Positions 1 through 64,000 of a stretch of 64,000 nucleotides of DNA are shown here, in pieces; within the stretch, counting starts at the first letter, position 1; every line of letters starts with the position of its first letter. The stretch is taken from assembly GCF_030818255.1 (NCBI RefSeq), contig NZ_JAUTAG010000001.1, positions 2,480,001-2,544,000 on the forward strand. Reading direction: 5' to 3'. The position numbers and the translations under genes are program-made. The notes below the pieces were generated by a model. It saw only the letters and a list, made by a program, of their open reading frames with translations. It did not search any database and was not told the origin of the DNA. This DNA comes from Microbacterium sp. SORGH_AS_0969. Its GTDB lineage: Bacteria; Actinomycetota; Actinomycetes; Actinomycetales; Microbacteriaceae.

Positions 1-1080
1 GTCCCCACGCTCCTCTACGTGTTCGCGGCGTCGTCGATGGCCGGGATCTTCCCCGACGTGCCCCAGTGGATCTGGGCGGTGGCGTTCGTCATCATCAACA
101 CCGTCATCAACGTGCTCGGCATCGGCTCGATCAAGCTCGCGAACCGCGTCATGCTCGGCATCCAGCTCCTCTTCGTCGTCATCTTCGTCGTGATCGCCAT
201 GGTCGCCCTCTCCTCAGGAGCGATTCCCGGGGCCGAGTTCTCGATCGCCCCGGTGTGGGATGCCGGAAAGGTCAACCCCGCTCTCATCGCCACCGCTCTC
301 TCGATCGCGGTGCTGAGCTTCCTCGGCTTCGACGGCATCTCGACGATGGCCGAGGAGTCCACCGGTGACCGCAAGTCGGGCGGTCGCGCGATGATCATCG
401 CGCTGCTCGTGGTGGCGGTGCTCTTCATCGCCCAGACGTGGTTCGCCAGCGCCCTGGCCGCAGGCACGATCTCGTTCTCGGACGACGACGTCAACAACGC
501 CTTCTTCCTGCTCGTCGCTCAGGCAGCGGGTTCGGGCTGGGCCACCGCGTTCCTCGCCGTCAACGTCGTCGCGGTCGGCATCGCCAACGCCGTCGCGGCC
601 CAGGCCGCGACCTCGCGCCTGCTGTACTCGATGAGCCGCGACCGGCGCCTCCCCGCCTTCCTGTCGAAGGTCAACTCGCGCCAGGTGCCGTTGGCTGCAA
701 TCCTCTCGGTCAGCGCGATCTCGCTCGTGCTCGTGCTGTTCTTCGTCGGCCAGATCGCCGTGATCTCGTCGCTGGTGAACTTCGGGGCGCTGCTCGGCTT
801 CCTCCTGCTGCACGTCTCGGTCGCGGTCTACTACCTCGGCAAGAAGAAGTCGAAGAACTACCTGCTTCACCTCGTCGTGCCGGTCATCGGATTCCTCATC
901 ATCGGCTACGTGCTGCTGAACGCCGACATCACCGCGAAGGTCGGCGGCATCCTGTGGCTCGTCGTCGGTGGCGTCGTCTACCTCATCTTCGCTCGCAAGA
1001 GCGGTGGCGCGACCGGGCCGCTGCCCGAGCACGCGACGGCGACGGCCGGTGAGGGCGGCGGCGAGGTGGCATCCCGGTGA
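1..1080 (+). CDS. APC-family amino acid/amine permease, C-terminal part (5' end outside window)
   Basis: The reading frame is already open at base 1, so the gene starts upstream; about 359 residues are visible. They form a series of hydrophobic segments separated by short charged loops, typical of the second half of a 12-segment amino acid-polyamine-organocation transporter. The stretch FLGFDGISTMAEES (about bases 319-360) matches the conserved APC segment with a Gly-Phe-(Asp/Glu) motif and a Glu-Glu pair. Another loop reads SRLLYSMSRDRRLP, also characteristic of the family. The end is a short Gly/Ala-rich cytoplasmic tail. The stop overlaps the start of the acetamidase gene (GTGA), so the two are probably co-transcribed and the transporter may import an amide or amine. 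The substrate cannot be read from the sequence. Confidence 0.9.
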   Translation, partial: VPTLLYVFAASSMAGIFPDVPQWIWAVAFVIINTVINVLGIGSIKLANRVMLGIQLLFVVIFVVIAMVALSSGAIPGAEFSIAPVWDAGKVNPALIATALSIAVLSFLGFDGISTMAEESTGDRKSGGRAMIIALLVVAVLFIAQTWFASALAAGTISFSDDDVNNAFFLLVAQAAGSGWATAFLAVNVVAVGIANAVAAQAATSRLLYSMSRDRRLPAFLSKVNSRQVPLAAILSVSAISLVLVLFFVGQIAVISSLVNFGALLGFLLLHVSVAVYYLGKKKSKNYLLHLVVPVIGFLIIGYVLLNADITAKVGGILWLVVGGVVYLIFARKSGGATGPLPEHATATAGEGGGEVASR

Positions 1081-2018
1081 CGGACCACTTCCTGGGCAAG
1101 GAGCACGGACGCCCCGGTCACGATGCGTCGGTGCCGCCCGTGCTGCGCGTGCGGCCCGGCACGGGGGAGCGCCTCGCGTTCCAGACCGACGACGCCGTTT
1201 ACCGCGAGCTGCATGAGCACGGCGACCTCGCGAGGCTCGAGGCACCGCTGAATCCGGTGACCGGCCCCGTGTACGTCGAGGGTGCCCGTCCCGGAGACGC
1301 CCTCGCGGTGACGATCCACGAGATCCGGCTGACCGACACCGGGTGGGCGATGAGCCTGCCCGGTGTCGGGGCCCTGCGCGACCGCATGCCCGACCGCGTC
1401 GTGACGCGTCGCATCCCGATCGACGCCGCCGGAGTGCACCTGACGGATGCCGTGACCGTCGCGCCCCGACCCATGGTGGGCTGCATCGGCACGGCGCCCG
1501 CCTCGGGGGTCGCGAGCACGGTCATGCCCGCCCACGCGATCGGCGGCAACATGGACGTCACCGACATCGCCCCCGGCGCGACGGTGTACCTGCCCGTCGA
1601 GGTCGAGGGGGCGCTCCTCGCGATCGGCGACGTGCACGCGATCATGGCGCGCGGCGAGTCGTCGTTCGTCGCGATCGAGGCCGAGGGCACGGTCGTCGTG
1701 TCGGTGGAGGTGGTCCCGGGCATGGGGCTGCGCGCCCCGCGCATCGCCACGGCCGGGGAGTGGATCTTCGTCGGCCTTGGTGCCACCGTGCAAGAGAGCG
1801 TGCGACGCGGCTACGAGGACGCCTTCGACGCCTTCGTCGACCGCGGATGGGATGCCATGGACGCCTACACCGTGATGAGTGCGCTCGCGCACTCGGAGCT
1901 CGGCGGTCCCACCGGCGCGGTCGATCCGGACCCCCTGCACCCGTTCGACGCGGTGGGGGCGGTCACGCTGCACCGCGTGCCGCGGTCGTTGCTCGACCAG
2001 GGCGCCGACGTCCGCTGA
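1077..2018 (+). CDS. Acetamidase/formamidase family amidohydrolase
   Basis: This 313-residue protein belongs by overall sequence to the FmdA/AmdA family, which hydrolyses short aliphatic amides (formamide, acetamide) to ammonia and the acid. Recognisable pieces are the PVYVEGARPGDALAVTI block near residue 65, the central MVGCIGTAP and HAIGGNMDVTDIAPGATVYLPV segments (about 140-175), and the GDVHAIMARGE block near 190. These carry the metal-binding and active-site residues of the family. The length is typical. The GTG start overlaps the permease stop by four bases (GTGA), which suggests translational coupling. Substrate range within the family is not predictable from sequence alone. Confidence 0.88.
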   Translation: MTDHFLGKEHGRPGHDASVPPVLRVRPGTGERLAFQTDDAVYRELHEHGDLARLEAPLNPVTGPVYVEGARPGDALAVTIHEIRLTDTGWAMSLPGVGALRDRMPDRVVTRRIPIDAAGVHLTDAVTVAPRPMVGCIGTAPASGVASTVMPAHAIGGNMDVTDIAPGATVYLPVEVEGALLAIGDVHAIMARGESSFVAIEAEGTVVVSVEVVPGMGLRAPRIATAGEWIFVGLGATVQESVRRGYEDAFDAFVDRGWDAMDAYTVMSALAHSELGGPTGAVDPDPLHPFDAVGAVTLHRVPRSLLDQGADVR

Positions 2019-2053
2019 GAGAGCCCGCGGCGGGGGACGGGGTCGCCGCCGTG

Positions 2054-2059
2054 TAAGAT
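2054..2059 (+). promoter_or_regulatory. -10 element for tRNA-Ser
   Basis: TAAGAT lies 8 bases before the first base of tRNA-Ser, the expected distance for a sigma-70-type -10 box. No clear -35 box is seen. Confidence 0.55.
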
Positions 2060-2067
2060 CGTCCCTT

Positions 2068-2159
2068 GGAAGTGTGTCCGAGCGGCCTAAGGAGCATGGC
2101 TGGAATCCATGTAGGCGGGGTAACTCGCCTCGCAGGTTCAAATCCTGTCACTTCCGCCA
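2068..2159 (+). tRNA. tRNA-Ser (anticodon GGA)
   Basis: Folds as a class II tRNA. The 7-bp acceptor stem is GGAAGTG (2068-2074) with CACTTCC (2149-2155). The anticodon stem CATGG/CCATG encloses the loop CTGGAAT, giving anticodon GGA, which reads UCC/UCU serine codons. A long variable arm of the serine type precedes a normal T arm. The CCA end is encoded (2157-2159). A strong terminator follows at once. Confidence 0.96.
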
Positions 2160-2163
2160 CGAG

Positions 2164-2197
2164 GAGCCCCGTCCGAACGCAAGTTCGGGCGGGGCTC
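2164..2197 (+). terminator. Intrinsic terminator after tRNA-Ser
   Basis: A 15-bp stem (2164-2178 with 2183-2197, one G-U wobble) has a GCAA loop. It sits 5 bases after the tRNA CCA end. It may also serve the convergent transglutaminase operon ending at 2246. Confidence 0.75.
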
Positions 2198-2245
2198 TCG
2201 CGTTCGTTCCGCGCGGGGCGCGAGACGTCCGGGGGCTCGAACCCG

Positions 2246-4537
2246 CTACGCGCCGACCCGCTCACGCTCTTCGGCAGCCGCCGTCCCCGGTCGCACGACG
2301 AGCGAACGCGGAAGGACCCGCGCGAGCACGCGGCGCGGCCCCGCGACCTGGGCGCTCAGGCTCGCGCCGACCCGCGCGGCGGCGTCGGCGAGGAGCGGTC
2401 CGGCGGTGGCATCCAGCGCGTTCTCGGCGTAGCTGACGCGCTCGACCGCCGCGCGCAGGAGGTCGACACCGTCGGGATCGGCGCCGTGGTCCCGCACCAG
2501 ACGCTCGGCGAACCTCCGCGGCGACTCACCGCCCGGGACCGGGATGCCGAGATCCACCGCGTCGTCCTGCACCGCCGCCCACGCGGCCACGGGGTCTCCC
2601 GCCCGTGCCGCGGTGAGACGCGAACGGCGTCGCAGAGATCGAACCACCGCGGGAACCGCGAGAATCAGGAGCAGCACCGCGATGCCCGCGGCGATCAGCA
2701 GACCCGGACCGATCGCCCGCGTCGCGCCCGCGGTGCTTCCGCTCGACAGTCCGGGGCCGTCCTGGTTTCCGAGCGAGGGGGCGGTCGTGGGTTGGCTGCC
2801 CGGTGCCGCGCTCTGCGACTGCTGCGGAGCGTTGGGGGTGGTGGTCGTGCTGCCCGTGCTGCCGGAGGCGAAGTTCGTGGGGACGCCGAGGCTGTTGGTG
2901 GGCTCGAACGGCACCCAGCCGATGCCCTGGAAATACACCTCGGGCCACGCGTGCAGCTGGCTCGAGGTGACGGTGAACGTGGACCGCTCCTGCCCGATGC
3001 CCGAGCTGGACATCGTGCCGGGCAGGTAGCCCACGACGATGCGTGAGGGCATGTCGAGCGTTCGGGCCATCACGGCGAAGGCCGAGGCGTAGTGAACGCA
3101 GTATCCGGTGCGCGCCTGGAGGAAGTCGGCCACGGCATCCAGTCCCGCCCCGTCGAAGCCCGCCTCGACCGGGGCGTCGAGCGAGTACCGGAACGCGCTG
3201 CTGCGGAACCAGGTCTGCAGGTCGATCAGGGCGTCGTACGGCGACGACGCGCCCGCCGTGATCTCACGGGCGGTGTCGCCGATGATGGCGGGGACGTCGG
3301 CGGGCAGGGCGCGCACCGCATCGCCCAGCTCCGATCCTCCGACGGGACGCGCGCGGATCTGCTCGAGGGTCGGTCGCGGCGCGATCGTCTGCACCTCGTA
3401 GTCCTGGTCGCGCGACGAGCCCGCGCGCGACACGATCGTGCGGTTGTCCGGCATCCCGAGCCAGTCGCCCTGCAGACCCGTCACGGTCGTCGCGGGGGAG
3501 GGGACGGGGAGCCACGGGCTGTCGAGCTCGCCGACCGAGATGTCGGTCGTGTACTGCGCGACCGCGATGTCAGGGTCGATCTCCGGGGCCGCGAACACCG
3601 GGCCGTCGTCGGGGACGTTCACGGTGTCGGCGCGGTCGGGCTGCCACACCGAGCCGTCGAAGCTCGAGAGCGTCACCGCGCGCAGGTAGGGCGGTGTGGG
3701 TGCGTCCGTCTGCAGCGTGAGCACGTCGACGTCGCGCGGCTGGCGCAGGTCGTTGCCGAGCTCGAGGTTGGGGTTGATCGTCGTTCCGTATCCGCCCGTC
3801 CCGCCGGAGGCGAAGCGCAGGGCCGGTTGGGGGAGGAGGGGCGTCGCGACGACGGCGACGAGCACCGCGACCGCCGCGATGCCGAGGGCGGTGGCAGAGG
3901 CGCCGCGTCCGCGCGCGCGACTCCCGCCGTGCCGCGAACGTGTGTCGACGCGGAGGAGGAAGAGGAGCGCCAGGGCCAGCAGCACGAATCCGGGCACGTC
4001 GACATCTGCGGGGATCGCGATGGTCGGGATGAGCGAGACCGCGACGAGACCCACGGCGGCGAGCAGCGGCATCCGGGCCGTGAGCACGACGTGGTCGAGG
4101 ACGATGGCGAGGGCGCCGATCGCCGCGACCAGCACGAACGCGAGTCCCACGCCCGGAGCGACCGGGGCGACACCGGTGCGGATCTCTTCCGATGCCGCAG
4201 AGACGAGACCGGGCACGGTGCCCACAGTCGCGGAGCTCGGGATGACCCACAGCACCGCGGTGGCACGCCCGAACAGGGCCGTGAGCGCGAAGATCCAGAT
4301 GCCGAGCTCGATCACCGTCGCGACGAGCGCCGGCAGCGCGCACAGCCGCGCGATCAGACCGGCCCCGAGGATCGCCGCCGCGAGGAACCCGGCCTGCACG
4401 GTCCACGAGCCCGGCGCCATGACCGAGAACACCGGGAGCATCGCGGCGGCGATCGCCGCGAACAGTCCGAGGGTCAGAAGTGACGCATCGCGGCGGCGGC
4501 GCGGGGTGCGCAGCTCCGTCACGTCACCGGCCGACAT
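2246..4537 (-). CDS. TgpA-like membrane-anchored transglutaminase-domain protein
   Basis: A 763-residue protein with several N-terminal membrane segments (about residues 20-200), an extracytoplasmic transglutaminase-like domain, a Ser/Thr/Gly-rich linker, one more membrane segment and a cytoplasmic DUF4129-like tail. The papain-like active site is visible: Cys480 in GYCVHYASAF, His529 in LHAWPEVYF, and the acidic residue in GWVPFEPT (Glu545). The ATG at 4537 was chosen because GAGAGGGGA precedes it and because longer forms run through low-quality Arg/Ser/Pro sequence. It overlaps the end of the DUF58 gene by 14 bases. MoxR / DUF58 / transglutaminase triads are common in bacteria and are thought to act on envelope proteins; the substrate here is unknown. 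Confidence 0.88.
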   Translation of the reverse strand: MSAGDVTELRTPRRRRDASLLTLGLFAAIAAAMLPVFSVMAPGSWTVQAGFLAAAILGAGLIARLCALPALVATVIELGIWIFALTALFGRATAVLWVIPSSATVGTVPGLVSAASEEIRTGVAPVAPGVGLAFVLVAAIGALAIVLDHVVLTARMPLLAAVGLVAVSLIPTIAIPADVDVPGFVLLALALLFLLRVDTRSRHGGSRARGRGASATALGIAAVAVLVAVVATPLLPQPALRFASGGTGGYGTTINPNLELGNDLRQPRDVDVLTLQTDAPTPPYLRAVTLSSFDGSVWQPDRADTVNVPDDGPVFAAPEIDPDIAVAQYTTDISVGELDSPWLPVPSPATTVTGLQGDWLGMPDNRTIVSRAGSSRDQDYEVQTIAPRPTLEQIRARPVGGSELGDAVRALPADVPAIIGDTAREITAGASSPYDALIDLQTWFRSSAFRYSLDAPVEAGFDGAGLDAVADFLQARTGYCVHYASAFAVMARTLDMPSRIVVGYLPGTMSSSGIGQERSTFTVTSSQLHAWPEVYFQGIGWVPFEPTNSLGVPTNFASGSTGSTTTTPNAPQQSQSAAPGSQPTTAPSLGNQDGPGLSSGSTAGATRAIGPGLLIAAGIAVLLLILAVPAVVRSLRRRSRLTAARAGDPVAAWAAVQDDAVDLGIPVPGGESPRRFAERLVRDHGADPDGVDLLRAAVERVSYAENALDATAGPLLADAAARVGASLSAQVAGPRRVLARVLPRSLVVRPGTAAAEERERVGA

Positions 4538-5768
4538 CGGCGAGTCCCCTCTCGGTCGCGTCGGCCCACGCCGCGGCGATGTCGCCGCCGGGACGGACGG
4601 ATGCCACGCGCCACCCCGCGGCGAGGGGAGCGTCGAGGTCGGGCTGGGGCGCGACCACGACCATGATCGGCAGCGCCGAGCGCTGCGCGAAGGCGCCGGG
4701 AACCAGCGCGGGGTCACGCGAGGGGTCGGACGTGACGACCACGACCGGTCCCATCATGACCGCGGCAGACGCGGGAATCACGCGCGCGGACGAACCGTCG
4801 ACGCGCGCGGTCAGGCCGGCGAACGACGCCGCGAGCGCGCGCGCCTCTCCCTCTTCTCCGCCGTCGACGGGCTCGGCCAGGAGCTCGCCGTCGCTGTCGA
4901 CGACGTCGACCGTGTACCCCTCGTGCACCAGGCGTGCGACCGCCGACACGCACGCCGAGACCGCGGTCTCGAAAGCGATGTCGGCGCTCGGCGCCTCGCC
5001 GGCCGCGGCGGACCACCGCGACGGGGCACGATCGAGCACGACGGTCGCCGCGGGGCTGGACTCCTGTTCCTCCTGGCGCACCATGAGGGTGTCGCGATGC
5101 GCGGTCGCGCGCCAGTGGATGCGCCGCATCGAGTCGCCCGGGGCGTAGGGACGGGCGACCAGGTTGTCGACGCCCTCCCCGAGCTGCAGCGCAGAGGACT
5201 GCCGGGTACCGCCCGCCTCGCCCCCGGTCGGGGGAAGCGGCGGAAGGTCGACGATCGCGGGGGCGACCGTGATCGGGGAGGGCCGCCCGAGCTTGAATCG
5301 GCGACGGACGAGGCCGAACGGGTCGGTCGTGACGACCTCGAGGGGTCCCAGCGCATGAACGCCCCGCTCGCGGCCGACGATCTCGTAACGGAGCTCGACG
5401 GGGACGGTGTCGCGGCCGAGCGATGACGCCGTCGCCGGGAACAGACCCCGCGCGTTCCCGCTCACCCCCGCGGGAAGGGCGTCGGCCCATCGGCCGGGAG
5501 CGGTCGGCAGGGCCGTCTGCAGGCCGACGCGCACGACGACGTCGGTGCGCGATCCCACGTCGATCACGTCGGGGCGGACGGTCCGCGTGACGCGGTCGGT
5601 GCGCCGCGCGATCAGGAGGGTGACGGCGGCCGCGGCCAGCAGCGCGGCCATGAGCACGCCGAAGTACATCAGTTCGGGGATGCCGGCCCGCTGCGCGATG
5701 ACGAGGGAGGCGACCGCGAGCACCGCGGCACCGCTGCCCCGGAGGGTCAGCGGCCACCGGCGTCTCAT
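4524..5768 (-). CDS. DUF58 domain-containing membrane protein
   Basis: A 414-residue protein with two membrane segments at the N-terminus (about residues 10-55). The DUF58 signature follows at residues 206-220: RPYAPGDSMRRIHWR. The C-terminal half resembles a von Willebrand A-like fold, as expected for the family. It is the middle gene of a three-gene operon, 7 bases after the MoxR ATPase stop and overlapping the transglutaminase start. DUF58 proteins are generally partners of MoxR ATPases; a role in assembling or activating the transglutaminase module is an inference from gene order. Confidence 0.9.
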   Translation of the reverse strand: MRRRWPLTLRGSGAAVLAVASLVIAQRAGIPELMYFGVLMAALLAAAAVTLLIARRTDRVTRTVRPDVIDVGSRTDVVVRVGLQTALPTAPGRWADALPAGVSGNARGLFPATASSLGRDTVPVELRYEIVGRERGVHALGPLEVVTTDPFGLVRRRFKLGRPSPITVAPAIVDLPPLPPTGGEAGGTRQSSALQLGEGVDNLVARPYAPGDSMRRIHWRATAHRDTLMVRQEEQESSPAATVVLDRAPSRWSAAAGEAPSADIAFETAVSACVSAVARLVHEGYTVDVVDSDGELLAEPVDGGEEGEARALAASFAGLTARVDGSSARVIPASAAVMMGPVVVVTSDPSRDPALVPGAFAQRSALPIMVVVAPQPDLDAPLAAGWRVASVRPGGDIAAAWADATERGLADVGR

Positions 5769-5775
5769 CGGGTCC

Positions 5776-6816
5776 TCACGCTCGGGCGGCGAGCGGGACG
5801 CGCACGCTCGCGGCGATGCGGTCGAGCGCCTCGGACACCACGACCGCTCCCGCGCGGCCGCCCGCGGCGGAGCGGTTCGCGATGAGGCGGTGACCGAACA
5901 CCGGGTTGAGCAGCGACGTCAGGTCGTCGGGGATGACGTAGGCGCGCCCGTCGAGCGCCGCCCGGACCTTGGCCGCACGGACCAGCTGCAGCGTGGCCCG
6001 CGGGCTCGCACCCAGGCGGATGTCGGGGTGGCTCCGCGTCGCCTGAGCCAGCGCCACGACGTACTCCTCGAGCGCGGGGGCGACGTGCACCCCACGGGCC
6101 CAGGCGATCATCGCGGTGACCTGCCGCGCGGTCACGACGGGCACGATCCCGTCCAAGGGGTTCACCGAGTCGCGCTGGCGCAGCATGAGCGCTTCGGCGG
6201 CGGCATCGGGGTAGCCCATCGAGATGCGCAGGAGGAAGCGGTCGCGCTGAGCCTCGGGGAGGGCGTAGGTGCCCTCCATCTCGAAGGGGTTCTGCGTCGC
6301 CACGACGAGGAACGGGGAGGGCAGCACGTGCGTCCGCCCGTCGATCGTCACCTGGCGCTCCTCCATCGCCTCGAGCAGCGACGATTGCGTCTTGGGGGAG
6401 GAGCGGTTGATCTCGTCGGCAATGACGATGTTGGCGAACACCGCGCCAGGCGTGAACTCGAATTGCCGCGTGACCGGGTTGAAAACCGAGACGCCCGTGA
6501 TGTCTCCCGGGAGGAGGTCGGGCGTGAACTGGATGCGTCGCACGTCGGCGTCGACCGTCGCGGCCAGCGCGCGGGCGAGCATGGTCTTGCCCACCCCGGG
6601 GACGTCCTCGATGAGCAGGTGCCCCTCGGCCAGGAGCGCGATCAGAGCGCTCTGGACGGCCTCCGGCTTGCCGTCGATGACGTTCGAGACGGATGCCGTG
6701 ATCTGATCGGTCAGCCGGGCGAAGGACTCCGCGGTGAGCGGCTCGTCACTTCCCGGGCGGGCGGTCTCGGTGCGGCGGAGTCGCGATGCCGCCTCGGGCG
6801 TGGCCGTCTCGTCCAT
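5776..6816 (-). CDS. MoxR-family AAA+ ATPase
   Basis: A 346-residue single-domain AAA+ protein of typical MoxR length. The Walker A motif DVPGVGKTMLARALA lies near residue 75 and Walker B with the family signature (IADEINRSSPKTQ) near 135; the sensor region VATQNPFEMEGTYALPEAQ follows. Such proteins act as ATP-driven chaperones. It is the first gene of the MoxR / DUF58 / transglutaminase operon, read leftward from the promoter region shared with the ROK kinase. A TACGAT hexamer on the minus strand (6871-6866) is a plausible -10 box. Confidence 0.94.
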   Translation of the reverse strand: MDETATPEAASRLRRTETARPGSDEPLTAESFARLTDQITASVSNVIDGKPEAVQSALIALLAEGHLLIEDVPGVGKTMLARALAATVDADVRRIQFTPDLLPGDITGVSVFNPVTRQFEFTPGAVFANIVIADEINRSSPKTQSSLLEAMEERQVTIDGRTHVLPSPFLVVATQNPFEMEGTYALPEAQRDRFLLRISMGYPDAAAEALMLRQRDSVNPLDGIVPVVTARQVTAMIAWARGVHVAPALEEYVVALAQATRSHPDIRLGASPRATLQLVRAAKVRAALDGRAYVIPDDLTSLLNPVFGHRLIANRSAAGGRAGAVVVSEALDRIAASVRVPLAARA

Positions 6817-6979
6817 GGCATCCCTCGTGTCGATGGGCGGCGGCAGCCGTTGCCGCCGTGACCTGATCGTAACCTGCGCCGCGGGGCTCGGGGCCGTCCG
6901 GGGCGCGGTGCACAGGCGTCACTCGGCGGATGCACCGGCCCCTAGGATCGGGGAGCATTCGTTCACCCGAGGAGCGCGC
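6817..6979. promoter_or_regulatory. Divergent promoter region (MoxR operon / ROK kinase)
   Basis: 163 bases separate two divergent start codons. Candidate -10 boxes are TACGAT on the minus strand (6871-6866) and TAGGAT on the plus strand (6943-6948). A GAGGAG ribosome-binding site precedes the ROK kinase ATG. No clear operator palindrome was seen. Confidence 0.45.
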
Positions 6980-7912
6980 ATGTCCGATGCCACCCCGTCC
7001 CTGCCCGCGTACACCCACGTTCTCGCCGTCGACATCGGCGGGACGAAGGTCGACGCTGCCGTCGTGTCGGTCGCCGGCGAGGTGGTGCGAGAGAGCGTGA
7101 CGCGCCGGCCCACCGGGCGCGAGAACGACCGCAAGGCCATCGCACGCAACGTCCGCGAAGCGGCGGAGGGGGCGCTGGCTGCGGTCCCCGGTCTGCGTGT
7201 CGGCGCGATCGGCGTCGGCAGCGCCGGACCGGTCGACCTCCCGTCGCGCTCGGTCTCGCCGCTCAACCTGCCCCAGGCCGCCGGTCTCCCGATCGACGAG
7301 GTGCTGAGCGGTCTGATCGACGGTCCGATCACGCTCGCCCTCGACGGCACGTGCATCGCGCTCGCCGAGCACTGGCGGGGATCTCTGCGCGGATGCCGGA
7401 ACGCGATGGCGATCGTCGTCTCCACGGGGGTCGGCGGAGGATTCGTCCTGGACGGGCGTCCGATGGGCGGGGCGAGCGGCAACGCGGGTCACCTCGGGCA
7501 GACGTTCGTGCGCACGATCCACGACGGTGACGCCGTGGCATCCACTCTCGAAGCCGTGGCCGCCGGTCCCGGAACCGTCGCGTGGGCGCGCACGCAGGGC
7601 TGGGAGGGTGCCACCGGACTCGACCTGGCGGCGTCGTACCGTGCCGGCGACGAGATCGCCCGCGCCGCCGTGTCGCGCTCGGCGACCGCGGTCGGCCAGG
7701 CCATCGCCGCGGCGGCGACGCTGTGCGACCTCGAAGCGGTCGCGATCGCGGGCGGGTTCTCGCAGGTCGCCGACGACTACGTCGATCAGGTGCGCGTGGC
7801 GGTGGAGGCCGCGGCGGTGCACGCCTACGCGCGACGCTGTCGCATCGTCGGCTCGGGCCTGGACGGCGACGGGCCCCTGCTGGGCGCAGCGGCGCTCGCG
7901 CTCGGCGCCTGA
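6980..7912 (+). CDS. ROK-family sugar kinase, zinc-site motif absent
   Basis: A 310-residue ROK protein without a DNA-binding domain, hence a likely sugar kinase. The phosphate-binding DIGGTKVDAAVV motif is at the N-terminus and a second phosphate motif STGVGGGFVLDG is central. The usual catalytic segment is altered but keeps the Asp (LALDGTCIALAE). The expected zinc-binding motif CxCGxxGCxE is missing: after NAGHLGQ the chain reads TFVRTIHDGDAVASTLEA with no cysteines. The ATG at 6980 follows GAGGAG; frames opening earlier run through promoter sequence. The gene lies next to remnants of a ROK repressor and an alpha-mannosidase, suggesting an ancestral glycan-use cluster. Substrate (glucose, mannose, N-acetylmannosamine) is undetermined. 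Confidence 0.85.
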   Translation: MSDATPSLPAYTHVLAVDIGGTKVDAAVVSVAGEVVRESVTRRPTGRENDRKAIARNVREAAEGALAAVPGLRVGAIGVGSAGPVDLPSRSVSPLNLPQAAGLPIDEVLSGLIDGPITLALDGTCIALAEHWRGSLRGCRNAMAIVVSTGVGGGFVLDGRPMGGASGNAGHLGQTFVRTIHDGDAVASTLEAVAAGPGTVAWARTQGWEGATGLDLAASYRAGDEIARAAVSRSATAVGQAIAAAATLCDLEAVAIAGGFSQVADDYVDQVRVAVEAAAVHAYARRCRIVGSGLDGDGPLLGAAALALGA

Positions 7913-8002
7913 CGGACGACGACGCGGCGGGGCACGGCTTCTACGCGGGCGTACGCTGAGCGGGGGTCTGCGACGCGGGCCGGCGAGCGAGAGTGGGAAG
8001 CG

Positions 8003-8275
8003 ATGCGGACGGGGGCGAACCTGCCGGCGGTCGGCGAGTACAACCAGACCCTCGTGCTCGACCTCATCCGCCGTGCACCGGAGGGGCTGAGCCGCGTGGA
8101 GCTGTCGGCGCGCACCGGACTCAGCGCCCAGACCCTCAGCAACGTCACGCGACGCCTCGCCGACGAGGGGCTGATCGTCGAGGCGGGCAAGGTCATCTCG
8201 GGTCCCGGCAAGCCTCGCACCCTGTTGAAGCTCGAGCCCCGCTCGCGTTTCGCCGTTCTCGCCGAGGCGGGGCAC
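8003..8275 (+). pseudogene. ROK-family transcriptional repressor, N-terminal remnant
   Basis: From ATG 8003 the frame encodes a winged helix-turn-helix typical of NagC/XylR-type ROK repressors: residues read EYNQTLVLDLIRRAPEGLSR, then a recognition segment with TGLSAQTLSNVTRRL and the wing GPGKPRTLLKLEPRSRFAV. ROK repressors then continue for some 300 residues of sugar-binding ROK domain. Here similarity stops near base 8260-8280 and the next recognisable sequence is the tail of an alpha-mannosidase in a different frame. If translated, this frame would run to 8488 with meaningless residues. The junction position is approximate. A -10-like TACGCT precedes the gene. Confidence 0.8.
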
Positions 8276-9003
8276 GCCTCTCGCTCGACGTGGACTGGCA
8301 CGAGCAGCAGAAGCTGCTCAAGCTCGGGGTCCCCGTGGACGTGCACACCGACCGCGCGGCATCCGAGATCCAGTTCGGACACATCGTGCGCCCGACCCAC
8401 ACGAACACGTCGGGGGACTCGGCCCGCTTCGAGACCGCCGCGCACCGCTGGGTGCGGGTCGCCGAGCCCGGCTTCGGCGTCGCGGTGACGAACGACTCGA
8501 CGTACGGTCACGACATCACGCGCCACGAGCGCGAGGCCGGCGGCACGTACTCGCTCGTGCGTCTGTCGATCATCCGCTCGGCGATGTTCCCCGACCCGGG
8601 CCAGGACCAGGGTGTGCACCACCTTGAGGTGGGCATCGTCGTCGAGGCCGAGGTCGTGGATGCCGTGGCCGAGGGCTACCGGACGAACCTGCCCGCGCGG
8701 GTGGTGACGGATGCCGCCGAGGAATCGGTCGCCCCGCTGGTGACGATCGATCAGCCGGGCGTGGTCGTCGAGGCGATCAAGCTCGCGCAGGACGGCTCGG
8801 GAGACGTCGTCGTGCGCCTGTACGAGGCGCTCGGTCAGCGGGTGCACGCGCGCCTCGAGGCCGGGTTCTACGTCGCCCGCGTGAGCGAGACCGACCTGCT
8901 GGAGCGTGACGTGGATGCCGCAGCGGTGACCGCTGTGCAGGGCGGCGTCGTGGATCTCGAGCTGCGTCCGTTCCAGCTCGTCACGGTGCGGTTGTCGCGC
9001 TGA
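8276..9003 (+). pseudogene. GH38 alpha-mannosidase, C-terminal remnant
   Basis: About 240 residues match the C-terminal beta domain of family 38 glycoside hydrolases: LDVDWHEQQKLLKLGVPVDV, GHIVRPTHTNTSGDSARFE, and HRWVRVAEPGFGVAVTNDS are family blocks. The catalytic N-terminal domain (about 700 residues) is absent, so it cannot be an active mannosidase. No plausible start codon or ribosome-binding site opens this frame; it is joined to the ROK repressor head out of frame. The best explanation is a deletion fusing two genes of a former glycan-degradation cluster. A strong terminator follows the stop. Confidence 0.85.
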
Positions 9004-9017
9004 CATCCGACTGACAC

Positions 9018-9046
9018 GCGGCCGGGGTGCATCGCACCCCGGCCGC
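9018..9046 (+). terminator. Intrinsic terminator after mannosidase remnant
   Basis: A perfect 13-bp stem (9018-9030 with 9034-9046) has a 3-base loop and is followed by TTCGTCGTC. It lies between convergent genes and may work in both directions. Confidence 0.75.
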
Positions 9047-9084
9047 TTCGTCGTCATGACCTCCCCGAGGGGGAGAGGCTGCTC

Positions 9085-9843
9085 TCAGCCGTTCGCGTGG
9101 AATGCGACCAGAAGGACGATCATCAGCACAAGCAATGCGACGACTCCGATACGGATGGATTGCCGTGGGGTCGTTCGCGCCGCGTCCGCAACGGGGGCCG
9201 GTTCCCCGTCCATGTACGTCACCGTCATGTACAAGATCTCGGCGTCTTTGAGCACGAGCACTTCGCCTTCGTAGGCTTCGAGCTCTCCCCCAGGAGGGCG
9301 AATGCCGATGGCGCCGACCAGAGTGAGTGCTTTCGGCATACCCTCTTCACCGACGTTGCCGTACGTGTCGACGAACCCCTGGACCCAGGTGCCCTCCTTC
9401 AGGCGGACCCCTGCGAAGTTACGCGCCTCGGGTTTCCTGGTGAAGACATAGCCCCAGGAGTCTCGGTTGGGGTCTTCCGCGCGGCGGGCGAAGATGAGGT
9501 CATCGGCTCGCTTGCTCCCCAACCACCAGGCAGCCCAGGTCGCCACACTCAGAAGAACGAAACCGAAGATGACGAACCCCTCGAAGCGTTCGCGGGCGTA
9601 CAGCGCGGGATCTTCGAGGAAACGAACGACTTCGGAATGAACAGGCGGTGACAGCAACGAAGCGATCGCGACGGTGAAGCCGAATGATGCCGCGATTGCG
9701 GTGCTGACGAAGATGGCCGTGGCGGTCTCTCGGAAAGCGGACTGCTTGATGCGGGGGCGGTGTCGTTCGCGACTGATCGCGAACATGACGCCCGGGAGAA
9801 TGAGGAGGACGTAGAACGCGACGCCGACGAGATCTGTGGGCAC
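9085..9843 (-). CDS. DUF6338-type membrane protein
   Basis: A 252-residue protein with an N-terminal membrane segment (VAFYVLLILPGVMFAI), the motif SRERHRPRIKQSAFRETATAI, two further hydrophobic segments (about residues 45-65 and 90-115), a soluble domain and a C-terminal membrane segment. The N-terminal segment plus the SAFRET motif resembles DUF6338 proteins of actinobacteria, whose function is unknown. The GTG start at 9843 is preceded by GGAG at good spacing. It is divergent from the 52-residue gene at 9901 with only 57 bases between them, so both may be controlled together. Confidence 0.7.
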   Translation of the reverse strand: MPTDLVGVAFYVLLILPGVMFAISRERHRPRIKQSAFRETATAIFVSTAIAASFGFTVAIASLLSPPVHSEVVRFLEDPALYARERFEGFVIFGFVLLSVATWAAWWLGSKRADDLIFARRAEDPNRDSWGYVFTRKPEARNFAGVRLKEGTWVQGFVDTYGNVGEEGMPKALTLVGAIGIRPPGGELEAYEGEVLVLKDAEILYMTVTYMDGEPAPVADAARTTPRQSIRIGVVALLVLMIVLLVAFHANG

Positions 9844-9900
9844 GTGTCATCTCCAGACTCCGGGTGCTAAATTCGTCCCACACAGTCAATGGAGGATGCC

Positions 9901-10059
9901 ATGACGAATTACTCGGGTAACGCGCACTATACGACGATGCGTGGACAGACGATCGAGCATGCGCAGCAGCCTGTGAACAACCGTGTCGAGCCGACCGTCC
10001 GTCCGGCCAACCAGTTTCCGAAGCCGCCGAGCGACTCACCGTCGCGATCGTCGCGCTGA
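9901..10059 (+). CDS. Small hypothetical protein, 52 residues
   Basis: An ATG at 9901 has a strong GGAGG site (9891-9895) five bases before it. The frame gives 52 residues, then TGA, and a strong intrinsic terminator begins 22 bases after the stop. The peptide is rich in Asn, Gln, Pro and Thr (MTNYSGNAHYTTMRG at the N-terminus, PANQFPKPPSDSPSRSSR at the end), has no hydrophobic segment and is probably soluble and disordered. Codon use is less GC-biased than nearby genes (AAT, ACG, TAT). The complete unit of ribosome-binding site, short frame and terminator supports real expression. It resembles no family known to me. Confidence 0.6.
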   Translation: MTNYSGNAHYTTMRGQTIEHAQQPVNNRVEPTVRPANQFPKPPSDSPSRSSR

Positions 10060-10080
10060 TCACGACTCCCAACACATCGA

Positions 10081-10110
10081 TGGGCCTCGCTGCCGACGCA
10101 GCGAGGCCCA
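10081..10110 (+). terminator. Intrinsic terminator after small gene
   Basis: A perfect 13-bp stem (10081-10093 with 10098-10110) has a CGAC loop and is followed by TTTCTTCTCC. This is one of the most classical rho-independent terminators in the window. Confidence 0.85.
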
Positions 10111-10200
10111 TTTCTTCTCCTCCTGCTGATCTGGGTCCTGGACCTGCACGGGACGTCACGCCCACGGGACTGAGACCGGGCGGAGGGGGCGGGGACCTGC

Positions 10201-10695
10201 CTACATCGCTGCAACGCCCATGAGGATGACGGATGCCGCCATGGCCCCGATCTGCGCACGGTCGAGCCGCGCCGGCATCCGTCGCATGGCCTCGAGCGAC
10301 AGCACGGCGTAGACGGCCGCTGCGCCCACGAGCACGGGGGGCAAGGAGAGCCCGTGAGCATGGCCGGATGAGGTCGCGTGCCCGCCCATCGCCAGCTGCA
10401 GGCCGGCCATCACGATCATTCCGAGCGTCGTGTGCAGCGTCATGACGGCGGGGACGCGTGGCACCCGGCGTTGCCGCGGGCGACGCCAGGCCCCGAGCCC
10501 GAGGGCCGCCGTCAGCAGCAGAACCGTCCACCACACCGGCGCGATCACGCCGAACACCGCGGCATCCAGCATCGCGAGCAGCATCAGCACGGATGCCGCG
10601 ACCTCGGGCGGCCGCACCCGCGCGCGATCGGCTGCCAGACAGCAGGCGCCGACCGCGGCGGGGGCGACCGCCCAGGCGTGGAGGATCTCGCTCAT
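10201..10695 (-). CDS. Small polytopic membrane protein, DUF5134-like
   Basis: A 164-residue, almost entirely hydrophobic protein with about five or six membrane segments. A loop carries several histidines (MGGHATSSGHAHG) and further His/Met residues lie in MTLHTTLGMIVMAGLQLAMGG, which could bind copper. The start at 10695 lies 5 bases after the stop of the copper amine oxidase gene, so it is the last gene of the permease / amine oxidase operon. Its overall look resembles DUF5134 membrane proteins. A role in copper supply to the oxidase is an inference from the histidines and position only. Confidence 0.65.
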   Translation of the reverse strand: MSEILHAWAVAPAAVGACCLAADRARVRPPEVAASVLMLLAMLDAAVFGVIAPVWWTVLLLTAALGLGAWRRPRQRRVPRVPAVMTLHTTLGMIVMAGLQLAMGGHATSSGHAHGLSLPPVLVGAAAVYAVLSLEAMRRMPARLDRAQIGAMAASVILMGVAAM

Positions 10696-10699
10696 CGGT

Positions 10700-12751
10700 T
10701 CAACAGTGGTGCGCGTCGCCGTGCCCGTCGTGACCGTGCGTGCTGTGGTCATGACCGTGCGCGCCGACCGCCTCATCCGCGTGCGGGCCGTGGCCGTGCC
10801 CGTCGGCATGCGCCGTCGGCGCGCAATGCGTGTTCGCCGGCGCGGGGACGTTCAGGACGGGATTGCGCTCGAAGAAGTTGTACGGCTTCAGTGTGAACTT
10901 CGCGTAGTCCATCGGCATGACGGGCCAGTCCTCGTTGCGCGGGAAGTGCGTGAGTCCGAATGTGTGCCAGAGCACCACGTCTTCGCCGACGAGCGGTTCG
11001 TCGCCCGCGATGAAGGCCGGGATGCCGGCACCACCCGGGTGCTGATTGACGAAGTCGCCCGCGGCGTATCGCTCATCGGGGTCGTACTTCGTCACGAACA
11101 GGTTCTTCGTGGCGAACGCCGCGCGCGCGGCGATCGAAGAGGCGTCATCGGCCAGCAGCACCGGAGTCTCGGTCGGGAACAGCATGTACGACGTCGCCTG
11201 TCCGCGCTCCGTCGTCTTCTCGGTCGAGGCGATCTGCCACACGCGGTTCACGGCGCCGTCGGCGACGCGGCCCGACACCTTCTCCGACGTGATCGGCGTC
11301 ACCTTCTTCGTGAAGGCGTTCCCGGCGGGGTTCTCGGCCGAGATGGGCACGCGCACCGCGTCGATCTCGTTCACGACGTTCGCGACCCCGTCGACGGTCA
11401 TGTCGAGCCGCGCCGAGAACAGGTGCTGATGGTACGGCGCCCCGAGGCCCGGCGCGACCTCCGAGGCGTACGGGTAGCCCTCGCCCGGGTAGGCGGAGGT
11501 GAACAGGATGCCGGTGAGCTTCGCCTCGCACTCGATCGTGCCGTCGAGGTACAGGTACCAGTAGAAGCCGTAGTCGTAGTTGCCGACGGTGGTGAAGAAC
11601 GAGATGACCAGCCGCCGTGAGCGGCGCACCTCGCTGGCGCCGGTGAAGATGTCGGTGTGCTTCCAGAGGGTGCCGAAGTCCTCCTCGTGCATGCACACGG
11701 CGTTGCGGATGGTGCGCGGCATCCCGTTCTCGTCCGACAGCACGGCGTCGACGTAGGTGATGTCGCCGACGCAGTCGCAACCGAGCTCGAGCTCGTTCGT
11801 GTACCGGCCGAAGAGGTACTCGCCGGTGTCGAAGTAGTTCTGCCAGAACCGGTTGGGCGCGGGGTCGGCGTAGGGCACGACCATCTCGCTGATCGAGCCG
11901 CGGTACATCACGGGGCGCCCGGCGAACGAGAGCTGACGCAGGATGAGCCCCTCGCGGGTGTCGAAGCCGATGCGCAGGTCCCATTCGCCCCACGTCACGT
12001 GCTCCTCGTCGACGGTGAAGCTCGCGCCCTCGGGCTGGGTGATCACGATGGGCTTGAGCCCCTCGAGGGGCGGGCCCTGCAGCTCGGGATCGTCGAAGTT
12101 GCCGTGCGTCTCGGGCACCGTGAAGCCGGGGGTGTCGACGATCTCGATGATCCGGCGGTCGGCGACGTCGATGTAGGCGGTGAGGCCGTCGACGGGGTGC
12201 GCCCACGGGTGGTCGGCGGGGTGGTCCTGACGGAACGCGAAGGTGCGCAGCACGCGGCGCCCGACCTCGTTCTCATAGCCGTAGTGGCCGGCTGAGAGCG
12301 GCACGAGCACGACGTCGGCGGTCGTGAGACCGCGGGCGGCGAGGGCGGCGACCCACTCGGCGCTCTCGTTCGCGATGAGTCCGACCTCCTCGAACTCGGC
12401 GTCGAGGATCGGCAGCTGCCCGTCGGAGCCGTCGAGCTCGGTGTGACGCAGAACCTCCCCGGTGGCGAGCGAGACGACGAGGTCGAGTGAGTGGGCGGTG
12501 CGCAGGTTCAGCAACTGCACCCGGGCGCGGCGCTCGGGGAAGGCGGCCTCGCCGCGCTCCCACGCGAGAACCTCTCCCTTCGGCGCTTCCTCGAGGCCGA
12601 CGTAGGCGAAGCGGGTCGCCTCGTCGAGCCCGTCGAGGCCCGAGACGATCGCGTGGACCGTCGTGATCTCGGCGGGGGAGAGCGATGCCAGCGGGTGGGC
12701 CGGAGCCGGAGGAGCGGTGAAGGCGGTGGACGTCGGGTCGGTGAGGGTCAT
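10700..12751 (-). CDS. Copper-containing primary amine oxidase (tyramine/phenethylamine type)
   Basis: A 683-residue homologue of Arthrobacter-type copper amine oxidases, which convert primary amines to aldehydes with release of ammonia and hydrogen peroxide. The topaquinone-forming Tyr392 sits in GNYDYGFYW; the copper ligands are His441 and His443 (in YHQHLFSARLDM) and His602 (in THFPRNEDW). The catalytic base lies in NYFDTGEYLFG. All key positions are shifted by exactly ten residues from the well-studied Arthrobacter globiformis enzyme as I remember its numbering. The last 42 residues are an unusual tail with 13 histidines. No signal peptide is seen, so it is cytoplasmic. ATG 12751 is preceded by GAGAGAGA. 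It is downstream of a permease in the same direction. Confidence 0.95.
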   Translation of the reverse strand: MTLTDPTSTAFTAPPAPAHPLASLSPAEITTVHAIVSGLDGLDEATRFAYVGLEEAPKGEVLAWERGEAAFPERRARVQLLNLRTAHSLDLVVSLATGEVLRHTELDGSDGQLPILDAEFEEVGLIANESAEWVAALAARGLTTADVVLVPLSAGHYGYENEVGRRVLRTFAFRQDHPADHPWAHPVDGLTAYIDVADRRIIEIVDTPGFTVPETHGNFDDPELQGPPLEGLKPIVITQPEGASFTVDEEHVTWGEWDLRIGFDTREGLILRQLSFAGRPVMYRGSISEMVVPYADPAPNRFWQNYFDTGEYLFGRYTNELELGCDCVGDITYVDAVLSDENGMPRTIRNAVCMHEEDFGTLWKHTDIFTGASEVRRSRRLVISFFTTVGNYDYGFYWYLYLDGTIECEAKLTGILFTSAYPGEGYPYASEVAPGLGAPYHQHLFSARLDMTVDGVANVVNEIDAVRVPISAENPAGNAFTKKVTPITSEKVSGRVADGAVNRVWQIASTEKTTERGQATSYMLFPTETPVLLADDASSIAARAAFATKNLFVTKYDPDERYAAGDFVNQHPGGAGIPAFIAGDEPLVGEDVVLWHTFGLTHFPRNEDWPVMPMDYAKFTLKPYNFFERNPVLNVPAPANTHCAPTAHADGHGHGPHADEAVGAHGHDHSTHGHDGHGDAHHC

Positions 12752-12793
12752 GGTGTCTCTCTCGGATGGGGCGGGGAGGGAAAGGAGCGGGAA

Positions 12794-12822
12794 GGATGCC
12801 GCGGCGCCGGGCCGCGGCATCC
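12794..12822 (-). terminator. Hairpin between permease and amine oxidase genes
   Basis: A perfect 11-bp stem (12794-12804 with 12812-12822) has a 7-base loop. Each arm contains the GGATGCC/GGCATCC heptamer. It lies immediately after the permease stop and before the amine oxidase start. No T-tract follows, so it may only attenuate read-through or stabilise the upstream message. Confidence 0.5.
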
Positions 12823-12824
12823 GG

Positions 12825-14297
12825 TCATCCCGCGATGGTGTCGGTGAGCTTGGCGTAGGCGGCGGGGCGGCGACGGCGGATCCAGGCGGCCTGGGCGTAG
12901 CCGAGGACGGGGAAGACCACCACCAGCGCCAGAAGGAACCAGGTGACCGCGCCGAAGACGGGGTTTCCGTCACCGTCCACGTCGCCGACCATGATCGGGA
13001 AGTAGACGACGATGATCACGGCCGACACCGCGAGCCCCACGAAGCCGAGCGCGGGGGCGACGATCGTGTTCCATACGCGCCGGTCGGCGCGGGTCCGGGC
13101 GAAGTACACGATCACGGCGACGGAGGTCGCGGCCATCAGCACCGCGATGGCGAGGGTGGCGACACCGGCGAACCACGTGAACACCTGCAGCAGCGGGTCG
13201 AGGTTCAGCACCGCGAAGACCGCCGTGAGAACCGCGGCCGTCGCCGTCTGCACGATCGACGACACGTGCGGCGAGAGGTGGCGCGCGTGCACGCCACCGA
13301 TACGGTCGGGCAGCACCCCGGCGCCGGCCATGGCGTGCTGGTAGCGGGTGAGCACGTTGTGGAACGACAGCACGCACGCGAACATCGAGGTCAGCAGCAG
13401 GACGTTGACGATGATCTCGCCGACGGTGCCGAGGTAGATCGCGACGGTGCGGAGCATGAGGGTGCCGGGATCGGCTGCGGCCTCCATGATCCCGCCGGGA
13501 CCCCAGGCCATCACCAGGCCCCAGGACGCGAGGGTGTAGAAGATACCGATACCGATCACGGCGCCGTACGTGGCGCGGGGGATCGTCCGGTCGGGATCGC
13601 GTGCTTCGTCGCGGAAGATCGCCGTCGCCTCGAACCCGATGAACGCCGCGATGGCGAACATGAGCCCGACACCGGGCGAGCCGCTGAAGACGTTCGCCGG
13701 CTCGAACGGTGCCGCGCTCAGGCCCTCGGGGCCGCCGTTGAACACCACGGCCGCGACGAGCGCGAGCACGATGGCGACCTCGGCCACGAGAAGAACGCCG
13801 AGCACCTTGCTCGACAGGTCGATGTGCCGATAGCCCAGGATGCCGACGAGCCCCACCACCGCGAGCGCGTACAGCCACCACGCGAGGTCGGGACCCCCGA
13901 GCGAGACGACGGTGATCTCGAGCAGGTAGCCGATGTAGCCGTAGACCGAGACCTGGATCGTCGTGTACGTGAGCATCGCCGTCCACGCCGCGGCCAGGCC
14001 CGAGGGGCGGCCGAGGCCGTAGCCGATGTACGTGAAGAAGGCGCCGGGCTTCGGGACATGGCGCGTCATCGCGGCCAGGCCCACGGCGAACAGCAGGAGG
14101 ATGACGGCGCTGACCGCGTACAGGGTCGGGAAGCCCGCCCCGTTTCCGATCAGGATGCCGAGCGGTGCGGCGCCGCCGACGACGGTGAGCGGTGAGGCGG
14201 CGGCGACCACCATGAACACGATCGCCGTGACACCGAGGGAGCCCTGCAGCGTCCGCTTGGCTGACGCCGCCACCCCCTTCGATTCGAGCTGGGTCAT
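12825..14297 (-). CDS. APC-family permease, probable amine importer
   Basis: A 490-residue protein with about 12 membrane segments and APC landmarks: AAASPLTVVGGAAPLGILIGNGAG at the first segments (shown in part), KPGAFFTYIGYGLGRPSG near residue 80, and FIGFEATAIFRDEARDPDRT near 225. The ATG at 14297 follows a GGAGG site. It is the first gene of the amine oxidase operon, so the natural substrate is probably an aromatic or aliphatic primary amine. This is an inference from context; the sequence alone only gives the family. Confidence 0.9.
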   Translation of the reverse strand: MTQLESKGVAASAKRTLQGSLGVTAIVFMVVAAASPLTVVGGAAPLGILIGNGAGFPTLYAVSAVILLLFAVGLAAMTRHVPKPGAFFTYIGYGLGRPSGLAAAWTAMLTYTTIQVSVYGYIGYLLEITVVSLGGPDLAWWLYALAVVGLVGILGYRHIDLSSKVLGVLLVAEVAIVLALVAAVVFNGGPEGLSAAPFEPANVFSGSPGVGLMFAIAAFIGFEATAIFRDEARDPDRTIPRATYGAVIGIGIFYTLASWGLVMAWGPGGIMEAAADPGTLMLRTVAIYLGTVGEIIVNVLLLTSMFACVLSFHNVLTRYQHAMAGAGVLPDRIGGVHARHLSPHVSSIVQTATAAVLTAVFAVLNLDPLLQVFTWFAGVATLAIAVLMAATSVAVIVYFARTRADRRVWNTIVAPALGFVGLAVSAVIIVVYFPIMVGDVDGDGNPVFGAVTWFLLALVVVFPVLGYAQAAWIRRRRPAAYAKLTDTIAG

Positions 14298-14513
14298 ATC
14301 GATTCCTCCGGGATGTCGGGTGAGGTGGAGCGTTCGTGTGTCGAGGTTCCTCCGCCGTCGTTGCCTGTCCGTGTTGCCCCCGTGAAGGTGTGGCACGACG
14401 GATTGAGACGCCCGACGCCCCCGGTCTCATTCGAAGGTCACGAGCACGAAACATGCGGTTCGTCCGGGTGCAACGCCCGGCGCGTACGGTCGTCAGCACC
14501 CGACGGAGACCAC
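14298..14513. promoter_or_regulatory. Divergent regulatory region between two permease genes
   Basis: 216 bases separate the starts of the two permease operons and hold both promoters. A short GC hairpin-like stretch (CCGGGTGCAACGCCCGG, about 14465-14481) and a TACGGT -10-like hexamer (about 14485-14490) lie before the rightward gene. This is also the likely binding site of the IclR regulator encoded at 16006, but no clear palindrome stands out. Confidence 0.4.
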
Positions 14514-16013
14514 GTGACTGCACTCGCCCGCGCCATCGCGCGCCCCGATCCCGTCGCCGGTTTCGGCGACCGTTCCCCGCTGCACGGACTCGACCGGCGC
14601 CGTATCGGCATCGTCGATCTCGCGGCGCAGTCGGTCGCGGCGGTCGCGCCGGCGGCGGCGGCCACGACGGTCGTGCTGCTCGTTGCGGGCTTCGCGCCGG
14701 GGGCGACGGTCACCGCGATCGTGGCCGCCGCGATCCTGAGCCTCGGGGTCGCGCGCACGGTCTCGCAGTTCGCGCGCCGCTTCGCCGCCACGGGAGCCCT
14801 CTACACGTACACCGCGCGCGGTCTCGGCACGCGCGCGGGTCTCGCCGCGGGCGCGGCGATCCTCACGGGGTACGGTGCGGTGGCCATGTTCGCATTGCTC
14901 GGCGGCGCGTACTACGCCACCTACCTGGTCGCGGGACTCTGGCCGTCGATCGATCGAGCGCTCGTGACCGCGCTCTTCGTCGTGGGGCAAGGCGTTCTCG
15001 TCGCGTTCGTGCTCGTCCGCGGCATCCGGATCTCCGCCCGCGCGGCGCTCGTCGTCGAGACGCTGTCGGTCGCGCTGATCGTGGTCCTTCTCATCGCGCT
15101 CCTGGTGAAGATCGGCCCGCTCGACCTGACGGCGATCGCGGGGATCGGCGGGGCCCAGCTCGACCCGACCGCGTTCGCGGCAGCCGCCGTGATCGCGCTG
15201 ACGGCCTTCGTCGGGTTCGAGTCCGCGGCCACCTTGAGCGTCGAGTCGGTCTCGCCGCTGCGCAACGTCCCCCGCGCGATCACCGGCACCGTGGTGCTGT
15301 CGGGGCTCCTCTACGTCCTCGCCGCCGTGACCCAGGTCGCGGGTTTCGACGCGCTGGGCGCCGATCTCGCCACCAGCGCCTCACCGGTCAACGAGCTCGC
15401 CGAAGCGTACGGCCTCGGCGGCTGGGGTGTCGTCGCCGACCTCGGCATCGCGGCATCCTTCCTGGCGTGCGCGATCGGCACGACCACCGCGCTCGTACGC
15501 GTGCTCTTCGCTCTGAGCCGCGACGCCGTCCTCCCGGCCGCGATCGGTCGCACTCATCCGCGCTTCGGAACTCCCGCGACGGCGGTGGCCGCGGCGTTGC
15601 CGCTCATCACCGCGCTGCCGGTCGTGGTGGTCGCCGCGGGGATCGACACGCGCGATGCGATGCACGTGACGATCGGGCTCGGTGCCGCGGGCTACATCGT
15701 GGCGTACATCCTCGTGTGCGTGGCGGCGCCCTTCTTCCTCCGTCGTATCGGCGAGTCGACGGTCGGTTCCACGGTGGTCGCCGGCGTCTCGGCGCTCGCG
15801 CTCGCCGCCGCCCTCGTGTCCTTCTTCGTCGACGACCTCTCGTCCGGCGGTGCGATCGTGGTGATCGTCGCGGGGCTGACGGCCGTGTGCGCGGTCGTCA
15901 TCACGCTCCTCCGTCGACGACACGGGTCCGGTGCGCTCGGGGTCTACGACGAGCCTGTCGCGGCGCAGGTGCTCGGGGGAGTGGTCTCGCCGCGGCATCC
16001 CGACGATGCGTGA
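14514..16013 (+). CDS. APC-family amino acid/amine permease
   Basis: A 499-residue transporter with about 12-14 membrane segments. APC motifs are visible: FAATGALYTYTARGLGTRAG near residue 90, TAFVGFESAATLSVESVSPL near 230, and VRVLFALSRDAVLPAAIG near 330. The GTG at 14514 has GGAG five bases upstream and was preferred over longer openings that run through promoter sequence. Its stop overlaps the ATG of the IclR regulator. It is divergent from the amine oxidase operon, so it may import a related amine or amino acid. Confidence 0.88.
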   Translation: MTALARAIARPDPVAGFGDRSPLHGLDRRRIGIVDLAAQSVAAVAPAAAATTVVLLVAGFAPGATVTAIVAAAILSLGVARTVSQFARRFAATGALYTYTARGLGTRAGLAAGAAILTGYGAVAMFALLGGAYYATYLVAGLWPSIDRALVTALFVVGQGVLVAFVLVRGIRISARAALVVETLSVALIVVLLIALLVKIGPLDLTAIAGIGGAQLDPTAFAAAAVIALTAFVGFESAATLSVESVSPLRNVPRAITGTVVLSGLLYVLAAVTQVAGFDALGADLATSASPVNELAEAYGLGGWGVVADLGIAASFLACAIGTTTALVRVLFALSRDAVLPAAIGRTHPRFGTPATAVAAALPLITALPVVVVAAGIDTRDAMHVTIGLGAAGYIVAYILVCVAAPFFLRRIGESTVGSTVVAGVSALALAAALVSFFVDDLSSGGAIVVIVAGLTAVCAVVITLLRRRHGSGALGVYDEPVAAQVLGGVVSPRHPDDA

Positions 16014-16704
16014 GCAGCCGGCGCTCGCCGCGCGTCAGCCCGGTGCCGTGCACTCCGCGCTCGCCGTGCTCGAGGCCGTCGCTCAGCTCGGCGCCGGTGT
16101 CAGCGCCCAGCGCCTCTCGGCCGAACTCGGTCTGCCGCGCGCGACGACGTATCGCCTCGTGAATCTGCTGGTGGAGGACGAGTACCTCGTGCGCACCCCT
16201 GACCTCGCGGGATTCGCGCTCGGCGCGAAGGTCGCCCAGCTCGCGGCGGTCGTGGCTCCGCCCGCGCGGCTGTCGTCCGCTGCCCGAGCGGTGCTCGCCG
16301 AGGCGCGTTCGACCCTGCGCGGGGGAGTGCACGTAGCGCTCTTCGTCGACGGGCGGATCGCGGTCGTGGATGCCGACCCGGACTTCCCCCTCTCGGACGA
16401 GGCGCGCCTCGCGCGCGAACCCGCCCGCTACGCGCTCGGTCGGCTCATGCTGCTGTCGCAGGGCGACGCGGGGACTCCCGAACTCGACCGCGCCCGCGAC
16501 GATCTCGCTCGCTGGGGTGCGACACGCCAGAGCGGCGAGCTGATCGCCACCGCCGGCTGCCTCGCGGTTCCGATCGTCGACGCGAGCGGACTGGCCGCGG
16601 GAGCCGTGGCTTTCTCGGGTCCGCGGCATCGCGTCGACGAGCCCGGGGATGTGCTCTCGGCGCTGCGCCCGGCGGCCGACGCCCTGGCCCCGCTGATGGT
16701 GTGA
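16006..16704 (+). CDS. IclR-family transcriptional regulator
   Basis: A 232-residue protein with an N-terminal winged helix-turn-helix (GAVHSALAVLEAVAQLGAGV, then SAQRLSAELGLPRATTYRLVNLL) and a C-terminal IclR ligand-binding domain (GLAAGAVAFSGP near the end). The ATG at 16006 overlaps the permease stop by eight bases. It probably senses an amine- or amino acid-derived ligand and controls the adjacent permease and amine oxidase operons; that target assignment is inferred from location. Confidence 0.85.
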   Translation: MREQPALAARQPGAVHSALAVLEAVAQLGAGVSAQRLSAELGLPRATTYRLVNLLVEDEYLVRTPDLAGFALGAKVAQLAAVVAPPARLSSAARAVLAEARSTLRGGVHVALFVDGRIAVVDADPDFPLSDEARLAREPARYALGRLMLLSQGDAGTPELDRARDDLARWGATRQSGELIATAGCLAVPIVDASGLAAGAVAFSGPRHRVDEPGDVLSALRPAADALAPLMV

Positions 16705-16727
16705 CGCGGATCGGGTAAGCTGTTCAC

Positions 16728-16815
16728 GGCTCTCCGCGTGGCGGCATCCAGGCCAACTCCCCCAGGACGGAAACGTAGCAAGGGTAACCAGGCTCTACCG
16801 GGTGCGCGGAGAGTC
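16728..16815 (+). ncRNA. ffs: Bacterial small SRP RNA (4.5S RNA)
   Basis: The ends pair as an 11-bp stem (16728-16738 with 16805-16815, one G-U). The apical part contains the universal SRP core: CCAGGACGGAAACGTAGCA, with a GAAA tetraloop closed by ACG/CGT and the asymmetric/symmetric internal loops CAGG and AGCA that bind Ffh. TAAGCT (16716-16721) is a suitable -10 box and TTTTCTTT after the closing stem acts as a terminator. The transcript targets ribosomes making membrane proteins to FtsY/SecYEG. Exact ends may differ by a few bases. Confidence 0.93.
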
Positions 16816-16844
16816 TTTTCTTTGCCCGGAATTGCTGTCTCGGC

Positions 16845-17513
16845 TCAGCGCCGGGCGAACGGCCCGTCGAGCACCGCCCACTGCAGCAGCATGATCGTCT
16901 TGGCATCCTGGATCTCGCCGTTGCCGATTCGCTGGAGCGCCTCGTCGATGCCGTACTCGAGGATCTCGATCTCCTCGCCCTCCTCTTCGAGGCCGCCCCG
17001 ATCGCCCACGCGCGTCGAACCGTCGTACGCCGCGGCGAAGAAGTGCAGGCGCTCGGTGACCGAGCCGGGGCTCATGTAGACGTCGAAGACGTGCTCCACC
17101 TCTTCGACGCGGACACCCGTCTCCTCCTCGGCCTCGCGACGGATCGCGGTGAGCGGATCGTCGTCGTCGAGCAGACCCGCTGCGGTCTCGATGAGCATGC
17201 CGTCGGGGTGGTCGTTGACGTACACGGGGTAGCGGAACTGCCGCGTGAGCAGCACGGTCCGCCGCGTGGGGTCGTAGAGCAGGATCGTCGCGCCGTTGCC
17301 GCGGTCGTACGTCTCGCGCTTCTGCGTGAGCCACTCGCCGTCGTCGCCGCGGTACCGGAAGGTCGTCGCGCGCAGCACGTGCCATCCGGCGGCGAGGAGC
17401 TCGACGTCGGTCACCTCGACGCGGGGATTGCGGTCGAGGTCGCGGCCGGTGAGGTGCAGGCCGGTGCGACCGCGGTGGTCGGGCACGGTGGTGCCGGGAA
17501 GCGCGTCATCCAT
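16845..17513 (-). CDS. Nudix hydrolase, NudK/ADP-ribose pyrophosphatase-like
   Basis: A 222-residue Nudix protein. The Nudix box is seen as AAGLLDDDDPLTAIRREAEEETGV; its REAEEETG core holds the metal-binding glutamates. The upstream part (NPRVEVTDVELLAAGWHVLR, then TYDRGNGATILLYD) resembles GDP-sugar hydrolases such as NudK. A Glu-rich loop GGLEEEGEEIEILE follows near residue 180. It probably cleaves a nucleoside diphosphate sugar or ADP-ribose. No ribosome-binding site is evident before ATG 17513; an alternative GTG lies at 17543. It is divergent from the DeoR regulator over 44 bases. Confidence 0.87.
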   Translation of the reverse strand: MDDALPGTTVPDHRGRTGLHLTGRDLDRNPRVEVTDVELLAAGWHVLRATTFRYRGDDGEWLTQKRETYDRGNGATILLYDPTRRTVLLTRQFRYPVYVNDHPDGMLIETAAGLLDDDDPLTAIRREAEEETGVRVEEVEHVFDVYMSPGSVTERLHFFAAAYDGSTRVGDRGGLEEEGEEIEILEYGIDEALQRIGNGEIQDAKTIMLLQWAVLDGPFARR

Positions 17514-17527
17514 GATTCGGAACAATA

Positions 17528-17546
17528 GTGCAGGAACGTGCAAGAA
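17528..17546 (+). promoter_or_regulatory. Direct repeat, candidate DeoR-family operator
   Basis: GTGCAGGAA (17528-17536) and GTGCAAGAA (17538-17546) form a direct repeat with a 10-bp period. They lie in the 44-base space between the divergent Nudix and DeoR-type genes, which fits an autoregulatory operator. Binding is inferred. Confidence 0.4.
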
Positions 17547-17557
17547 TATGAAGCGTG

Positions 17558-18352
17558 ATGCTCGCAGCCTCCCGAAAAGACGCCCTGCTCGAGCGGCTCC
17601 GTCGCGACGGACGCCTCGTCGTGAAAGACGTCGCCCTCGAACTCGGGCTTTCCGAAGACAGCATCCGTCGCGACCTCCGAGAACTGGATGCCGCCGGCCT
17701 CGCCGTCCGCGTCTACGGCGGGGCTCTCCCGGCCTCGCCGGCGGTCGCCGACTACGACGCGCGGGGGAGGGTGGCGCGATCGAGCAAGGCCCGCGTCGCC
17801 GCGGCCGCGGTCGAGCTCATCGAACCCGGTGCCACGGTGCTCCTCGACGGCGGAACGACAACGTTGGCGCTCGTGGAGGCGCTGCCCCGCTCGTTCGCCG
17901 GCACCGTGATCACGCATTCGCCGACGATCGCCGCCGCCCTCCTGCACCACGACGCCGATGTCGTCGTGATCGGCGGCAGGGTGTTCAAGCACTCGGCGGT
18001 CGCGTGCGGTTCCGCGGCGGTCGAGGCCGCCCAGAGGATCAGCGCCGACATCTTCTTCCTGGGGGTGACGGGTGTGCACCCCGCGGCGGGGTTCACGACG
18101 GGGAATGCCGATGAGGCGGCGATGAAGCGCGTGCTCGCCGAGCGGGCCGCCGAGACGTTCGTCCTCGCGAGCGAGGAGAAGCTGGGTGCGGCCTCGCGCT
18201 TCGGCATCCTTCCGCTCGACGGGGTGACGGGAATCGTCGCCGATCTCGACCCCGCCACTCCGCTAGCGGCCGACCTCGAGGCCGCGGGTGCGCACGTGCG
18301 GTATGCCTCGACGCCGAAGCAACCCCGGAGCGATGTCGGGGGCCCGCAATAG
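17558..18352 (+). CDS. DeoR-family transcriptional regulator
   Basis: A 264-residue protein with an N-terminal DeoR helix-turn-helix (RKDALLERLRRDGRLVVKDV, then ALELGLSEDSIRRDLRELDA and VRVYGGALP) and a C-terminal isomerase-like sensor domain with GATVLLDGGTTTLALVEAL and FFLGVTGVHPAAGFTT. DeoR regulators usually sense phosphorylated sugars. The ATG at 17558 is preceded three bases earlier by an in-frame GTG. The gene ends 10 bases before pta, and its TAG stop is also the start of the pta -10 box. It may regulate pta-ackA or the divergent Nudix gene; the targets are not shown by sequence. Confidence 0.9.
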   Translation: MLAASRKDALLERLRRDGRLVVKDVALELGLSEDSIRRDLRELDAAGLAVRVYGGALPASPAVADYDARGRVARSSKARVAAAAVELIEPGATVLLDGGTTTLALVEALPRSFAGTVITHSPTIAAALLHHDADVVVIGGRVFKHSAVACGSAAVEAAQRISADIFFLGVTGVHPAAGFTTGNADEAAMKRVLAERAAETFVLASEEKLGAASRFGILPLDGVTGIVADLDPATPLAADLEAAGAHVRYASTPKQPRSDVGGPQ

Positions 18353-18355
18353 GCT
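18350..18355 (+). promoter_or_regulatory. -10 element of leaderless pta promoter
   Basis: TAGGCT lies seven bases before the GTG of pta, placing the transcription start at or next to the start codon. No ribosome-binding site is present, so the message is probably leaderless. The first three bases are the stop codon of the upstream DeoR gene. Confidence 0.5.
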
Positions 18356-18362
18356 GGAACAC

Positions 18363-20507
18363 GTGACGCAGAGCATCTACATCACGTCGGCCGAGGGGCA
18401 CTCGGGCAAATCCACCGTGGCTCTGGGTGTCCTCGACGCCCTCAGTCGCGTCACTCCGCGCGTGGGGGTGTTCCGCCCGATCGCGCGATCGACCGCCGAG
18501 CGCGACTACGTGCTCGAGATGCTGCTCGATCATGACGGGGTCGAGCTCGACTACGACGACTGTGTCGGCGTGACCTACGACGACGTCCGCGACGACGCCG
18601 ACGCGGCCCTCGGTCGCATCGTCGAGCGTTACAAGGCGGTCGAGGCGCAGTGCGACGCCGTGGTCGTCATAGGCAGCGACTACACCGACGTCGGCAGCCC
18701 CGCCGAGCTCGCCTACAACGCGCGGATCGCGGCCAACCTCGGCGCCCCGGTGCTCCTCGTCCTCGGCGGCCGTGCCCAGCAGGGACAGGGCGAGACGCTC
18801 GGCCTGTCGGTGGCGCGCACCCCGCACGAGGTCGGTCAGATCGCGTCGCTCGCGGTCGCCGAGCTCCTGCACGAGCGGGCCGAGGTCTTCGCCGTGATCG
18901 TGAATCGCGCCGATCCCGACCAGCTCGACGGGGTCGTGGCATCCGTTCGTCAGGTCATCGACACCCTTCCCGTCACCCCGTCGGCCGAGCGTCGACCCGT
19001 GCCGGTGTGGGCTCTCCCCGAAGACCGCTTCCTCATCGCCCCCTCGATGCGCGGTGTTCTGCGCTCGGTCGAGGGCGAGCTCATCAAGGGAGACCCCGAG
19101 CTGCTCACCCGTGAGGTGCTCGGGGTGGTCGTGGCCGGGATGTCGATGGTCAACGTCCTTCCGCGGCTCAAAGAATCGGCCGTCATCGTCATCCCCGCCG
19201 ATCGCAGCGAGGTCCTTCTCGCGACGCTCCTCGCCAACGCCTCGGGAACCTTCCCCTCGCTCGCGGGCATCGTGCTCAACGGCGGGTTCGAGCTGCCGGA
19301 TCCGATCGTGCGCCTCATCGACGGTCTCGGCTCGCCGCTGCCGATCATCGCGACCGACCTCGGCACCTACGACACGGCCGTCCGCATCATGAACACGCGC
19401 GGACGCCTGGCCGCCGACTCGCAGCGTCGCTACGACACCGCGCTGGCGATGTTCGAGCGTCACGTCGACACCGCGCTGCTGACGCGAGAGCTCGGCGTCG
19501 CCCGACCCAGCGTCGTCACCCCGCTGATGTTCGAGTACGGCCTCGTCGACCGGGCCCGCACCGACAAGCGCCGCATCGTCCTGCCCGAGGGCACCGACGA
19601 CCGTGTGCTCCGGGCGGCGGCCACGGTGCTCTCGCGCGGCATCGCCGACCTCACGATCCTCGGCGAGCCGATCGAGGTCCGCGGGCGCGCGATCGAGCTC
19701 GGCATCGACATCCGCGACGCCGAGGTGCTCAGCCCCTTCGATGCCGTGCACGTCGACAAGTTCGCGACCGAGTACGCCCGGCTCCGTGCGCACAAGGGCG
19801 TCACGTACGCCCAGGCCGCCGACACCGTCACGGACGTGTCGTACTTCGGCACCCTCATGGTTCACATGGGCCTCGCCGACGGCATGGTCTCGGGCGCCGC
19901 CCACACGACGGCCCACACCATCCGCCCCGCCTTCGAGATCATCAAGACGGCCCCGGGCGTCTCGGTCGTCTCGAGCGTGTTCCTGATGGCCCTCGCCGAC
20001 CGCGTGCTCGTCTACGGCGACTGCGCGGTCATCCCCGATCCGACCAGTGAGCAGCTGGCCGACATCGCCGTGTCGTCGGCGGCGACCGCCGAGCAGTTCG
20101 GCATCGAGCCGCGCGTCGCGATGCTCTCGTACTCGACGGGGGAGTCGGGCACGGGTGCCGACGTCGAGAAAGTGCGTGCCGCCACCGCTCTCGTGCGCGA
20201 GCGTGCGCCGGAGCTCCTCGTCGAGGGACCGATTCAGTACGACGCCGCGGCCGACGCGGCCGTAGCCCAGGCCAAGATGCCCGGCTCCGAGGTCGCGGGC
20301 CGCGCGACGGTCTTCGTCTTCCCGGATCTCAACACCGGCAACAACACGTACAAGGCCGTGCAGCGCTCGGCCGGCGCCGTCGCGATCGGGCCGGTGCTCC
20401 AGGGCCTCAACAAGCCCATCAACGACCTGTCGCGCGGCGCGCTCGTCGACGACATCGTTAACACCATCGCGATCACCGCGATCCAGGCCCAGGGGAGCAG
20501 CAAGTGA
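18363..20507 (+). CDS. pta: Phosphate acetyltransferase
   Basis: A 714-residue long-form Pta, which interconverts acetyl-CoA and acetyl phosphate. The N-terminal domain resembles a dethiobiotin synthetase-like P-loop domain (TSAEGHSGKSTVALG at residue 10). A DRTGG domain follows, and the C-terminal catalytic PTA_PTB domain begins near residue 390 (KRRIVLPEGTDDRVLRAA) with VSYFGTLMVHMGLADGMVSG, MLSYSTGESGTGADVEKV and FPDLNTGNNTYKAVQRSA. The GTG at 18363 was chosen for its promoter spacing and the correct N-terminus. Its stop overlaps the ackA start (GTGA), so the pair forms the acetate operon. Confidence 0.97.
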   Translation: MTQSIYITSAEGHSGKSTVALGVLDALSRVTPRVGVFRPIARSTAERDYVLEMLLDHDGVELDYDDCVGVTYDDVRDDADAALGRIVERYKAVEAQCDAVVVIGSDYTDVGSPAELAYNARIAANLGAPVLLVLGGRAQQGQGETLGLSVARTPHEVGQIASLAVAELLHERAEVFAVIVNRADPDQLDGVVASVRQVIDTLPVTPSAERRPVPVWALPEDRFLIAPSMRGVLRSVEGELIKGDPELLTREVLGVVVAGMSMVNVLPRLKESAVIVIPADRSEVLLATLLANASGTFPSLAGIVLNGGFELPDPIVRLIDGLGSPLPIIATDLGTYDTAVRIMNTRGRLAADSQRRYDTALAMFERHVDTALLTRELGVARPSVVTPLMFEYGLVDRARTDKRRIVLPEGTDDRVLRAAATVLSRGIADLTILGEPIEVRGRAIELGIDIRDAEVLSPFDAVHVDKFATEYARLRAHKGVTYAQAADTVTDVSYFGTLMVHMGLADGMVSGAAHTTAHTIRPAFEIIKTAPGVSVVSSVFLMALADRVLVYGDCAVIPDPTSEQLADIAVSSAATAEQFGIEPRVAMLSYSTGESGTGADVEKVRAATALVRERAPELLVEGPIQYDAAADAAVAQAKMPGSEVAGRATVFVFPDLNTGNNTYKAVQRSAGAVAIGPVLQGLNKPINDLSRGALVDDIVNTIAITAIQAQGSSK

Positions 20508-21772
20508 GCGTGGTGCTCGTCGTCAACAGCGGGTCGTCGTCGTTCAAGTACCAGCTGCTCGACATGCGACACGAGCGAGTGCTCGCTTCGGGCCTCGTCG
20601 AGCGCATCGGCGACCCTTCGACAGGCTCAGGGACCGGGGGAACAGCGAAACACACCGTCGAGGCGGCCGCCCTCGCACCCGGCGACGAGGCGCCCGCGGT
20701 CACGGATGCCACGCACACGATCGAACGGGAGATCCCCGACCACACCGCGGGCTTCGCCGTCATGCTCGACGCGTTCGCCGCGCACGGGCCCTCGCTCGAC
20801 GAGCATCCGCCCGTCGCGGTCGGCCACCGGGTCGTCCACGGCGGAGCGCGGTTCTTCGAGCCCACCGTCGTGACGCCGCTCGTCGAGATCAACATCGACG
20901 AGCTCTCGGTGCTCGCGCCCCTGCACAACCCGGCGAACCTCGCCGGCATCGTCGCGGCGAAGAAGGCTTTCCCCGACGTGCCGCACGTCGCCGTCTTCGA
21001 CACCGCGTTCCACCAGTCGCTCGCTCCCGAGGCCTACACCTACGCGATCGATCGCGAGATCGCCGAGGCCCACCGCATCCGCCGTTACGGCTTCCACGGC
21101 ACGAGCCACAAGTTCGTCAGCGAGGCCGCCGCGGCCTTCGTCGGCCGCCCGCTCGGCGAGCTCAAGCAGATCGTCTTCCACCTCGGGAACGGCGCCTCGG
21201 TCACCGCCATCGAGGGCGGCCGTTCGGTCGACACGTCGATGGGCCTCACGCCGCTCGAGGGGCTCGTCATGGGTACGCGCTCCGGCGACCTCGACCCGGC
21301 CGTGCTGTTCCAGCTCGCGCGTCGCGCCGACATGTCGATCGCCGACCTCGACACGCTTCTGAACAAGCGCTCCGGCCTCCTGGGCCTCGCCGGTGTCAGC
21401 GACATGCGCGACATCGGTGAGCGACGGGATGCCGGAGACCCGGCGGCGCAGCTCGCCTTCGACGTCTACATCCACCGTCTCCGCGCCTACGCGGGGGCGT
21501 ATCTCGCCCAGCTCGACGGCGTCGATGTGATCTCCTTCACCGCCGGGGTGGGAGAGAACTCGATCCGCGTGCGCGAGGAGGCCATGGCGACCCTCGGCTT
21601 CGCCGGCGTCGAGATCGACCCCGAACGCAACGCGACGCGCGAGCGCGGCATCCGTCGGATCTCGACCGACGCCTCGCGCGTGGAGGTGCTCGTGGTCCCC
21701 ACGAACGAGGAGCTCGAGATCGCCCGTCAGACGCTGTCGGTCACCTCCGGGGTCACCTTCGGTCGCATCTGA
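20504..21772 (+). CDS. ackA: Acetate kinase with short-repeat insertion
   Basis: A 422-residue acetate kinase that converts acetyl phosphate and ADP to acetate and ATP. Family motifs are VVNSGSSSFKYQLLD at the start, HRVVHGG near residue 110, the FHGTSHKFV block near 195, FHLGNGASVTAI near 225 and FTAGVGENS near 345. It overlaps pta by four bases (GTGA). Residues about 37-44 (DPSTGSGT) are encoded by a copy of a short interspersed repeat that keeps the frame. The insert lies in a variable loop after LVERIG, so activity is likely retained. Confidence 0.97.
   Translation: MSVVLVVNSGSSSFKYQLLDMRHERVLASGLVERIGDPSTGSGTGGTAKHTVEAAALAPGDEAPAVTDATHTIEREIPDHTAGFAVMLDAFAAHGPSLDEHPPVAVGHRVVHGGARFFEPTVVTPLVEINIDELSVLAPLHNPANLAGIVAAKKAFPDVPHVAVFDTAFHQSLAPEAYTYAIDREIAEAHRIRRYGFHGTSHKFVSEAAAAFVGRPLGELKQIVFHLGNGASVTAIEGGRSVDTSMGLTPLEGLVMGTRSGDLDPAVLFQLARRADMSIADLDTLLNKRSGLLGLAGVSDMRDIGERRDAGDPAAQLAFDVYIHRLRAYAGAYLAQLDGVDVISFTAGVGENSIRVREEAMATLGFAGVEIDPERNATRERGIRRISTDASRVEVLVVPTNEELEIARQTLSVTSGVTFGRI
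20614..20635 (+). repeat. Short interspersed repeat inside ackA
   Basis: Reads CCCTTCGACAGGCTCAGGGA, then CC; the ends CCCT/AGGG can pair. From memory, near-identical sequences are frequent in intergenic regions of many high-GC genomes. Here one sits in frame inside a housekeeping gene and encodes PSTGSGT. No second copy was noticed in this window, though I did not search exhaustively. Confidence 0.55.
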
Positions 21773-21837
21773 TCTCGCCCCCGTTCCCGCGGCACCCCTG
21801 GTGCGTGGGCGTCGACGGCGCGTGTGAGCATCGGCGG

Positions 21838-22962
21838 ATGCCCTTCCTCCGTCGTTCCTCAGCCGCGCGCGCTGCGCGCATCGATCATCGGGTGACCGCT
21901 GACGGCATCGTCGCGATCGTGGATGTGACCACGACCACCCGCCTCACGGCCGACGAGGTTCATGCGATTCTCCAGGCCGACACTGTTCATCCGGTGTGGG
22001 GGAGGCGGCAGGTGCGACGCGCCCGCAGGCGCATGGGAGGGGAGGAGACCAGGCCTGCCCCGGGAGCGGAGTGTCCGATCCGCCCCCTGGTCTCGGTGAT
22101 CCTGCCGGTCTACGACGGCGAGCGATACCTGGCCGAGACTCTCGACGCCGTCCTGGCCCAGACGTTCGTGGACTTCGAGCTCATCGTCGTCGACGACGCG
22201 TCGAGCGACCGATCGCTCGAGATCGCGCGGCGGGTCACGGCGGGGCTGTCGCATGTCCGGGTGGTGTCGCTGGGGCGCAACACGAGGAAGTGCGGGGCGG
22301 TGGCGATCGGTCTCGCGCTGGCGGCGGGGCGCTACGTCATGGAGATCAACGCCGACGACGTGCTGGAACCCGACGCCCTCTCCCGCCTCACCGCGCCGGT
22401 GCGCGACGGCGTCGAAGCGGACTGCATCTTCGGCGATCACACCGTCATCGACGCGCGGGGTGTCGTGCGGCCGCAGGCAGCCCAGCGGTGGTCGCGCTCG
22501 ACCGGACGCGCCGACCTGACGGCGGGCGCTGTCGCGGACGCGCGGCGACGGCACCTCCGTCACGGTCTCGTCCCGGCGGCGGTGTGCGCGCTCATCCGGC
22601 GCGACGTCGTCGGCGCGTGGCCGGCCTTCACCGAGGCTCACACCGACTACTGGCTGGCGTGGCGCGGGGTGCGTCGCGAGCGGGTGTGGTTCGTCGGTCC
22701 CGAACCGCTCGCGCGCTACCGGGAGCACGAGGGCGGAATCACGCGGTCGTTCCACTCCCGACGTCGCGCGCGAACGCGTCTCGTGATGGATGCCGCGGTC
22801 CTCCGTTCGATCCGGCTCCGCGAGGCGCCCGCGCTGCTCCGACGGTTCGCGGATCACGGCTTCGACCTCGTCTTCGGCCCCGCCGCGCGCGACCGGGCGC
22901 GGATGCTGGTGCGCCGGCGGGCGTGGCAGCACGGCGAGTTCGACGAACCTTCCGCTCGCTGA
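21838..22962 (+). CDS. Glycosyltransferase family 2
   Basis: About 374 residues. The GT-A core begins near residue 83 with VSVILPVYDGERYLAETLDA, continues with ELIVVDDASSDRSLEIARRV and has the nucleotide-sugar/metal site in EINADDVLEPDALSR. A highly basic C-terminal part follows (GITRSFHSRRRARTR). About 80 N-terminal residues precede the core and resemble nothing known to me. The start is uncertain: ATG 21838 was chosen; a GTG at 21805 is also possible, and neither has a strong ribosome-binding site. It probably adds a sugar to an envelope polysaccharide. Acceptor and donor are unknown. Confidence 0.85.
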   Translation: MPFLRRSSAARAARIDHRVTADGIVAIVDVTTTTRLTADEVHAILQADTVHPVWGRRQVRRARRRMGGEETRPAPGAECPIRPLVSVILPVYDGERYLAETLDAVLAQTFVDFELIVVDDASSDRSLEIARRVTAGLSHVRVVSLGRNTRKCGAVAIGLALAAGRYVMEINADDVLEPDALSRLTAPVRDGVEADCIFGDHTVIDARGVVRPQAAQRWSRSTGRADLTAGAVADARRRHLRHGLVPAAVCALIRRDVVGAWPAFTEAHTDYWLAWRGVRRERVWFVGPEPLARYREHEGGITRSFHSRRRARTRLVMDAAVLRSIRLREAPALLRRFADHGFDLVFGPAARDRARMLVRRRAWQHGEFDEPSAR

Positions 22963-23062
22963 CTCGCTCACCCGCGGAGGTGTCGGAGGTTACCCGCCAC
23001 TACGCTGGAAGCACGACGCGGCGTCGCGTCCGCACGCCCCGCCCTGCGATCTGGAGCCCGCC

Positions 23063-23797
23063 GTGACCGACACCCCCGCCCTGCCCGACCTCACCGCGTA
23101 CGAGGGTGTGCTGTTCGATCTCGACGGCGTGCTGACGCCGACCGCCGAGGTGCACATGCGGGCCTGGAAAGAGATGTTCGACGAGCTCTTCGCGGCCTGG
23201 AACATCGAGCCGCCGTACACCGATCGCGACTACTTCGAGTACGTCGACGGCAAGAAGCGCTACGACGGCGTCGCGAGCCTGCTGCGCAGCCGCGACGTGG
23301 AGGTTCCGTGGGGCGATCCGTCCGACGACCCGTCCGAAGACACCGTGTGCGGCGTCGGCAACCGCAAGAACGCCGTGTTCTCGCGCATCCTCCGTGCCGA
23401 GGGCATCGCGCCCTACCCGGGTTCCGTCGCCCTGCTCGACGTGCTGCAGGCCGCGGGGACGCCGATCGCCGTCGTGTCGAGTTCGAAGAACGCCGTCGAG
23501 GTGCTCGAGGCGGCGGGGCTGCGCGACCGATTCCCCGTCGTCATGGACGGGGTCATCGCCGAGCGCGACCACCTGGCCTCCAAGCCGGCTCCCGACGTCT
23601 TCGCCGAGGCTGCCCGTCTCCTGGGCGTCGACCCCGCGCGGTCGGTCGCCGTCGAAGACGCCCTGAGCGGCGTGCGTTCCGCGGCCGCAGCCGGGTACGC
23701 GGTGGTCGTGGGCGTCGATCGTGGCGTCGGAGCCGACGATCTCACGGCGGCGGGTGCCACCGTGGTCGTCGACGACCTGGCGGCGTTCGTAGACTGA
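23063..23797 (+). CDS. Beta-phosphoglucomutase-like HAD hydrolase
   Basis: A 244-residue HAD-IA protein. The nucleophile motif is GVLFDLDGVLTP (residues about 12-23); the second motif SSSKNAV and the third/fourth motifs HLASKPAPDVF and VAVEDALSGVRSA follow in order. The cap domain region DGKKRYDGVASLLRSR fits beta-phosphoglucomutases of the disaccharide phosphorylase type. It would convert beta-glucose 1-phosphate to glucose 6-phosphate. GGAG at 23053-23056 supports the GTG start. It directly precedes the GH65 phosphorylase gene, the classic pairing for maltose, trehalose or kojibiose phosphorolysis. Confidence 0.9.
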   Translation: MTDTPALPDLTAYEGVLFDLDGVLTPTAEVHMRAWKEMFDELFAAWNIEPPYTDRDYFEYVDGKKRYDGVASLLRSRDVEVPWGDPSDDPSEDTVCGVGNRKNAVFSRILRAEGIAPYPGSVALLDVLQAAGTPIAVVSSSKNAVEVLEAAGLRDRFPVVMDGVIAERDHLASKPAPDVFAEAARLLGVDPARSVAVEDALSGVRSAAAAGYAVVVGVDRGVGADDLTAAGATVVVDDLAAFVD

Positions 23798-23894
23798 GCC
23801 GTCGCCTCGCGGCATCCTGAGCCCCATCCCTCGCGCGCACACCCGAGTCCCGCGCGCGAGCCGACCCGTACCTCGCCACTGGAAGGCACGCCCG

Positions 23895-26424
23895 ATGATC
23901 GATCGCGATCGTTTCCCCATCGACGAATGGCGCCTCATCGAGACCGAGTTCTCGGTCGACGATGTGGGTGTCACCGAAACGCTGTTCTCCGTCGGCAACG
24001 GCTACCTCGGCCTGCGCGGAAACCCCATCGAGGGGCGTTTCGCCCACGAGCAGGGCACGTTCATCAACGGCTTCCACGAGACGTTCCCGATCCGTCACGC
24101 AGAGCAGGCGTACGGCTTCGCCGAGGTCGGCCAGACGATCATCAACGCACCGGATGCCAAGGTCATGCGCGTCTACGTCGACGACGAGCCGCTCTCGCTC
24201 GACGTCGCCGACGTGCGCGAGTACGAGCGCGTGCTCGACATGCGCCAGGGCATCCTCCGCCGGAGCCTGCTGTGGGTCACGCCCGCGGGCAAGCACGTGC
24301 GGATCGAGGACGAACGGTTCGTCTCGTTCGACGAGAAGCACCTCGCGGTGCTCCGTCTCACCGTCACGGTGCTCGATTCCGATGCGCCCGTCTCGGTGAG
24401 CAGCCAGCTGCTGAACCGGCAGGACGGTGAGGGGATCTACGGCGGTTCGCCGATGGCATCAAAGCAGGCCGGATTCGATCCGCGGAAGACCGAGAAGCTC
24501 AGCGACCGTGTGCTGCAGCCGCGGGAGTACTGGCAGGACGGCGACCGTTCCGCGCTGAGCTACGAGGTGACCGAGTCGGGGATGACGCTCGCCGTCGTCG
24601 CCGATCACCTCGTCGACACCGCAAACGAGTGGACCTCTCGCCAGCTCATCGAGCCCGACATCGCGAAGAACGTCTTCCGCGTCGACGCGCGGGCCGGCGT
24701 CCCGACGACCATCACCAAGCTCGTGAGCTACCACACCTCCCGGGGCGTGCCCACGGGTGAGCTTCTGGACCGGTGCCGTCGCACCCTCGACCGCGCGCGC
24801 GAGACCGGGGTCGAGGGTCTCGTCGAGCAGCAGATCGCCTGGTACGCGGCATTCTGGGACCGCTCGGACGTGCGCATCGGGGGTCACGGCGACCTGCAGC
24901 AGGCCACGCGCTGGTGCCTCTTCCAGCTCGCGCAGGCCGCAGCCCGCGCCGACGGACAGGGCGTTCCCGCCAAGGGCGTGACGGGCTCCGGCTACAGCGG
25001 CCACTACTTCTGGGACACCGAGGTCTACGTCCTGCCGTTCCTCGCGTACACCTCGCCGCTGTGGGCACGGAACGCGCTGCGCATGCGCTATCTCATGCTC
25101 CCGGCGGCCCGAAAGCGCGCGCACCAGCTCAACGAGGCCGGCGCGCTGTTCCCCTGGCGCACCATCAACGGCGAGGAGGCCTCGGCCTACTACGCCGCCG
25201 GCACGGCGCAGTACCACATCAACGCCGACGTCTCGTTCGCGTTGGCGAAGTACGTCCGCGCCACGGGCGATGAAGAGTTCCTCGCCCGCGAGGGCGTCGA
25301 CATCGCGGTCGACACGGCGCGACTGTGGTCGACGCTCGGCTTCTGGCGCTCGAGCGACGGCGGCGAGGAGCACGACTCGTTCCACATCCACGGCGTGACC
25401 GGTCCCGACGAGTACACGACGGTCGTCAACGACAACCTCTTCACGAACGTCATGGCGCGCTTCAACCTGCGGTTCGCCGCGCGTACCGTGCGCGAGCTCG
25501 CCGAGAACGACCCCGACGCGTACGCGCACATGGCCGACCGCATGAACCTCGACCCCTCCGAGCCCGAGCGCTGGGATCGGGCGGCCGAGGCGATGCACAT
25601 CCCGTTCAGCCCGGCGCTTGGCATCCATCCTCAGGACGCGGTGTTCCTCGAGCGCGAGATCTGGGACCTCGAGAACACCCCGCCCGACCAGCGCCCGCTG
25701 CTGCTCCACTTCCACCCGCTCGTGATCTACCGGTACCAGGTGCTCAAGCAGGCGGATGTCGTGCTGGCGCTGTTCCTGCAGGGGAATCACTTCACGGATG
25801 CCGAGAAGCTCGCCGATTTCGAGTACTACGACCCGCTGACCACGGGCGACTCGACGCTGTCCGCGGTCGTGCAGTCGATCCTTGCGGCGGAGGTCGGGTA
25901 CCAGGACCTCGCGCTCGAGTACTTCCGTCAGGCCGCGTTCGTCGACCTCGGCGACCTCCACCACAACGCCTCCGACGGGGTGCACGTGGGCGTCGGCCGG
26001 CGGTGTCTGGACGGCGCTCGTCAGCGGCTTCGGCGGCATGCGCGACCACTTCGGTCGCCTGACGTTCGACCCGCGCCTCCCGGCGGACTGGCCCGAGCTG
26101 TCGTACGTGTTGCACTGGCACGGCACCCGTCTGGACGTGACCCTGACCGCGACCGCTCTGACGCTGCGCGCGAGCGGCGACGGCGAGCCCGTCGAGTTCG
26201 CCGTGCGCGACGTCGAGTACACCGTGGCCCCCGGCGAGTCGGTGCGCGTCGCGCTGCACGGGCAGGGACCCGTGCGGCCGGGGCGCCCCTCGATCCGACA
26301 GCTCGAGGGGTCGGTGCGCGAGGACGGCACGCTGCTGTCGGCCTCCGTGCCGATCGTCACGGCATCCATACCCATCGTGGGCGACGACGACGACGAGCCG
26401 GTCGCGGTCGGTCTCGACGTCTGA
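23895..26424 (+). pseudogene. GH65 disaccharide phosphorylase, frameshifted near the C-terminus
   Basis: About 700 residues read in one frame from ATG 23895 (GGAAGG site upstream): FSVGNGYLGLRGNPIEGRF at the start, the barrel segment GVTGSGYSGHYFWDTEVYVL, and FHIHGVTGPDEYTTVVND carrying the catalytic Glu. At 25988-25990 a GGG run appears to hold one extra G. After it the correct sequence (ASAGGVWTALVSGFGGMRDH and the C-terminal beta-sandwich) continues in another frame to TGA at 26424. Removing the G would give an intact 842-residue protein; as written, translation goes out of frame and ends at 26513. It may be a genuine recent mutation or a sequencing error. The enzyme would release beta-glucose 1-phosphate for the upstream mutase. 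Confidence 0.88.
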
Positions 26425-26435
26425 CGTCGCTTCAC

Positions 26436-26471
26436 GAACGCGGCGGTGCCTTTCGGGGTGCCGCCGCGTTC
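26436..26471 (+). terminator. Intrinsic terminator after GH65 gene
   Basis: An 11-bp GC stem (26436-26446 with 26461-26471) closes a 14-base loop and is followed by TGGTTTCC. It lies 12 bases after the corrected stop codon, which supports 26424 as the original gene end. Confidence 0.65.
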
Positions 26472-26526
26472 TGGTTTCCGTGCGGTCGGGCTACGAGGCG
26501 CGGGGACCGGTGACGAGCGGAGGGTG

Positions 26527-26575
26527 AGGGAGGAGGGGAGGATGCCGAGGGCCTCAGCGTCCTCCCCTCCTCCCT
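26527..26575. repeat. Purine/pyrimidine long hairpin upstream of dnaX
   Basis: A perfect 16-bp inverted repeat with an all-purine arm (26527-26542) and an all-pyrimidine arm (26560-26575) surrounds a 17-base loop, which itself contains GAGG/CCTC. No T-tract follows. It may be a second, bidirectional terminator insulating dnaX. Confidence 0.6.
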
Positions 26576-26645
26576 GATCCGCCCCTCATCACGCGCGCCG
26601 CCGCCGTGCGCAGACGCCCGCGGACGCGATGTCGGAGGGACGCCG

Positions 26646-26651
26646 TAGGCT
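26646..26651 (+). promoter_or_regulatory. -10 element of leaderless dnaX promoter
   Basis: TAGGCT lies six bases before the GTG of dnaX and no ribosome-binding site is present, suggesting a leaderless message. Confidence 0.45.
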
Positions 26652-26657
26652 GGTCGG

Positions 26658-29414
26658 GTGACGACAGCCCTGTACCGCCGATACCGCCCGCAGGCGTTCG
26701 GCGAGATGATCGGGCAGTCCCAGGTGACCGAGCCCCTGATGACCGCCCTGCGCAGCGATCGCGTCGGCCACGCCTACCTCTTCTCGGGTCCGCGCGGCTG
26801 CGGTAAGACCACGTCGGCGCGCATCCTCGCCCGGTGCCTCAACTGCGCCGCGGGCCCGACCGACACCCCCTGCGGCACGTGCGACAGCTGCGTCGAGCTC
26901 GGACGCGGCGGCAGCGGATCGCTCGACGTGGTCGAGATCGACGCCGCCAGCCACAACGGCGTCGATGATGCGCGCGATCTTCGCGAGCGCGCGATCTTCG
27001 CCCCCGCCCGCGACCGCTTCAAGATCTTCATCCTCGACGAGGCGCACATGGTGACGCAGCAGGGCTTCAACGCGCTGCTGAAGCTGGTCGAAGAGCCGCC
27101 GGCGCACGTGAAGTTCATCTTCGCGACCACTGAGCCCGAGAAGGTCCTCGGCACGATCCGTTCGCGGACGCACCACTACCCGTTCCGGCTCGTTCCGCCG
27201 GCCGCCATGCTCGAGTACGTCCAAGAGCTCTGCGAGAGCGAGAACGTCGGAGTCGAAGCCGGCGTGCTGCCGCTCGTCGTGCGTGCCGGCGGGGGCTCGC
27301 CGCGTGACACGTTGTCTCTGCTAGACCAGCTCATCGCCGGCAGTGACGCGGATGCCGCGGGCCACGTGCTCGTGCGGTACGAGCGTGCCGTGGCCCTCCT
27401 GGGATACACCCACTCCGAGCTCCTCGACGAGGTGGTCGATGCTTTCGCGGCGAACGACGGCGCCGGGGCTTTCGCCGCGGTCGACCGCGTGGTGCAGACC
27501 GGGCAAGACCCGCGTCGCTTCGTCGACGATCTGCTCGAGCGCCTGCGCGATCTCATCGTGGTCGCGGCGACCGGTGCCGGCGCCTCGGCCGTCCTGCGAG
27601 GCGTTCCCGACGACGAGCTCGAGCGCATGGCCCGGCAGGCCACGGCGTTCGGGGTGGCGCGCCTGTCGCGGACCGCCGACCTCGTTGTGGCCGCCCTCGA
27701 CGAGATGACGGGTGCCACCTCGCCGCGTCTGCAGCTCGAGCTGCTCGTCGCCCGCGTGCTCACCCACGCCGGGGTGTCGCAGGGCTCGTCCCCGGCGACG
27801 ATCCACGACCTCGACGCCGCCCGTGCGACGGCGCCCGCGACCCCGGTCGCCACCGGGCGGCCCGCGTCTCCTGCGGCCGACATCGCACCGGGGGGCGTCA
27901 GCGCTCCGCGCGTCGCGGCTCCGTCGACGCCGCGCATCGCGGCGCCGGGGTCGGCGACCCCGGCGGGCGGTTCTGCCGCGCCGGCCGTTGCTTCACCGGG
28001 GATCGCTTCGCCTGGCATCGCGGCACCGGGAATCGCGGCACCGCGGGTTGCCGCGCCGAACGCGGCCCCGCCGGTCGCGGCGCCGACGGCTGCTCCGAAC
28101 GTCGCGGCGCCGGTCGCATCGCCCCGTGTGGCGGCGCCGAACGTCGCGGCGCCGAACGTCGCGGCGCCCGCCGTCGCGCCGCCGGTCGAGGCTCAGAGCG
28201 CTGCCGCGCCGAGCGCCGCCGCGCCGAGCGCCGCGTCTCCCACCGCGCCGAGCGCCGCTCCGCCCGCCGAAGAAGACGCGCCCCCGCCGTTCACCGACGA
28301 TGACGCGCCGCCGCTCGACGACGAGCCCCGTCCCGTCGATGCTGCGCCCGAGCAAAGCGCACCGGCGCGAGAAGCGGCTCCGCGCGCCGCCGCCGGCTCC
28401 CACGACGAGGCGCACCCGTTCGACACCGCGCCCACCCCCGACGGCCCCGCCGCTGACGCCGACCGTGCGAGCGCGACGCGCGCGGGTAACGCTCCCGCGC
28501 CGACGCCCGCCTCGGCCCAGCCGGCCACCCCCGCCCCGGAAGCAGCCCCCGCGGCGGACACCCCCGTGTCCGACACCCGCACCGAGCCCGACCCTTCTCC
28601 GCTCGAGCCGGTCGCTCCGACTCCGCCGGCGATCCCCGTCGGACCCATCGAACTCGGACACGTGCGCGACGCGTGGCCCGAGATCCTGGCTCAGCTCGAG
28701 GTGGCCAGCCGGCCGTCGTGGCTCATCGTCTCGACAGCGACGGTCGCGGCTTTCGACGACGACGTGCTGACGCTGCTTTTCCGCACGGCGAGCGACCTGA
28801 CGGCGTTCAAGACGCGCTCGGCCGACGGCGGTCCGAGCGAAGACCTGCGTCAAGCGATCCTCGCCGTCCTCGGCGTGCGGGTGAAATACCTCGCGCGCCT
28901 CGACGGCGACGGCCCGGGTGGCCCCGGCCCTGGTGGCCCGCGCGGCAGCGGGTCCGGCTCGCCGGCCGCTCCGCCCCGCGGGGGAGCGACCGCGGGCGCT
29001 CCCGCGCGGTCCTCGGCACCGTACTCGGCGAGCGTGACCGATTGGGCGGTGGCACCGATCCCCGGTGCCGCTCCGACGGTCGCGTCTCCCGCCGCGGCCC
29101 TGGCCGTCGACGACGAACCCGAAGAGGCCCGTCCGACGATCGCGCCCGCGGCTGCCTCGACCGTCCGCGAGGGCGGCGTGCTCCCCGCGACCGAGGTCTC
29201 CCGGTCGGTGCCGGCACCCGACGAGGTCGACGACGACGACGTGATCCCGCCCGCCGACGAAGCGCCCGATGTGCCCGTTCCGCCGGTCGTGGTTCCGCGC
29301 ATGCCCCCGCTTCGCGGCGGCGTCCAGCGATACGGTGAGGCCGTCGTCCGCCAGATGCTCGGCGCGACGTACCTGCGCGACGAGCCCTACGAGCCCCCGA
29401 CGAGGTTCACCTGA
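26658..29414 (+). CDS. dnaX: DNA polymerase III subunit gamma/tau
   Basis: A 918-residue clamp-loader ATPase. The AAA+ domain has Walker A in [19 protein letters not shown] (near residue 45), the zinc-binding cysteines CLNCAAG...CGTCDSC, Walker [10 protein letters not shown] and sensor residues after [11 protein letters not shown]. The clamp-loader domain III follows to about residue 385. The remaining 500 residues are mostly a low-complexity Ala/Pro/Val tail with repeats of AAPNVA and APSAA type, plus a short conserved block around residues 660-745 ([20 protein letters not shown]). The GTG start has no ribosome-binding site but a -10 box at leaderless distance. It overlaps recR by one base. 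Confidence 0.96.
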
Positions 29415-30007
29415 TGTACGACGGCATCGTCCAAGACCTGATCGACGAGTTCGGCCGGCTCCCGGGGATCGGTCCGAAGTCGGCCCAGCGCATCGCGTTC
29501 CACATCCTGCAGTCGCCGAGCTTCGACGTGTCGCGGCTGTCGACGCTGCTCGGCGAGATCCGCGACAAGGTGAAGTTCTGCGAGATCTGCGGCAACGTCT
29601 CCGAGCAGGAGCGGTGCTCGATCTGCCGTGATCCCCGACGCAACCCCGCGCTCATCTGCGTCGTCGAAGACGCGAAAGACGTCGCGGCGATCGAGCGCAC
29701 ACGCGAGTTCCGTGGTCTCTACCACGTGCTCGGCGGGGCGATCAGCCCCATCGCGGGCATCGGTCCCGACGACCTCCGCGTCGCCCAGCTCATGCAGCGT
29801 CTCGCCGACGGCACCGTCCAAGAAGTGATCCTCGCGACCAATCCGAACCTCGAGGGCGAGGCCACGGCCACGTACCTCAGCCGCTTGCTGCACACCCTCG
29901 AGATCCGCGTCACGCGCTTGGCATCCGGTCTTCCGGTGGGTGGCGACCTCGAGTACGCCGACGAGGTCACCCTCGGTCGTGCCTTCGAAGGCAGACGCAC
30001 TCTCTGA
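29414..30007 (+). CDS. recR: Recombination mediator protein RecR
   Basis: A 197-residue protein of standard RecR length. It has an N-terminal helix-hairpin-helix ([20 protein letters not shown]), a four-cysteine zinc finger ([19 protein letters not shown]) and a Toprim domain ([16 protein letters not shown] through GATAT-type [13 protein letters not shown]). It loads RecA onto gapped DNA with RecFO. Its ATG overlaps the dnaX stop (TGATG), the usual dnaX-recR operon of bacteria. Confidence 0.97.
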
Positions 30008-30117
30008 CCGTCCTCCGCGCCCGCGCGGACAGTTCACCCGGCGGGTGATGACGCGTGACGTCGAGCGTTGCCATGTCGTAGCCCGTTCGTTCACCCCCTG
30101 CTCGCGCTGCGGCTACG

Positions 30118-30148
30118 GCAGAACGGCACTTTCTGTTCTGCGGAACAG
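30118..30148. promoter_or_regulatory. Overlapping inverted repeats, operator or alternative hairpins
   Basis: GCAGAAC (30118-30124) pairs with GTTCTGC (30135-30141), and CTGTTC (30133-30138) pairs with GAACAG (30143-30148). The two pairings share bases and exclude each other. They lie 50-80 bases before the hypothetical gene at 30200, where a promoter or leader is expected. Confidence 0.4.
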
Positions 30149-30199
30149 CTCGAGACGACCCGAAAGTCCGACGCTCAGTCCGTCAGACAGGGGCTTTCC

Positions 30200-30736
30200 G
30201 TGAGCGATCGACTCACCGTCGCGCGCGCCCGCACCGGGCGCGTGATCTTCGACACCTTCCGTTCTCACTACGACCCGCGCCTCGCCGCGTGGTTGTTGCT
30301 GCGTTCGCACTTCCTCCCGGAGCTGGCCGCGGCGCACCTCGAAGCCCAGGCCGCGACGCCGAGCGAGAGCATCGTCTCGCTGGGTGTGTTCGGCGTGTGG
30401 CGGTTGCTCGCGACCAATAACCGCGAACTCGCGCGTTGCGCCGCCGTGTACACGTCCCCGGCAGCGGCCGTCGCAGCCGCCCGGCGCGATCAGAGCCGCG
30501 CCGCCGACCTGCAGCTGACGGCCGTCCGAGGCCCCGGGTCGACCAAGCACGGCTGGATCCTGCGCAGCGCGGGGGTGCCGGTCGTGACGACGGCCCGGTG
30601 GTACGAGTCGGCGGGCGAGGCCATGGCAGCCGGTCGAACGGCGGTGAACGTCTTCGCCTCGGCGCAGGTGGTCGACGGAGTGAGCATCGGCACCCCCTCC
30701 GGCCGACGTTCCCGCGTGCTGGACAGGACGACGTGA
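30200..30736 (+). CDS. Hypothetical protein, 178 residues, with internal duplication
   Basis: A soluble 178-residue protein with no signal peptide. Two segments look alike: residues around WRLLATNNRELARCAAVYTS and WILRSAGVPVVTTARWYES share the spacing W-x-L, then A-x-x-Y-x-S followed by an Ala-rich helix. This recalls the small repeated units of DUF1508 (YegP-like) proteins, but similarity is weak. The GTG start at 30200 follows a weak AGGGGC site. It lies between recR and the PASTA kinase gene, 30 bases before the latter, in the same direction. Function unknown. Confidence 0.65.
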   Translation: MSDRLTVARARTGRVIFDTFRSHYDPRLAAWLLLRSHFLPELAAAHLEAQAATPSESIVSLGVFGVWRLLATNNRELARCAAVYTSPAAAVAAARRDQSRAADLQLTAVRGPGSTKHGWILRSAGVPVVTTARWYESAGEAMAAGRTAVNVFASAQVVDGVSIGTPSGRRSRVLDRTT

Positions 30737-30766
30737 CACGCGGTCCGCGCGCCCTCGGGCGTCGCC

Positions 30767-32461
30767 GTGGGTGAGGGCGAACAGGCGGGGGTCATCGCCG
30801 GCCGCTTCCGTCTCGGCGGGCTCCTCGGCTCGGGCGGTACCGCGTCGGTGTTCTCGGCGGAGGACACGGTCACCGGACGTCGGGTCGCCGTGAAGCTCCT
30901 CCATCCGCACCTCTCCGAGAGTCCCGAGGTGCGCGCAGCCTTCCTCGACGAGGCGAAGCGCATCGCCACCCTCTCGCACCCCTGCGTCGTCACGATCGTC
31001 GACCTCGGCACGTTCCTCGACGGTGACACCCCGATCGCGTGGATCGCGCAGCAGCTCGTGGACGGACGGACGCTCGCCGAGCACGTGCGCGTCGAGGGCG
31101 TGCTCTCGCCGGCCAAGGTCGTCGACGTCGGCTCGGACGTCCTGTCCGGACTCGCCGCCGCCCATCGTGCCGGGCTGATCCATCGCGACGTGTCGCCCGC
31201 GAATGTGCTCGTCCGCCACGTCGACGGGGGACTCAAGGCGACGCTGCTCGACTTCGGTCTCGCCGACGCGGCGGGCCGCACGGCGCACGGCGACGACGTG
31301 CTGCGCAGCTCCGTCACCACGGCCACGGCAGGGGTCGTCGGCAACGCCCATTTCGCGTCTCCGGAGCAGTTGTCCGGGAGCGCGGTCGGACTCGCGGGCG
31401 ATCTCTATCAAGTGGGCGGGCTGCTCTACTTCGCCCTGACGGGGCGAGCTCCGTTCGAGGGCGGCGACCGAGCAGCCGTCGTGCGCGGGCACCTGAACGC
31501 GCCTCCACCGGTCCCGTCGGTGCGGCGACGCGGGATCCCGCAGGCGATCGACAGGGTCGTGGTCCGCGCGCTGCTGAAGGATCCCTCGCTTCGCTACACG
31601 GATGCCGACGAGATGCGCCGAGCCCTCCTCGCGACGCTGCCTCCCGACGCCCCGCAGCCGGCACCTCCGCGGGCATCTTCGCCGTCCGCGACGGCGATGA
31701 CCACCGCAACGCGGGCGCTGGCACCCGCGCCTCCTGCCATCGAGACGCCGCCTCCCGTCGAGGAGCAGCCCCCGCGCGAGCGTCGCGCTGCCGGATGGGG
31801 CCTCGTCATCGCGATCATCGCCGTGCTCGTCGCCACCGCCACGGCCGTGCCGTTGCTCTCGGGCGCCGGACGCACGGCGCCCCCCGCCGAGGCCGTCACC
31901 CCCGACGACGCCGCGACCCCGTCCGCCACGGCCGCGATCACGCCGGGGACGGCGGCACCCTCCGCCTCGGTCGCGGCGACGGTCGTTCCGGCCCTGACCA
32001 CCGTCGCCGACGCCGCCTCGATCCTCGCGGCGACCGGTCTCCGCCTGGGAGACGTGCGCACGCGCGACGACGTCGCGCCCGCGGGAACGGTCCTCGAGTC
32101 CGACCCCGCGGCGGGCACGACCGTCGTGCGGGGATCGACCGTCCGTCTCACGGTGGCATCCGGCTCGAACGCGGTTCCCGACGTCACCGGGATGGATGCG
32201 GCGGCGGCGGACGCGCACCTGCGAGCGGCCGGCTTCACGTCGACCACAGTGACCGTCGTCTCGGAGCGGCCCGCCGGGCTCGTCCTGGGGAGCGAACCCG
32301 CCGCGGGCAGTTCGGTGGCGCTCGGAAGCGCCGTCCGCGTGCTCGTCGCCGCGGCACCGCTGCCGAGCCCCACGGTCTCGCCGCCCGCCCCCACGTCGAC
32401 GCCGAGTCCGTCGCCCACGGCGACGGTCCTGCCGACCTCGTCGCCTACGCCGGCGCGCTGA
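30767..32461 (+). CDS. PASTA-domain Ser/Thr protein kinase
   Basis: A 564-residue transmembrane kinase. The Hanks-type domain (about residues 10-280) has a Gly-rich loop LGSGGTASVF, VAVKLL with the ATP lysine, the catalytic loop HRDVSPANVL, LDFGLAD and a SPEQL activation segment. A Pro/Ala linker leads to one membrane segment (LVIAIIAVLVATATAVPLL, near 350). Two extracellular PASTA repeats (about 410-540) and a Pro/Ser/Thr-rich end follow. PASTA domains bind peptidoglycan fragments, so it likely senses the cell wall. The usual lysine of HRDxKPxN is Ser here. GTG 30767 is the first start after the upstream stop; no good ribosome-binding site was found. Confidence 0.93.
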   Translation: MGEGEQAGVIAGRFRLGGLLGSGGTASVFSAEDTVTGRRVAVKLLHPHLSESPEVRAAFLDEAKRIATLSHPCVVTIVDLGTFLDGDTPIAWIAQQLVDGRTLAEHVRVEGVLSPAKVVDVGSDVLSGLAAAHRAGLIHRDVSPANVLVRHVDGGLKATLLDFGLADAAGRTAHGDDVLRSSVTTATAGVVGNAHFASPEQLSGSAVGLAGDLYQVGGLLYFALTGRAPFEGGDRAAVVRGHLNAPPPVPSVRRRGIPQAIDRVVVRALLKDPSLRYTDADEMRRALLATLPPDAPQPAPPRASSPSATAMTTATRALAPAPPAIETPPPVEEQPPRERRAAGWGLVIAIIAVLVATATAVPLLSGAGRTAPPAEAVTPDDAATPSATAAITPGTAAPSASVAATVVPALTTVADAASILAATGLRLGDVRTRDDVAPAGTVLESDPAAGTTVVRGSTVRLTVASGSNAVPDVTGMDAAAADAHLRAAGFTSTTVTVVSERPAGLVLGSEPAAGSSVALGSAVRVLVAAAPLPSPTVSPPAPTSTPSPSPTATVLPTSSPTPAR

Positions 32462-32557
32462 TCCCGCGCGCGGGAGGAGTGCGCCCGGGTCGCGCGAGGC
32501 CGCGGCATCCTCCGGCGTGCCGCGCGGTGCACCGGCACCGGCGCCATCGACGTCCGT

Positions 32558-32634
32558 CGTTCACCTTCGCGCGTCCAGCGTTCACCCGTCGGTCAGGGCG
32601 TGTGGCGGGGTGAGGTCGGCCGCGTTCACTGCCC
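32558..32634 (+). promoter_or_regulatory. Candidate PHO box array upstream of pstC
   Basis: GTTCACC occurs at 32559 and 32580 and GTTCACT at 32624. From 32580 the sequence can be cut into 11-base units (GTTCACCCGTC, GGTCAGGGCGT, and so on to GTTCACTGCCC), the period and consensus known for PhoP boxes of Streptomyces-type actinobacteria. The rest of the 324-base space 32462-32785 holds no gene; GGAG at 32777-32780 is the ribosome-binding site of pstC. Control by phosphate starvation is an inference. Confidence 0.5.
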
Positions 32635-32785
32635 GCTCATAGCGTCTCGCATGCCGGTTACCCGAGCCGGCTCCCGGCGGACGAGCGAGACGCATCGCCG
32701 TTCGCACAGCCGCCCGCCGCCGCCCGCGACCACCCGTCATCGGCGGGAACGAGTGTCTGCGGCGGCCGCGATCCCTGGAGCATGA

Positions 32786-33802
32786 ATGACCGATCTGACC
32801 ACCGAGGTGCTGCCGTCGCGCCCGGCGGGACCGCCCGAGCCCCGATCTCTGCGGAGCGCCCCCGTCGTGGGCGACCGCGTCTTCCGCAGCGGAGCCTACG
32901 CGGCCGGCATCATCACCGTGGCGGTCATGCTCGCCGTCGGAGTGTTCCTGACGGCGCGGGCGGGTGACGCGCTCGTCGTCGCCGGTCCGTCGTTCCTCAC
33001 CACGCAGGAGTGGTCGCCCGAGACGGGGACGTTCGGCGTCGCCGCCGTCCTGTTCGGCACCGTGACGATCGCACTCGTCGCGATGGCGATCTCCGTCCCG
33101 CTGGCACTCGGGACCGCGCTGCTCATCAGCGAGATCGTCCCGCCCCGGCTGCGGTCGTTCCTCATCACCATGGTCGATCTCATGGCGGCGGTCCCCAGCG
33201 TCGTGTTCGGGCTGTGGGGGGTGTTCTTCCTGCAGGCGAACGTCATCCCGGTCGCCGAGTGGATCTCGACCTACTTCGGCTGGATCCCGATCTTCGACGT
33301 GACGGATGCCGCGGGCACCCGACTCACGGAGGCGGGGGCGTTCACCTCGTCCGCGTTCATCGCCGGCATCGTGGTCGCGCTCATGGTGGTGCCCACCCAG
33401 ACCTCGGTCATGCGCGAGGCGTTCTCGCAGGCGCCGCTGGGGGAGCGCGAGGGGGCGCTGGCGCTCGGATCGACGCGCTGGGGAATGATCCGCGCGGTCG
33501 TCCTGCCCTTCGGCCGCGGCGGGATCATCGGCGGAACCATGCTGGGCCTCGGGCGTGCGCTCGGCGAGACGATCGCGGTGGTCATGATCATCTCCCCGAT
33601 CTTCACCATCAACACCCAACTGCTGAAGACGGGAACGAACTCGGTGTCGGCCCTCATCGCCCTGCGCTACGGCGAGGCGAGTCAGTTCGGTCTGTCTGCG
33701 CTCATGGCGGCGGGCCTGGTGCTGTTCATCATCACGCTCATCGTGAACTTCACGGCGTCCACGATCGTGGCTCGCAGTCGATCCGGGGCGGAGAGCACCT
33801 GA
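32786..33802 (+). CDS. pstC: Phosphate ABC transporter permease PstC
   Basis: A 338-residue inner-membrane permease with a long hydrophilic N-terminus and about six membrane segments. PstC features include DLMAAVPSVVFGLWGVFF (near residue 135) and the ABC-permease EAA loop EREGALALGSTRWGMIRAVV (near 225) followed by GLGRALGETIAVVMI. The ATG at 32786 was chosen over one at 32782 in another frame because only this one gives the transporter. The stop overlaps the pstA start (TGATG). It forms the channel with PstA and takes phosphate from the binding protein. Confidence 0.96.
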   Translation: MTDLTTEVLPSRPAGPPEPRSLRSAPVVGDRVFRSGAYAAGIITVAVMLAVGVFLTARAGDALVVAGPSFLTTQEWSPETGTFGVAAVLFGTVTIALVAMAISVPLALGTALLISEIVPPRLRSFLITMVDLMAAVPSVVFGLWGVFFLQANVIPVAEWISTYFGWIPIFDVTDAAGTRLTEAGAFTSSAFIAGIVVALMVVPTQTSVMREAFSQAPLGEREGALALGSTRWGMIRAVVLPFGRGGIIGGTMLGLGRALGETIAVVMIISPIFTINTQLLKTGTNSVSALIALRYGEASQFGLSALMAAGLVLFIITLIVNFTASTIVARSRSGAEST

Positions 33803-35115
33803 TGGCGATCGTCACCCCCGAGGCGCCCACCGCCGACGAGGGCGTGCCGCGTCAGCCGATCCGCACGACGATTCCCCTCCGAGACGGTCACGTGGGAGAG
33901 CGCCGCGACCTGCGCACCGTGCCCTTCGGCGATCGGTTCGACCTGCTCGGCAGCATGGCCGCGAGCCTCGCCCTGTCGTCGCTGCTGTTCGGCTGGCTCA
34001 CTCCGATGACGGGCGGCATCGGCTGGGCGGTGCTGTCGTTCATCGCGTTCCTCGGGATCTACGCGGTCATGTCGTCGCTGCGGGCCGACCGTCTCGCGGT
34101 GCGCGAGCGCATCGTGACGGCGCTGTTCTACTCGGCCGGGATCCTGCTCCTCGGAGCGCTGACGTTCGTGCTCTTCTTCACGCTGATCCGCGGATCCTCG
34201 GCGCTGTTCCACGGCAACTTCTTCGTCGAGACCATGACGACGGCGGGTCCGCTCGACCCCCTGACCGTGGGCGGTATCGCGCACGCCGTCGTGGGCACGC
34301 TCATCCAGATCGGCATCGCCCTCTTCATCACCATTCCCCTGGGGGTGATGACGGCCGTGTTCCTCAACGAGGTCGGCGGACCCTTCGCGCGCTTCGTGCG
34401 GACGGTGTCGGATGCCATGACGGCGCTGCCCTCGATCGTGGCGGGCCTGTTCGTCTATGCGGCCGTCGTCACCCTGATCACCCACGAGCGCTCGGGCTTC
34501 GCGGCATCCATCGCCATCAGCGTGATGATGCTGCCCATCATCATCCGCGCCTCCGATGTGGTGCTGCGCCTGGTTCCCCACAATCTCCGCGAGGCCTCGT
34601 ACGCCCTCGGGTCGAGTCGCTGGCGCACCGTGTGGAACGTCGTCCTGCCGACGTCGCGCTCGGGACTGGTCACGGCGGTGATCCTCGGGACGGCCCGAGG
34701 GATCGGCGAGACTTCGCCCGTGCTGCTGACCTCCGGCGTCACGGCGCAGATGAACCTCAACCCCTTCTCGGGGCCGATGATCTCGCTTCCGCTGCAGGTC
34801 TTCGACTTCGTCAAGTCGCCCGAGCCGAACATGATCGCCCGCGGTTTCGGTGCGGCGGCGACCCTCGTCCTGCTCGTCCTGACGCTTTTCATCATCGCCC
34901 GCCTCATCGGCGGACGTGGTCCTGGGCAGCTCTCGGACCGTCAGCGTCGCGCCGCGATGGCCGCGTCGGCGCGAGACCTGCGTCGCATCAGCGCGGATCC
35001 CGCGCAGCACTCGCGGGCCGTGCGGCGCTTGTCCACGGCATCCCGTGTCCCGTTCTTCGGCGGGCGCGCAGCCCCCGTCGCTCGTCCCCGATCCCCCGAG
35101 GAGAACCCGTCGTGA
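33802..35115 (+). CDS. pstA: Phosphate ABC transporter permease PstA
   Basis: A 437-residue permease, longer than the usual 280-300 residues because of an N-terminal cytoplasmic stretch with two or three additional hydrophobic segments and a basic C-terminal tail of about 60 residues. The core has DAMTALPSIVAGLFVYAAVV (near 200), the EAA loop LREASYALGSSRWRTVWNVV (near 265) and ARGIGETSPVLLTS. The ATG overlaps the pstC stop, and its own stop overlaps the pstS GTG, so the three genes are translationally coupled. It forms the transmembrane channel with PstC. Confidence 0.95.
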   Translation: MAIVTPEAPTADEGVPRQPIRTTIPLRDGHVGERRDLRTVPFGDRFDLLGSMAASLALSSLLFGWLTPMTGGIGWAVLSFIAFLGIYAVMSSLRADRLAVRERIVTALFYSAGILLLGALTFVLFFTLIRGSSALFHGNFFVETMTTAGPLDPLTVGGIAHAVVGTLIQIGIALFITIPLGVMTAVFLNEVGGPFARFVRTVSDAMTALPSIVAGLFVYAAVVTLITHERSGFAASIAISVMMLPIIIRASDVVLRLVPHNLREASYALGSSRWRTVWNVVLPTSRSGLVTAVILGTARGIGETSPVLLTSGVTAQMNLNPFSGPMISLPLQVFDFVKSPEPNMIARGFGAAATLVLLVLTLFIIARLIGGRGPGQLSDRQRRAAMAASARDLRRISADPAQHSRAVRRLSTASRVPFFGGRAAPVARPRSPEENPS

Positions 35116-36707
35116 ACCTTCGTCGCCGCCTGGGCCGCACCGCGGCCATCCTCGCGGTCGTGACGCTCGTGGCTCTGGTGCCCGTTCCCGCTCAGGCCGA
35201 CGGCTACGTCCGCATCTCGGGTTCGGGGTCGACCTGGTCGCAGAACGCGCTCGATCAGTGGCGCAAGAACGTCGCGAACAACTACGGCATGACCGTGAAC
35301 TACTCGGGAACCGGTTCGTCGGCGGGGCGGAACGACTTCATCAATCAGACGGTGGACTTCGCCGTCAGCGAGATCCCCTTCCAGAGTCAGCCCGAGGACA
35401 ACTCCCCGCCCGAGAACCCCACGAGCGGGTACGCGTACATGCCGATCGTCGCCGGCGGCACCTCGCTCATGTACAACCTCAAGATCGGCGGCAAGCGGGT
35501 CACCAACCTGCGTCTGTCGGGTGAGGTCATCACGAAGATCTTCGCGGGCCAGATCGCGAAGTGGAACGACCCGGCCATCCAGGCCGACAACCCGGCGCTC
35601 GCGATGCCCGATGTCTCGATCACGCCGGTGTATCGCTCCGACGGGTCGGGCACGAGCGCGCAGTTCACGCTGTGGATGTCGAAGCAGTTCGGGAGCATCT
35701 GGACCTACGGCATGCGGTCGCAGTTCCCGCAGGTCACCGACGCCTTCAAGGGGCAGAACGGTTCGCTGGGTGTGGCGGGCTACGTGAGCCAGAACTACGG
35801 CGAGGGAGCGATCACCTACGTCGAGTACTCGTACGCGATGAAGTCCGGCTTCCCCGTCGTCAAGATGCTCAACAACGCCGGGTACTACGTCGAACCGACC
35901 TACCAGTCCGTCGCGGTCGCGTTGATGTCGGCCCAGATCAACAACGATCTGACGCAGAACCTCGACGGGGTCTACAACAGCAACGATCCGCGCGCGTATC
36001 CCATGTCGAGCTACTCGTACATGATCGTGCCGACCGAGACCAATAAGGTGTTCACGCCCGAGAAGGGCCGCACCCTGAGCCGCTTCGCCACGTACATGCT
36101 GTGCGAGGGGCAGCAGCAGGCGTCCGCCCTGGGGTACTCGCCGCTGCCGATGAACCTCGTCCAGGCCGGATCCGACGTGCTCAAGAGGATCCCCGGCACC
36201 GAGGGCGGCGTCGACTTCAACAACTGCAACAACCCGACCTTCAAGCCCGGCGACTCCCCGCGGAACAACCAGCTGGCGCTGACCGCGCCGGCACCGCCCG
36301 ACTGCGACCGCAAGGGCGCGACGCAGTGCGTCGAGGGCACCGGCGGTGCGCAGGAAGAGACGCCGACCACGGGAACGGGCGGGGCGAGCGGCGGCGCGAA
36401 CAGCGCGGATGCCGCGGCGGGTGCCGCGGGCACGACCGGCGGTGGAACCGACGCGGGAGCGGCCGGCACGGCACCGGGCACGACCGGAGGCACGGCGGCC
36501 GACCCGGTGTACGACGCGAACGGCAACCTCGTCTCGGCGGCAGCGGGAGGGACGTCGGCCGCCGTCTCGGCCCCCTTCTCGCTCGCCGAGAACGGGTGGG
36601 GGACGCCCCAGATCATCATGCTCGCGGCGGGACTGCTCGTGGTCGCCGCGATCCTCATCCCGCCCGTCGTCGGTCGTCGATCCCGCGGAGAAAAAAGACC
36701 ACTCTGA
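35112..36707 (+). CDS. pstS: Phosphate-binding protein PstS, C-terminally membrane-anchored
   Basis: A 531-residue secreted phosphate-binding protein. The signal peptide (VTLVALVPVPAQA, cleavage near residue 32) has no lipobox cysteine. The binding domain has the PstS landmarks ISGSGSTWSQNALDQW, NYSGTGSSAGRNDF, FAVSEIPF and VYRSDGSGTSAQFTLW. After about residue 400 comes a Gly/Ala/Thr-rich linker, a membrane segment (IIMLAAGLLVVAAILIPPVV) and a basic tail RRSRGEKRPL. So it is tethered by its C-terminus rather than by lipid. The GTG start overlaps the pstA stop. It is the first of three binding-protein-like proteins in the operon. Confidence 0.93.
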   Translation: MNLRRRLGRTAAILAVVTLVALVPVPAQADGYVRISGSGSTWSQNALDQWRKNVANNYGMTVNYSGTGSSAGRNDFINQTVDFAVSEIPFQSQPEDNSPPENPTSGYAYMPIVAGGTSLMYNLKIGGKRVTNLRLSGEVITKIFAGQIAKWNDPAIQADNPALAMPDVSITPVYRSDGSGTSAQFTLWMSKQFGSIWTYGMRSQFPQVTDAFKGQNGSLGVAGYVSQNYGEGAITYVEYSYAMKSGFPVVKMLNNAGYYVEPTYQSVAVALMSAQINNDLTQNLDGVYNSNDPRAYPMSSYSYMIVPTETNKVFTPEKGRTLSRFATYMLCEGQQQASALGYSPLPMNLVQAGSDVLKRIPGTEGGVDFNNCNNPTFKPGDSPRNNQLALTAPAPPDCDRKGATQCVEGTGGAQEETPTTGTGGASGGANSADAAAGAAGTTGGGTDAGAAGTAPGTTGGTAADPVYDANGNLVSAAAGGTSAAVSAPFSLAENGWGTPQIIMLAAGLLVVAAILIPPVVGRRSRGEKRPL

Positions 36708-36717
36708 TCGGGGATTT

Positions 36718-36737
36718 TGCAACGTTCAAGCGTTGCA
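36718..36737 (+). other. Small hairpin after pstS
   Basis: TGCAACG (36718-36724) pairs with CGTTGCA (36731-36737) around a 6-base loop, 11 bases after the pstS stop. No T-tract follows. It may mark a processing or partial termination point before the surface-protein genes. Confidence 0.4.
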
Positions 36738-36843
36738 GTCACCGCGGCGGTGCCTCGTTGACACCGCGTTCATCCCGCCGTCACCCGCCGCCCGTCCACT
36801 TGTCTCGACGCTTCTTCGAGAAGCACTCTGCAAAGGAAACCTC

Positions 36844-39510
36844 GTGTCTGAACACCGTGAGCGGCGAACCGCTGCGTCCCGCTCCGCGGGGCGACGCGCA
36901 CGGACGGCGTCCGGTGCCCGGGCCGCGGATAGTGTCGTGTCGCGCGGGCGCCGGGCCCTGGCATCCGTCGTCGTCGGCACCCTCGCGGGTCTGACGATCT
37001 TCGCCCTGACCGGCGGGACAGGAGCGCTGTCCGCGATCGCCCCGTCGGCCGTCGCGGACGACTCCTCCGCGGTGACCGTCACGGCGAAGGATCAAGACCT
37101 CGACGTCGAGAACGCCCCGTTCCCCGACCTCTCGGTGACCGTCTCGCAGACGCGGGCGTTGGAGTCGCAGGGCATCGTCGTGTCGTGGACCGGGGGAAAG
37201 CCCTCGACCGTGCCGAGCTCGCAGATCGGCGGAGCGGACTTCCTGCAGGTCTTCCAGTGCTGGGGCGACGACCCGGCGCATCCGGGCACCCCCGACCGGA
37301 CGACCTGCCAGTACGGGCTCGGAGGCGTCCCCGGCTCGCACCGCGACGATCCCCGCGACACCGACGCATCGGTCGCCGCAGAGGACAAGCCGTACACGGT
37401 CTTCGGTGACGGGTTCGCCACCCCGACCTACACGTCCATTCCCTTCCGGGGAGCGAACGGCCGCACCGTCGCCAACGTCGTCGACGGTGCCTACTCGTAC
37501 ACCAAGGACGCCGACGGCAAAGACGTCCTGGCCGACATGAACACGAACGAGTTCTTCTCGAAGTACACGACCAACATGGTGTCGTGGGCGGGGTCCGGCG
37601 GCGACGGCTCCGGGTCGGTGAAGTTCGAGGTCCAGACCGCGCTGCAGTCGCAGGGTCTCGGCTGCGGCTCACCCGTGACGGCCGCCGACGGCAGCGTGTC
37701 CGGTTCGAGCTGCTGGCTGGTCATCCTGCCTCGCGGGCAGCAGGACGGCGGGGCGTCCTTCATCACGAAGTCGGGGCTCTTCTGGGACGCGTGGAAGCAC
37801 CGCATCGCGGTCAAGCTCGACTTCAAACCCCTGGGCGTCCGGTGCCCCATCGGCGCGGCCGAGCGGCAGCTCGCGGGAAGCGAGCTGATCAGCCGGGCGG
37901 TCTCGTCGTGGCAGCCCGTGGTCTGCAACCAGTCGGGCGGCTCGGTCTACTCGGCCATCACCGGGGCGGAGTCCGACGCGGCGCGCGCGGCGAACGGCAC
38001 CGCACCGGCACCGCTCGCCCTGACCTCGCGCCCCCTGGATCCGAGCCTGGGCACCGACTCGCTGCGATACGCCCCCGTGGCCATCACGGGAGCGGCGATC
38101 TCGTTCGCGATCGACCGGAACCCGCGCCCGGGAGACGACACCGTGCCCGAGGACGTCCAGAAACGCGTCGGACTACCCTTCACCTCTCTGAAGCTGACCC
38201 CGCGACTCGTGGCGAAGCTGCTCACGAACTCGTACCTCGACTCGCTGCCGACCTTCGCCGACCGGGACCATCTGAGCCACAAGGACGGCGACGAGCGCGT
38301 GTACAACCCGCGCAACCTCGTCAGCGACCCCGACTTCCTCGCGATCAACGATCCCGAGTGGAAGTACCAGGCGCTCGCCGCGGCGTCCCTCGCCGACGCG
38401 CTGGTTCCGCAGGGGCGCTCCGACGCGGCCTGGGCGATCTGGCAGTACGTGATGAGTGACGAATCGGCTCGTCAGTTCCTCGCCGGCACCCCGGACGAAT
38501 GGGGGATGACGGTCAATCCGTGGAGCTCGACGGATGCCGAGAAGAACCCCACGAAGGCCGCGTTGACCCTGCCGCGCGAAGACTTCCCCAAGGCCGACCC
38601 GGTCGAGCAGGCCGAGACGCCGTCGGCGGGGCCGGTCAACCTCGTGACCTGGCGTCCCTACGTCAACGATCTCGACTCCGGCGCGTACAACACGCTGCGC
38701 GGCGACGGTCTGACGCTCGGGGCGTGGGATCCGATCGCCGTGCCACCGAAGTACGGCAAAGCCGATCGGAGTCTGCCCGGGCGTCAGGCGGTCGTGGCGG
38801 TGACCGACACGGCATCCGCGGCCCGGTACCAGATCGTCACGGCGTCGCTGAAGAATCCGGCGGGGGAGTTCGTGGGAGCGACGACGGATGCCATGGCCGC
38901 CGCGGCCGCGGCCATGACGCCGACCGCCGGGCAGGCGCAGGTCGTGGCGTTCGACCCCGGTTCCCCGAGTGCGATCGCCGCGCGCGGCGCGTACCCGCTC
39001 ACCATGCCCGTGTACGCGGCCATCAACCCGAAGTCCTCCGACGCGGAGCTCCGCAAGAGCTACGCCGCCTTCATCCGCTTCGCCGCGAAGGACGGGCAGC
39101 GTCCGGGAACGGCTCCCGGGCAGCTGCCGCAGGGATTCGTTCCGCTGCCCGAGGGATGGCAGACCCTCGCCCTCACGGCCGCGGACGACATCGAGGCGGG
39201 ACGGATGCCGAGCCTCGGCGGCACACCGACCCCCGCGGCGAACGGCCCCGCGGCGGGCGTGCCCTTCCCCAGCGGCGGCGTCGTCGGCAGCGCCCCGGCC
39301 GCGGCCGCCCCCGCACCCGCGGCCCCGGCGCAGGCCTCCCCCCCGGACCCCGTGGCATCCGGTTCCGCCGCCCCCGCTCGGACGGGTGGCACCACACCCG
39401 ACGATCCGGACATGGGCGCCCTGCCGGCCGCGCTGCCGGCCAGTGTCGCGGGTGGGCTCGCCGCCGCCTTCGCCGTGCCCCTCCTCGGACGACTGCGCCG
39501 ACGGCTCTGA
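36844..39510 (+). CDS. Large membrane-anchored PstS-like/substrate-binding surface protein
   Basis: An 888-residue secreted protein. A basic N-terminus (MSEHRERRTAASRSAGRRAR) leads to a hydrophobic signal segment (ASVVVGTLAGLTIFALTGG). The ectodomain has conserved cysteines in pairs (FQCWGDD...TTCQYG, LGCGSP...SSCW, RCPIG...VVCNQ). A middle part recalls PstS: RYAPVAITGAAISFAIDRNP and KLTPRLVAKLLTNSYLD correspond to the phosphate-binding protein hinge region. A Pro/Ala linker, a C-terminal hydrophobic segment (ASVAGGLAAAFAVPLLG) and RLRRRL end the chain. The GTG at 36844 has an AAAGGAAA site. No LPXTG is present. Function unknown; the position inside the pst locus suggests a role in phosphate or polymer capture. 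Confidence 0.8.
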   Translation: MSEHRERRTAASRSAGRRARTASGARAADSVVSRGRRALASVVVGTLAGLTIFALTGGTGALSAIAPSAVADDSSAVTVTAKDQDLDVENAPFPDLSVTVSQTRALESQGIVVSWTGGKPSTVPSSQIGGADFLQVFQCWGDDPAHPGTPDRTTCQYGLGGVPGSHRDDPRDTDASVAAEDKPYTVFGDGFATPTYTSIPFRGANGRTVANVVDGAYSYTKDADGKDVLADMNTNEFFSKYTTNMVSWAGSGGDGSGSVKFEVQTALQSQGLGCGSPVTAADGSVSGSSCWLVILPRGQQDGGASFITKSGLFWDAWKHRIAVKLDFKPLGVRCPIGAAERQLAGSELISRAVSSWQPVVCNQSGGSVYSAITGAESDAARAANGTAPAPLALTSRPLDPSLGTDSLRYAPVAITGAAISFAIDRNPRPGDDTVPEDVQKRVGLPFTSLKLTPRLVAKLLTNSYLDSLPTFADRDHLSHKDGDERVYNPRNLVSDPDFLAINDPEWKYQALAAASLADALVPQGRSDAAWAIWQYVMSDESARQFLAGTPDEWGMTVNPWSSTDAEKNPTKAALTLPREDFPKADPVEQAETPSAGPVNLVTWRPYVNDLDSGAYNTLRGDGLTLGAWDPIAVPPKYGKADRSLPGRQAVVAVTDTASAARYQIVTASLKNPAGEFVGATTDAMAAAAAAMTPTAGQAQVVAFDPGSPSAIAARGAYPLTMPVYAAINPKSSDAELRKSYAAFIRFAAKDGQRPGTAPGQLPQGFVPLPEGWQTLALTAADDIEAGRMPSLGGTPTPAANGPAAGVPFPSGGVVGSAPAAAAPAPAAPAQASPPDPVASGSAAPARTGGTTPDDPDMGALPAALPASVAGGLAAAFAVPLLGRLRRRL

Positions 39511-39601
39511 CGCCGCGCCGGTCTCCGCTCCCCAGACCCGTCCTCTCGCAACTGAACACCCGAATCACATCTGTGCACCACACCAATCGAAAGGCATTGA
39601 G

Positions 39602-40702
39602 TTGAAGCTCAAGAAGCTGGCCGCCATGGGCGCGGCTTGCGGTATCGCGATCGCCGGCCTCGGCGTCGCCTCCATGGCCTCGGCCGAGCCGGTCTCGAAC
39701 AGCTACTCGCTGGTCGGTTCCGACACGCTGCAGGACGCGGCCAACGCGATCACGAACGGAACGACCCTCACGGGCTCGCTCGTCCGTGTGACCTCCACCA
39801 ACAAGACGCTCGGCAGCTTCGACGCGTTCGGTTCCACGGCCATCCAGACCAAGCAGGGCGGTCCGTTCTTCGGCCGTCCCGCCGGTTCGGGCGCGGGTGT
39901 CACGGCGCTCCGCGCCTCGATCACGGGTGCGCTGTACAGCGGCAACGCCGGCGTGCCGGCCCGCCAGATCACCGGCCAGGTCGACATCGCCCGCTCCTCG
40001 AGCGGTCCCGGCAACAACGCCAACGCCAACGGTCTGCTCGCGTACGTGCCCTTCGCGCGCGACGCGGTCGGTTTCGCGTTCCGCGGTGGCGACTCGTCGT
40101 GGTCCACGCTGACGCCCGCCCAGCTGAAGTCGATCTACGAGTGCAGCACGACGTCGATCGGTGGCGTCACCGTCAAGCCGCGCCTGCCCCAGAACGGCTC
40201 GGGGACGCGCAACTTCTTCCTCGGCGCCATCGGCAGCCCGACGCTCGGCTCGTGCGTCACCGACGCCAACGGCACCACGCCCGAGAACGACGCGTCGGTG
40301 CTCGGCACGAACGACCTCATCCCGTTCAGCGCCGCCAGCTGGATCGCCCAGGCGAACGGCGCCACCGGGGTCAACACGACGACGACCTCCGGTGTGAAGT
40401 TCGGCTCGCCCGTCAACCAGGAGCCCGCCTTCACGGGCACCGCGCCCAACCTCGTCCCCAACGTCGACTTCTATAAGGACGCGACCTTCGGCCGCGACAC
40501 CTACCTGGTCGTCGAATACGCCCGCATCGTCCCCGGTGGCGACAAGTACGACGCGGGCCTCGCCAACCTCGTCAACCCGTCGGTCACCAACAGCCTCACC
40601 AGCTTCGGTTCGCTGCCGATCTCGGTCGGCGCGGTGAAGAAGAAGTTCGGCTTCCTCGCTCCCTCCACCACCACCATCCAGCGCGCGTTCGCGACGCTGT
40701 GA
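39602..40702 (+). CDS. Secreted PstS-like substrate-binding protein
   Basis: A 366-residue protein from a TTG start at 39602, preceded by AAAGG at suitable distance; this start gives a perfect signal peptide (KKLAAMGAACGIAIAGLG, cleavage after MASA). The mature chain resembles type 2 periplasmic binding proteins of the PstS kind: SYSLVGSDTLQDAANAITNG, GQVDIARSSSGPG, AYVPFARDAVGFAFRGGDSS, LTPAQLKSIYECS and NGSGTRNFFLGAIG. It has no membrane anchor and no lipobox, so it is released or held by partners. Codons are strongly biased to C-ending forms, suggesting high expression. It may be a second phosphate or phospho-ligand binder. Confidence 0.82.
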   Translation: MKLKKLAAMGAACGIAIAGLGVASMASAEPVSNSYSLVGSDTLQDAANAITNGTTLTGSLVRVTSTNKTLGSFDAFGSTAIQTKQGGPFFGRPAGSGAGVTALRASITGALYSGNAGVPARQITGQVDIARSSSGPGNNANANGLLAYVPFARDAVGFAFRGGDSSWSTLTPAQLKSIYECSTTSIGGVTVKPRLPQNGSGTRNFFLGAIGSPTLGSCVTDANGTTPENDASVLGTNDLIPFSAASWIAQANGATGVNTTTTSGVKFGSPVNQEPAFTGTAPNLVPNVDFYKDATFGRDTYLVVEYARIVPGGDKYDAGLANLVNPSVTNSLTSFGSLPISVGAVKKKFGFLAPSTTTIQRAFATL

Positions 40703-40731
40703 CCTCTGAGAACGGAAAAGGACTCCACCTC

Positions 40732-42294
40732 ATGAACATCAAGAAGTTCGGGACGATCGTCGCCGCGGCGACGGCGGTCTCGCTTCTCGCGGGCGGCTTC
40801 TCGGCCACCGCGGCGAACGCGGCCACGGGTGCGCCGCAGTTCTACCTCCTCGACGGCGGTGACGGACACCTCCTCGCCGACGACACCGTCCTGAACTGGG
40901 ATTCGCAGGTCGTCGCCACGCCCGGACCGACCGTCGACGACATCACGGTGCTGTTCCCCGGCACGGCCGACGCGACCGGTGTCGCGTACTTCATCGCCCC
41001 CCAGGGCAAGGAGACCACGATGTCGGCCTGGACGGCGTCCAGCGACGGCGCCCTCACCCCCGGCACGGTCGACATCATGGCCCCGAACCTGACGCTCTCG
41101 GGCTTCCTGTTCGGCAACTGGGCCCAGGTCAAGGCGAACGGCGGTGACTTCAGCCTCGGCTTCGCGTGGACCCGCAACAACGGTCTGAACATCGCGGATG
41201 CCGGCGTGAAGTACGTGGGCATCCACGTCAAGCCCGGCGGCGACTGGACGTTCGACCCGCAGAGCTCCGGCCCCTCGGCCACGGCTCCGACCATCACGAC
41301 CACCGCTCTCGGCACGGCCAAGGTCGGTGCGGCGTTCTCGCAGACGCTCACCGCCGACGGCACCGCCCCGATCACGTGGTCGATCAAGGACGGCGGGGCC
41401 CTTCCCGCCGGTCTGACCCTCGACGGCGCGACCGGTGTCGTGTCGGGCACGCCCACCACCGCCGGCTCGTACAGCTTCACCGTCGTCGCCACCAACAGCG
41501 CGGGCAGCAACGAGAAGGCGTTCACCGGCACGGTGGACACGGCCGCTCCGACCGCGCCGACGAAGCCCTCGGGCTCCTCGGCGAACAAGGTCGACGTGGC
41601 CGACCCCGCCAAGGGTGCGAAGACGATCACCGTCCCCGCGGGCGCCGCCAACAAGGGCAAGACCCTCGAGGCGTGGGCCTGGTCCGACCCGACCGACCTC
41701 GGTCAGGTCACCGACGACGGCAACGGCAACTTCTCGGTGGACATCTCGAGCCTGCCGGGCGGCGAGCACACCATCGCCCTGGTCGCCCCCGGCGACGCGA
41801 CGTACACCGTCCTCGCCTGGGACACCTTCACGAAGCAGTCCGCTGCCGGTGACACCACCACCGACGCCGTCGACCTGTCGGCCGCGGTCACCGCGAGCGA
41901 CCTGTGGTCGCTGAACGCCGAGGCCACCAAGGTCGACTTCGGCAGCGTGGCGCGCGACAAGAGCGTCACCAAGTCGCTCGGCAAGGTCACCGTCATCGAC
42001 GACCGCAACGTTCTCAAGGGCTGGGACCTCACCGCCGCGTGGACCCCCTTCAAGAACGGCGCGGGCGACGAGATCCCCGCCACCGCGCTCGCCGTGGCGC
42101 CCAAGGCCTACACCGGCTACACCCCCATCACGGGTGTGACCGTCGGCACGGGTTCGAAGATCGCCTCCAGCACGGCCGTCACGACGCTCACCACCGGTGC
42201 GCTCTTCGACGCCGACCTCACCTTCACCGCCCCGAAGGACGCGCAGACGGGCGACTACACGTCGACCCTGACGGTCACCCTCACCTCCAAGTGA
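40732..42294 (+). CDS. Secreted WxL-like surface protein with Ig-like domain
   Basis: A 520-residue secreted protein; signal peptide ends at ANA near residue 30. A beta-rich N-terminal domain is followed by a putative immunoglobulin-like (He_PIG) domain, PITWSIKDGGALPAGLTLDG through GTPTTAGSYSFTVVATNSAG. The C-terminal about 130 residues look like a WxL domain: DLWSLNAEATKVDFGSVARD, GKVTVIDDRNVLKGWDLTA and a final DYTSTLTVTLTSK. In Firmicutes WxL domains bind peptidoglycan non-covalently and partner with DUF916 proteins, and one follows here. AAAGGA precedes the ATG. Codons are highly biased, suggesting an abundant surface protein. Confidence 0.78.
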   Translation: MNIKKFGTIVAAATAVSLLAGGFSATAANAATGAPQFYLLDGGDGHLLADDTVLNWDSQVVATPGPTVDDITVLFPGTADATGVAYFIAPQGKETTMSAWTASSDGALTPGTVDIMAPNLTLSGFLFGNWAQVKANGGDFSLGFAWTRNNGLNIADAGVKYVGIHVKPGGDWTFDPQSSGPSATAPTITTTALGTAKVGAAFSQTLTADGTAPITWSIKDGGALPAGLTLDGATGVVSGTPTTAGSYSFTVVATNSAGSNEKAFTGTVDTAAPTAPTKPSGSSANKVDVADPAKGAKTITVPAGAANKGKTLEAWAWSDPTDLGQVTDDGNGNFSVDISSLPGGEHTIALVAPGDATYTVLAWDTFTKQSAAGDTTTDAVDLSAAVTASDLWSLNAEATKVDFGSVARDKSVTKSLGKVTVIDDRNVLKGWDLTAAWTPFKNGAGDEIPATALAVAPKAYTGYTPITGVTVGTGSKIASSTAVTTLTTGALFDADLTFTAPKDAQTGDYTSTLTVTLTSK

Positions 42295-42311
42295 GCTGAC
42301 CGGCGCCGGTG

Positions 42312-42342
42312 GCACGGGGGGATCCTCGCGATCCCCCCGTGC
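42312..42342 (+). terminator. Hairpin between WxL-like and DUF916 genes
   Basis: A perfect 13-bp stem (42312-42324 with 42330-42342) has a 5-base loop CTCGC. The following bases are TGCCACACC, so there is no U-tract. It probably reduces read-through into the downstream membrane-protein genes or protects the upstream message. Confidence 0.6.
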
Positions 42343-42410
42343 TGCCACACCATCAGCCCTCGTTCACCTCGGCGACACGCTCGTGTCGCCCCCACCTGCG
42401 GAGATAGAGC

Positions 42411-43559
42411 GTGTTCTCTTCGACCCTGCGGCACCGCCTCCCGGCTCTGGGTGCCGTCTCCCTCGTCACCGCGGCGATCATCGCCGGCCTCGGGATGCCG
42501 TCCGCCGCCACGGCTGCCACCGGCACCGCCGTCCTCGCGACCGACGATGCGCCCGCCGCCGGGAGCGAGTCGGCCGTCACCGTCGGCGTCGCCACCCGCC
42601 CCGCCGGAGAGGACGGGCGCCCCGACGGGCGGTCCCGCTTCACCTTCGCCGCCGACCCGGGACAGACGGTCACCGATCGCGTGCTCGTCGGCAACACCGG
42701 CACGGCCCGCCAGGACTTCACCGTCTACGCCACCGACGCGTTCAACGACGACGCCGGCGAGCTCTCCCTGCTCCCCACGGATGCCACTCCCACCTCGGTC
42801 GGGTCGTGGATCCGCTTCGACGACGGCAGCGACCGCGTGACGTTCGGCCTCGAGCCGCAGGAAGTGCGCCTGCTGACCTTCACCGTCGCGGTACCGGCGG
42901 ACGCGACCCCGGGCGATCACGTCGGCGGGGTCGTGGCATCCGTCCTCGAGGCGGGCGCGCAGGTCACCGTCGACCGCCGCGTCGCGACCTCGGTCTTCGC
43001 GCGGGTCGCCGGTGACCTCCAACCGCAGCTGTCGCTCACGAGCTACGAGGCGTCGTATCAGGGGGACTGGTGGAACCCGTTCTCCGGGCACGTCCAGCTC
43101 CACTACACCGTGAGCAACCCCGGCAATGTCGCTCTCGCCGCGAACCTCACGTCGGGCACGCGAACGTGGCTCGGCATCCCGGCGACGGGGGAGCAGGGCG
43201 GCAAGGTTCCCGTCGTGCTGCCGGGCAACAGCGCGTCGTACGAGTCGACGGTCGACGGTGTCGGCCAATGGCTGTACCTGAACCCGTTCACGACCCTCAG
43301 CCCCTTCGTGGAGTCGCCCGACGCGTCGATGCAGGTGGTGGTGACGCCGATCACGCGTGACGCGGTGGCGTTCGCGGTTCCGTGGACGGTGCTGATCCTG
43401 GGAGTGCTGGCGGCGCTCGCGGTCCTGTTCTCGCGCTGGCGCCGGCGTCGCGACGAGGTGCGTGCCCGTGAGTGGATGGACTTCGTCGCCGAGACCGCGG
43501 CCGCGGACGCCGCCGCGGACGCCGCGGCGCTCGCGGGAACTCGGGCGGACGGTTCATGA
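42411..43559 (+). CDS. DUF916-like (WxL-interacting) membrane protein
   Basis: A 382-residue protein: signal peptide ending at TAA near residue 35, an N-terminal beta domain (RSRFTFAADPGQTVTDRVLV, then NTGTARQDFTVYATDAF) matching the DUF916 peptidoglycan-binding-like domain, a second beta domain (LQLHYTVSNPGNVALAANLT region), one membrane segment (FAVPWTVLILGVLAALAVLF) and an Arg-rich cytoplasmic tail. DUF916/DUF3324 proteins in Firmicutes are partners of WxL proteins. GGAG at 42400-42403 supports the GTG start. The stop overlaps the next gene (ATGA). Confidence 0.85.
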   Translation: MFSSTLRHRLPALGAVSLVTAAIIAGLGMPSAATAATGTAVLATDDAPAAGSESAVTVGVATRPAGEDGRPDGRSRFTFAADPGQTVTDRVLVGNTGTARQDFTVYATDAFNDDAGELSLLPTDATPTSVGSWIRFDDGSDRVTFGLEPQEVRLLTFTVAVPADATPGDHVGGVVASVLEAGAQVTVDRRVATSVFARVAGDLQPQLSLTSYEASYQGDWWNPFSGHVQLHYTVSNPGNVALAANLTSGTRTWLGIPATGEQGGKVPVVLPGNSASYESTVDGVGQWLYLNPFTTLSPFVESPDASMQVVVTPITRDAVAFAVPWTVLILGVLAALAVLFSRWRRRRDEVRAREWMDFVAETAAADAAADAAALAGTRADGS

Positions 43560-44356
43560 CGCGTCCCCGGCGATCGGCGCCGCACGGGGCGATGCCCCCG
43601 GTCGCGTCGCGACGCGTCGCCGCCGCGGGGATCGCGCTCGCCCTCGTCGTGCTCGCGGGTTCGGGTGCGGCGAGCGCCTCGGCTTCCCCGACGGATGACC
43701 CCGGCACCCTGTCCGTGACGATCACCGACGGATCGACGGCGACACCGTCTCCTCCCGTGTCGCCGGTGGCGACCGGGGGATCGAGCGTTCCGGGCGGGTC
43801 GGTTCCCGCCGGCGGCACGAGGCCGGTGCCCCTGCCCGCCACGGGCTCGAGCGGCTCCGGCGGCGGGGGCGTCGCCCCCGCGAGCGAGGTCAGCGTGGCC
43901 GGCATGGTCTACGTCGGGGGACTGAACGCCTCCGCGTTCCCCGAGCCCGATCCCACCGCCGGGATCGTCGACGTGTGGTTCACGGTGCGCAACGCCGCCT
44001 CGACCCCGATCGACGCGACGGCGGACTTCTGGATGGATGCCGGGATGTTCTCGCAGCGTCTGGATGCCGTCGACGGCGTCCAGGTGACCGCTCTGCAGCC
44101 GGGCGAGAGCCGGGTCGTCTCGGCTCGCCTCCGCCACGGGGGCCAGTGGACGCTGCTGTCGACCCACGTGACGCTCACCCCGCCGGAAAGCGTCGACGGC
44201 GTCGCCCTGACGCCGGTGACCCGTGACGCCCTCACCCTGCTCTTCCCGTGGGTGATCGCGGCCGCCGTCCTCCTCGGCGGTCTCGTCGTCCTGGTCGTGC
44301 AGATCGGCCGGGTGAGCGGTCGGGGCGAAGCGACTCCCGTGGCGGCGACGACGTGA
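43556..44356 (+). CDS. DUF916-related membrane protein, truncated paralogue
   Basis: A 266-residue protein with a signal segment (VAAAGIALALVVLAGSGAAS), a Gly/Ser/Pro-rich linker, one beta domain (IVDVWFTVRNAASTPIDATA) and a membrane segment with basic tail. Its end, LTPVTRDALTLLFPWVIAAA, aligns with VTPITRDAVAFAVPWTVLIL of the preceding protein, so the two share the membrane-proximal domain. The N-terminal DUF916 domain is missing and replaced by the linker. It overlaps both neighbours by four bases (ATGA and GTGA), indicating tight coupling. A structural partner role is inferred. Confidence 0.75.
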   Translation: MTRPRRSAPHGAMPPVASRRVAAAGIALALVVLAGSGAASASASPTDDPGTLSVTITDGSTATPSPPVSPVATGGSSVPGGSVPAGGTRPVPLPATGSSGSGGGGVAPASEVSVAGMVYVGGLNASAFPEPDPTAGIVDVWFTVRNAASTPIDATADFWMDAGMFSQRLDAVDGVQVTALQPGESRVVSARLRHGGQWTLLSTHVTLTPPESVDGVALTPVTRDALTLLFPWVIAAAVLLGGLVVLVVQIGRVSGRGEATPVAATT

Positions 44357-45306
44357 CCCTCCTCAATCGTCCCGCGGGCGCCGGAGCCGGCACCGCCCCG
44401 CGCCGCCCGCCCCGCCCGCCGCGCCGTCCGCCCCGCCCTCGTCCGACCTACGCGCCGCTGTCGCCGACGCAGGTGTTCCTGCGCGGGATGCTCGTATCGG
44501 TATCGGTGCTCGTGCTGGTCTTCCTGCTCAACCTCCTCGTCATCAGTCACGTCTCGCACTTCGCCGCGCAGCAGCAGCTGCGCGATACGTTCCGCGCTCA
44601 ACTCGCCGCGGGGACCGCACCCGTCAGCGAGGGCGATTTCGAGGATCACCTCCTGGCGGACGGGGCACCGGTGGGCATCCTGTCCATCCCGCAGCTCGGC
44701 ATCGACGAGGTCATCTCCGAAGGGACGACATCCGGCGTGCTGATGCACGGCCCCGGTCATCGCCGCGACACCGTGCTGCCCGGTCAGGCGGGGGTGAGCG
44801 TGATCATGGGACGCGCCGCGGCCTTCGGCGGCCCGTTCGCTCGCCTGCAGGCGCTGCAGCCGGGCGAGACCTTCACCGTGCGGACGGGGCAGGGCGAGCA
44901 GACGTTCGCGGTGCTCGGCGTGCGCTACGCCGGCGACCCGACCCCACCGGCCCCCGTGCGCGGTGAGAGCCGCCTCATCCTCATCACGGCTCGGGGCGGC
45001 CCGTACCTGCCGACCGGGATCGCCTACGTCGACGCGCGGGCGACAGGCCCCGCGGTGCCGGCGGGTGCGCGCCAGACGACGTCGATGACCCTGCCGCCCG
45101 AGGCCAAGCCGCTCGCCACCGATATGACCACCGTCTGGGCGCTCATCTTCGCGTTGCAGTTCCTCGTCGTCGCGGAGTTCGTGGCCGTCTGGGCGTATCG
45201 CCGCGTCGGCTGGCAGAAGACGTGGATCGTCTTCGCCCCCGTCCTCCTCCTGGCGAGCGTGTTCGTTGCCGACCAGCTCGTCCGCCTTCTTCCCAACCTT
45301 CTCTGA
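44353..45306 (+). CDS. Sortase-fold membrane protein without catalytic residues
   Basis: A 317-residue protein: Pro/Arg-rich cytoplasmic start, a membrane segment (LVSVSVLVLVFLLNLLVI), a sortase-like beta-barrel and two C-terminal membrane segments. Sortase landmarks are GILSIPQLGIDEVISEGTTS, GVLMHGPGHRRDTVLPGQAG, then the strand ending VIMGRAAAFGGPFARLQALQ. The catalytic His expected after IxG is Arg154, the Cys expected in the TLxTC strand is Ala213 (LILITARGG), and the Arg eight or so residues later is absent. So it is unlikely to be a transpeptidase and may be a binding or scaffold protein. It is translationally coupled to the gene before it. Confidence 0.82.
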   Translation: MTLLNRPAGAGAGTAPRRPPRPPRRPPRPRPTYAPLSPTQVFLRGMLVSVSVLVLVFLLNLLVISHVSHFAAQQQLRDTFRAQLAAGTAPVSEGDFEDHLLADGAPVGILSIPQLGIDEVISEGTTSGVLMHGPGHRRDTVLPGQAGVSVIMGRAAAFGGPFARLQALQPGETFTVRTGQGEQTFAVLGVRYAGDPTPPAPVRGESRLILITARGGPYLPTGIAYVDARATGPAVPAGARQTTSMTLPPEAKPLATDMTTVWALIFALQFLVVAEFVAVWAYRRVGWQKTWIVFAPVLLLASVFVADQLVRLLPNLL

Positions 45307-45318
45307 GCGGTATCGATC

Positions 45319-46521
45319 ATGACCTCCACCCCCGAAGCCCACGATCCGGCCTCCGAAGCCCGCGAGGGTGTCCGCGACAGTCCGCGCGCCGACCTCCCGC
45401 GCCCCGACCTCGAGTACACCGAGGTCGTGCCGCTCGACGCGGCGTCACCCGCGTCCGATCCGTACATGACGGATGTGCTCAGCGCCGACGAGGCGCGCAT
45501 CATCGCCGAGATCGAGCTCGAGAACCTCAGCGCGGGGATGGCGGGTGTGCCCGCTGCCGATGCCCCCTCCACCCGCCGTGCGGGTCGAACGGCTCCCCGT
45601 CCCGTCGGTGTCGACACCCCCGCGCTGGTCACCACCGCGTCCCCGATCGACGCGCACACGGCGGTGCTGGTCCCGCCGTCCTCCGCTCCTCTCGGTGAGG
45701 TCGCGGCATCCGTTCGACCCGCTCCGATCGATCCGCCCGCGAGCCCGCTCTCCGAATTGGATGCGCGATCGATCTCGGCGTGGTTCGGCGATCACCAGGT
45801 GCTCCTCGACGTGTCGCTGACCATGCCCGCCGGACAGGTGACCGCCCTCATCGGTCCGTCCGGCTGCGGCAAGTCCACGTTCCTGCGCATCCTCAACCGG
45901 ATGCACGAGCTCGTCCCCTCGGCGGCGCTCGCCGGGGAGGTGCTGCTCGACGGTGACGACATCTACGACTCGGGGCACCGACTCATCGACGCGCGCAAGA
46001 ACATCGGCATGGTGTTCCAGAAGCCCAACCCCTTCCCGGCGATGTCGATCTACGACAACGTCATCGCGGGACTGAAACTCACCGGCAAACGCGCCGCGCG
46101 CGACGAGAAGGACCACCTCGTCGAGACGTCGTTGCAGAGCGCCGGGCTGTGGAAAGAGGTCAAGGACAGGCTGAGGGCTCCCGGCGGCGGCCTGTCGGGC
46201 GGTCAGCAGCAGCGCCTGTGCATCGCCCGCTCGCTCGCGATCAAGCCCAAGGTGCTGCTGATGGACGAGCCGTGCTCGGCGCTGGATCCCACGTCCACGC
46301 GCGTCATCGAGGAGACGATGGGCGAACTGCAGAAAGAGCTGACGATCGTGATCGTCACGCACAACATGCAGCAGGCGCAGCGCGTATCGCAGCAGTGCGC
46401 CTTCTTCCTGGCATCCCAGGGGCAGCCCGGTCACATCGTCGAGCACGGCGACACGGATGCCATGTTCGACTCGCCCATCGACCCGCGCACCTACGACTAC
46501 GTCAACGGGCGCTTCGGGTAG
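45319..46521 (+). CDS. pstB: Phosphate ABC transporter ATPase PstB with N-terminal extension
   Basis: A 400-residue ATPase. The last about 255 residues are a complete PstB: Walker [22 protein letters not shown]-loop [19 protein letters not shown], signature [19 protein letters not shown], Walker [16 protein letters not shown] and the switch His in [14 protein letters not shown]. About 145 residues precede it, Pro/Ala/Asp-rich and probably disordered, with an acidic helix [20 protein letters not shown]. PstB normally has only about 10 residues there. It lies 12 bases after the sortase-like gene and powers PstCA, from which it is separated by about 10 kb of surface-protein genes. Confidence 0.95.
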
Positions 46522-46536
46522 GGCTCGGCCGCGCGC

Positions 46537-47934
46537 TCAGCGCCGCGTGCGCGCCCGTGTCCGCACCACGCTCGACAGCGTCGCCCGGACGGGCTGACCG
46601 AGGTAGATGCCGAGCGAGGCCCCGACCGCGAGCGCGATCCCGATGGTCGCCGCCCCCGTGAGCGTCGTGACACCCGTCATGAGCACCGCCGGGTCGTCGC
46701 CCGACTCCACGATCCCCAGCAGCCCGCGGAACACCGCCGCTCCGGGGACCATCGGCAGGATCGCCGCGGTCGTGATCGCCACCGACGGCACGTGCAGGCG
46801 GTACGCGACGACGATGCCGGCGAAGCTGCCGATGAAGGCGCCGACGCCGCTCGCCGCGGCGACCTCGAAGCCCAGCGACGAGGCACCGACGTATCCCGCC
46901 CAGGCGACCAGGCTCAGGGCAGCGCTGACGACGATGATCCGCGCTCCCGCGCCGTTGATCACCGCGACGGCGATCGCGATGACCGCGGCGCCGATGAACT
47001 GCACGCCGACCGGCCCGAGGGGGAGGGCGTTCGACGGGGGAGACATCCCCATCCCGAGCACGCGCACGGTCTCGAGCCCCGCGAGGATCCCGAGGACCAC
47101 ACCGAGCGTCTGCGTGGTCAGCTCGAGGATGCGGCCGGTCGCGGTGAGCGCGAAGCCGTCGATGGCATCCTGAGCCGCTCCCACCACGGTCAGTCCCGCG
47201 AGCATGAGGACGATCCCGGATGCCACGATCACCGACGGTCGGATCGCGGCGGCCGCGTCGATCCCGGTGTACCGCAGCAGGGGAGACAGCGCCGCGACGA
47301 CGGTCAACACGAAGCCACCCGCGATCTGTGCGAAGAAGTACGGCACGCGCGCCCGGGCCAGAACGTGTTGCGTGGTCGCGGCGAGGCCCGCCGCGATGAA
47401 CGACAGCACCAGCGCGAGCCAGTTCGCGCCGAACATGATCGCGACCCCCACGGCCAGGCCGGCTTGCGCTGCGATGACGATCGCCGGGCGGTAGCGGAAC
47501 GGGAGCCGCCGGATCGCCCGGCATCGCGCGATGGCGTCGTCGAGCGCGAGCCCGCCGGTGATCTCGGTCACGAGGGACTGCAGCCGCTGGAGCTTCGCGT
47601 GGTCGGGCACCGACCCCCGCACGACGCGCAGCAGGGTCGTGGGGTGCGAGGCGCCGGGGCGACTGTGCGCGATCGTGATCGAATTGTAGGTGACGTCGAC
47701 GTGCACCGGGTCCAGGCCGTAGGCGCCGCAGACCCGCACGATCGTCAGCGTCACCTCGTTCGCCGGTGCTCCGACGACGAGCATCGTCTCGCCGATGCGG
47801 ATCGCGAGATCGAGGATGCGCGCCGAGAACGCCTCGTCGATGACGGGGAGCAGGTGCGTGTCGGGGGAGCCGAAGTCCTCGGTGTGCACGAGACGACGCA
47901 ATGACGACAGCAGTCGGCGCGGGGTGGGGGACAA
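46537..47934 (-). CDS. ThrE-family threonine/serine exporter
   Basis: A 465-residue protein with an N-terminal ThrE domain ([40 protein letters not shown]) and about ten membrane segments in the C-terminal part. This is the one-piece actinobacterial exporter architecture known from Corynebacterium ThrE. The start is a TTG at 47934 with GGAGG seven bases upstream. It probably exports threonine/serine or another small molecule. It is convergent with pstB and divergent from lysC, an aspartate-pathway gene, which fits control of threonine pools. Confidence 0.88.
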
Positions 47935-48115
47935 CCGCGAGCCTCCAGGGGCAGAGAACCGGGTGGGGGAGGCTCGATCCTATCCGCGCGGGCTGATCGG
48001 GCTCCGCGCATGGCGGAGGTGGCATACCCGCGCCCCTAGGATGGACCCTCGGGTGCGGCATCCGAGCGCCCCGTCGTGGCATCCCGACGCTCGTCCCTCC
48101 CCGGGAGTTTCCCTT

Positions 48116-49402
48116 ATGGCGCTGATCGTCCAGAAGTACGGCGGTTCCTCCGTCGCCGACGCCGAGAGCATCAAGCGCGTCGCCAAGCGCATCGTCGACA
48201 CGCGTCGCGCGGGTCACGAGGTCGTCGTCGCCGTCAGCGCGATGGGCGACACGACCGACGAGCTGCTCGACCTCGCGGGTCAGGTCGCTCCGATCCCCGC
48301 TCCGCGCGAGCTCGACATGCTGCTGTCGTCGGGCGAGCGCATCTCGATGGCGCTGCTGGCCATGGCGATCCACTCGATGGGCTTCGAGGCCCGTTCCTTC
48401 ACCGGCAGCCAGGCGGGGATGATCACGGATGCCACGCACGGCGCCGCCCGCATCGTCGACGTCACGCCCGTGCGTCTGCGCGAAGCGCTCGACGAGGGCG
48501 CGATCGTCATCGTCGCCGGCTTCCAGGGCTTCAACCGCGACACCCGCGACATCACCACGCTCGGTCGCGGCGGCTCCGACACCACGGCTGTCGCTCTGGC
48601 CGCCGCCCTGAACGCCGACGTGTGCGAGATCTACAGCGACGTCGACGGCATCTTCACCGCCGACCCCCGCGTCGTGCCCCTGGCCCGCAAGCTCGACCGC
48701 GTCGGCAGCGAAGAGATGCTCGAGCTCGCCGCCAACGGCGCGAAGGTCCTCTACATCCGCGCCGTCGAGTACGCGCGCCGCCACGGCGTGCTGATCCACG
48801 CGCGGTCCACGTTCAGCTCGGGCGAGGGCACCTGGGTGCTCGACGCCTCCAAGTCCTCCCCCCTCGTCCCCGAAAGTGAAGCCATGGAAGAGCCCATCGT
48901 CGCCGGCGTCGCCACCGACCTCAGCCAGGCGAAGATCACCGTCATCGGCGTCCCCGACGTCCCCGGCAAGGCCGCCGACATCTTCAAGATCGTCGCGAAG
49001 TCGGGCGCGAACGTCGACATGATCGTGCAGAACGTCTCGGCCGCCGCGACCGGTCGCACCGACATCTCGTTCACGCTGCCCAAGACCGATGCCACGACGG
49101 CGCTGAAGGCGCTCGCTGGCGAGCAGGCCGAGGTCGGGTTCGAGAGCCTCGTGCACGACGACCAGATCGGCAAGCTGTCGGTCGTGGGCGCGGGCATGCG
49201 CACGCACTCGGGCGTCTCGGCGACGCTGTTCGAGGCGCTGAGCATGGCGGGCGTCAACATCGAGATGATCTCGACCTCCGAGATCCGCATCTCGGTGGTC
49301 GTGCGCGGCGTCGACCTCGCCGAGGCCGCGCGTCTCGTGCACACCGCCTACGGTCTGGACGGCGAGGCCGAGGCCACCGTCCACGCCGGCACCGGTCGCT
49401 GA
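48116..49402 (+). CDS. lysC: Aspartate kinase
   Basis: A 428-residue aspartate kinase, the first enzyme of lysine, threonine and methionine synthesis. The kinase domain starts with [20 protein letters not shown] and holds [20 protein letters not shown]; two ACT domains follow from about residue 265 ([19 protein letters not shown] and [20 protein letters not shown]) and bind feedback inhibitors. The ATG has GGGAG upstream; TAGGAT (48037-48042) is a likely -10 box. asd follows 220 bases later in the same direction, as in many actinobacteria. An internal start for a separate regulatory subunit is described separately. Confidence 0.97.
48884..49402 (+). CDS. Possible internal start: aspartate kinase beta subunit
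   Basis: An in-frame ATG at 48884 opens the two-ACT-domain part (172 residues, [20 protein letters not shown]). It matches the place where the beta subunit starts in the overlapping lysC genes of Corynebacterium. The preceding codons are GAA AGT GAA GCC, unusually A-rich for this genome, giving a purine-rich AAAGTGAAG site. Expression of a separate beta chain is an inference from this similarity. Confidence 0.5.
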
Positions 49403-50695
<1,293 letters not shown>

Positions 50696-50699
50696 CCCG

Positions 50700-50717
50700 A
50701 CGGCATCCGGATGCCGT
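50700..50717. other. Perfect 18-base palindrome after asd
   Basis: ACGGCATCCGGATGCCGT is a perfect palindrome four bases after the asd stop, built from the GGCATCC and GGATGCC heptamers head to head. As RNA it could form only a loopless hairpin, so it may instead be a DNA site. Confidence 0.45.
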
Positions 50718-50729
50718 GAGCCGGGGTTG

Positions 50730-50790
50730 TCTCGACATCGAACCGACCGATCTCTCGATGTCGAGAGACCTTGCAGCCCGCGCCTAGAAT
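50730..50790 (+). promoter_or_regulatory. Operator palindromes and leaderless promoter of mqo
   Basis: TCTCGACATCGA (50730-50741) and TCGATGTCGAGA (50755-50766) form a perfect 12-bp inverted repeat. The right copy is itself part of a palindrome, TCTCTCGATGTCGAGAGA (50751-50768). TAGAAT (50785-50790) is a good -10 box; it lies six bases before the GTG of mqo and no ribosome-binding site is present, so the message is probably leaderless. The palindrome covers the -35 position, as a repressor site would. Confidence 0.6.
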
Positions 50791-50796
50791 CGTCGG

Positions 50797-52269
50797 GTGA
50801 CTGAAAACGTCGATGTTCTCCTCATCGGTGGCGGCATCATGTCCGCCACTCTCGGCACGCTGCTGAAAGACCTCCAGCCCGATCTGAAGATCGCGGTCAT
50901 GGAGCGTTTGAGCGACGTCGCACAGGAGAGCTCGAACGCCTGGAACAACGCGGGCACCGGTCACGCGGCGCTCTGCGAGTTGAACTACACGCCCGAGGCG
51001 AAGGACGGCTCTATCGACCCCGCCAAGGCGATCACGATCAACGAGCAGTTCCAGCAGAGCCGCCAGCTGTGGGCCTCGCTGGTCGCCGAGGGCGTGCTCG
51101 ACGAGCCGTCGACGTTCATCAACGCGACCCCGCACATGACCTTCGTCAGGGGAGAGAAAGACGTCGCGTTCCTCCGCAAGCGCTACGAGGTCCTCAAGGA
51201 GCAGCCCCTGTTCGCGGGAATCGAGTACACCGAGGACTCGCGGGTCATCAACCAGTGGGCGCCGCTGCTCATGCAGAAGCGCCGCAAGGGCGAGCCCTTC
51301 GCGGCCACGCGCGTCCCCGCCGGTACGGACGTCGACTTCGGCTCGCTCACGCGACAGCTCTTCGCGAACCTGCGCGAGAAGGGTGTGGAGGTCGTCACCA
51401 ACCACGACGTCAAGAAGCTGAAGAAGCAGAAGGACGGCTCGTGGGAGGTGTCCTACCGCCACGTGATCGGCGGAACACCGGGCTCGATCAACGCGACCTT
51501 CGTCTTCGTGGGTGCGGGCGGCTGGGCGCTCAAGCTCCTGCAGCGTTCCGGCATCCCCGAGATCAAGGGCTACGGCGTCTTCCCGATCGGCGGGCAGTGG
51601 CTCAAGACCTCCAACCCCGACATCGTCGCGAAGCACCGCGCGAAGGTCTACTCGCAGGCGTCGGTCGGTGCCCCGCCGATGTCGGTTCCGCATCTCGACA
51701 CGCGCGTCATCGACGGGGAGTCCTCGCTGCTGTTCGGCCCGTTCGCCACGTTCAGCCCCAAGTTCCTCAAGAACGGGTCGATGCTCGACATCGTGACGCA
51801 GGTGCGCCCGCACAACCTCCTGCCCATGCTGAAGGTCGCCGTCGACAACCCGGGTCTCATCAAGTACCTGATCAGCGAGCTCCTGAAGACGCATGCGAAG
51901 AAGGTCGACAGCCTCCGCGACTTCATGCCAACGGCGAAGGCCGAGGATTGGGAGCTGCTCGACGCGGGCCAGCGCGCTCAGGTGATGAAGAAAGACAAAG
52001 ACAAGGGCGGTGTGCTCCAGTTCGGCACCGAGGTCATCACGGCCTCCGACCGCTCGATCGCCGGTCTCCTCGGTGCGTCCCCGGGCGCGTCCACGGCGGT
52101 GTCGATCATGCTCGGCCTGATCAAGACGTGCTTCCCCGAACGCATGCCCGAGTGGGAGCCGCGTCTGCGCGAGCTCATCCCGAGCTACGGCGAGTCACTC
52201 AACACCCACCCCGAGGCGGCGCGCCGAGAACTGGATGCCACGGCCCAGGCGCTGAAGATCAACCCCTGA
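50797..52269 (+). CDS. mqo: Malate:quinone oxidoreductase
   Basis: A 490-residue FAD-dependent membrane-associated enzyme that oxidises malate to oxaloacetate and feeds electrons to quinone. The FAD-binding motif is VLLIGGGIMSATLGTLLKDL at the N-terminus; the family block SSNAWNNAGTGHAALCELNY follows at residue 45, and TSNPDIVAKHRAKVYSQASV and SLLFGPFATFSPKFLKNGS lie further on. The length is typical. tdk starts five bases after its stop. It may replace or complement malate dehydrogenase in the citric acid cycle. Confidence 0.97.
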   Translation: MTENVDVLLIGGGIMSATLGTLLKDLQPDLKIAVMERLSDVAQESSNAWNNAGTGHAALCELNYTPEAKDGSIDPAKAITINEQFQQSRQLWASLVAEGVLDEPSTFINATPHMTFVRGEKDVAFLRKRYEVLKEQPLFAGIEYTEDSRVINQWAPLLMQKRRKGEPFAATRVPAGTDVDFGSLTRQLFANLREKGVEVVTNHDVKKLKKQKDGSWEVSYRHVIGGTPGSINATFVFVGAGGWALKLLQRSGIPEIKGYGVFPIGGQWLKTSNPDIVAKHRAKVYSQASVGAPPMSVPHLDTRVIDGESSLLFGPFATFSPKFLKNGSMLDIVTQVRPHNLLPMLKVAVDNPGLIKYLISELLKTHAKKVDSLRDFMPTAKAEDWELLDAGQRAQVMKKDKDKGGVLQFGTEVITASDRSIAGLLGASPGASTAVSIMLGLIKTCFPERMPEWEPRLRELIPSYGESLNTHPEAARRELDATAQALKINP

Positions 52270-52273
52270 TCCC

Positions 52274-52879
52274 GTGGCGAAGCTGTACTTCCGCTACGGA
52301 GCGATGAACTCGGGCAAGTCGACGGCCCTGCTGCAGGCGGCGTACAACTACGAGGAACGCGGACAGCGCGTGCTGCTCGCCAAGCCCGAGATCGACACCA
52401 AGGGCGCCGACCAGATCGAAAGCCGCTTGGGCGTGAGCCGCCCGGTCGACTTCCTCGTGGGCCCCGACGACGACCTGCGCGCGGTGTTCGCCGCGGCTGC
52501 CGGCCCCGACCCCGTCGCCTCGCTCCTGGTCGACGAGGCGCAATTCTTCACCCCGGCGCAGGTCGACGACCTCTTGCGCATCGCGGTGCTCGACGACGTG
52601 CCGGTGCTCGCCTACGGCATCCGTACCGATTTCCGCACGGAGGCCTTCCCGGGGTCGGCGCGGCTCATGGAGATCGCGCACAGCCTCGAAGAGCTCAAGA
52701 CCATCTGCCGGTGCGGACGCAAGGCGATCTTCAACGCGAGGTTGGTGGGCGGGCGCTTCGTCTTCGACGGCGATCAGGTGGCGATCGACGAGGGGCAGAT
52801 CCAGGGCGAGGTCACGTACGAGTCGATGTGCGCGGCGTGCTACCTGCGCGAGTCCGGCGGCCGTCTCGACGGACGCTGA
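52274..52879 (+). CDS. tdk: Thymidine kinase
   Basis: A 201-residue type II thymidine kinase. It has the P-loop RYGAMNSGKSTALLQAAYNY, Walker B-like VDEAQFFTPAQVDDL and a structural zinc site of two cysteine pairs (ICRCGRK and CAACYLRE). It phosphorylates thymidine in the salvage pathway. The GTG start is five bases after mqo, so the two genes are probably co-transcribed. Confidence 0.96.
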   Translation: MAKLYFRYGAMNSGKSTALLQAAYNYEERGQRVLLAKPEIDTKGADQIESRLGVSRPVDFLVGPDDDLRAVFAAAAGPDPVASLLVDEAQFFTPAQVDDLLRIAVLDDVPVLAYGIRTDFRTEAFPGSARLMEIAHSLEELKTICRCGRKAIFNARLVGGRFVFDGDQVAIDEGQIQGEVTYESMCAACYLRESGGRLDGR

Positions 52880-53063
52880 GACGCCGGACGCCGTCCCCGG
52901 CTCGCCCGGCGCGCCGCCCCTGGGCCAGGAGTGCGTCGGAGGCTGATTTGCGGCATATGCCCGCAGGGGATCCGGTCCGGTGTGCAGATGGCGCAAGTCA
53001 GCACTCGACGACCCGACGATCGGACGAACCGGGGACGTCGGCGCCGAACGATAGCCTGGGAGT

Positions 53064-54092
<1,029 letters not shown>

Positions 54093-54103
54093 CGATCCGC
54101 GCG

Positions 54104-54128
54104 TAGGCTGATGTGGTCCGGCCACATC
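54104..54128 (+). promoter_or_regulatory. Promoter -10 and FadR/GntR-type operator
   Basis: TAGGCT (54104-54109) is a -10 box. GATGTGG (54110-54116) and CCACATC (54122-54128) form a 7-bp inverted repeat around TCCGG, containing a TGGT-N3-GCCA-like core close to FadR-subfamily operators. It covers the expected transcription start, so the GntR-type regulator encoded 29 bases later probably represses itself here. Confidence 0.55.
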
Positions 54129-54156
54129 GGCCCGACCGGACGAGGACAGGGATGCC

Positions 54157-54945
54157 ATGCCGGACACCGCACCGCGCGCGTGGCAGGTCGTTCTCGAGCG
54201 CATCGAGGCTGACCTGCGCGACGGGCGCCTGTCTCCCGGCGATCGACTGACGCCCGAGAGAGAGCTGGCGGCGGTCCTCGGCGTGGGCCGTTCGAGCGTC
54301 CGCGAAGCCATTCGCGTTCTCGAGGTTCTCGGGGTGGTGCGAACCGCGACCGGGTCAGGCCCGAGCGCGGGGGCGATGATCGTCACCACTCCGCGCGGCG
54401 GACTCGCCGCTTTCCTGCGGTTGCAGGTCGCCGCGAACGGTTTCCCCATCGCCGACGTCGTGCGCACGCGCGTCGTGCTCGAGGGCGATGTCGTGGAGCG
54501 TCTCGCGGCGGAGCCTGCGGCCGACCTCGCCGAGGTCCACGAGATCCTGGATGCCATGGACGCGGGCGAGCTCTCGCCGGAAGAGTTCCTCGCGCTCGAC
54601 GCACGGCTGCACCAAGCGCTCGCCGAGGCGTCCGGCAACGCGGTCGTCGCGGCGATGATGGCGGGACTGCGCAGCTCCATCGAGTCGTACACCCAGCTCG
54701 GCGCCGCTCGGATGAGCGACTGGACGACGACCGCACGGCGGTTGCGGAGCGAGCACCGCGACATCGTCGCGGCGGTGGGTCGCGGGGACGGCGCCGCGGC
54801 GCGAGATGCCGTCCGCGGACATATCGCCGGATACTTCCGTCAGGTCGCCCAGGAGTTGGGGGCGCCCGTCGACGACGAGAGCGTCCCCGCGGCGAACGTC
54901 GACACCGCGCCCGTCGGTACCCGCCCGGAGAGAGGACTTCCATGA
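54157..54945 (+). CDS. FadR-subfamily GntR transcriptional regulator
   Basis: A 262-residue regulator with an N-terminal winged helix (LERIEADLRDGRLSPGDRLT, PERELAAVLGVGRSSVREAI, RVLEVLGVVRT) and an all-helical FCD ligand domain (FLALDARLHQALAEASGNAV, SEHRDIVAAVGRGDGAAARD ending in HIAGYF), whose Asp/His residues bind metal and ligand. Such proteins usually sense organic acids. Its stop overlaps the start of the siderophore-interacting protein (ATGA), so both are in one autoregulated unit. Why this regulator is tied to a siderophore reductase is not clear. Confidence 0.9.
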   Translation: MPDTAPRAWQVVLERIEADLRDGRLSPGDRLTPERELAAVLGVGRSSVREAIRVLEVLGVVRTATGSGPSAGAMIVTTPRGGLAAFLRLQVAANGFPIADVVRTRVVLEGDVVERLAAEPAADLAEVHEILDAMDAGELSPEEFLALDARLHQALAEASGNAVVAAMMAGLRSSIESYTQLGAARMSDWTTTARRLRSEHRDIVAAVGRGDGAAARDAVRGHIAGYFRQVAQELGAPVDDESVPAANVDTAPVGTRPERGLP

Positions 54946-55763
54946 CCGATCGCCCTGTTCGACCGCCCCGCCCGCAGCACGTGCTCGAGGTCGTCGCCAC
55001 CGAGCGGATCACACCGCATCTGGTTCGCATCCGGGCGCGGGGAGCCGACCTGTCGGTGTTCCGCGAGAGTCCCTACACCGACCGATACGTCAAGATCACG
55101 TTCGTGAAGCCGGAGCTCGGTCTGGAGCCGCCGTACGATCTTGCGGCGCTGCGGGACACCCTGGCCCCCGAAGACCTTCCCGTCACGCGGACCTACACGG
55201 TTCGAGAGGTCGTCGGCGACGAGCTCGCGATCGACTTCGTCGTGCACGGCGACGAGGGTTTGGCAGGCCCCTGGGCGGCGCGGGCACAGCCGGGGGAGCG
55301 TCTGGTCGTCTCGTCGCCGGGAGGAGGGTACGCGCCCGACCCGGAAGCGGACTGGCACCTTCTGGCCGGAGACGAGTCCGCCATCCCGGCGATCGCCGCC
55401 GCTCTCGAGGCTCTGTCCCCGGATGCCGTGGGTGTCGCCTTCCTCGAGGTGCAGGGGCCCGACGAGCACGTGCCGCTCTCCGCTCCGGAGGGGGTTCTCG
55501 TCGAGTGGATCCACCGGGGCACGGCGCCGGCGGGGACGACGCACGCGCTCGTCGACGCGGTTGCCGGATGGACCCCTCCGGCGGGACGCGGTCACGTGTT
55601 CGCGCACGGTGAGCGTGAGGCCATGAAGGGCTTGCGAGATGTGGTCTTCGGGCGCTGGGGTCTGCCTCTCGCGCAGGTCTCGTTGTCGGGCTACTGGGCG
55701 TACGGCCGCACAGAGGATCGGTTCCAGGCGGAGAAGCGCGAACCGATCGGGCAGATCCTCTGA
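54942..55763 (+). CDS. Siderophore-interacting protein (FAD-binding ferric-siderophore reductase)
   Basis: A 273-residue SIP-family flavoprotein that reduces ferric siderophores in the cytoplasm. The FAD-binding barrel includes DRYVKITFVKPELGLEPPYD, LPVTRTYTVREVVGDELAID and FVVHGDEGLAGPWAARAQPG; the NAD(P)H domain has LLAGDESAIPAIAAALEALS and the C-terminal SLSGYWAYGRTEDRF. The ATG overlaps the regulator stop. No iron-box operator was recognised nearby. Confidence 0.93.
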   Translation: MTDRPVRPPRPQHVLEVVATERITPHLVRIRARGADLSVFRESPYTDRYVKITFVKPELGLEPPYDLAALRDTLAPEDLPVTRTYTVREVVGDELAIDFVVHGDEGLAGPWAARAQPGERLVVSSPGGGYAPDPEADWHLLAGDESAIPAIAAALEALSPDAVGVAFLEVQGPDEHVPLSAPEGVLVEWIHRGTAPAGTTHALVDAVAGWTPPAGRGHVFAHGEREAMKGLRDVVFGRWGLPLAQVSLSGYWAYGRTEDRFQAEKREPIGQIL

Positions 55764-55789
55764 GCTTCACCGCGGATCCCGACGACGAA

Positions 55790-55819
55790 GAACGCCGCCT
55801 CGCGATCGAGGCGGCGTTC
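55790..55819. terminator. Bidirectional terminator between SIP and HAD genes
   Basis: A 13-bp stem (55790-55802 with 55807-55819) has a CGAT loop and lies between two convergent stops. Flanking CGACGA and TCGTCG can extend the pairing. Confidence 0.75.
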
Positions 55820-55836
55820 GTCGAATGGTGCGGGCG

Positions 55837-56616
55837 TCAGACCTGGGCGCGGACCGGCAGCGTCGGGATGAGGGCGTCGAGGTAGTCGGCCGTGTCCTCC
55901 CAGCCGTGGACCGCGTGGCAGGCGACGCCCATGGCGAGCACGGGGTAGTCGTTGCCGTCCGGGTCGAGGCGGTCGCCGACGAAGAGCATGTCGTCGAGGG
56001 GGATGCCGGTCGCATCGGCCAGCTGGCGCATGCCGTAGGCCTTGTCGATGCCGCGGTGGGTGATGTCGACCGAGGTCGATCCGCCGGAGCGGACCTCGAG
56101 GTCGGGGATGCGGGCCGCGACGGCCTCGCGAAGGCTGTTCTTCTTCTCCCCGGTCGGGTCCCACGCCATCTTCGCGTCGAGCGGCGCGCTCTGACCGAGA
56201 GCCGAGAAGGTGATCTGAGAGCCGCGGTCCTCGAGGATCTCGCCCCACGGTTCGGCTTCCCAGAGGCCGAGACGCTCGGCCTCCTCGCGGACGGCGGACA
56301 GCGCCCGGGCCTTCTCGTCTTCGGTGAGGGAGTGGGCGTAGACGGTCTGGATGCCGTCGGCGTCGAGGCGGTAGTACTGGGTTCCGCACGTGGGCATGAG
56401 GTGGAGATGCTCGAGGAGGGACGCATCCGTCTGCGGCAATCTCTCGACCACCTGGGACCGGAACTGCTGCAGTTGGCCGCCGGAGATGATCGCGACCTCC
56501 ACGCGTTCCGCGAGAGCGAGCAACAGGTCGCCGATACGGGGATCGATCGCGGTCTTGGACGGGGCGAGCGTGTCGTCGAGGTCGAAGGCGACGAGACGGG
56601 GCGTGGTGTCGGGCAC
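55837..56616 (-). CDS. HAD-IIB hydrolase, phosphomannomutase/sugar-phosphatase-like
   Basis: A 259-residue HAD-IIB protein. Motif I is LVAFDLDDTLAPSKTAIDPR, motif II ISGGQ, and the late motifs DKAYGMRQLADATG and MLFVGDRLDPDGNDYPVLAM are present. The cap region SLLEHLHLMPTCGTQYYRLD fits the eukaryotic-type phosphomannomutase or sucrose/trehalose phosphatase-like branch. GTG 56616 has AGGAG upstream and was preferred to an ATG at 56718 that lacks one. It may act on a sugar phosphate; the reaction is not certain. Confidence 0.85.
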   Translation of the reverse strand: MPDTTPRLVAFDLDDTLAPSKTAIDPRIGDLLLALAERVEVAIISGGQLQQFRSQVVERLPQTDASLLEHLHLMPTCGTQYYRLDADGIQTVYAHSLTEDEKARALSAVREEAERLGLWEAEPWGEILEDRGSQITFSALGQSAPLDAKMAWDPTGEKKNSLREAVAARIPDLEVRSGGSTSVDITHRGIDKAYGMRQLADATGIPLDDMLFVGDRLDPDGNDYPVLAMGVACHAVHGWEDTADYLDALIPTLPVRAQV

Positions 56617-57052
56617 GGTGCTCCTGAGCGGTAGGTGGCCGCACCGCGGGTGGCGGCACGGTCGGCAATCGCCGGGCGCGTGTAGCCGCGCGGCTTCAAC
56701 TGATTCTATGCGGGTCACGGCGACGGCATCGAGGTGGCCGTCGCGTCCGTCGTCGCCTCGTGAACCGCGGTGCGCGGAGTGGGGATCGCAGGCCTCATCC
56801 CCGGTTCATTCTTGTGGAATTCGCGGCCTTTCTCGCAAGCAATACGCCGGCCAATGAAATCGATGCGATGCATTGGGCAAAGGTGAATTGAAAATGAGAT
56901 TTTTCTCATCATCGGCCAAAATGCGAAAGATCCTCACAAGCAATGCTCAGCTCATCGTAGGGTTGCCGTCGACGCTGTGAGGTGGGTGGGGGCCCGAACG
57001 CGATCCCCGACCGTTTCGCGCGTCGTTCCACCGACACACACGAGATGAGACG
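56617..57052. promoter_or_regulatory. AT-richer regulatory gap before LPVTG protease gene
   Basis: This 436-base gap holds no convincing gene. From about 56800 to 56960 the base composition drops markedly below the local GC level (runs such as GAATTGAAAATGAGATTTTT). ATGAG (56894-56898) and CTCAT (56905-56909) form a small hairpin with an AT loop. The leftward HAD gene promoter and the rightward protease promoter must both lie here; no unequivocal -35/-10 pair was identified. Confidence 0.45.
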
Positions 57053-59062
57053 ATGACAAGAAACATGAAGCGCACGGGGTGGGTCGCTGCGTCCGCCGCT
57101 CTCGCGCTCACTGCGACCGGCCTTCTGGCCCCCGCGGTGGCCTTCGCCGGTGACAATCAGTCGATCGCACCCACGGCGGGTCCTGAGTTCGACTCGACCG
57201 CTCGCGAGCTGCTCAGCAGCGGCGACCAGGTCCAGGCTGTCGCCAAGGACGGCGAGGGCAACGTGGTCGTGTTCACCACCGCTGACGAGTCGAACCTGGA
57301 GGGCGAGGCCAAGTCCTTCGTCCAGACCAAGTCGAACGTCAAGGTCCAGCACATCGACAGCGAGTTCTCGGCTCTGGCCGAGAACGACGTCGTGGGTGGC
57401 GCCGGGTACCTGGGTTACGAGTCGTCCGACCCGTCCAACGGCGGCTACTGCTCGGTCGGGTTCAGCGGCTGGACCCCGAAGGGCGACCCCGCGGTCATCT
57501 CCGCCGGTCACTGCGCCGTCGACGGCGTCATCGACCGCAGCATCCTGACCGTCCCCAGCACCGACCCCGCCGGCGGTGGCAACACCTCTGAGGAAATGGC
57601 GCCGCTCGGCTCGCTGTCGTTCTGGCAGTTCGGTGGCTCCGACAACTCGCAGGGTTCGGAAGGCGACGTCAACTCGGTCGACATCTCGACCATCGACGTG
57701 ACCAACGATGACCTCGACCTTCTTCCGAAGGTCACCGACTGGAAGACGGCTTCGTCGGAAGACCTCGCTGCGTCGACCATCGACGTGCGCGCCGTGGGCT
57801 CGGCCCAGGTCGGCCAGGCCGCCTCGAAGTCGGGTCGCACCACCGGTTTCACCACCGGTACCGTCGACGCGGTCGAGGGCTGGTCGCGCATCGGCAAGCC
57901 CGACGGAACGTTCCGCTGGGTCTACGGCTTCGCCGTCGTCAGCGACCAGCGCGTCGGTGCCCCCGGCGACTCGGGTGGCGCTGTCATCCAGGGCAACACC
58001 GCCGTCGGTCTCGTCTCCGGTGGTACGGAGTCCGGCACCTGGATGTGGGCCGCTGACCTCCAGCAGGGTCTCGCCCAGACCGGTGGCTACACCGTCGCCA
58101 TCAAGATCGACGACCCCGCTCTGACCTCGCCCGCCAACGGCGGCACGGTCGGCGTCGGCGCTCCCATCACGGGTACTGCCCCGGCCGGCACCACGCTGAA
58201 GGTCACGCCCGCTTCGGGTGACACGTTCGACGTGCCCGTCGACGGCAACGGGAACTGGACGTTCAACGCGCCCGACAAGCTCGGCACGTTCGCCTTCTCG
58301 ATGACCGCGGTCAACGGCTACAACAAGTCGTCGAAGGTCGACGCCTCCGTCGAGGTCAAGGCTGAGGCGCCGGTCATCACGACGCCCGCCAACGGCTCCA
58401 CCGTCGAGACCGAGGTCACCGCGATCTCGGGCACCGGCCTCGCCGGCGCCACGGTCACGGTCGAGGGCGATGTCGACGGCACCGCCAAGGTCGCCGCTGA
58501 CGGCACCTGGTCGGTCGAGGCCGACCTCGGCTACGGCAACTACACCGTGAGCGCCTCGCAGGCACGTGACGGCCAGACCTCGGCTGAGGCGACCTCGTCG
58601 TTCACCGTTGCTCCCGCCGCTCCCACCATCACGGGTATCCAGGACGGTGCCACCTACAGCGGTGACGCCATCCCGACCTCCGTCTCGGGCACCGGTGTGA
58701 ATGGGGCCGTCGTGTCGGTCACCGTCAACGACGCCAAGGTGGGTCAGGCTACGGTCAAGGACGGCAAGTGGTCCGTCGCGCTGAAGAACGCTCTCGGTGA
58801 GGGCGCCTACACGGTCGTCGCCACCCAGACGATCGACAGCGTTTCGAGCTCCGCTTCGGTGAGCTTCGCGGTGGCGGCTGCTCCGGCGCCGACCCCCTCG
58901 CCGACCGCGACCCCCGGCCCCGCCGGTGGGGGTAACGGCGGCGGCAAGCTGCCCGTCACCGGTATGGGTGACCCGGCCCCGCTGGCCTGGGGTGCCGTTG
59001 CGCTCCTGCTCGGTGGAGTCGGTGCTCTCGGCTACCGTCGCCTGCGTCGCGTCGAGCGCTAA
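57053..59062 (+). CDS. LPVTG-anchored trypsin-like serine protease with Ig-like repeats
   Basis: A 669-residue surface protein. The signal peptide ends at AFA near residue 32. A chymotrypsin-fold protease domain (about 35-345) has His153 in ISAGHCAV, a likely Asp210 in VDISTIDV and Ser307 in GAPGDSGGAV. Three bacterial Ig-like repeats follow (each starting like ITTPANGSTV and ITGIQDGATY), then a Pro/Thr/Gly linker, LPVTG at 633-637, a membrane segment and RRLRRVER. It should be linked to peptidoglycan by a class-A/C-like or other sortase encoded elsewhere. The substrate is unknown. Start: ATG 57053 with a weak GAGATGAGA site. A strong terminator follows. Confidence 0.92.
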   Translation: MTRNMKRTGWVAASAALALTATGLLAPAVAFAGDNQSIAPTAGPEFDSTARELLSSGDQVQAVAKDGEGNVVVFTTADESNLEGEAKSFVQTKSNVKVQHIDSEFSALAENDVVGGAGYLGYESSDPSNGGYCSVGFSGWTPKGDPAVISAGHCAVDGVIDRSILTVPSTDPAGGGNTSEEMAPLGSLSFWQFGGSDNSQGSEGDVNSVDISTIDVTNDDLDLLPKVTDWKTASSEDLAASTIDVRAVGSAQVGQAASKSGRTTGFTTGTVDAVEGWSRIGKPDGTFRWVYGFAVVSDQRVGAPGDSGGAVIQGNTAVGLVSGGTESGTWMWAADLQQGLAQTGGYTVAIKIDDPALTSPANGGTVGVGAPITGTAPAGTTLKVTPASGDTFDVPVDGNGNWTFNAPDKLGTFAFSMTAVNGYNKSSKVDASVEVKAEAPVITTPANGSTVETEVTAISGTGLAGATVTVEGDVDGTAKVAADGTWSVEADLGYGNYTVSASQARDGQTSAEATSSFTVAPAAPTITGIQDGATYSGDAIPTSVSGTGVNGAVVSVTVNDAKVGQATVKDGKWSVALKNALGEGAYTVVATQTIDSVSSSASVSFAVAAAPAPTPSPTATPGPAGGGNGGGKLPVTGMGDPAPLAWGAVALLLGGVGALGYRRLRRVER

Positions 59063-59075
59063 GCACGACTGAGTG

Positions 59076-59118
59076 AAAGCACCCCCGGTGCTCCTTTGCG
59101 GAGCACCGGGGTGCTTTT
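59076..59118 (+). terminator. Intrinsic terminator after protease gene
   Basis: AAAGCAC...GGTGCTCC pairs with GGAGCACCGGGGTGCTTT around TTTGC, about 18 bp with one bulged C, followed by TCTGTG. Positions 59076-59094 and 59100-59118. Confidence 0.8.
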
Positions 59119-59424
59119 CTGTGTGCAGGGGTTCGCTCGACCCACGCGAAGATTTGGGCACGCGTACCCCCGCCCGCCGTCCGCGGTCGCGTGCAACCGA
59201 GATGAAGGGCGCCGACGTGGCCGTTCGCCGGCGGCCGGGGGGAGCGATGTGTCCGGAGCGAGGCAGCCCGACCTCACGCGGGATGCGGGCTGCTCTCGTC
59301 GGTCCCGGGCAGCGATCGCTCGTGGGGCGCATGCGGGCGAGCGGGGCGTGTGCGCGAGGGTGGAGCGTGCGCGTCTCGCTGTGGCCGCACCTCGTGCAGG
59401 GAGCCGAGCGGGGCCGGGCTGGAA
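59119..59424. other. Gap without recognised gene
   Basis: About 300 bases of GC-rich sequence between the protease terminator and the tRNA-Pro terminator. Several frames stay open by chance but show Arg/Gly/Ala-rich, family-less translations and no ribosome-binding site. Nothing functional was recognised. Confidence 0.5.
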
Positions 59425-59426
59425 AG

Positions 59427-59467
59427 AGAGAAGCGCTCGAACCCGTGAAGGGTTCGAGCGCTTCTCT
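59427..59467 (-). terminator. Intrinsic terminator of tRNA-Pro
   Basis: A perfect 18-bp stem (59427-59444 with 59450-59467) has a 5-base loop and lies 17 bases beyond the 3' end of tRNA-Pro, read leftward, followed on that strand by CTTTCC. Confidence 0.8.
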
Positions 59468-59484
59468 TGTCCGGATGAGGACAG

Positions 59485-59561
59485 TGGTCGGGGTGACAGG
59501 ATTTGAACCTGCGGCCTCGTCGTCCCGAACGACGCGCGCTACCAAGCTGCGCCACACCCCG
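59485..59561 (-). tRNA. tRNA-Pro (anticodon CGG)
   Basis: On the minus strand the sequence folds into a standard class I cloverleaf. The acceptor CGGGGTG (59561-59555) pairs with CACCCCG (59495-59489); the anticodon stem CGTCG/CGACG encloses TTCGGGA, giving anticodon CGG for CCG codons, one of the commonest proline codons in such GC-rich genomes. The T loop is GTTCAAATC. CCA is encoded (59487-59485). A strong terminator follows. Confidence 0.95.
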
Positions 59562-59640
59562 TGGCCAACCCTAAAAGTCTACCCTGTCCGCGGACGTGCG
59601 CCCAATCGGCGTGCACAACGGGAGTGTCGGTTGCAGGGCG

Positions 59641-59741
59641 TGTCCTCGCGGAAGCTCCGCACGCGGCGTACGGACGGGCTCCCGCGAGGACATCGGCCCC
59701 TGACGTCGGCCGGGACATCGGCCGCCGGACATCGGCCCCGG
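59641..59741. repeat. Inverted repeat and short degenerate tandem repeats
   Basis: TGTCCTCGCGG (59641-59651) and CCGCGAGGACA (59682-59692) form a perfect 11-bp inverted repeat that could terminate the leftward LAATG-protein gene. Overlapping and following it, GGACATCGGCC-like units of about 11-15 bases occur four times (59688, 59702, 59713, 59727). The unit spacing is irregular. Confidence 0.5.
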
Positions 59742-59757
59742 GCAGCCGCGATGCGCG

Positions 59758-61260
59758 TCAGGGGTGACGTGTCGGGCGGCGCCTCGCGACGATGGCTGCC
59801 CCGGTGCCGAGCACGATCGCGATGATTCCTCCGACGGCGGCTCCGCCCGCGGAGGCGCTCGAGACGCCCGTGGCGGCGAGGGCCGTGGGAGCGGGTGACG
59901 CCGACGGGGCCGGCGATGTCGTCGGAGCGACCGTCGGCGTCGGTGTGTGCGACGGTGGCGTGGGGGCGAGCTGCTCCGTCTGCGACGGGGAGGCGAAGCG
60001 TTCGGCCCAGGCGTATCCCCGAGGCAGGTGCGGCGCGACAGCCGGGTCCTGCTCATCGAGGGAGATCCGCCAGACGGCGGTGTACACGCCCGGACCCGGA
60101 AGACGGTCGGCGAGCTCGACCCGGTAGGTGCCCGGTCCTCGGGCGGGATCCGTCGCCAGCGTGAGTCGGGCCATGGGGGAGAGGTTCGAGGGCACCTCGT
60201 CCGACTCCGCGGGGAATGCTCCGGTCCGGTAGAGATCGGCCGTCGCGCTGAGCGGGACGAAGGAGCCGTCCGCGAGGCGCGGCCACACGCCGTCGTCGAC
60301 GGAGACGGTCACGTCATCGATGAACCGATCATTCTCGATGCGAGCCGAGGTCTCGATCCGAGGGCGGAACTGCACGGGGCGCGCGGAGGTGTCCTCCGTG
60401 GCGAGGGCGAAGGTCTGCGGATCCGCGGGACCCGCGGACTCCTGCTGACCGGGCGTGCTGTACAGGTGCACCGCAGCCGCGCGCACGGTGAACGTCCCGG
60501 ACGCGCGAACGGTGTATGGACGCCCGTCGCTGCCCTCCGGGCGGGGAGCAGAGATCGGGTAGACGACGCCGGCTCGGACGTCGTTCCGTTCCGCGGAGCC
60601 CGTGTCGGCGAACACGGCGTTCTCGAGGTGCAGGACGCCACTCGCGTCGGGGTCGACGTCGGCGACGATGGTGCCCTCGGTCGGCTCGTCGGCGGCAGTC
60701 GTCAGGGTGAGGGATCCGCCGACGCGCGGCACGCGAACAGCCGCGGCCTCGGTGAGGTACTGCTCGACCCTTGTCTGGATCGCCGCGCTGTTCTCCGGGC
60801 TGGCGCGGCGCATGATGTAGTCGATCGCTCCGCTGAGCGAGTCTCCGCTGTACCCCCAGGAGTGAAGCGTGGTGTCGCGGTCGACGATCGCCTTGACGGC
60901 CCACCCCACGCTCGCGGCTTGGACGGGATCGTCGGTCTGCCCGTACGTGGAGACGAGATGGTTGATCGAGACGAGCTGCTGGGCGCTGAGCCCGCGCACG
61001 TCGGAGCTGACGCCGAGGTCGGTCGTCGTTCCCGTCGCGACGGGCAGTCCGGGGTGGATGCAGTACGTGTGAACGGCGCCGACGCGCATGGACCCGTGCC
61101 ATCCCGTGGAGGACAGGGGTGCCCACGTGCCGAAGCCCGTTCCGCGATCGGCAGCCGTCGCCGGTGCGGCGAAGAGGGCTGTGGCGGCGGCGACCAGAGC
61201 GAGCACGGCGAGCAGCGCGCGCCGACGTCGCGGAGGTCGAGAGGAGCGGGAGTGATGCAT
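59758..61260 (-). CDS. LAATG-anchored thioester-domain surface protein
   Basis: A 500-residue secreted protein. The signal peptide ends at ATA near residue 37. The N-terminal domain has the marks of a surface thioester domain: Cys67 in HTYCIHPGLPVATG and Gln114 in PVQAASVGWAV, the pair that forms an internal Cys-Gln thioester. A region of beta domains follows, then a Pro/Thr-rich wall-spanning stretch, LAATG at 461-465, a membrane segment and RRRPTRHP. LAXTG is the motif of class E sortases in actinobacteria. Thioester domains can attach covalently to host or environmental surfaces. ATG 61260 has AAGGGA upstream. The binding partner is unknown. Confidence 0.82.
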   Translation of the reverse strand: MHHSRSSRPPRRRRALLAVLALVAAATALFAAPATAADRGTGFGTWAPLSSTGWHGSMRVGAVHTYCIHPGLPVATGTTTDLGVSSDVRGLSAQQLVSINHLVSTYGQTDDPVQAASVGWAVKAIVDRDTTLHSWGYSGDSLSGAIDYIMRRASPENSAAIQTRVEQYLTEAAAVRVPRVGGSLTLTTAADEPTEGTIVADVDPDASGVLHLENAVFADTGSAERNDVRAGVVYPISAPRPEGSDGRPYTVRASGTFTVRAAAVHLYSTPGQQESAGPADPQTFALATEDTSARPVQFRPRIETSARIENDRFIDDVTVSVDDGVWPRLADGSFVPLSATADLYRTGAFPAESDEVPSNLSPMARLTLATDPARGPGTYRVELADRLPGPGVYTAVWRISLDEQDPAVAPHLPRGYAWAERFASPSQTEQLAPTPPSHTPTPTVAPTTSPAPSASPAPTALAATGVSSASAGGAAVGGIIAIVLGTGAAIVARRRPTRHP

Positions 61261-61320
61261 GAGGAGTCCCTTCGATTGAGAGACTCGATCTTCGCTTCGC
61301 GGCGAGTCCGCAGAACGGGC

Positions 61321-61354
61321 GAAGGGGCCGTTCCGTGGACGGAACGGCCCCTTC
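61321..61354 (-). terminator. Intrinsic terminator after metallophosphoesterase gene
   Basis: A perfect 15-bp stem (61321-61335 with 61340-61354) has a TGGA loop. It lies 20 bases beyond the leftward metallophosphoesterase stop and separates it from the LAATG-protein gene. Confidence 0.8.
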
Positions 61355-61373
61355 GGACAGTGTGCAGAAGCGG

Positions 61374-62297
61374 TCAGCGAGGGAGCAGCGTGAGCAGCGT
61401 CGCCTCGGGCCGGCACCCGAAACGAACGGGTGCGTAGATGGAGTGGCCGAGCCCCGCGCTCACGTTCAAGGGCACCGAGCGGCCGCTGTGGGACCACTCG
61501 CTGAGGCCGCGCGCCTGGTCGAGCGGGAGGTCGCAGTTGGACACGAGCGCTTTGCGGCTGAAGGGGACTCGCACCTGACCGCCGTGGGTGTGTCCCGCGA
61601 GAAGGATGTCCGCGCCCAGGTCGGTGAATGTGTCGAGCGTTCGACGGTACGGGGCGTGCATCACTCCGAGTGTGAGGTCGGCGGCATCCAGAGTCGCCAG
61701 GACCGGCGGAATCTGGTCGGGGCGGTCCCACTTGCGGTGAGCGTCGTTCACACCGAACGCCGTGATGCGCACGCCCTTCACCTCGAGCGATACGGCGGTG
61801 TCGTCGAGGATGTTCCAGCCGAGGTCGTCGGAGAAGAATCGGTCGAGAGCCTCGACGTCGAGGTGCTTGTGGGCGGGGACGTTCCCGGAGGGGCCGAGGA
61901 AGTACCGCAGGGGATTGCGCGGCGACGGCTCTTGGAAGTCGTTCGATCCGTGCACCACGAGGCCGGGGATGTCGCGGAGGGGAGCGAACGCGGTACGGAT
62001 GCCGGTGAGCCCGTCGCGGTGGCCGAGATTGTCGCCCGTGGTCACGACGAGGTCGGGCGACAGGTCCGCGAGCCGGGCCATCCACTCCTGCTTGCGATGC
62101 TGCCACGGTGCCATGTGTGCGTCCGACACATGGAGGACGCGAATCGGTTCCGCACCCTTCGGAAGGACGCGGAGCGCGTGATAGCGGACCGTGAAGAGGT
62201 AGCGCTCGATGCCGACGCCCCAGACGGCGGCGCCGACAGCGGCCGCCCCCGCAACCCCGAGGGGTGCGAGGGCGGCCGTCACTGCGGGACGGGTCAC
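61374..62297 (-). CDS. Membrane-anchored metallophosphoesterase
   Basis: A 307-residue protein with an N-terminal membrane segment (VAGAAAVGAAVWGVGIERYL) and a calcineurin-like phosphoesterase domain. Metal ligands are seen in order: HVSDAHM, TTGDNLGHR, HGSNDF, VMHAPY and LLAGHTHGGQVR. This is the YaeI-like layout of phosphoesterases that act on lipid or nucleotide phosphoesters at the outer membrane surface. The GTG start overlaps the stop of the penicillin-binding protein by four bases (GTGA), as often seen beside actinobacterial class A PBPs. The substrate is unknown. Confidence 0.9.
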   Translation of the reverse strand: MTRPAVTAALAPLGVAGAAAVGAAVWGVGIERYLFTVRYHALRVLPKGAEPIRVLHVSDAHMAPWQHRKQEWMARLADLSPDLVVTTGDNLGHRDGLTGIRTAFAPLRDIPGLVVHGSNDFQEPSPRNPLRYFLGPSGNVPAHKHLDVEALDRFFSDDLGWNILDDTAVSLEVKGVRITAFGVNDAHRKWDRPDQIPPVLATLDAADLTLGVMHAPYRRTLDTFTDLGADILLAGHTHGGQVRVPFSRKALVSNCDLPLDQARGLSEWSHSGRSVPLNVSAGLGHSIYAPVRFGCRPEATLLTLLPR

Positions 62298-64000
62298 GGG
62301 CAGTCCTTCGCGGCGATGCTCAGCGACACCGGGGTGTTCTTGTTCGTCGCGGTCCCTGCGGCGGGGTTCGTCCCCGTCACGCGGCCCTCGGCGGGTGCGC
62401 TCGCGTCCTTCTCGCAGCTGCCGATCGAGACGGTCCCGAAGCCCGCGGCGAGCAGAGCGGCCCGGGCGGAGCTGACGGGGTTTCCGGACACGTCCGGGAC
62501 CGTGGCACCCTGGCCGTTGCCGGGGCTGATCGTGATCGTCGATCCCGCGGGCGCCGTTCCGCCACCGGGGTTCTGCGCCGCGACGCGATCGCCGCCCATG
62601 TCGGAGTCGACGGGGGAGCCCACGGTCACGCTGAAGCCCGCGGACTCGAGCGTCGATCGGGCCTCGTCGATGCTCTTGCCCACCACGTTGGGCAGGTCGC
62701 GCTGGATCGTGCGGGTCAGGTTCGACGGCGGCGGCGGGAAAGCGTCCCCTCCGTAGAACTCATCCGCGGCGCGCTGAGCGCCCTCGGCGATCGAGTACCT
62801 CATGTTCGAGAGCTGTTGCCCGTTCCAATACTTGCCGAACAGGGTTTCGGTGCCCTCCCAGTTGCCGACCCACACGGCGGTGGTGACGTTGGTCGAGGAC
62901 TCGATCATCCACGTGTTCCAGCCCTCGTGGGTACCGGTCTTGCCGATCAGGGCGGTTCCGTCGTACGGATTGGCCGACTGTCCGGTTCCGCCGCCGGTCA
63001 TGACGCCCTGTAGAGCGTAAGCGGCCGCGGCGGACACTTCGGGCGTCAGGGTGCCGGGCGTGCACTGGCGGTCGGGGATCGGACGCTCGGCACCGTCACT
63101 GTCCGTCACCTTGTCGATGACCTTCGGTTGGCAGTGGGTGCCACCGTTGGCGACGGTCGCATAGGCTCCGGCCATCGCGATCGGCGAGACGTTGTCGTCG
63201 CCGATGACGTTGTTGGCGACCCGCATTTCGATGTCGGTGCCGTCGCCACGGGTGACGCCGAGCTTCTTGGCGACCTTGGCGATGTCGCACAGGTCGAGCT
63301 GCGCGGCCATCGCGAGGTACCCGGTATTGAGCGAGTTCTTGGTGAAGGTCATCGGGGTGCCGTAGTAACCCGGGTCGGACCCGAAGTTGTTGATGATGGT
63401 GCCGCCCCCGTTGGTCCAGTCGCCGTAACACGAGTTCTTCATGTTCGGCACCGGACGCAGACGACCGTTGAGGTTCTCGTTGAGCGAGTGGCCCTTCTCC
63501 AGCCAGTCCACGAGCGTGAAGAGCTTGAAGGTCGATCCGGCGTTGAAGCCGATGGAACCACCGGTGTCCTTGTCCCCCGCGAAGACGATGGAGTTGTAGG
63601 CGGGGTCGGACTCCGCCTGCGTCGGGTCCTGCGTGAACTTCGTGTTCTGCGCGATGCCGAGGATGCGGCCGGTCTTGGCCTCCATGCTGACGGCGGTGGA
63701 ACCGAACTTCATTCCATCGAAGCTCTGCGGCGCGTTCTCGTTCATCGCGGTCTGCGCGGCATCCTGAATACGCCAATCGAGCGTGGTCTGGATCGTGAGA
63801 CCGTCCTGGCGGAGCGCGTCGACGCGGTCGTCGACGGTGGCGCCGAAGGCGGGGTCGTTCAGGATCGTCGCGACGACGTACTGGCAGAAGTACGGGGCAC
63901 CCGAGTTCGCGCAGCCCTGATCGGTCGCGGTGATCTGCGGGGTGATCGGCTCGATGGCCGCCGCGACGTATTGCTCGTGCGTGATCTTGCCGTCCGCTTC
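62294..64000 (-). CDS. Class A penicillin-binding protein with two PASTA domains, C-terminal part
   Basis: The frame is open to the window edge, so the N-terminus (membrane anchor and glycosyltransferase domain) is missing; about 568 residues are visible. The transpeptidase domain has the active-site Ser in NAGSTFKLF (SxxK), SLN as the second motif and IGKTGT as the third. A linker and two PASTA repeats end the protein (DLPNVVGKSIDEARSTLESA and VPDVSGNPVSSARAALLAAG). It cross-links peptidoglycan and is the likely partner of PASTA kinase signalling. The metallophosphoesterase gene is translationally coupled downstream. Confidence 0.94.
   Translation of the reverse strand, partial: EADGKITHEQYVAAAIEPITPQITATDQGCANSGAPYFCQYVVATILNDPAFGATVDDRVDALRQDGLTIQTTLDWRIQDAAQTAMNENAPQSFDGMKFGSTAVSMEAKTGRILGIAQNTKFTQDPTQAESDPAYNSIVFAGDKDTGGSIGFNAGSTFKLFTLVDWLEKGHSLNENLNGRLRPVPNMKNSCYGDWTNGGGTIINNFGSDPGYYGTPMTFTKNSLNTGYLAMAAQLDLCDIAKVAKKLGVTRGDGTDIEMRVANNVIGDDNVSPIAMAGAYATVANGGTHCQPKVIDKVTDSDGAERPIPDRQCTPGTLTPEVSAAAAYALQGVMTGGGTGQSANPYDGTALIGKTGTHEGWNTWMIESSTNVTTAVWVGNWEGTETLFGKYWNGQQLSNMRYSIAEGAQRAADEFYGGDAFPPPPSNLTRTIQRDLPNVVGKSIDEARSTLESAGFSVTVGSPVDSDMGGDRVAAQNPGGGTAPAGSTITISPGNGQGATVPDVSGNPVSSARAALLAAGFGTVSIGSCEKDASAPAEGRVTGTNPAAGTATNKNTPVSLSIAAKDCP

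Follow-up and report, generated by a model that had tools for sequence, protein, structure and literature searches.

A second Pst operon with surface proteins and a pseudosortase in Microbacterium: a candidate wall-tethered importer

Why should pstS and pstB be separated by six genes for surface proteins? The question is raised by a locus in the 64,000-nucleotide stretch of Microbacterium DNA analysed here (the window). Direct reading of the sequence and its translations gives the order pstC, pstA, pstS, six surface-protein genes and pstB, all on the forward strand over positions 32786–46521 (Table 1), as an earlier, sequence-only reading of this DNA had described. The coupling by 4-base overlaps that it had noticed is found at three junctions, namely pstA/pstS, the DUF916 gene with the second DUF916-related gene, and the latter with the sortase-fold gene; pstC and pstA overlap by 1 base. 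The remaining junctions are gaps of 136 bp (pstS to the 888-residue protein gene), 91 bp (from there to the PstS-like gene), 29 bp (PstS-like to Ig gene), 116 bp (Ig to DUF916 gene) and 12 bp (sortase-fold gene to pstB). Profile searches revealed no PhoU, kinase or regulator among the ten operon proteins, and no published description of this operon was found in the sources accessible to a literature search; the accessible text of PMC9723661 proved unrelated.

Table 1. Features of the operon in the window
Feature	Position	Strand	Evidence
pstC, permease subunit	32786–33802	+	TIGR02138 248.7 bits, cut-off 196.45
pstA, permease subunit with N-terminal extension	33802–35115	+	TIGR00974 219.2 bits, cut-off 193.45
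pstS, phosphate-binding protein	35112–36707	+	TIGR00975 229.1 bits, cut-off 205
PHO-box-like array, three 11-nt units (GTTGACACCGC GTTCATCCCGC CGTCACCCGCC), upstream of the 888-residue protein gene	36757–36789	+	Sequence; scan with permuted-consensus control
888-residue protein gene, GTG start	36844–39510	+	Predicted PstS fold
PstS-like gene, TTG start, 366 aa, secreted	39602–40702	+	Predicted PstS fold
Secreted Ig/WxL-like gene	40732–42294	+	PF05345; PF13731 in relatives; alignment
Strong RNA hairpin just 3' of the WxL-like gene	42308–42346	+	42290–42360 folds at -45.5 kcal/mol, z -5.66
PHO-box-like pair upstream of the DUF916 gene, 11/14 by eye, below count threshold	42351–42372	+	Sequence
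DUF916 / WxL-interacting (WxLIP_PGBD) gene, protein with C-terminal membrane helix	42411–43559	+	PF06030; hydrophobic stretch 321–339
Second DUF916-related membrane-anchored gene	43556–44356	+	hhalign 99.7%, E 3.2e-25 to DUF916 protein
Class E sortase-fold pseudosortase gene	44353–45306	+	PF04203 43.2 bits; residue counts; PDB alignments
pstB, ATPase of a distinct PstB clade	45319–46521	+	TIGR00972 336.8 bits, cut-off 343.2; tree

The reading preferred here, to which an even chance is given, is that of a second Pst importer induced by phosphate starvation, with a membrane- and wall-tethered capture complex and a dead sortase as scaffold. PstC, PstA and PstB would form the importer, to which the membrane-anchored PstS would hand its substrate. 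Two further PstS-fold proteins, one large and anchored with an altered pocket, the other secreted, may extend or gate capture. The WxL-like and DUF916 proteins would tie the complex to peptidoglycan, and the dead sortase would be a membrane scaffold or receptor for anchored partners, not an enzyme; phosphate starvation would switch the module on. At the level of sequence, this reading draws on gene content, linkage, the separate Pst clade, the dead active site, the predicted PstS folds, the anchoring and the PHO-box-type sites; assembly into one complex, wall binding, a cargo of phosphate or a phosphate compound, and transport are what we infer. The wall-spanning phosphate capture or sensing proposed from the sequence alone appears a fair reading, and its link to pst stands. 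It had missed the separate Pst paralogue, the pseudosortase, the two PstS-fold surface proteins and the lack of DUF916 in the second of the related proteins.

PstC, PstA and PstS all score above their NCBIfam cut-offs, the PstA match starting only at residue 103. The window's PstB falls below its equivalog cut-off, TIGR00972 being its best family by far; it retains the Walker A and signature motifs, and a few module PstBs of other genomes exceed this cut-off. At least two PstBs were counted in each of the 42 carrier genomes tested (out of 49 other carriers then known), and a single one in seven of eight chosen Microbacterium non-carriers; the window's own genome has two. In the PstB tree, with module rows taken as a hand-picked spread and "canonical" meaning from outside module loci, the module proteins lie on one side of a branch of length 1.55 (support 100/100) and the canonical ones apart. 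As judged from this tree and these counts, the genome has a canonical pst, and the operon is a paralogue distinct from it. The separate clade and the second pst rule out an ordinary pst operon that has taken up an insertion. PstB's N-terminal extension was rejected as a shared feature, being variable and of low complexity across the 19 loci printed. The high-affinity importer PstSCAB of E. coli, Streptomyces and Mycobacterium shares with the module homologues of all four subunits, most phosphate ligands of PstS and 11-nt PHO-box-type repeats upstream. The module departs from it by a separate PstB clade, which every carrier tested has in addition to another PstB, by a PstS that is anchored through a C-terminal helix and mostly has Glu for Asp56, by two added PstS-fold proteins and surface proteins within the operon, and by the lack of PhoU among its ten proteins.

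The window's PstS ends with a low-complexity linker and a C-terminal membrane helix (hydrophobic stretch 501–519) and has no lipobox. Such a helix is present in 91 of 96 module PstS proteins and in none of 21 canonical ones, and a lipobox-like motif in 2/96 and 19/21, respectively. The operon PstS looks indeed to be held by this helix instead of by lipid. Two other operon proteins, the ones taken to structure prediction, have a predicted PstS fold. The 888-residue protein is composed of a signal helix, a beta-rich N-terminal domain (about residues 77–335), a PstS-fold domain (336–786) with an insertion, a linker and a C-terminal membrane helix; its N-terminal domain gave no fold match, the match lists being filled by the PstS domain. 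The 366-residue protein is secreted, with no membrane helix besides its signal peptide. Several PstS-fold proteins per organism, some of them extracellular, are known in M. tuberculosis (PstS1-3) and among DING proteins. In contrast to these, the module's two paralogues are far diverged, one carries an extra N-terminal domain, and both share an operon with WxL-like and DUF916 proteins.

Against the preferred reading count the canonical Pst of the carriers, given which it must be explained why one ion should have two importers, and the pocket of the 888-residue protein, which is not phosphate-like. A rival reading, on balance rather unlikely, is that the module imports a different oxyanion, or else a phosphorus compound such as an organophosphate or polymer-bound phosphate, still within the Pho regulon. 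The pocket of the operon PstS speaks for this rival: where E. coli has Asp56, the window's protein has Glu, so that it lacks the canonical pocket and is filed as a variant. Over 96 module rows, in which some loci are present twice (as in the sortase rows), this position is Glu in 82, Asp in 10, Ser in two and a gap in two, three of the Asp rows (L118, L120, L127) lying at the far locus end and possibly being extra PstS copies after pstB. Glu is thus found in 82 of the 94 rows with a residue, versus Asp in 19/19 canonical PstS with data. The Phe11 position is Trp in 91/96, the pocket residues of both extra PstS-fold proteins are altered yet conserved, and the PstB clade is deep and separate. 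On the other hand, the remaining phosphate ligands of the module PstS are mostly kept (Ser38 and Arg135 in 90/96 each, Ser139 and Gly140 in 94/96 each), and an Asp56 to Asn variant of E. coli PstS was crystallised with phosphate, according to the title of entry 1ixi.

Regulation was approached through a scan for PHO-box-type sites, defined as two GTTCAYC-form units 11 nt apart matching at least 12/14 positions, with a permuted-consensus control and with loci thinned by similarity. GTTCATC was admitted, and the spacing fixed at 11, after a first scan had revealed GTTCATC units; upstream regions rest on predicted starts (for the window's 888-residue protein gene, 36937 instead of 36844). Sites precede the 888-type gene in 21/56 loci (permuted mean 0.62, highest 6), the DUF916 gene in 18/56 (0.42, highest 4) and pstC in 3/20 (0.02, highest 1). 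They precede the PstS-like gene in 1/53, and pstA, pstS and the Ig, second DUF916-related, sortase and pstB genes in 0–1 loci each. Among deeper loci, which share L105–L117 with the main scan, pstC is preceded by a site in 4/21 and the PstS-like gene in 8/28. As a check of the method, 20/21 canonical pstS genes have a site. The first scan (strict GTTCACC, six spacings, at least 12/14) had given about 5/20 for pstC, 26/80 for the DUF916 gene, 7/76 for the 888-type gene, 8/80 for the PstS-like gene, 3/69 for pstS and 0–1 for the others. Such repeats hence precede segment starts and seldom the following genes, the threshold being reached in a minority of loci.

In the window, the array upstream of the 888-residue protein gene contains two overlapping pairs at 12/14 and is the sole one above threshold. 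The strict GTTCACC consensus gave one match in the 64-kb window, on the minus strand inside pstA (35100). Upstream of pstC, GTTCACC occurs at 32559 and 32580, and inspection by eye adds GTTCACT at 32623; these repeats are not 11 nt apart, so no PHO box is claimed there. The PHO-box-type repeats argue for low-phosphate expression, and their presence before several segments favours, as far as sequence can tell, the co-regulation with pst that the sequence-only reading had expected. The hairpin behind the WxL-like gene is likely a terminator or processing element: a perfect stem of at least 12 bp follows this gene in 22 of 55 loci, thinned by similarity, and is rare after other genes.

It is unlikely that the second Pst and its surface proteins are a dedicated sensor, which would read phosphate outside the wall, signal to PhoR/PhoP and leave uptake to the canonical Pst. 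Such a division of labour would suit the presence of at least two PstBs in all 42 carriers, the altered pocket residues of the 888-residue protein and the lack of PhoU. However, with both its motifs kept, the window's PstB makes transport look intact, and neither a kinase nor a regulator is encoded by the ten genes. Moreover, the dead sortase is patchily distributed in Microbacterium, in only 22 of 119 genomes, and the module cannot be a general Pho sensor.

Coming back to the preferred importer reading, its wall-binding part depends on the WxL-like and DUF916 proteins. The WxL-like Ig protein that had been recognised from the sequence is borne out: PF05345 is found in the window's protein, which has a WxL-like C-terminal domain with GWDL, and 9 of the 34 aligned members match PF13731 (WxL) at E ≤ 1, with a best E of 6.5e-7, the window's own not being among them. 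A second match of the Ig profile is seen in some relatives (L058, L065, L078, L117). As to the two proposed DUF916-type proteins, the first holds, with PF06030 in all 30 aligned members at E ≤ 1, the window's included; the latter is sub-threshold alone (24.3 versus 27.3 bits) and reaches 27.4 bits with its frame neighbours. The second does not, no DUF916 match being obtained at E ≤ 1 among its 28 aligned members, the window's included. It resembles the C-terminal half of the DUF916 protein. A search by eye for LPxTG showed one LPATG, in this second protein; it lies inside the protein, is not kept across the 28 aligned rows and was set aside.

In the Csc clusters of Firmicutes, too, a WxL-like C-terminal domain adjoins a membrane-anchored DUF916 (WxLIP) protein. 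Their minimum, as far as the accessible text of PMC9772566 goes, is one small and one large WxL protein, and an LPxTG-anchored protein is often present. The window differs by its single WxL-like protein, with no such pair, by the lack of a DUF3324-type match in its DUF916 protein at E ≤ 1, and by its Pst operon setting.

The sortase-fold protein had been correctly assigned as to its domain, PF04203 scoring above its cut-off of 26.6 bits; the catalytic Cys and His are missing from every row with data. In the window's protein, His is replaced by Arg and Cys by Ala; in relatives, Arg or Lys stands for His, and Ala, Ser, Thr or Val for Cys. His is kept in 0 of 118 rows with data and Cys in 0 of 119, and 13 active homologues in the same alignment have both in the catalytic columns. 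To judge by these columns, all relatives with data have a pseudoenzyme here, and an active sortase anchoring surface proteins is ruled out. The class E sortase model matches it at 58.9 bits, below its cut-off of 160. With class E sortases (SrtE1, 5cuw), PDB alignments show similarity around the GPGH and GPF motifs, and an N-terminal membrane helix is shared; the module protein differs by two C-terminal hydrophobic helices as well as by its dead site, and the pseudosortases form a separate branch (support 100/99). Three further dead sortases are all pst-linked. None of the 13 active homologues is near pst, some of their loci being short (L230, L237, L239) and PstB-profile matches of 65–155 bits being taken as other ABC ATPases.

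Resemblance of the WxL-like, DUF916, Ig and sortase-fold proteins to Firmicutes surface clusters, as these appear in the accessible text of PMC9772566, could also suggest that the module serves adhesion or another surface function under phosphate hunger, in the manner of a pilus or Csc cluster, with the pst genes as regulatory hitchhikers. This is quite improbable: pst subunits of a clade of their own persist in rearranged loci and in more than one class, some deep loci have lost the DUF916 and WxL parts, and pilin polymerisation is not expected of a sortase without Cys and His.

The sequence-only reading had named a module usually far from pst as the finding that would speak against it. Instead, a same-strand pst gene lies within 13 kb of the dead sortase in 100 of 104 loci, and each of the remaining four is at a contig end; the set, not all of it independent, comprises 68 loci, 10 of 13 more (same-genus copies L108–L110 omitted) and 26 others, and loci L201 and L202 were left out of the analysis. 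The linkage to pst survives where gene order has changed: six loci, for instance, have pstB in front of pstC, and L227, from another class, has a divergent layout. In the divergent loci L106, L141, L144, L147 and L150, the genes for the DUF916 and WxL-like proteins are missing or escaped detection, so that the core would not need the wall part. No PstB is seen within the stretch fetched of L142 and L146, and no 888-type protein by profile in L228.

The block was found again in at least 13 named genera (68 loci), and 18 of the 72 genera sampled within the class have the dead sortase, from which the block is more than a chance association. Carriers beyond the genus rule out a Microbacterium-only feature. 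That the genes are neighbours by chance, or that Microbacterium alone has an ordinary pst operon with an insertion, retains practically no probability, the patchiness within the genus being outweighed by conservation across classes. Among 118 class-level genomes, 23 carry the dead sortase, 24 the 888-type protein and 22 both (by shared handles, where listed). The two co-occur independently, which is counted for the importer reading. A more far-reaching form of it, possible if somewhat doubtful, would be an ancient actinobacterial Pst lineage with a wall-tethered antenna, in which three PstS-fold proteins relay phosphate or a phosphorus compound through the thick wall to PstCAB. The pseudosortase would organise this antenna, having changed from an enzyme that binds sorting signals to a docking receptor for proteins anchored in the membrane.

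Pst is among the best-known nutrient importers, and about a fifth of the sampled class genomes carry the dead sortase marking a second lineage of it. Wall-spanning capture, if true, would reveal a way in which bacteria with a thick wall get a scarce ion to the transporter in their membrane. A conserved pseudosortase family is given a testable role, and WxL-like and DUF916 proteins are now placed outside gut Firmicutes. In current annotations, the surface proteins of the operon are mostly labelled hypothetical protein or sortase.

By its parts, the ten-gene block of Microbacterium sp. SORGH_AS_0969, in which all genes run in one direction, is a Pst importer, and by its context it is an unusual surface assembly (see the table for gene order and location). 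Its closest named relatives, judged by the sortase-fold protein, belong to Microbacterium. The sequence-only reading had described genes coupled by 4-base overlaps, and such overlaps are seen at three junctions. It had also counted two proteins as DUF916-type, which does not hold for the second one, a DUF916 match being found in 0 of 28 aligned members; it is instead a homologue of the DUF916 protein's C-terminal half. In the literature searched, which left most subscription papers and all preprints outside, neither a Pst operon that contains genes for WxL, DUF916 or sortase-fold proteins nor a conserved inactive sortase family is described. Relatives of the 888-residue protein (query: the member at locus L115) are mostly named 'hypothetical protein' at their source, a few being called 'PBP domain-containing' or 'ABC-type phosphate transport system'.

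Location of the gene block and of the related features discussed in the text
Feature	Sequence	Coordinates	Content
Window	single-contig genome, 3.94 Mb	2480001-2544000	
Ten-gene block	window	32786-46521	pstC, pstA, pstS, 888-residue protein, 366-residue protein, Ig/WxL-like, DUF916 protein, DUF916-related second protein, sortase-fold, pstB
Hairpin	window	42308-42346	directly 3' of the WxL-like gene
Additional Pst operon (L012)	same genome	within 2608000-2622000	pstS-pstC-pstA-pstB
Further DUF916 protein	locus L013, same genome	6303-7379	
Further DUF916 protein	locus L014, same genome	6407-8182	
Kinase-like coding sequence	locus L086	9900-10420	adjoins a dead-sortase fragment, then pstB

A second correction to the sequence-only reading concerns the sortase-fold protein, whose catalytic residues have been lost. 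A search with this protein found 1164 homologues, and in the alignment of the query with the best 120 of them the catalytic His column holds Arg in 121/121 and the catalytic Cys column Ala in 120/121, with a single Ser. When deeply diverged relatives are included, the His column contains 114 Arg and 4 Lys (118 sequences with data) and the Cys column 103 Ala, 14 Ser, 1 Thr and 1 Val (119 with data). Both columns were fixed by alignment to solved sortases and to 13 homologues of the same phylum having His and Cys there. In a tree of 40 sortases, the 27 dead and the 13 active ones lie on opposite sides of one branch (support 100/99).

The linkage scan was seeded with the dead sortase, not with pst genes. 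One pass over the species-genome collection yielded 68 loci. Adding 26 class-level loci, and 10 of the 13 that were fetched at order level or as paralogues, gives a set of 104. In 100 of them at least one pst gene lies no more than 13 kb away in the same orientation, and the four pst-less loci (L049, L145, L146 and L158) all lie at contig ends. The commonest gene order is that of the window: of the 107 loci tallied, 45 show it with pstC lacking and 4 more with pstC included, pstC falling beyond the flank limit in many loci. The pstB gene stands ahead of pstC in six loci, and in L227, a locus from another class, pst and surface genes are on opposite strands. Among the 16 phylum-level loci fetched, all three dead sortases have pst genes nearby, and a pst gene (PstB threshold 300 bits) accompanies 0 of the 13 active sortases. 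The 888-type protein was searched independently of the sortase, with the same genomes as the sortase sample where listed; of 118 class-level genomes, 24 contain it, 23 contain the dead sortase and 22 both, the three genomes with one alone being assemblies of 190 to 500 contigs.

The module comes in addition to an ordinary phosphate importer, which the window's own genome also encodes (L012). At least two PstB proteins are present in 42/42 carrier genomes, drawn from the 49 carriers known at the time besides the window's own genome; among eight module-free Microbacterium genomes, a single PstB is encoded in seven and two in the remaining one. The PstB tree (76 proteins) splits 42 module proteins from 33 others by a branch of length 1.55 with 100/100 support, one unassigned protein (L175) grouping with the module side. 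A third, long-branched PstB kind, seen in few genomes (loci L167, L171, L190 and L196; up to 400.8 bits to TIGR00972), falls on the canonical side, apart from the remainder. The dead sortase occurs in 22/119 genomes of the genus, 8/109 of the order and 23/118 of the class, the window's own genome being included each time; in the phylum sample, 12/129 genomes match the sortase query, and most added matches are active sortases. Two diverged Microbacterium modules (L105 and L106, from genomes G065 and G115) have PstB proteins placed among those of other families, a tree position which suggests that the block was transferred; G065 carries two modules (L105 and L108). Four drafts of very small actinobacterial genomes (G225, G252, G301 and G313; 1.0-1.7 Mb, 60-100% complete) retain both a canonical and a module-type PstB, so that even there the module seems to repay its cost. 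Eight Microbacterium loci (L024, L026, L028, L031-L034 and L060) have an additional PstS gene downstream of pstB, with Asp at the Asp56 position in six and Glu in two; in this respect it differs from the operon PstS.

The actinobacterial PHO-box unit is GTTCACC. Paired 11-nt direct repeats upstream of pstS are described as PHO boxes in PMC7866108. With GTTCAYC, 20 of 21 regions upstream of canonical pstS, used as a method check, reach at least 12 of 14 positions. The module scan with this consensus, on deduplicated loci and against 60 permuted consensuses with identical degenerate letters, was not blind, because GTTCATC was admitted following a first scan. PHO-box pairs precede the 888-type gene in 21/56 loci (permuted mean 0.62, highest 6), the DUF916 gene in 18/56 (0.42, highest 4), pstC in 3/20 (0.02, highest 1) and the PstS-like gene in 1/53 (0.08, highest 1). 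The corresponding counts are 0/24 for pstA, 0/50 for pstS, 0/51 for the Ig gene, 1/56 for the second DUF916-related gene, 1/70 for the sortase and 0/72 for pstB. Deeper loci, which overlap in part with those of the main scan, give 4/21 for pstC, 8/28 for the PstS-like gene, 3/26 for the 888-type gene and 3/21 for the DUF916 gene, with pairs in 0/134 upstream regions of the remaining six genes. The hairpin following the WxL-like gene is very strong (z -5.66), and a perfect stem of at least 12 bp is found at this place in 22/55 loci and after any other gene in at most 3/58; it is probably a terminator or processing point within the operon. Given this hairpin and the distribution of the PHO-box pairs, the block looks like several phosphate-responsive segments.

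We infer the following as the most likely mechanism for the module as a whole. Phosphate hunger would lead PhoP to switch the segments on, and the PstS-like and WxL-like proteins would be secreted to the wall, where they would be tethered to peptidoglycan and the membrane by the DUF916 protein together with its relative of half the size. The membrane would also carry the anchored PstS and the 888-residue protein, the dead sortase would bind anchored tails or neighbours without cleavage, and PstCAB would import the cargo handed over by PstS. The reason for having such a module beside canonical Pst may lie in a different form of phosphorus, in very low supply or in sensing.

The order of genes at L086 looks, from the sequence, as if a module had been deleted. 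Kinase and sortase domains are combined in one protein, P0069. Around the two further DUF916 proteins of the window's own genome, no pst gene over threshold is found in the 14 kb fetched; one of them is encoded some 3 kb away from a gene for phosphoenolpyruvate carboxylase, and the frame adjoining the other weakly matches the Ig/WxL profile (60 bits).
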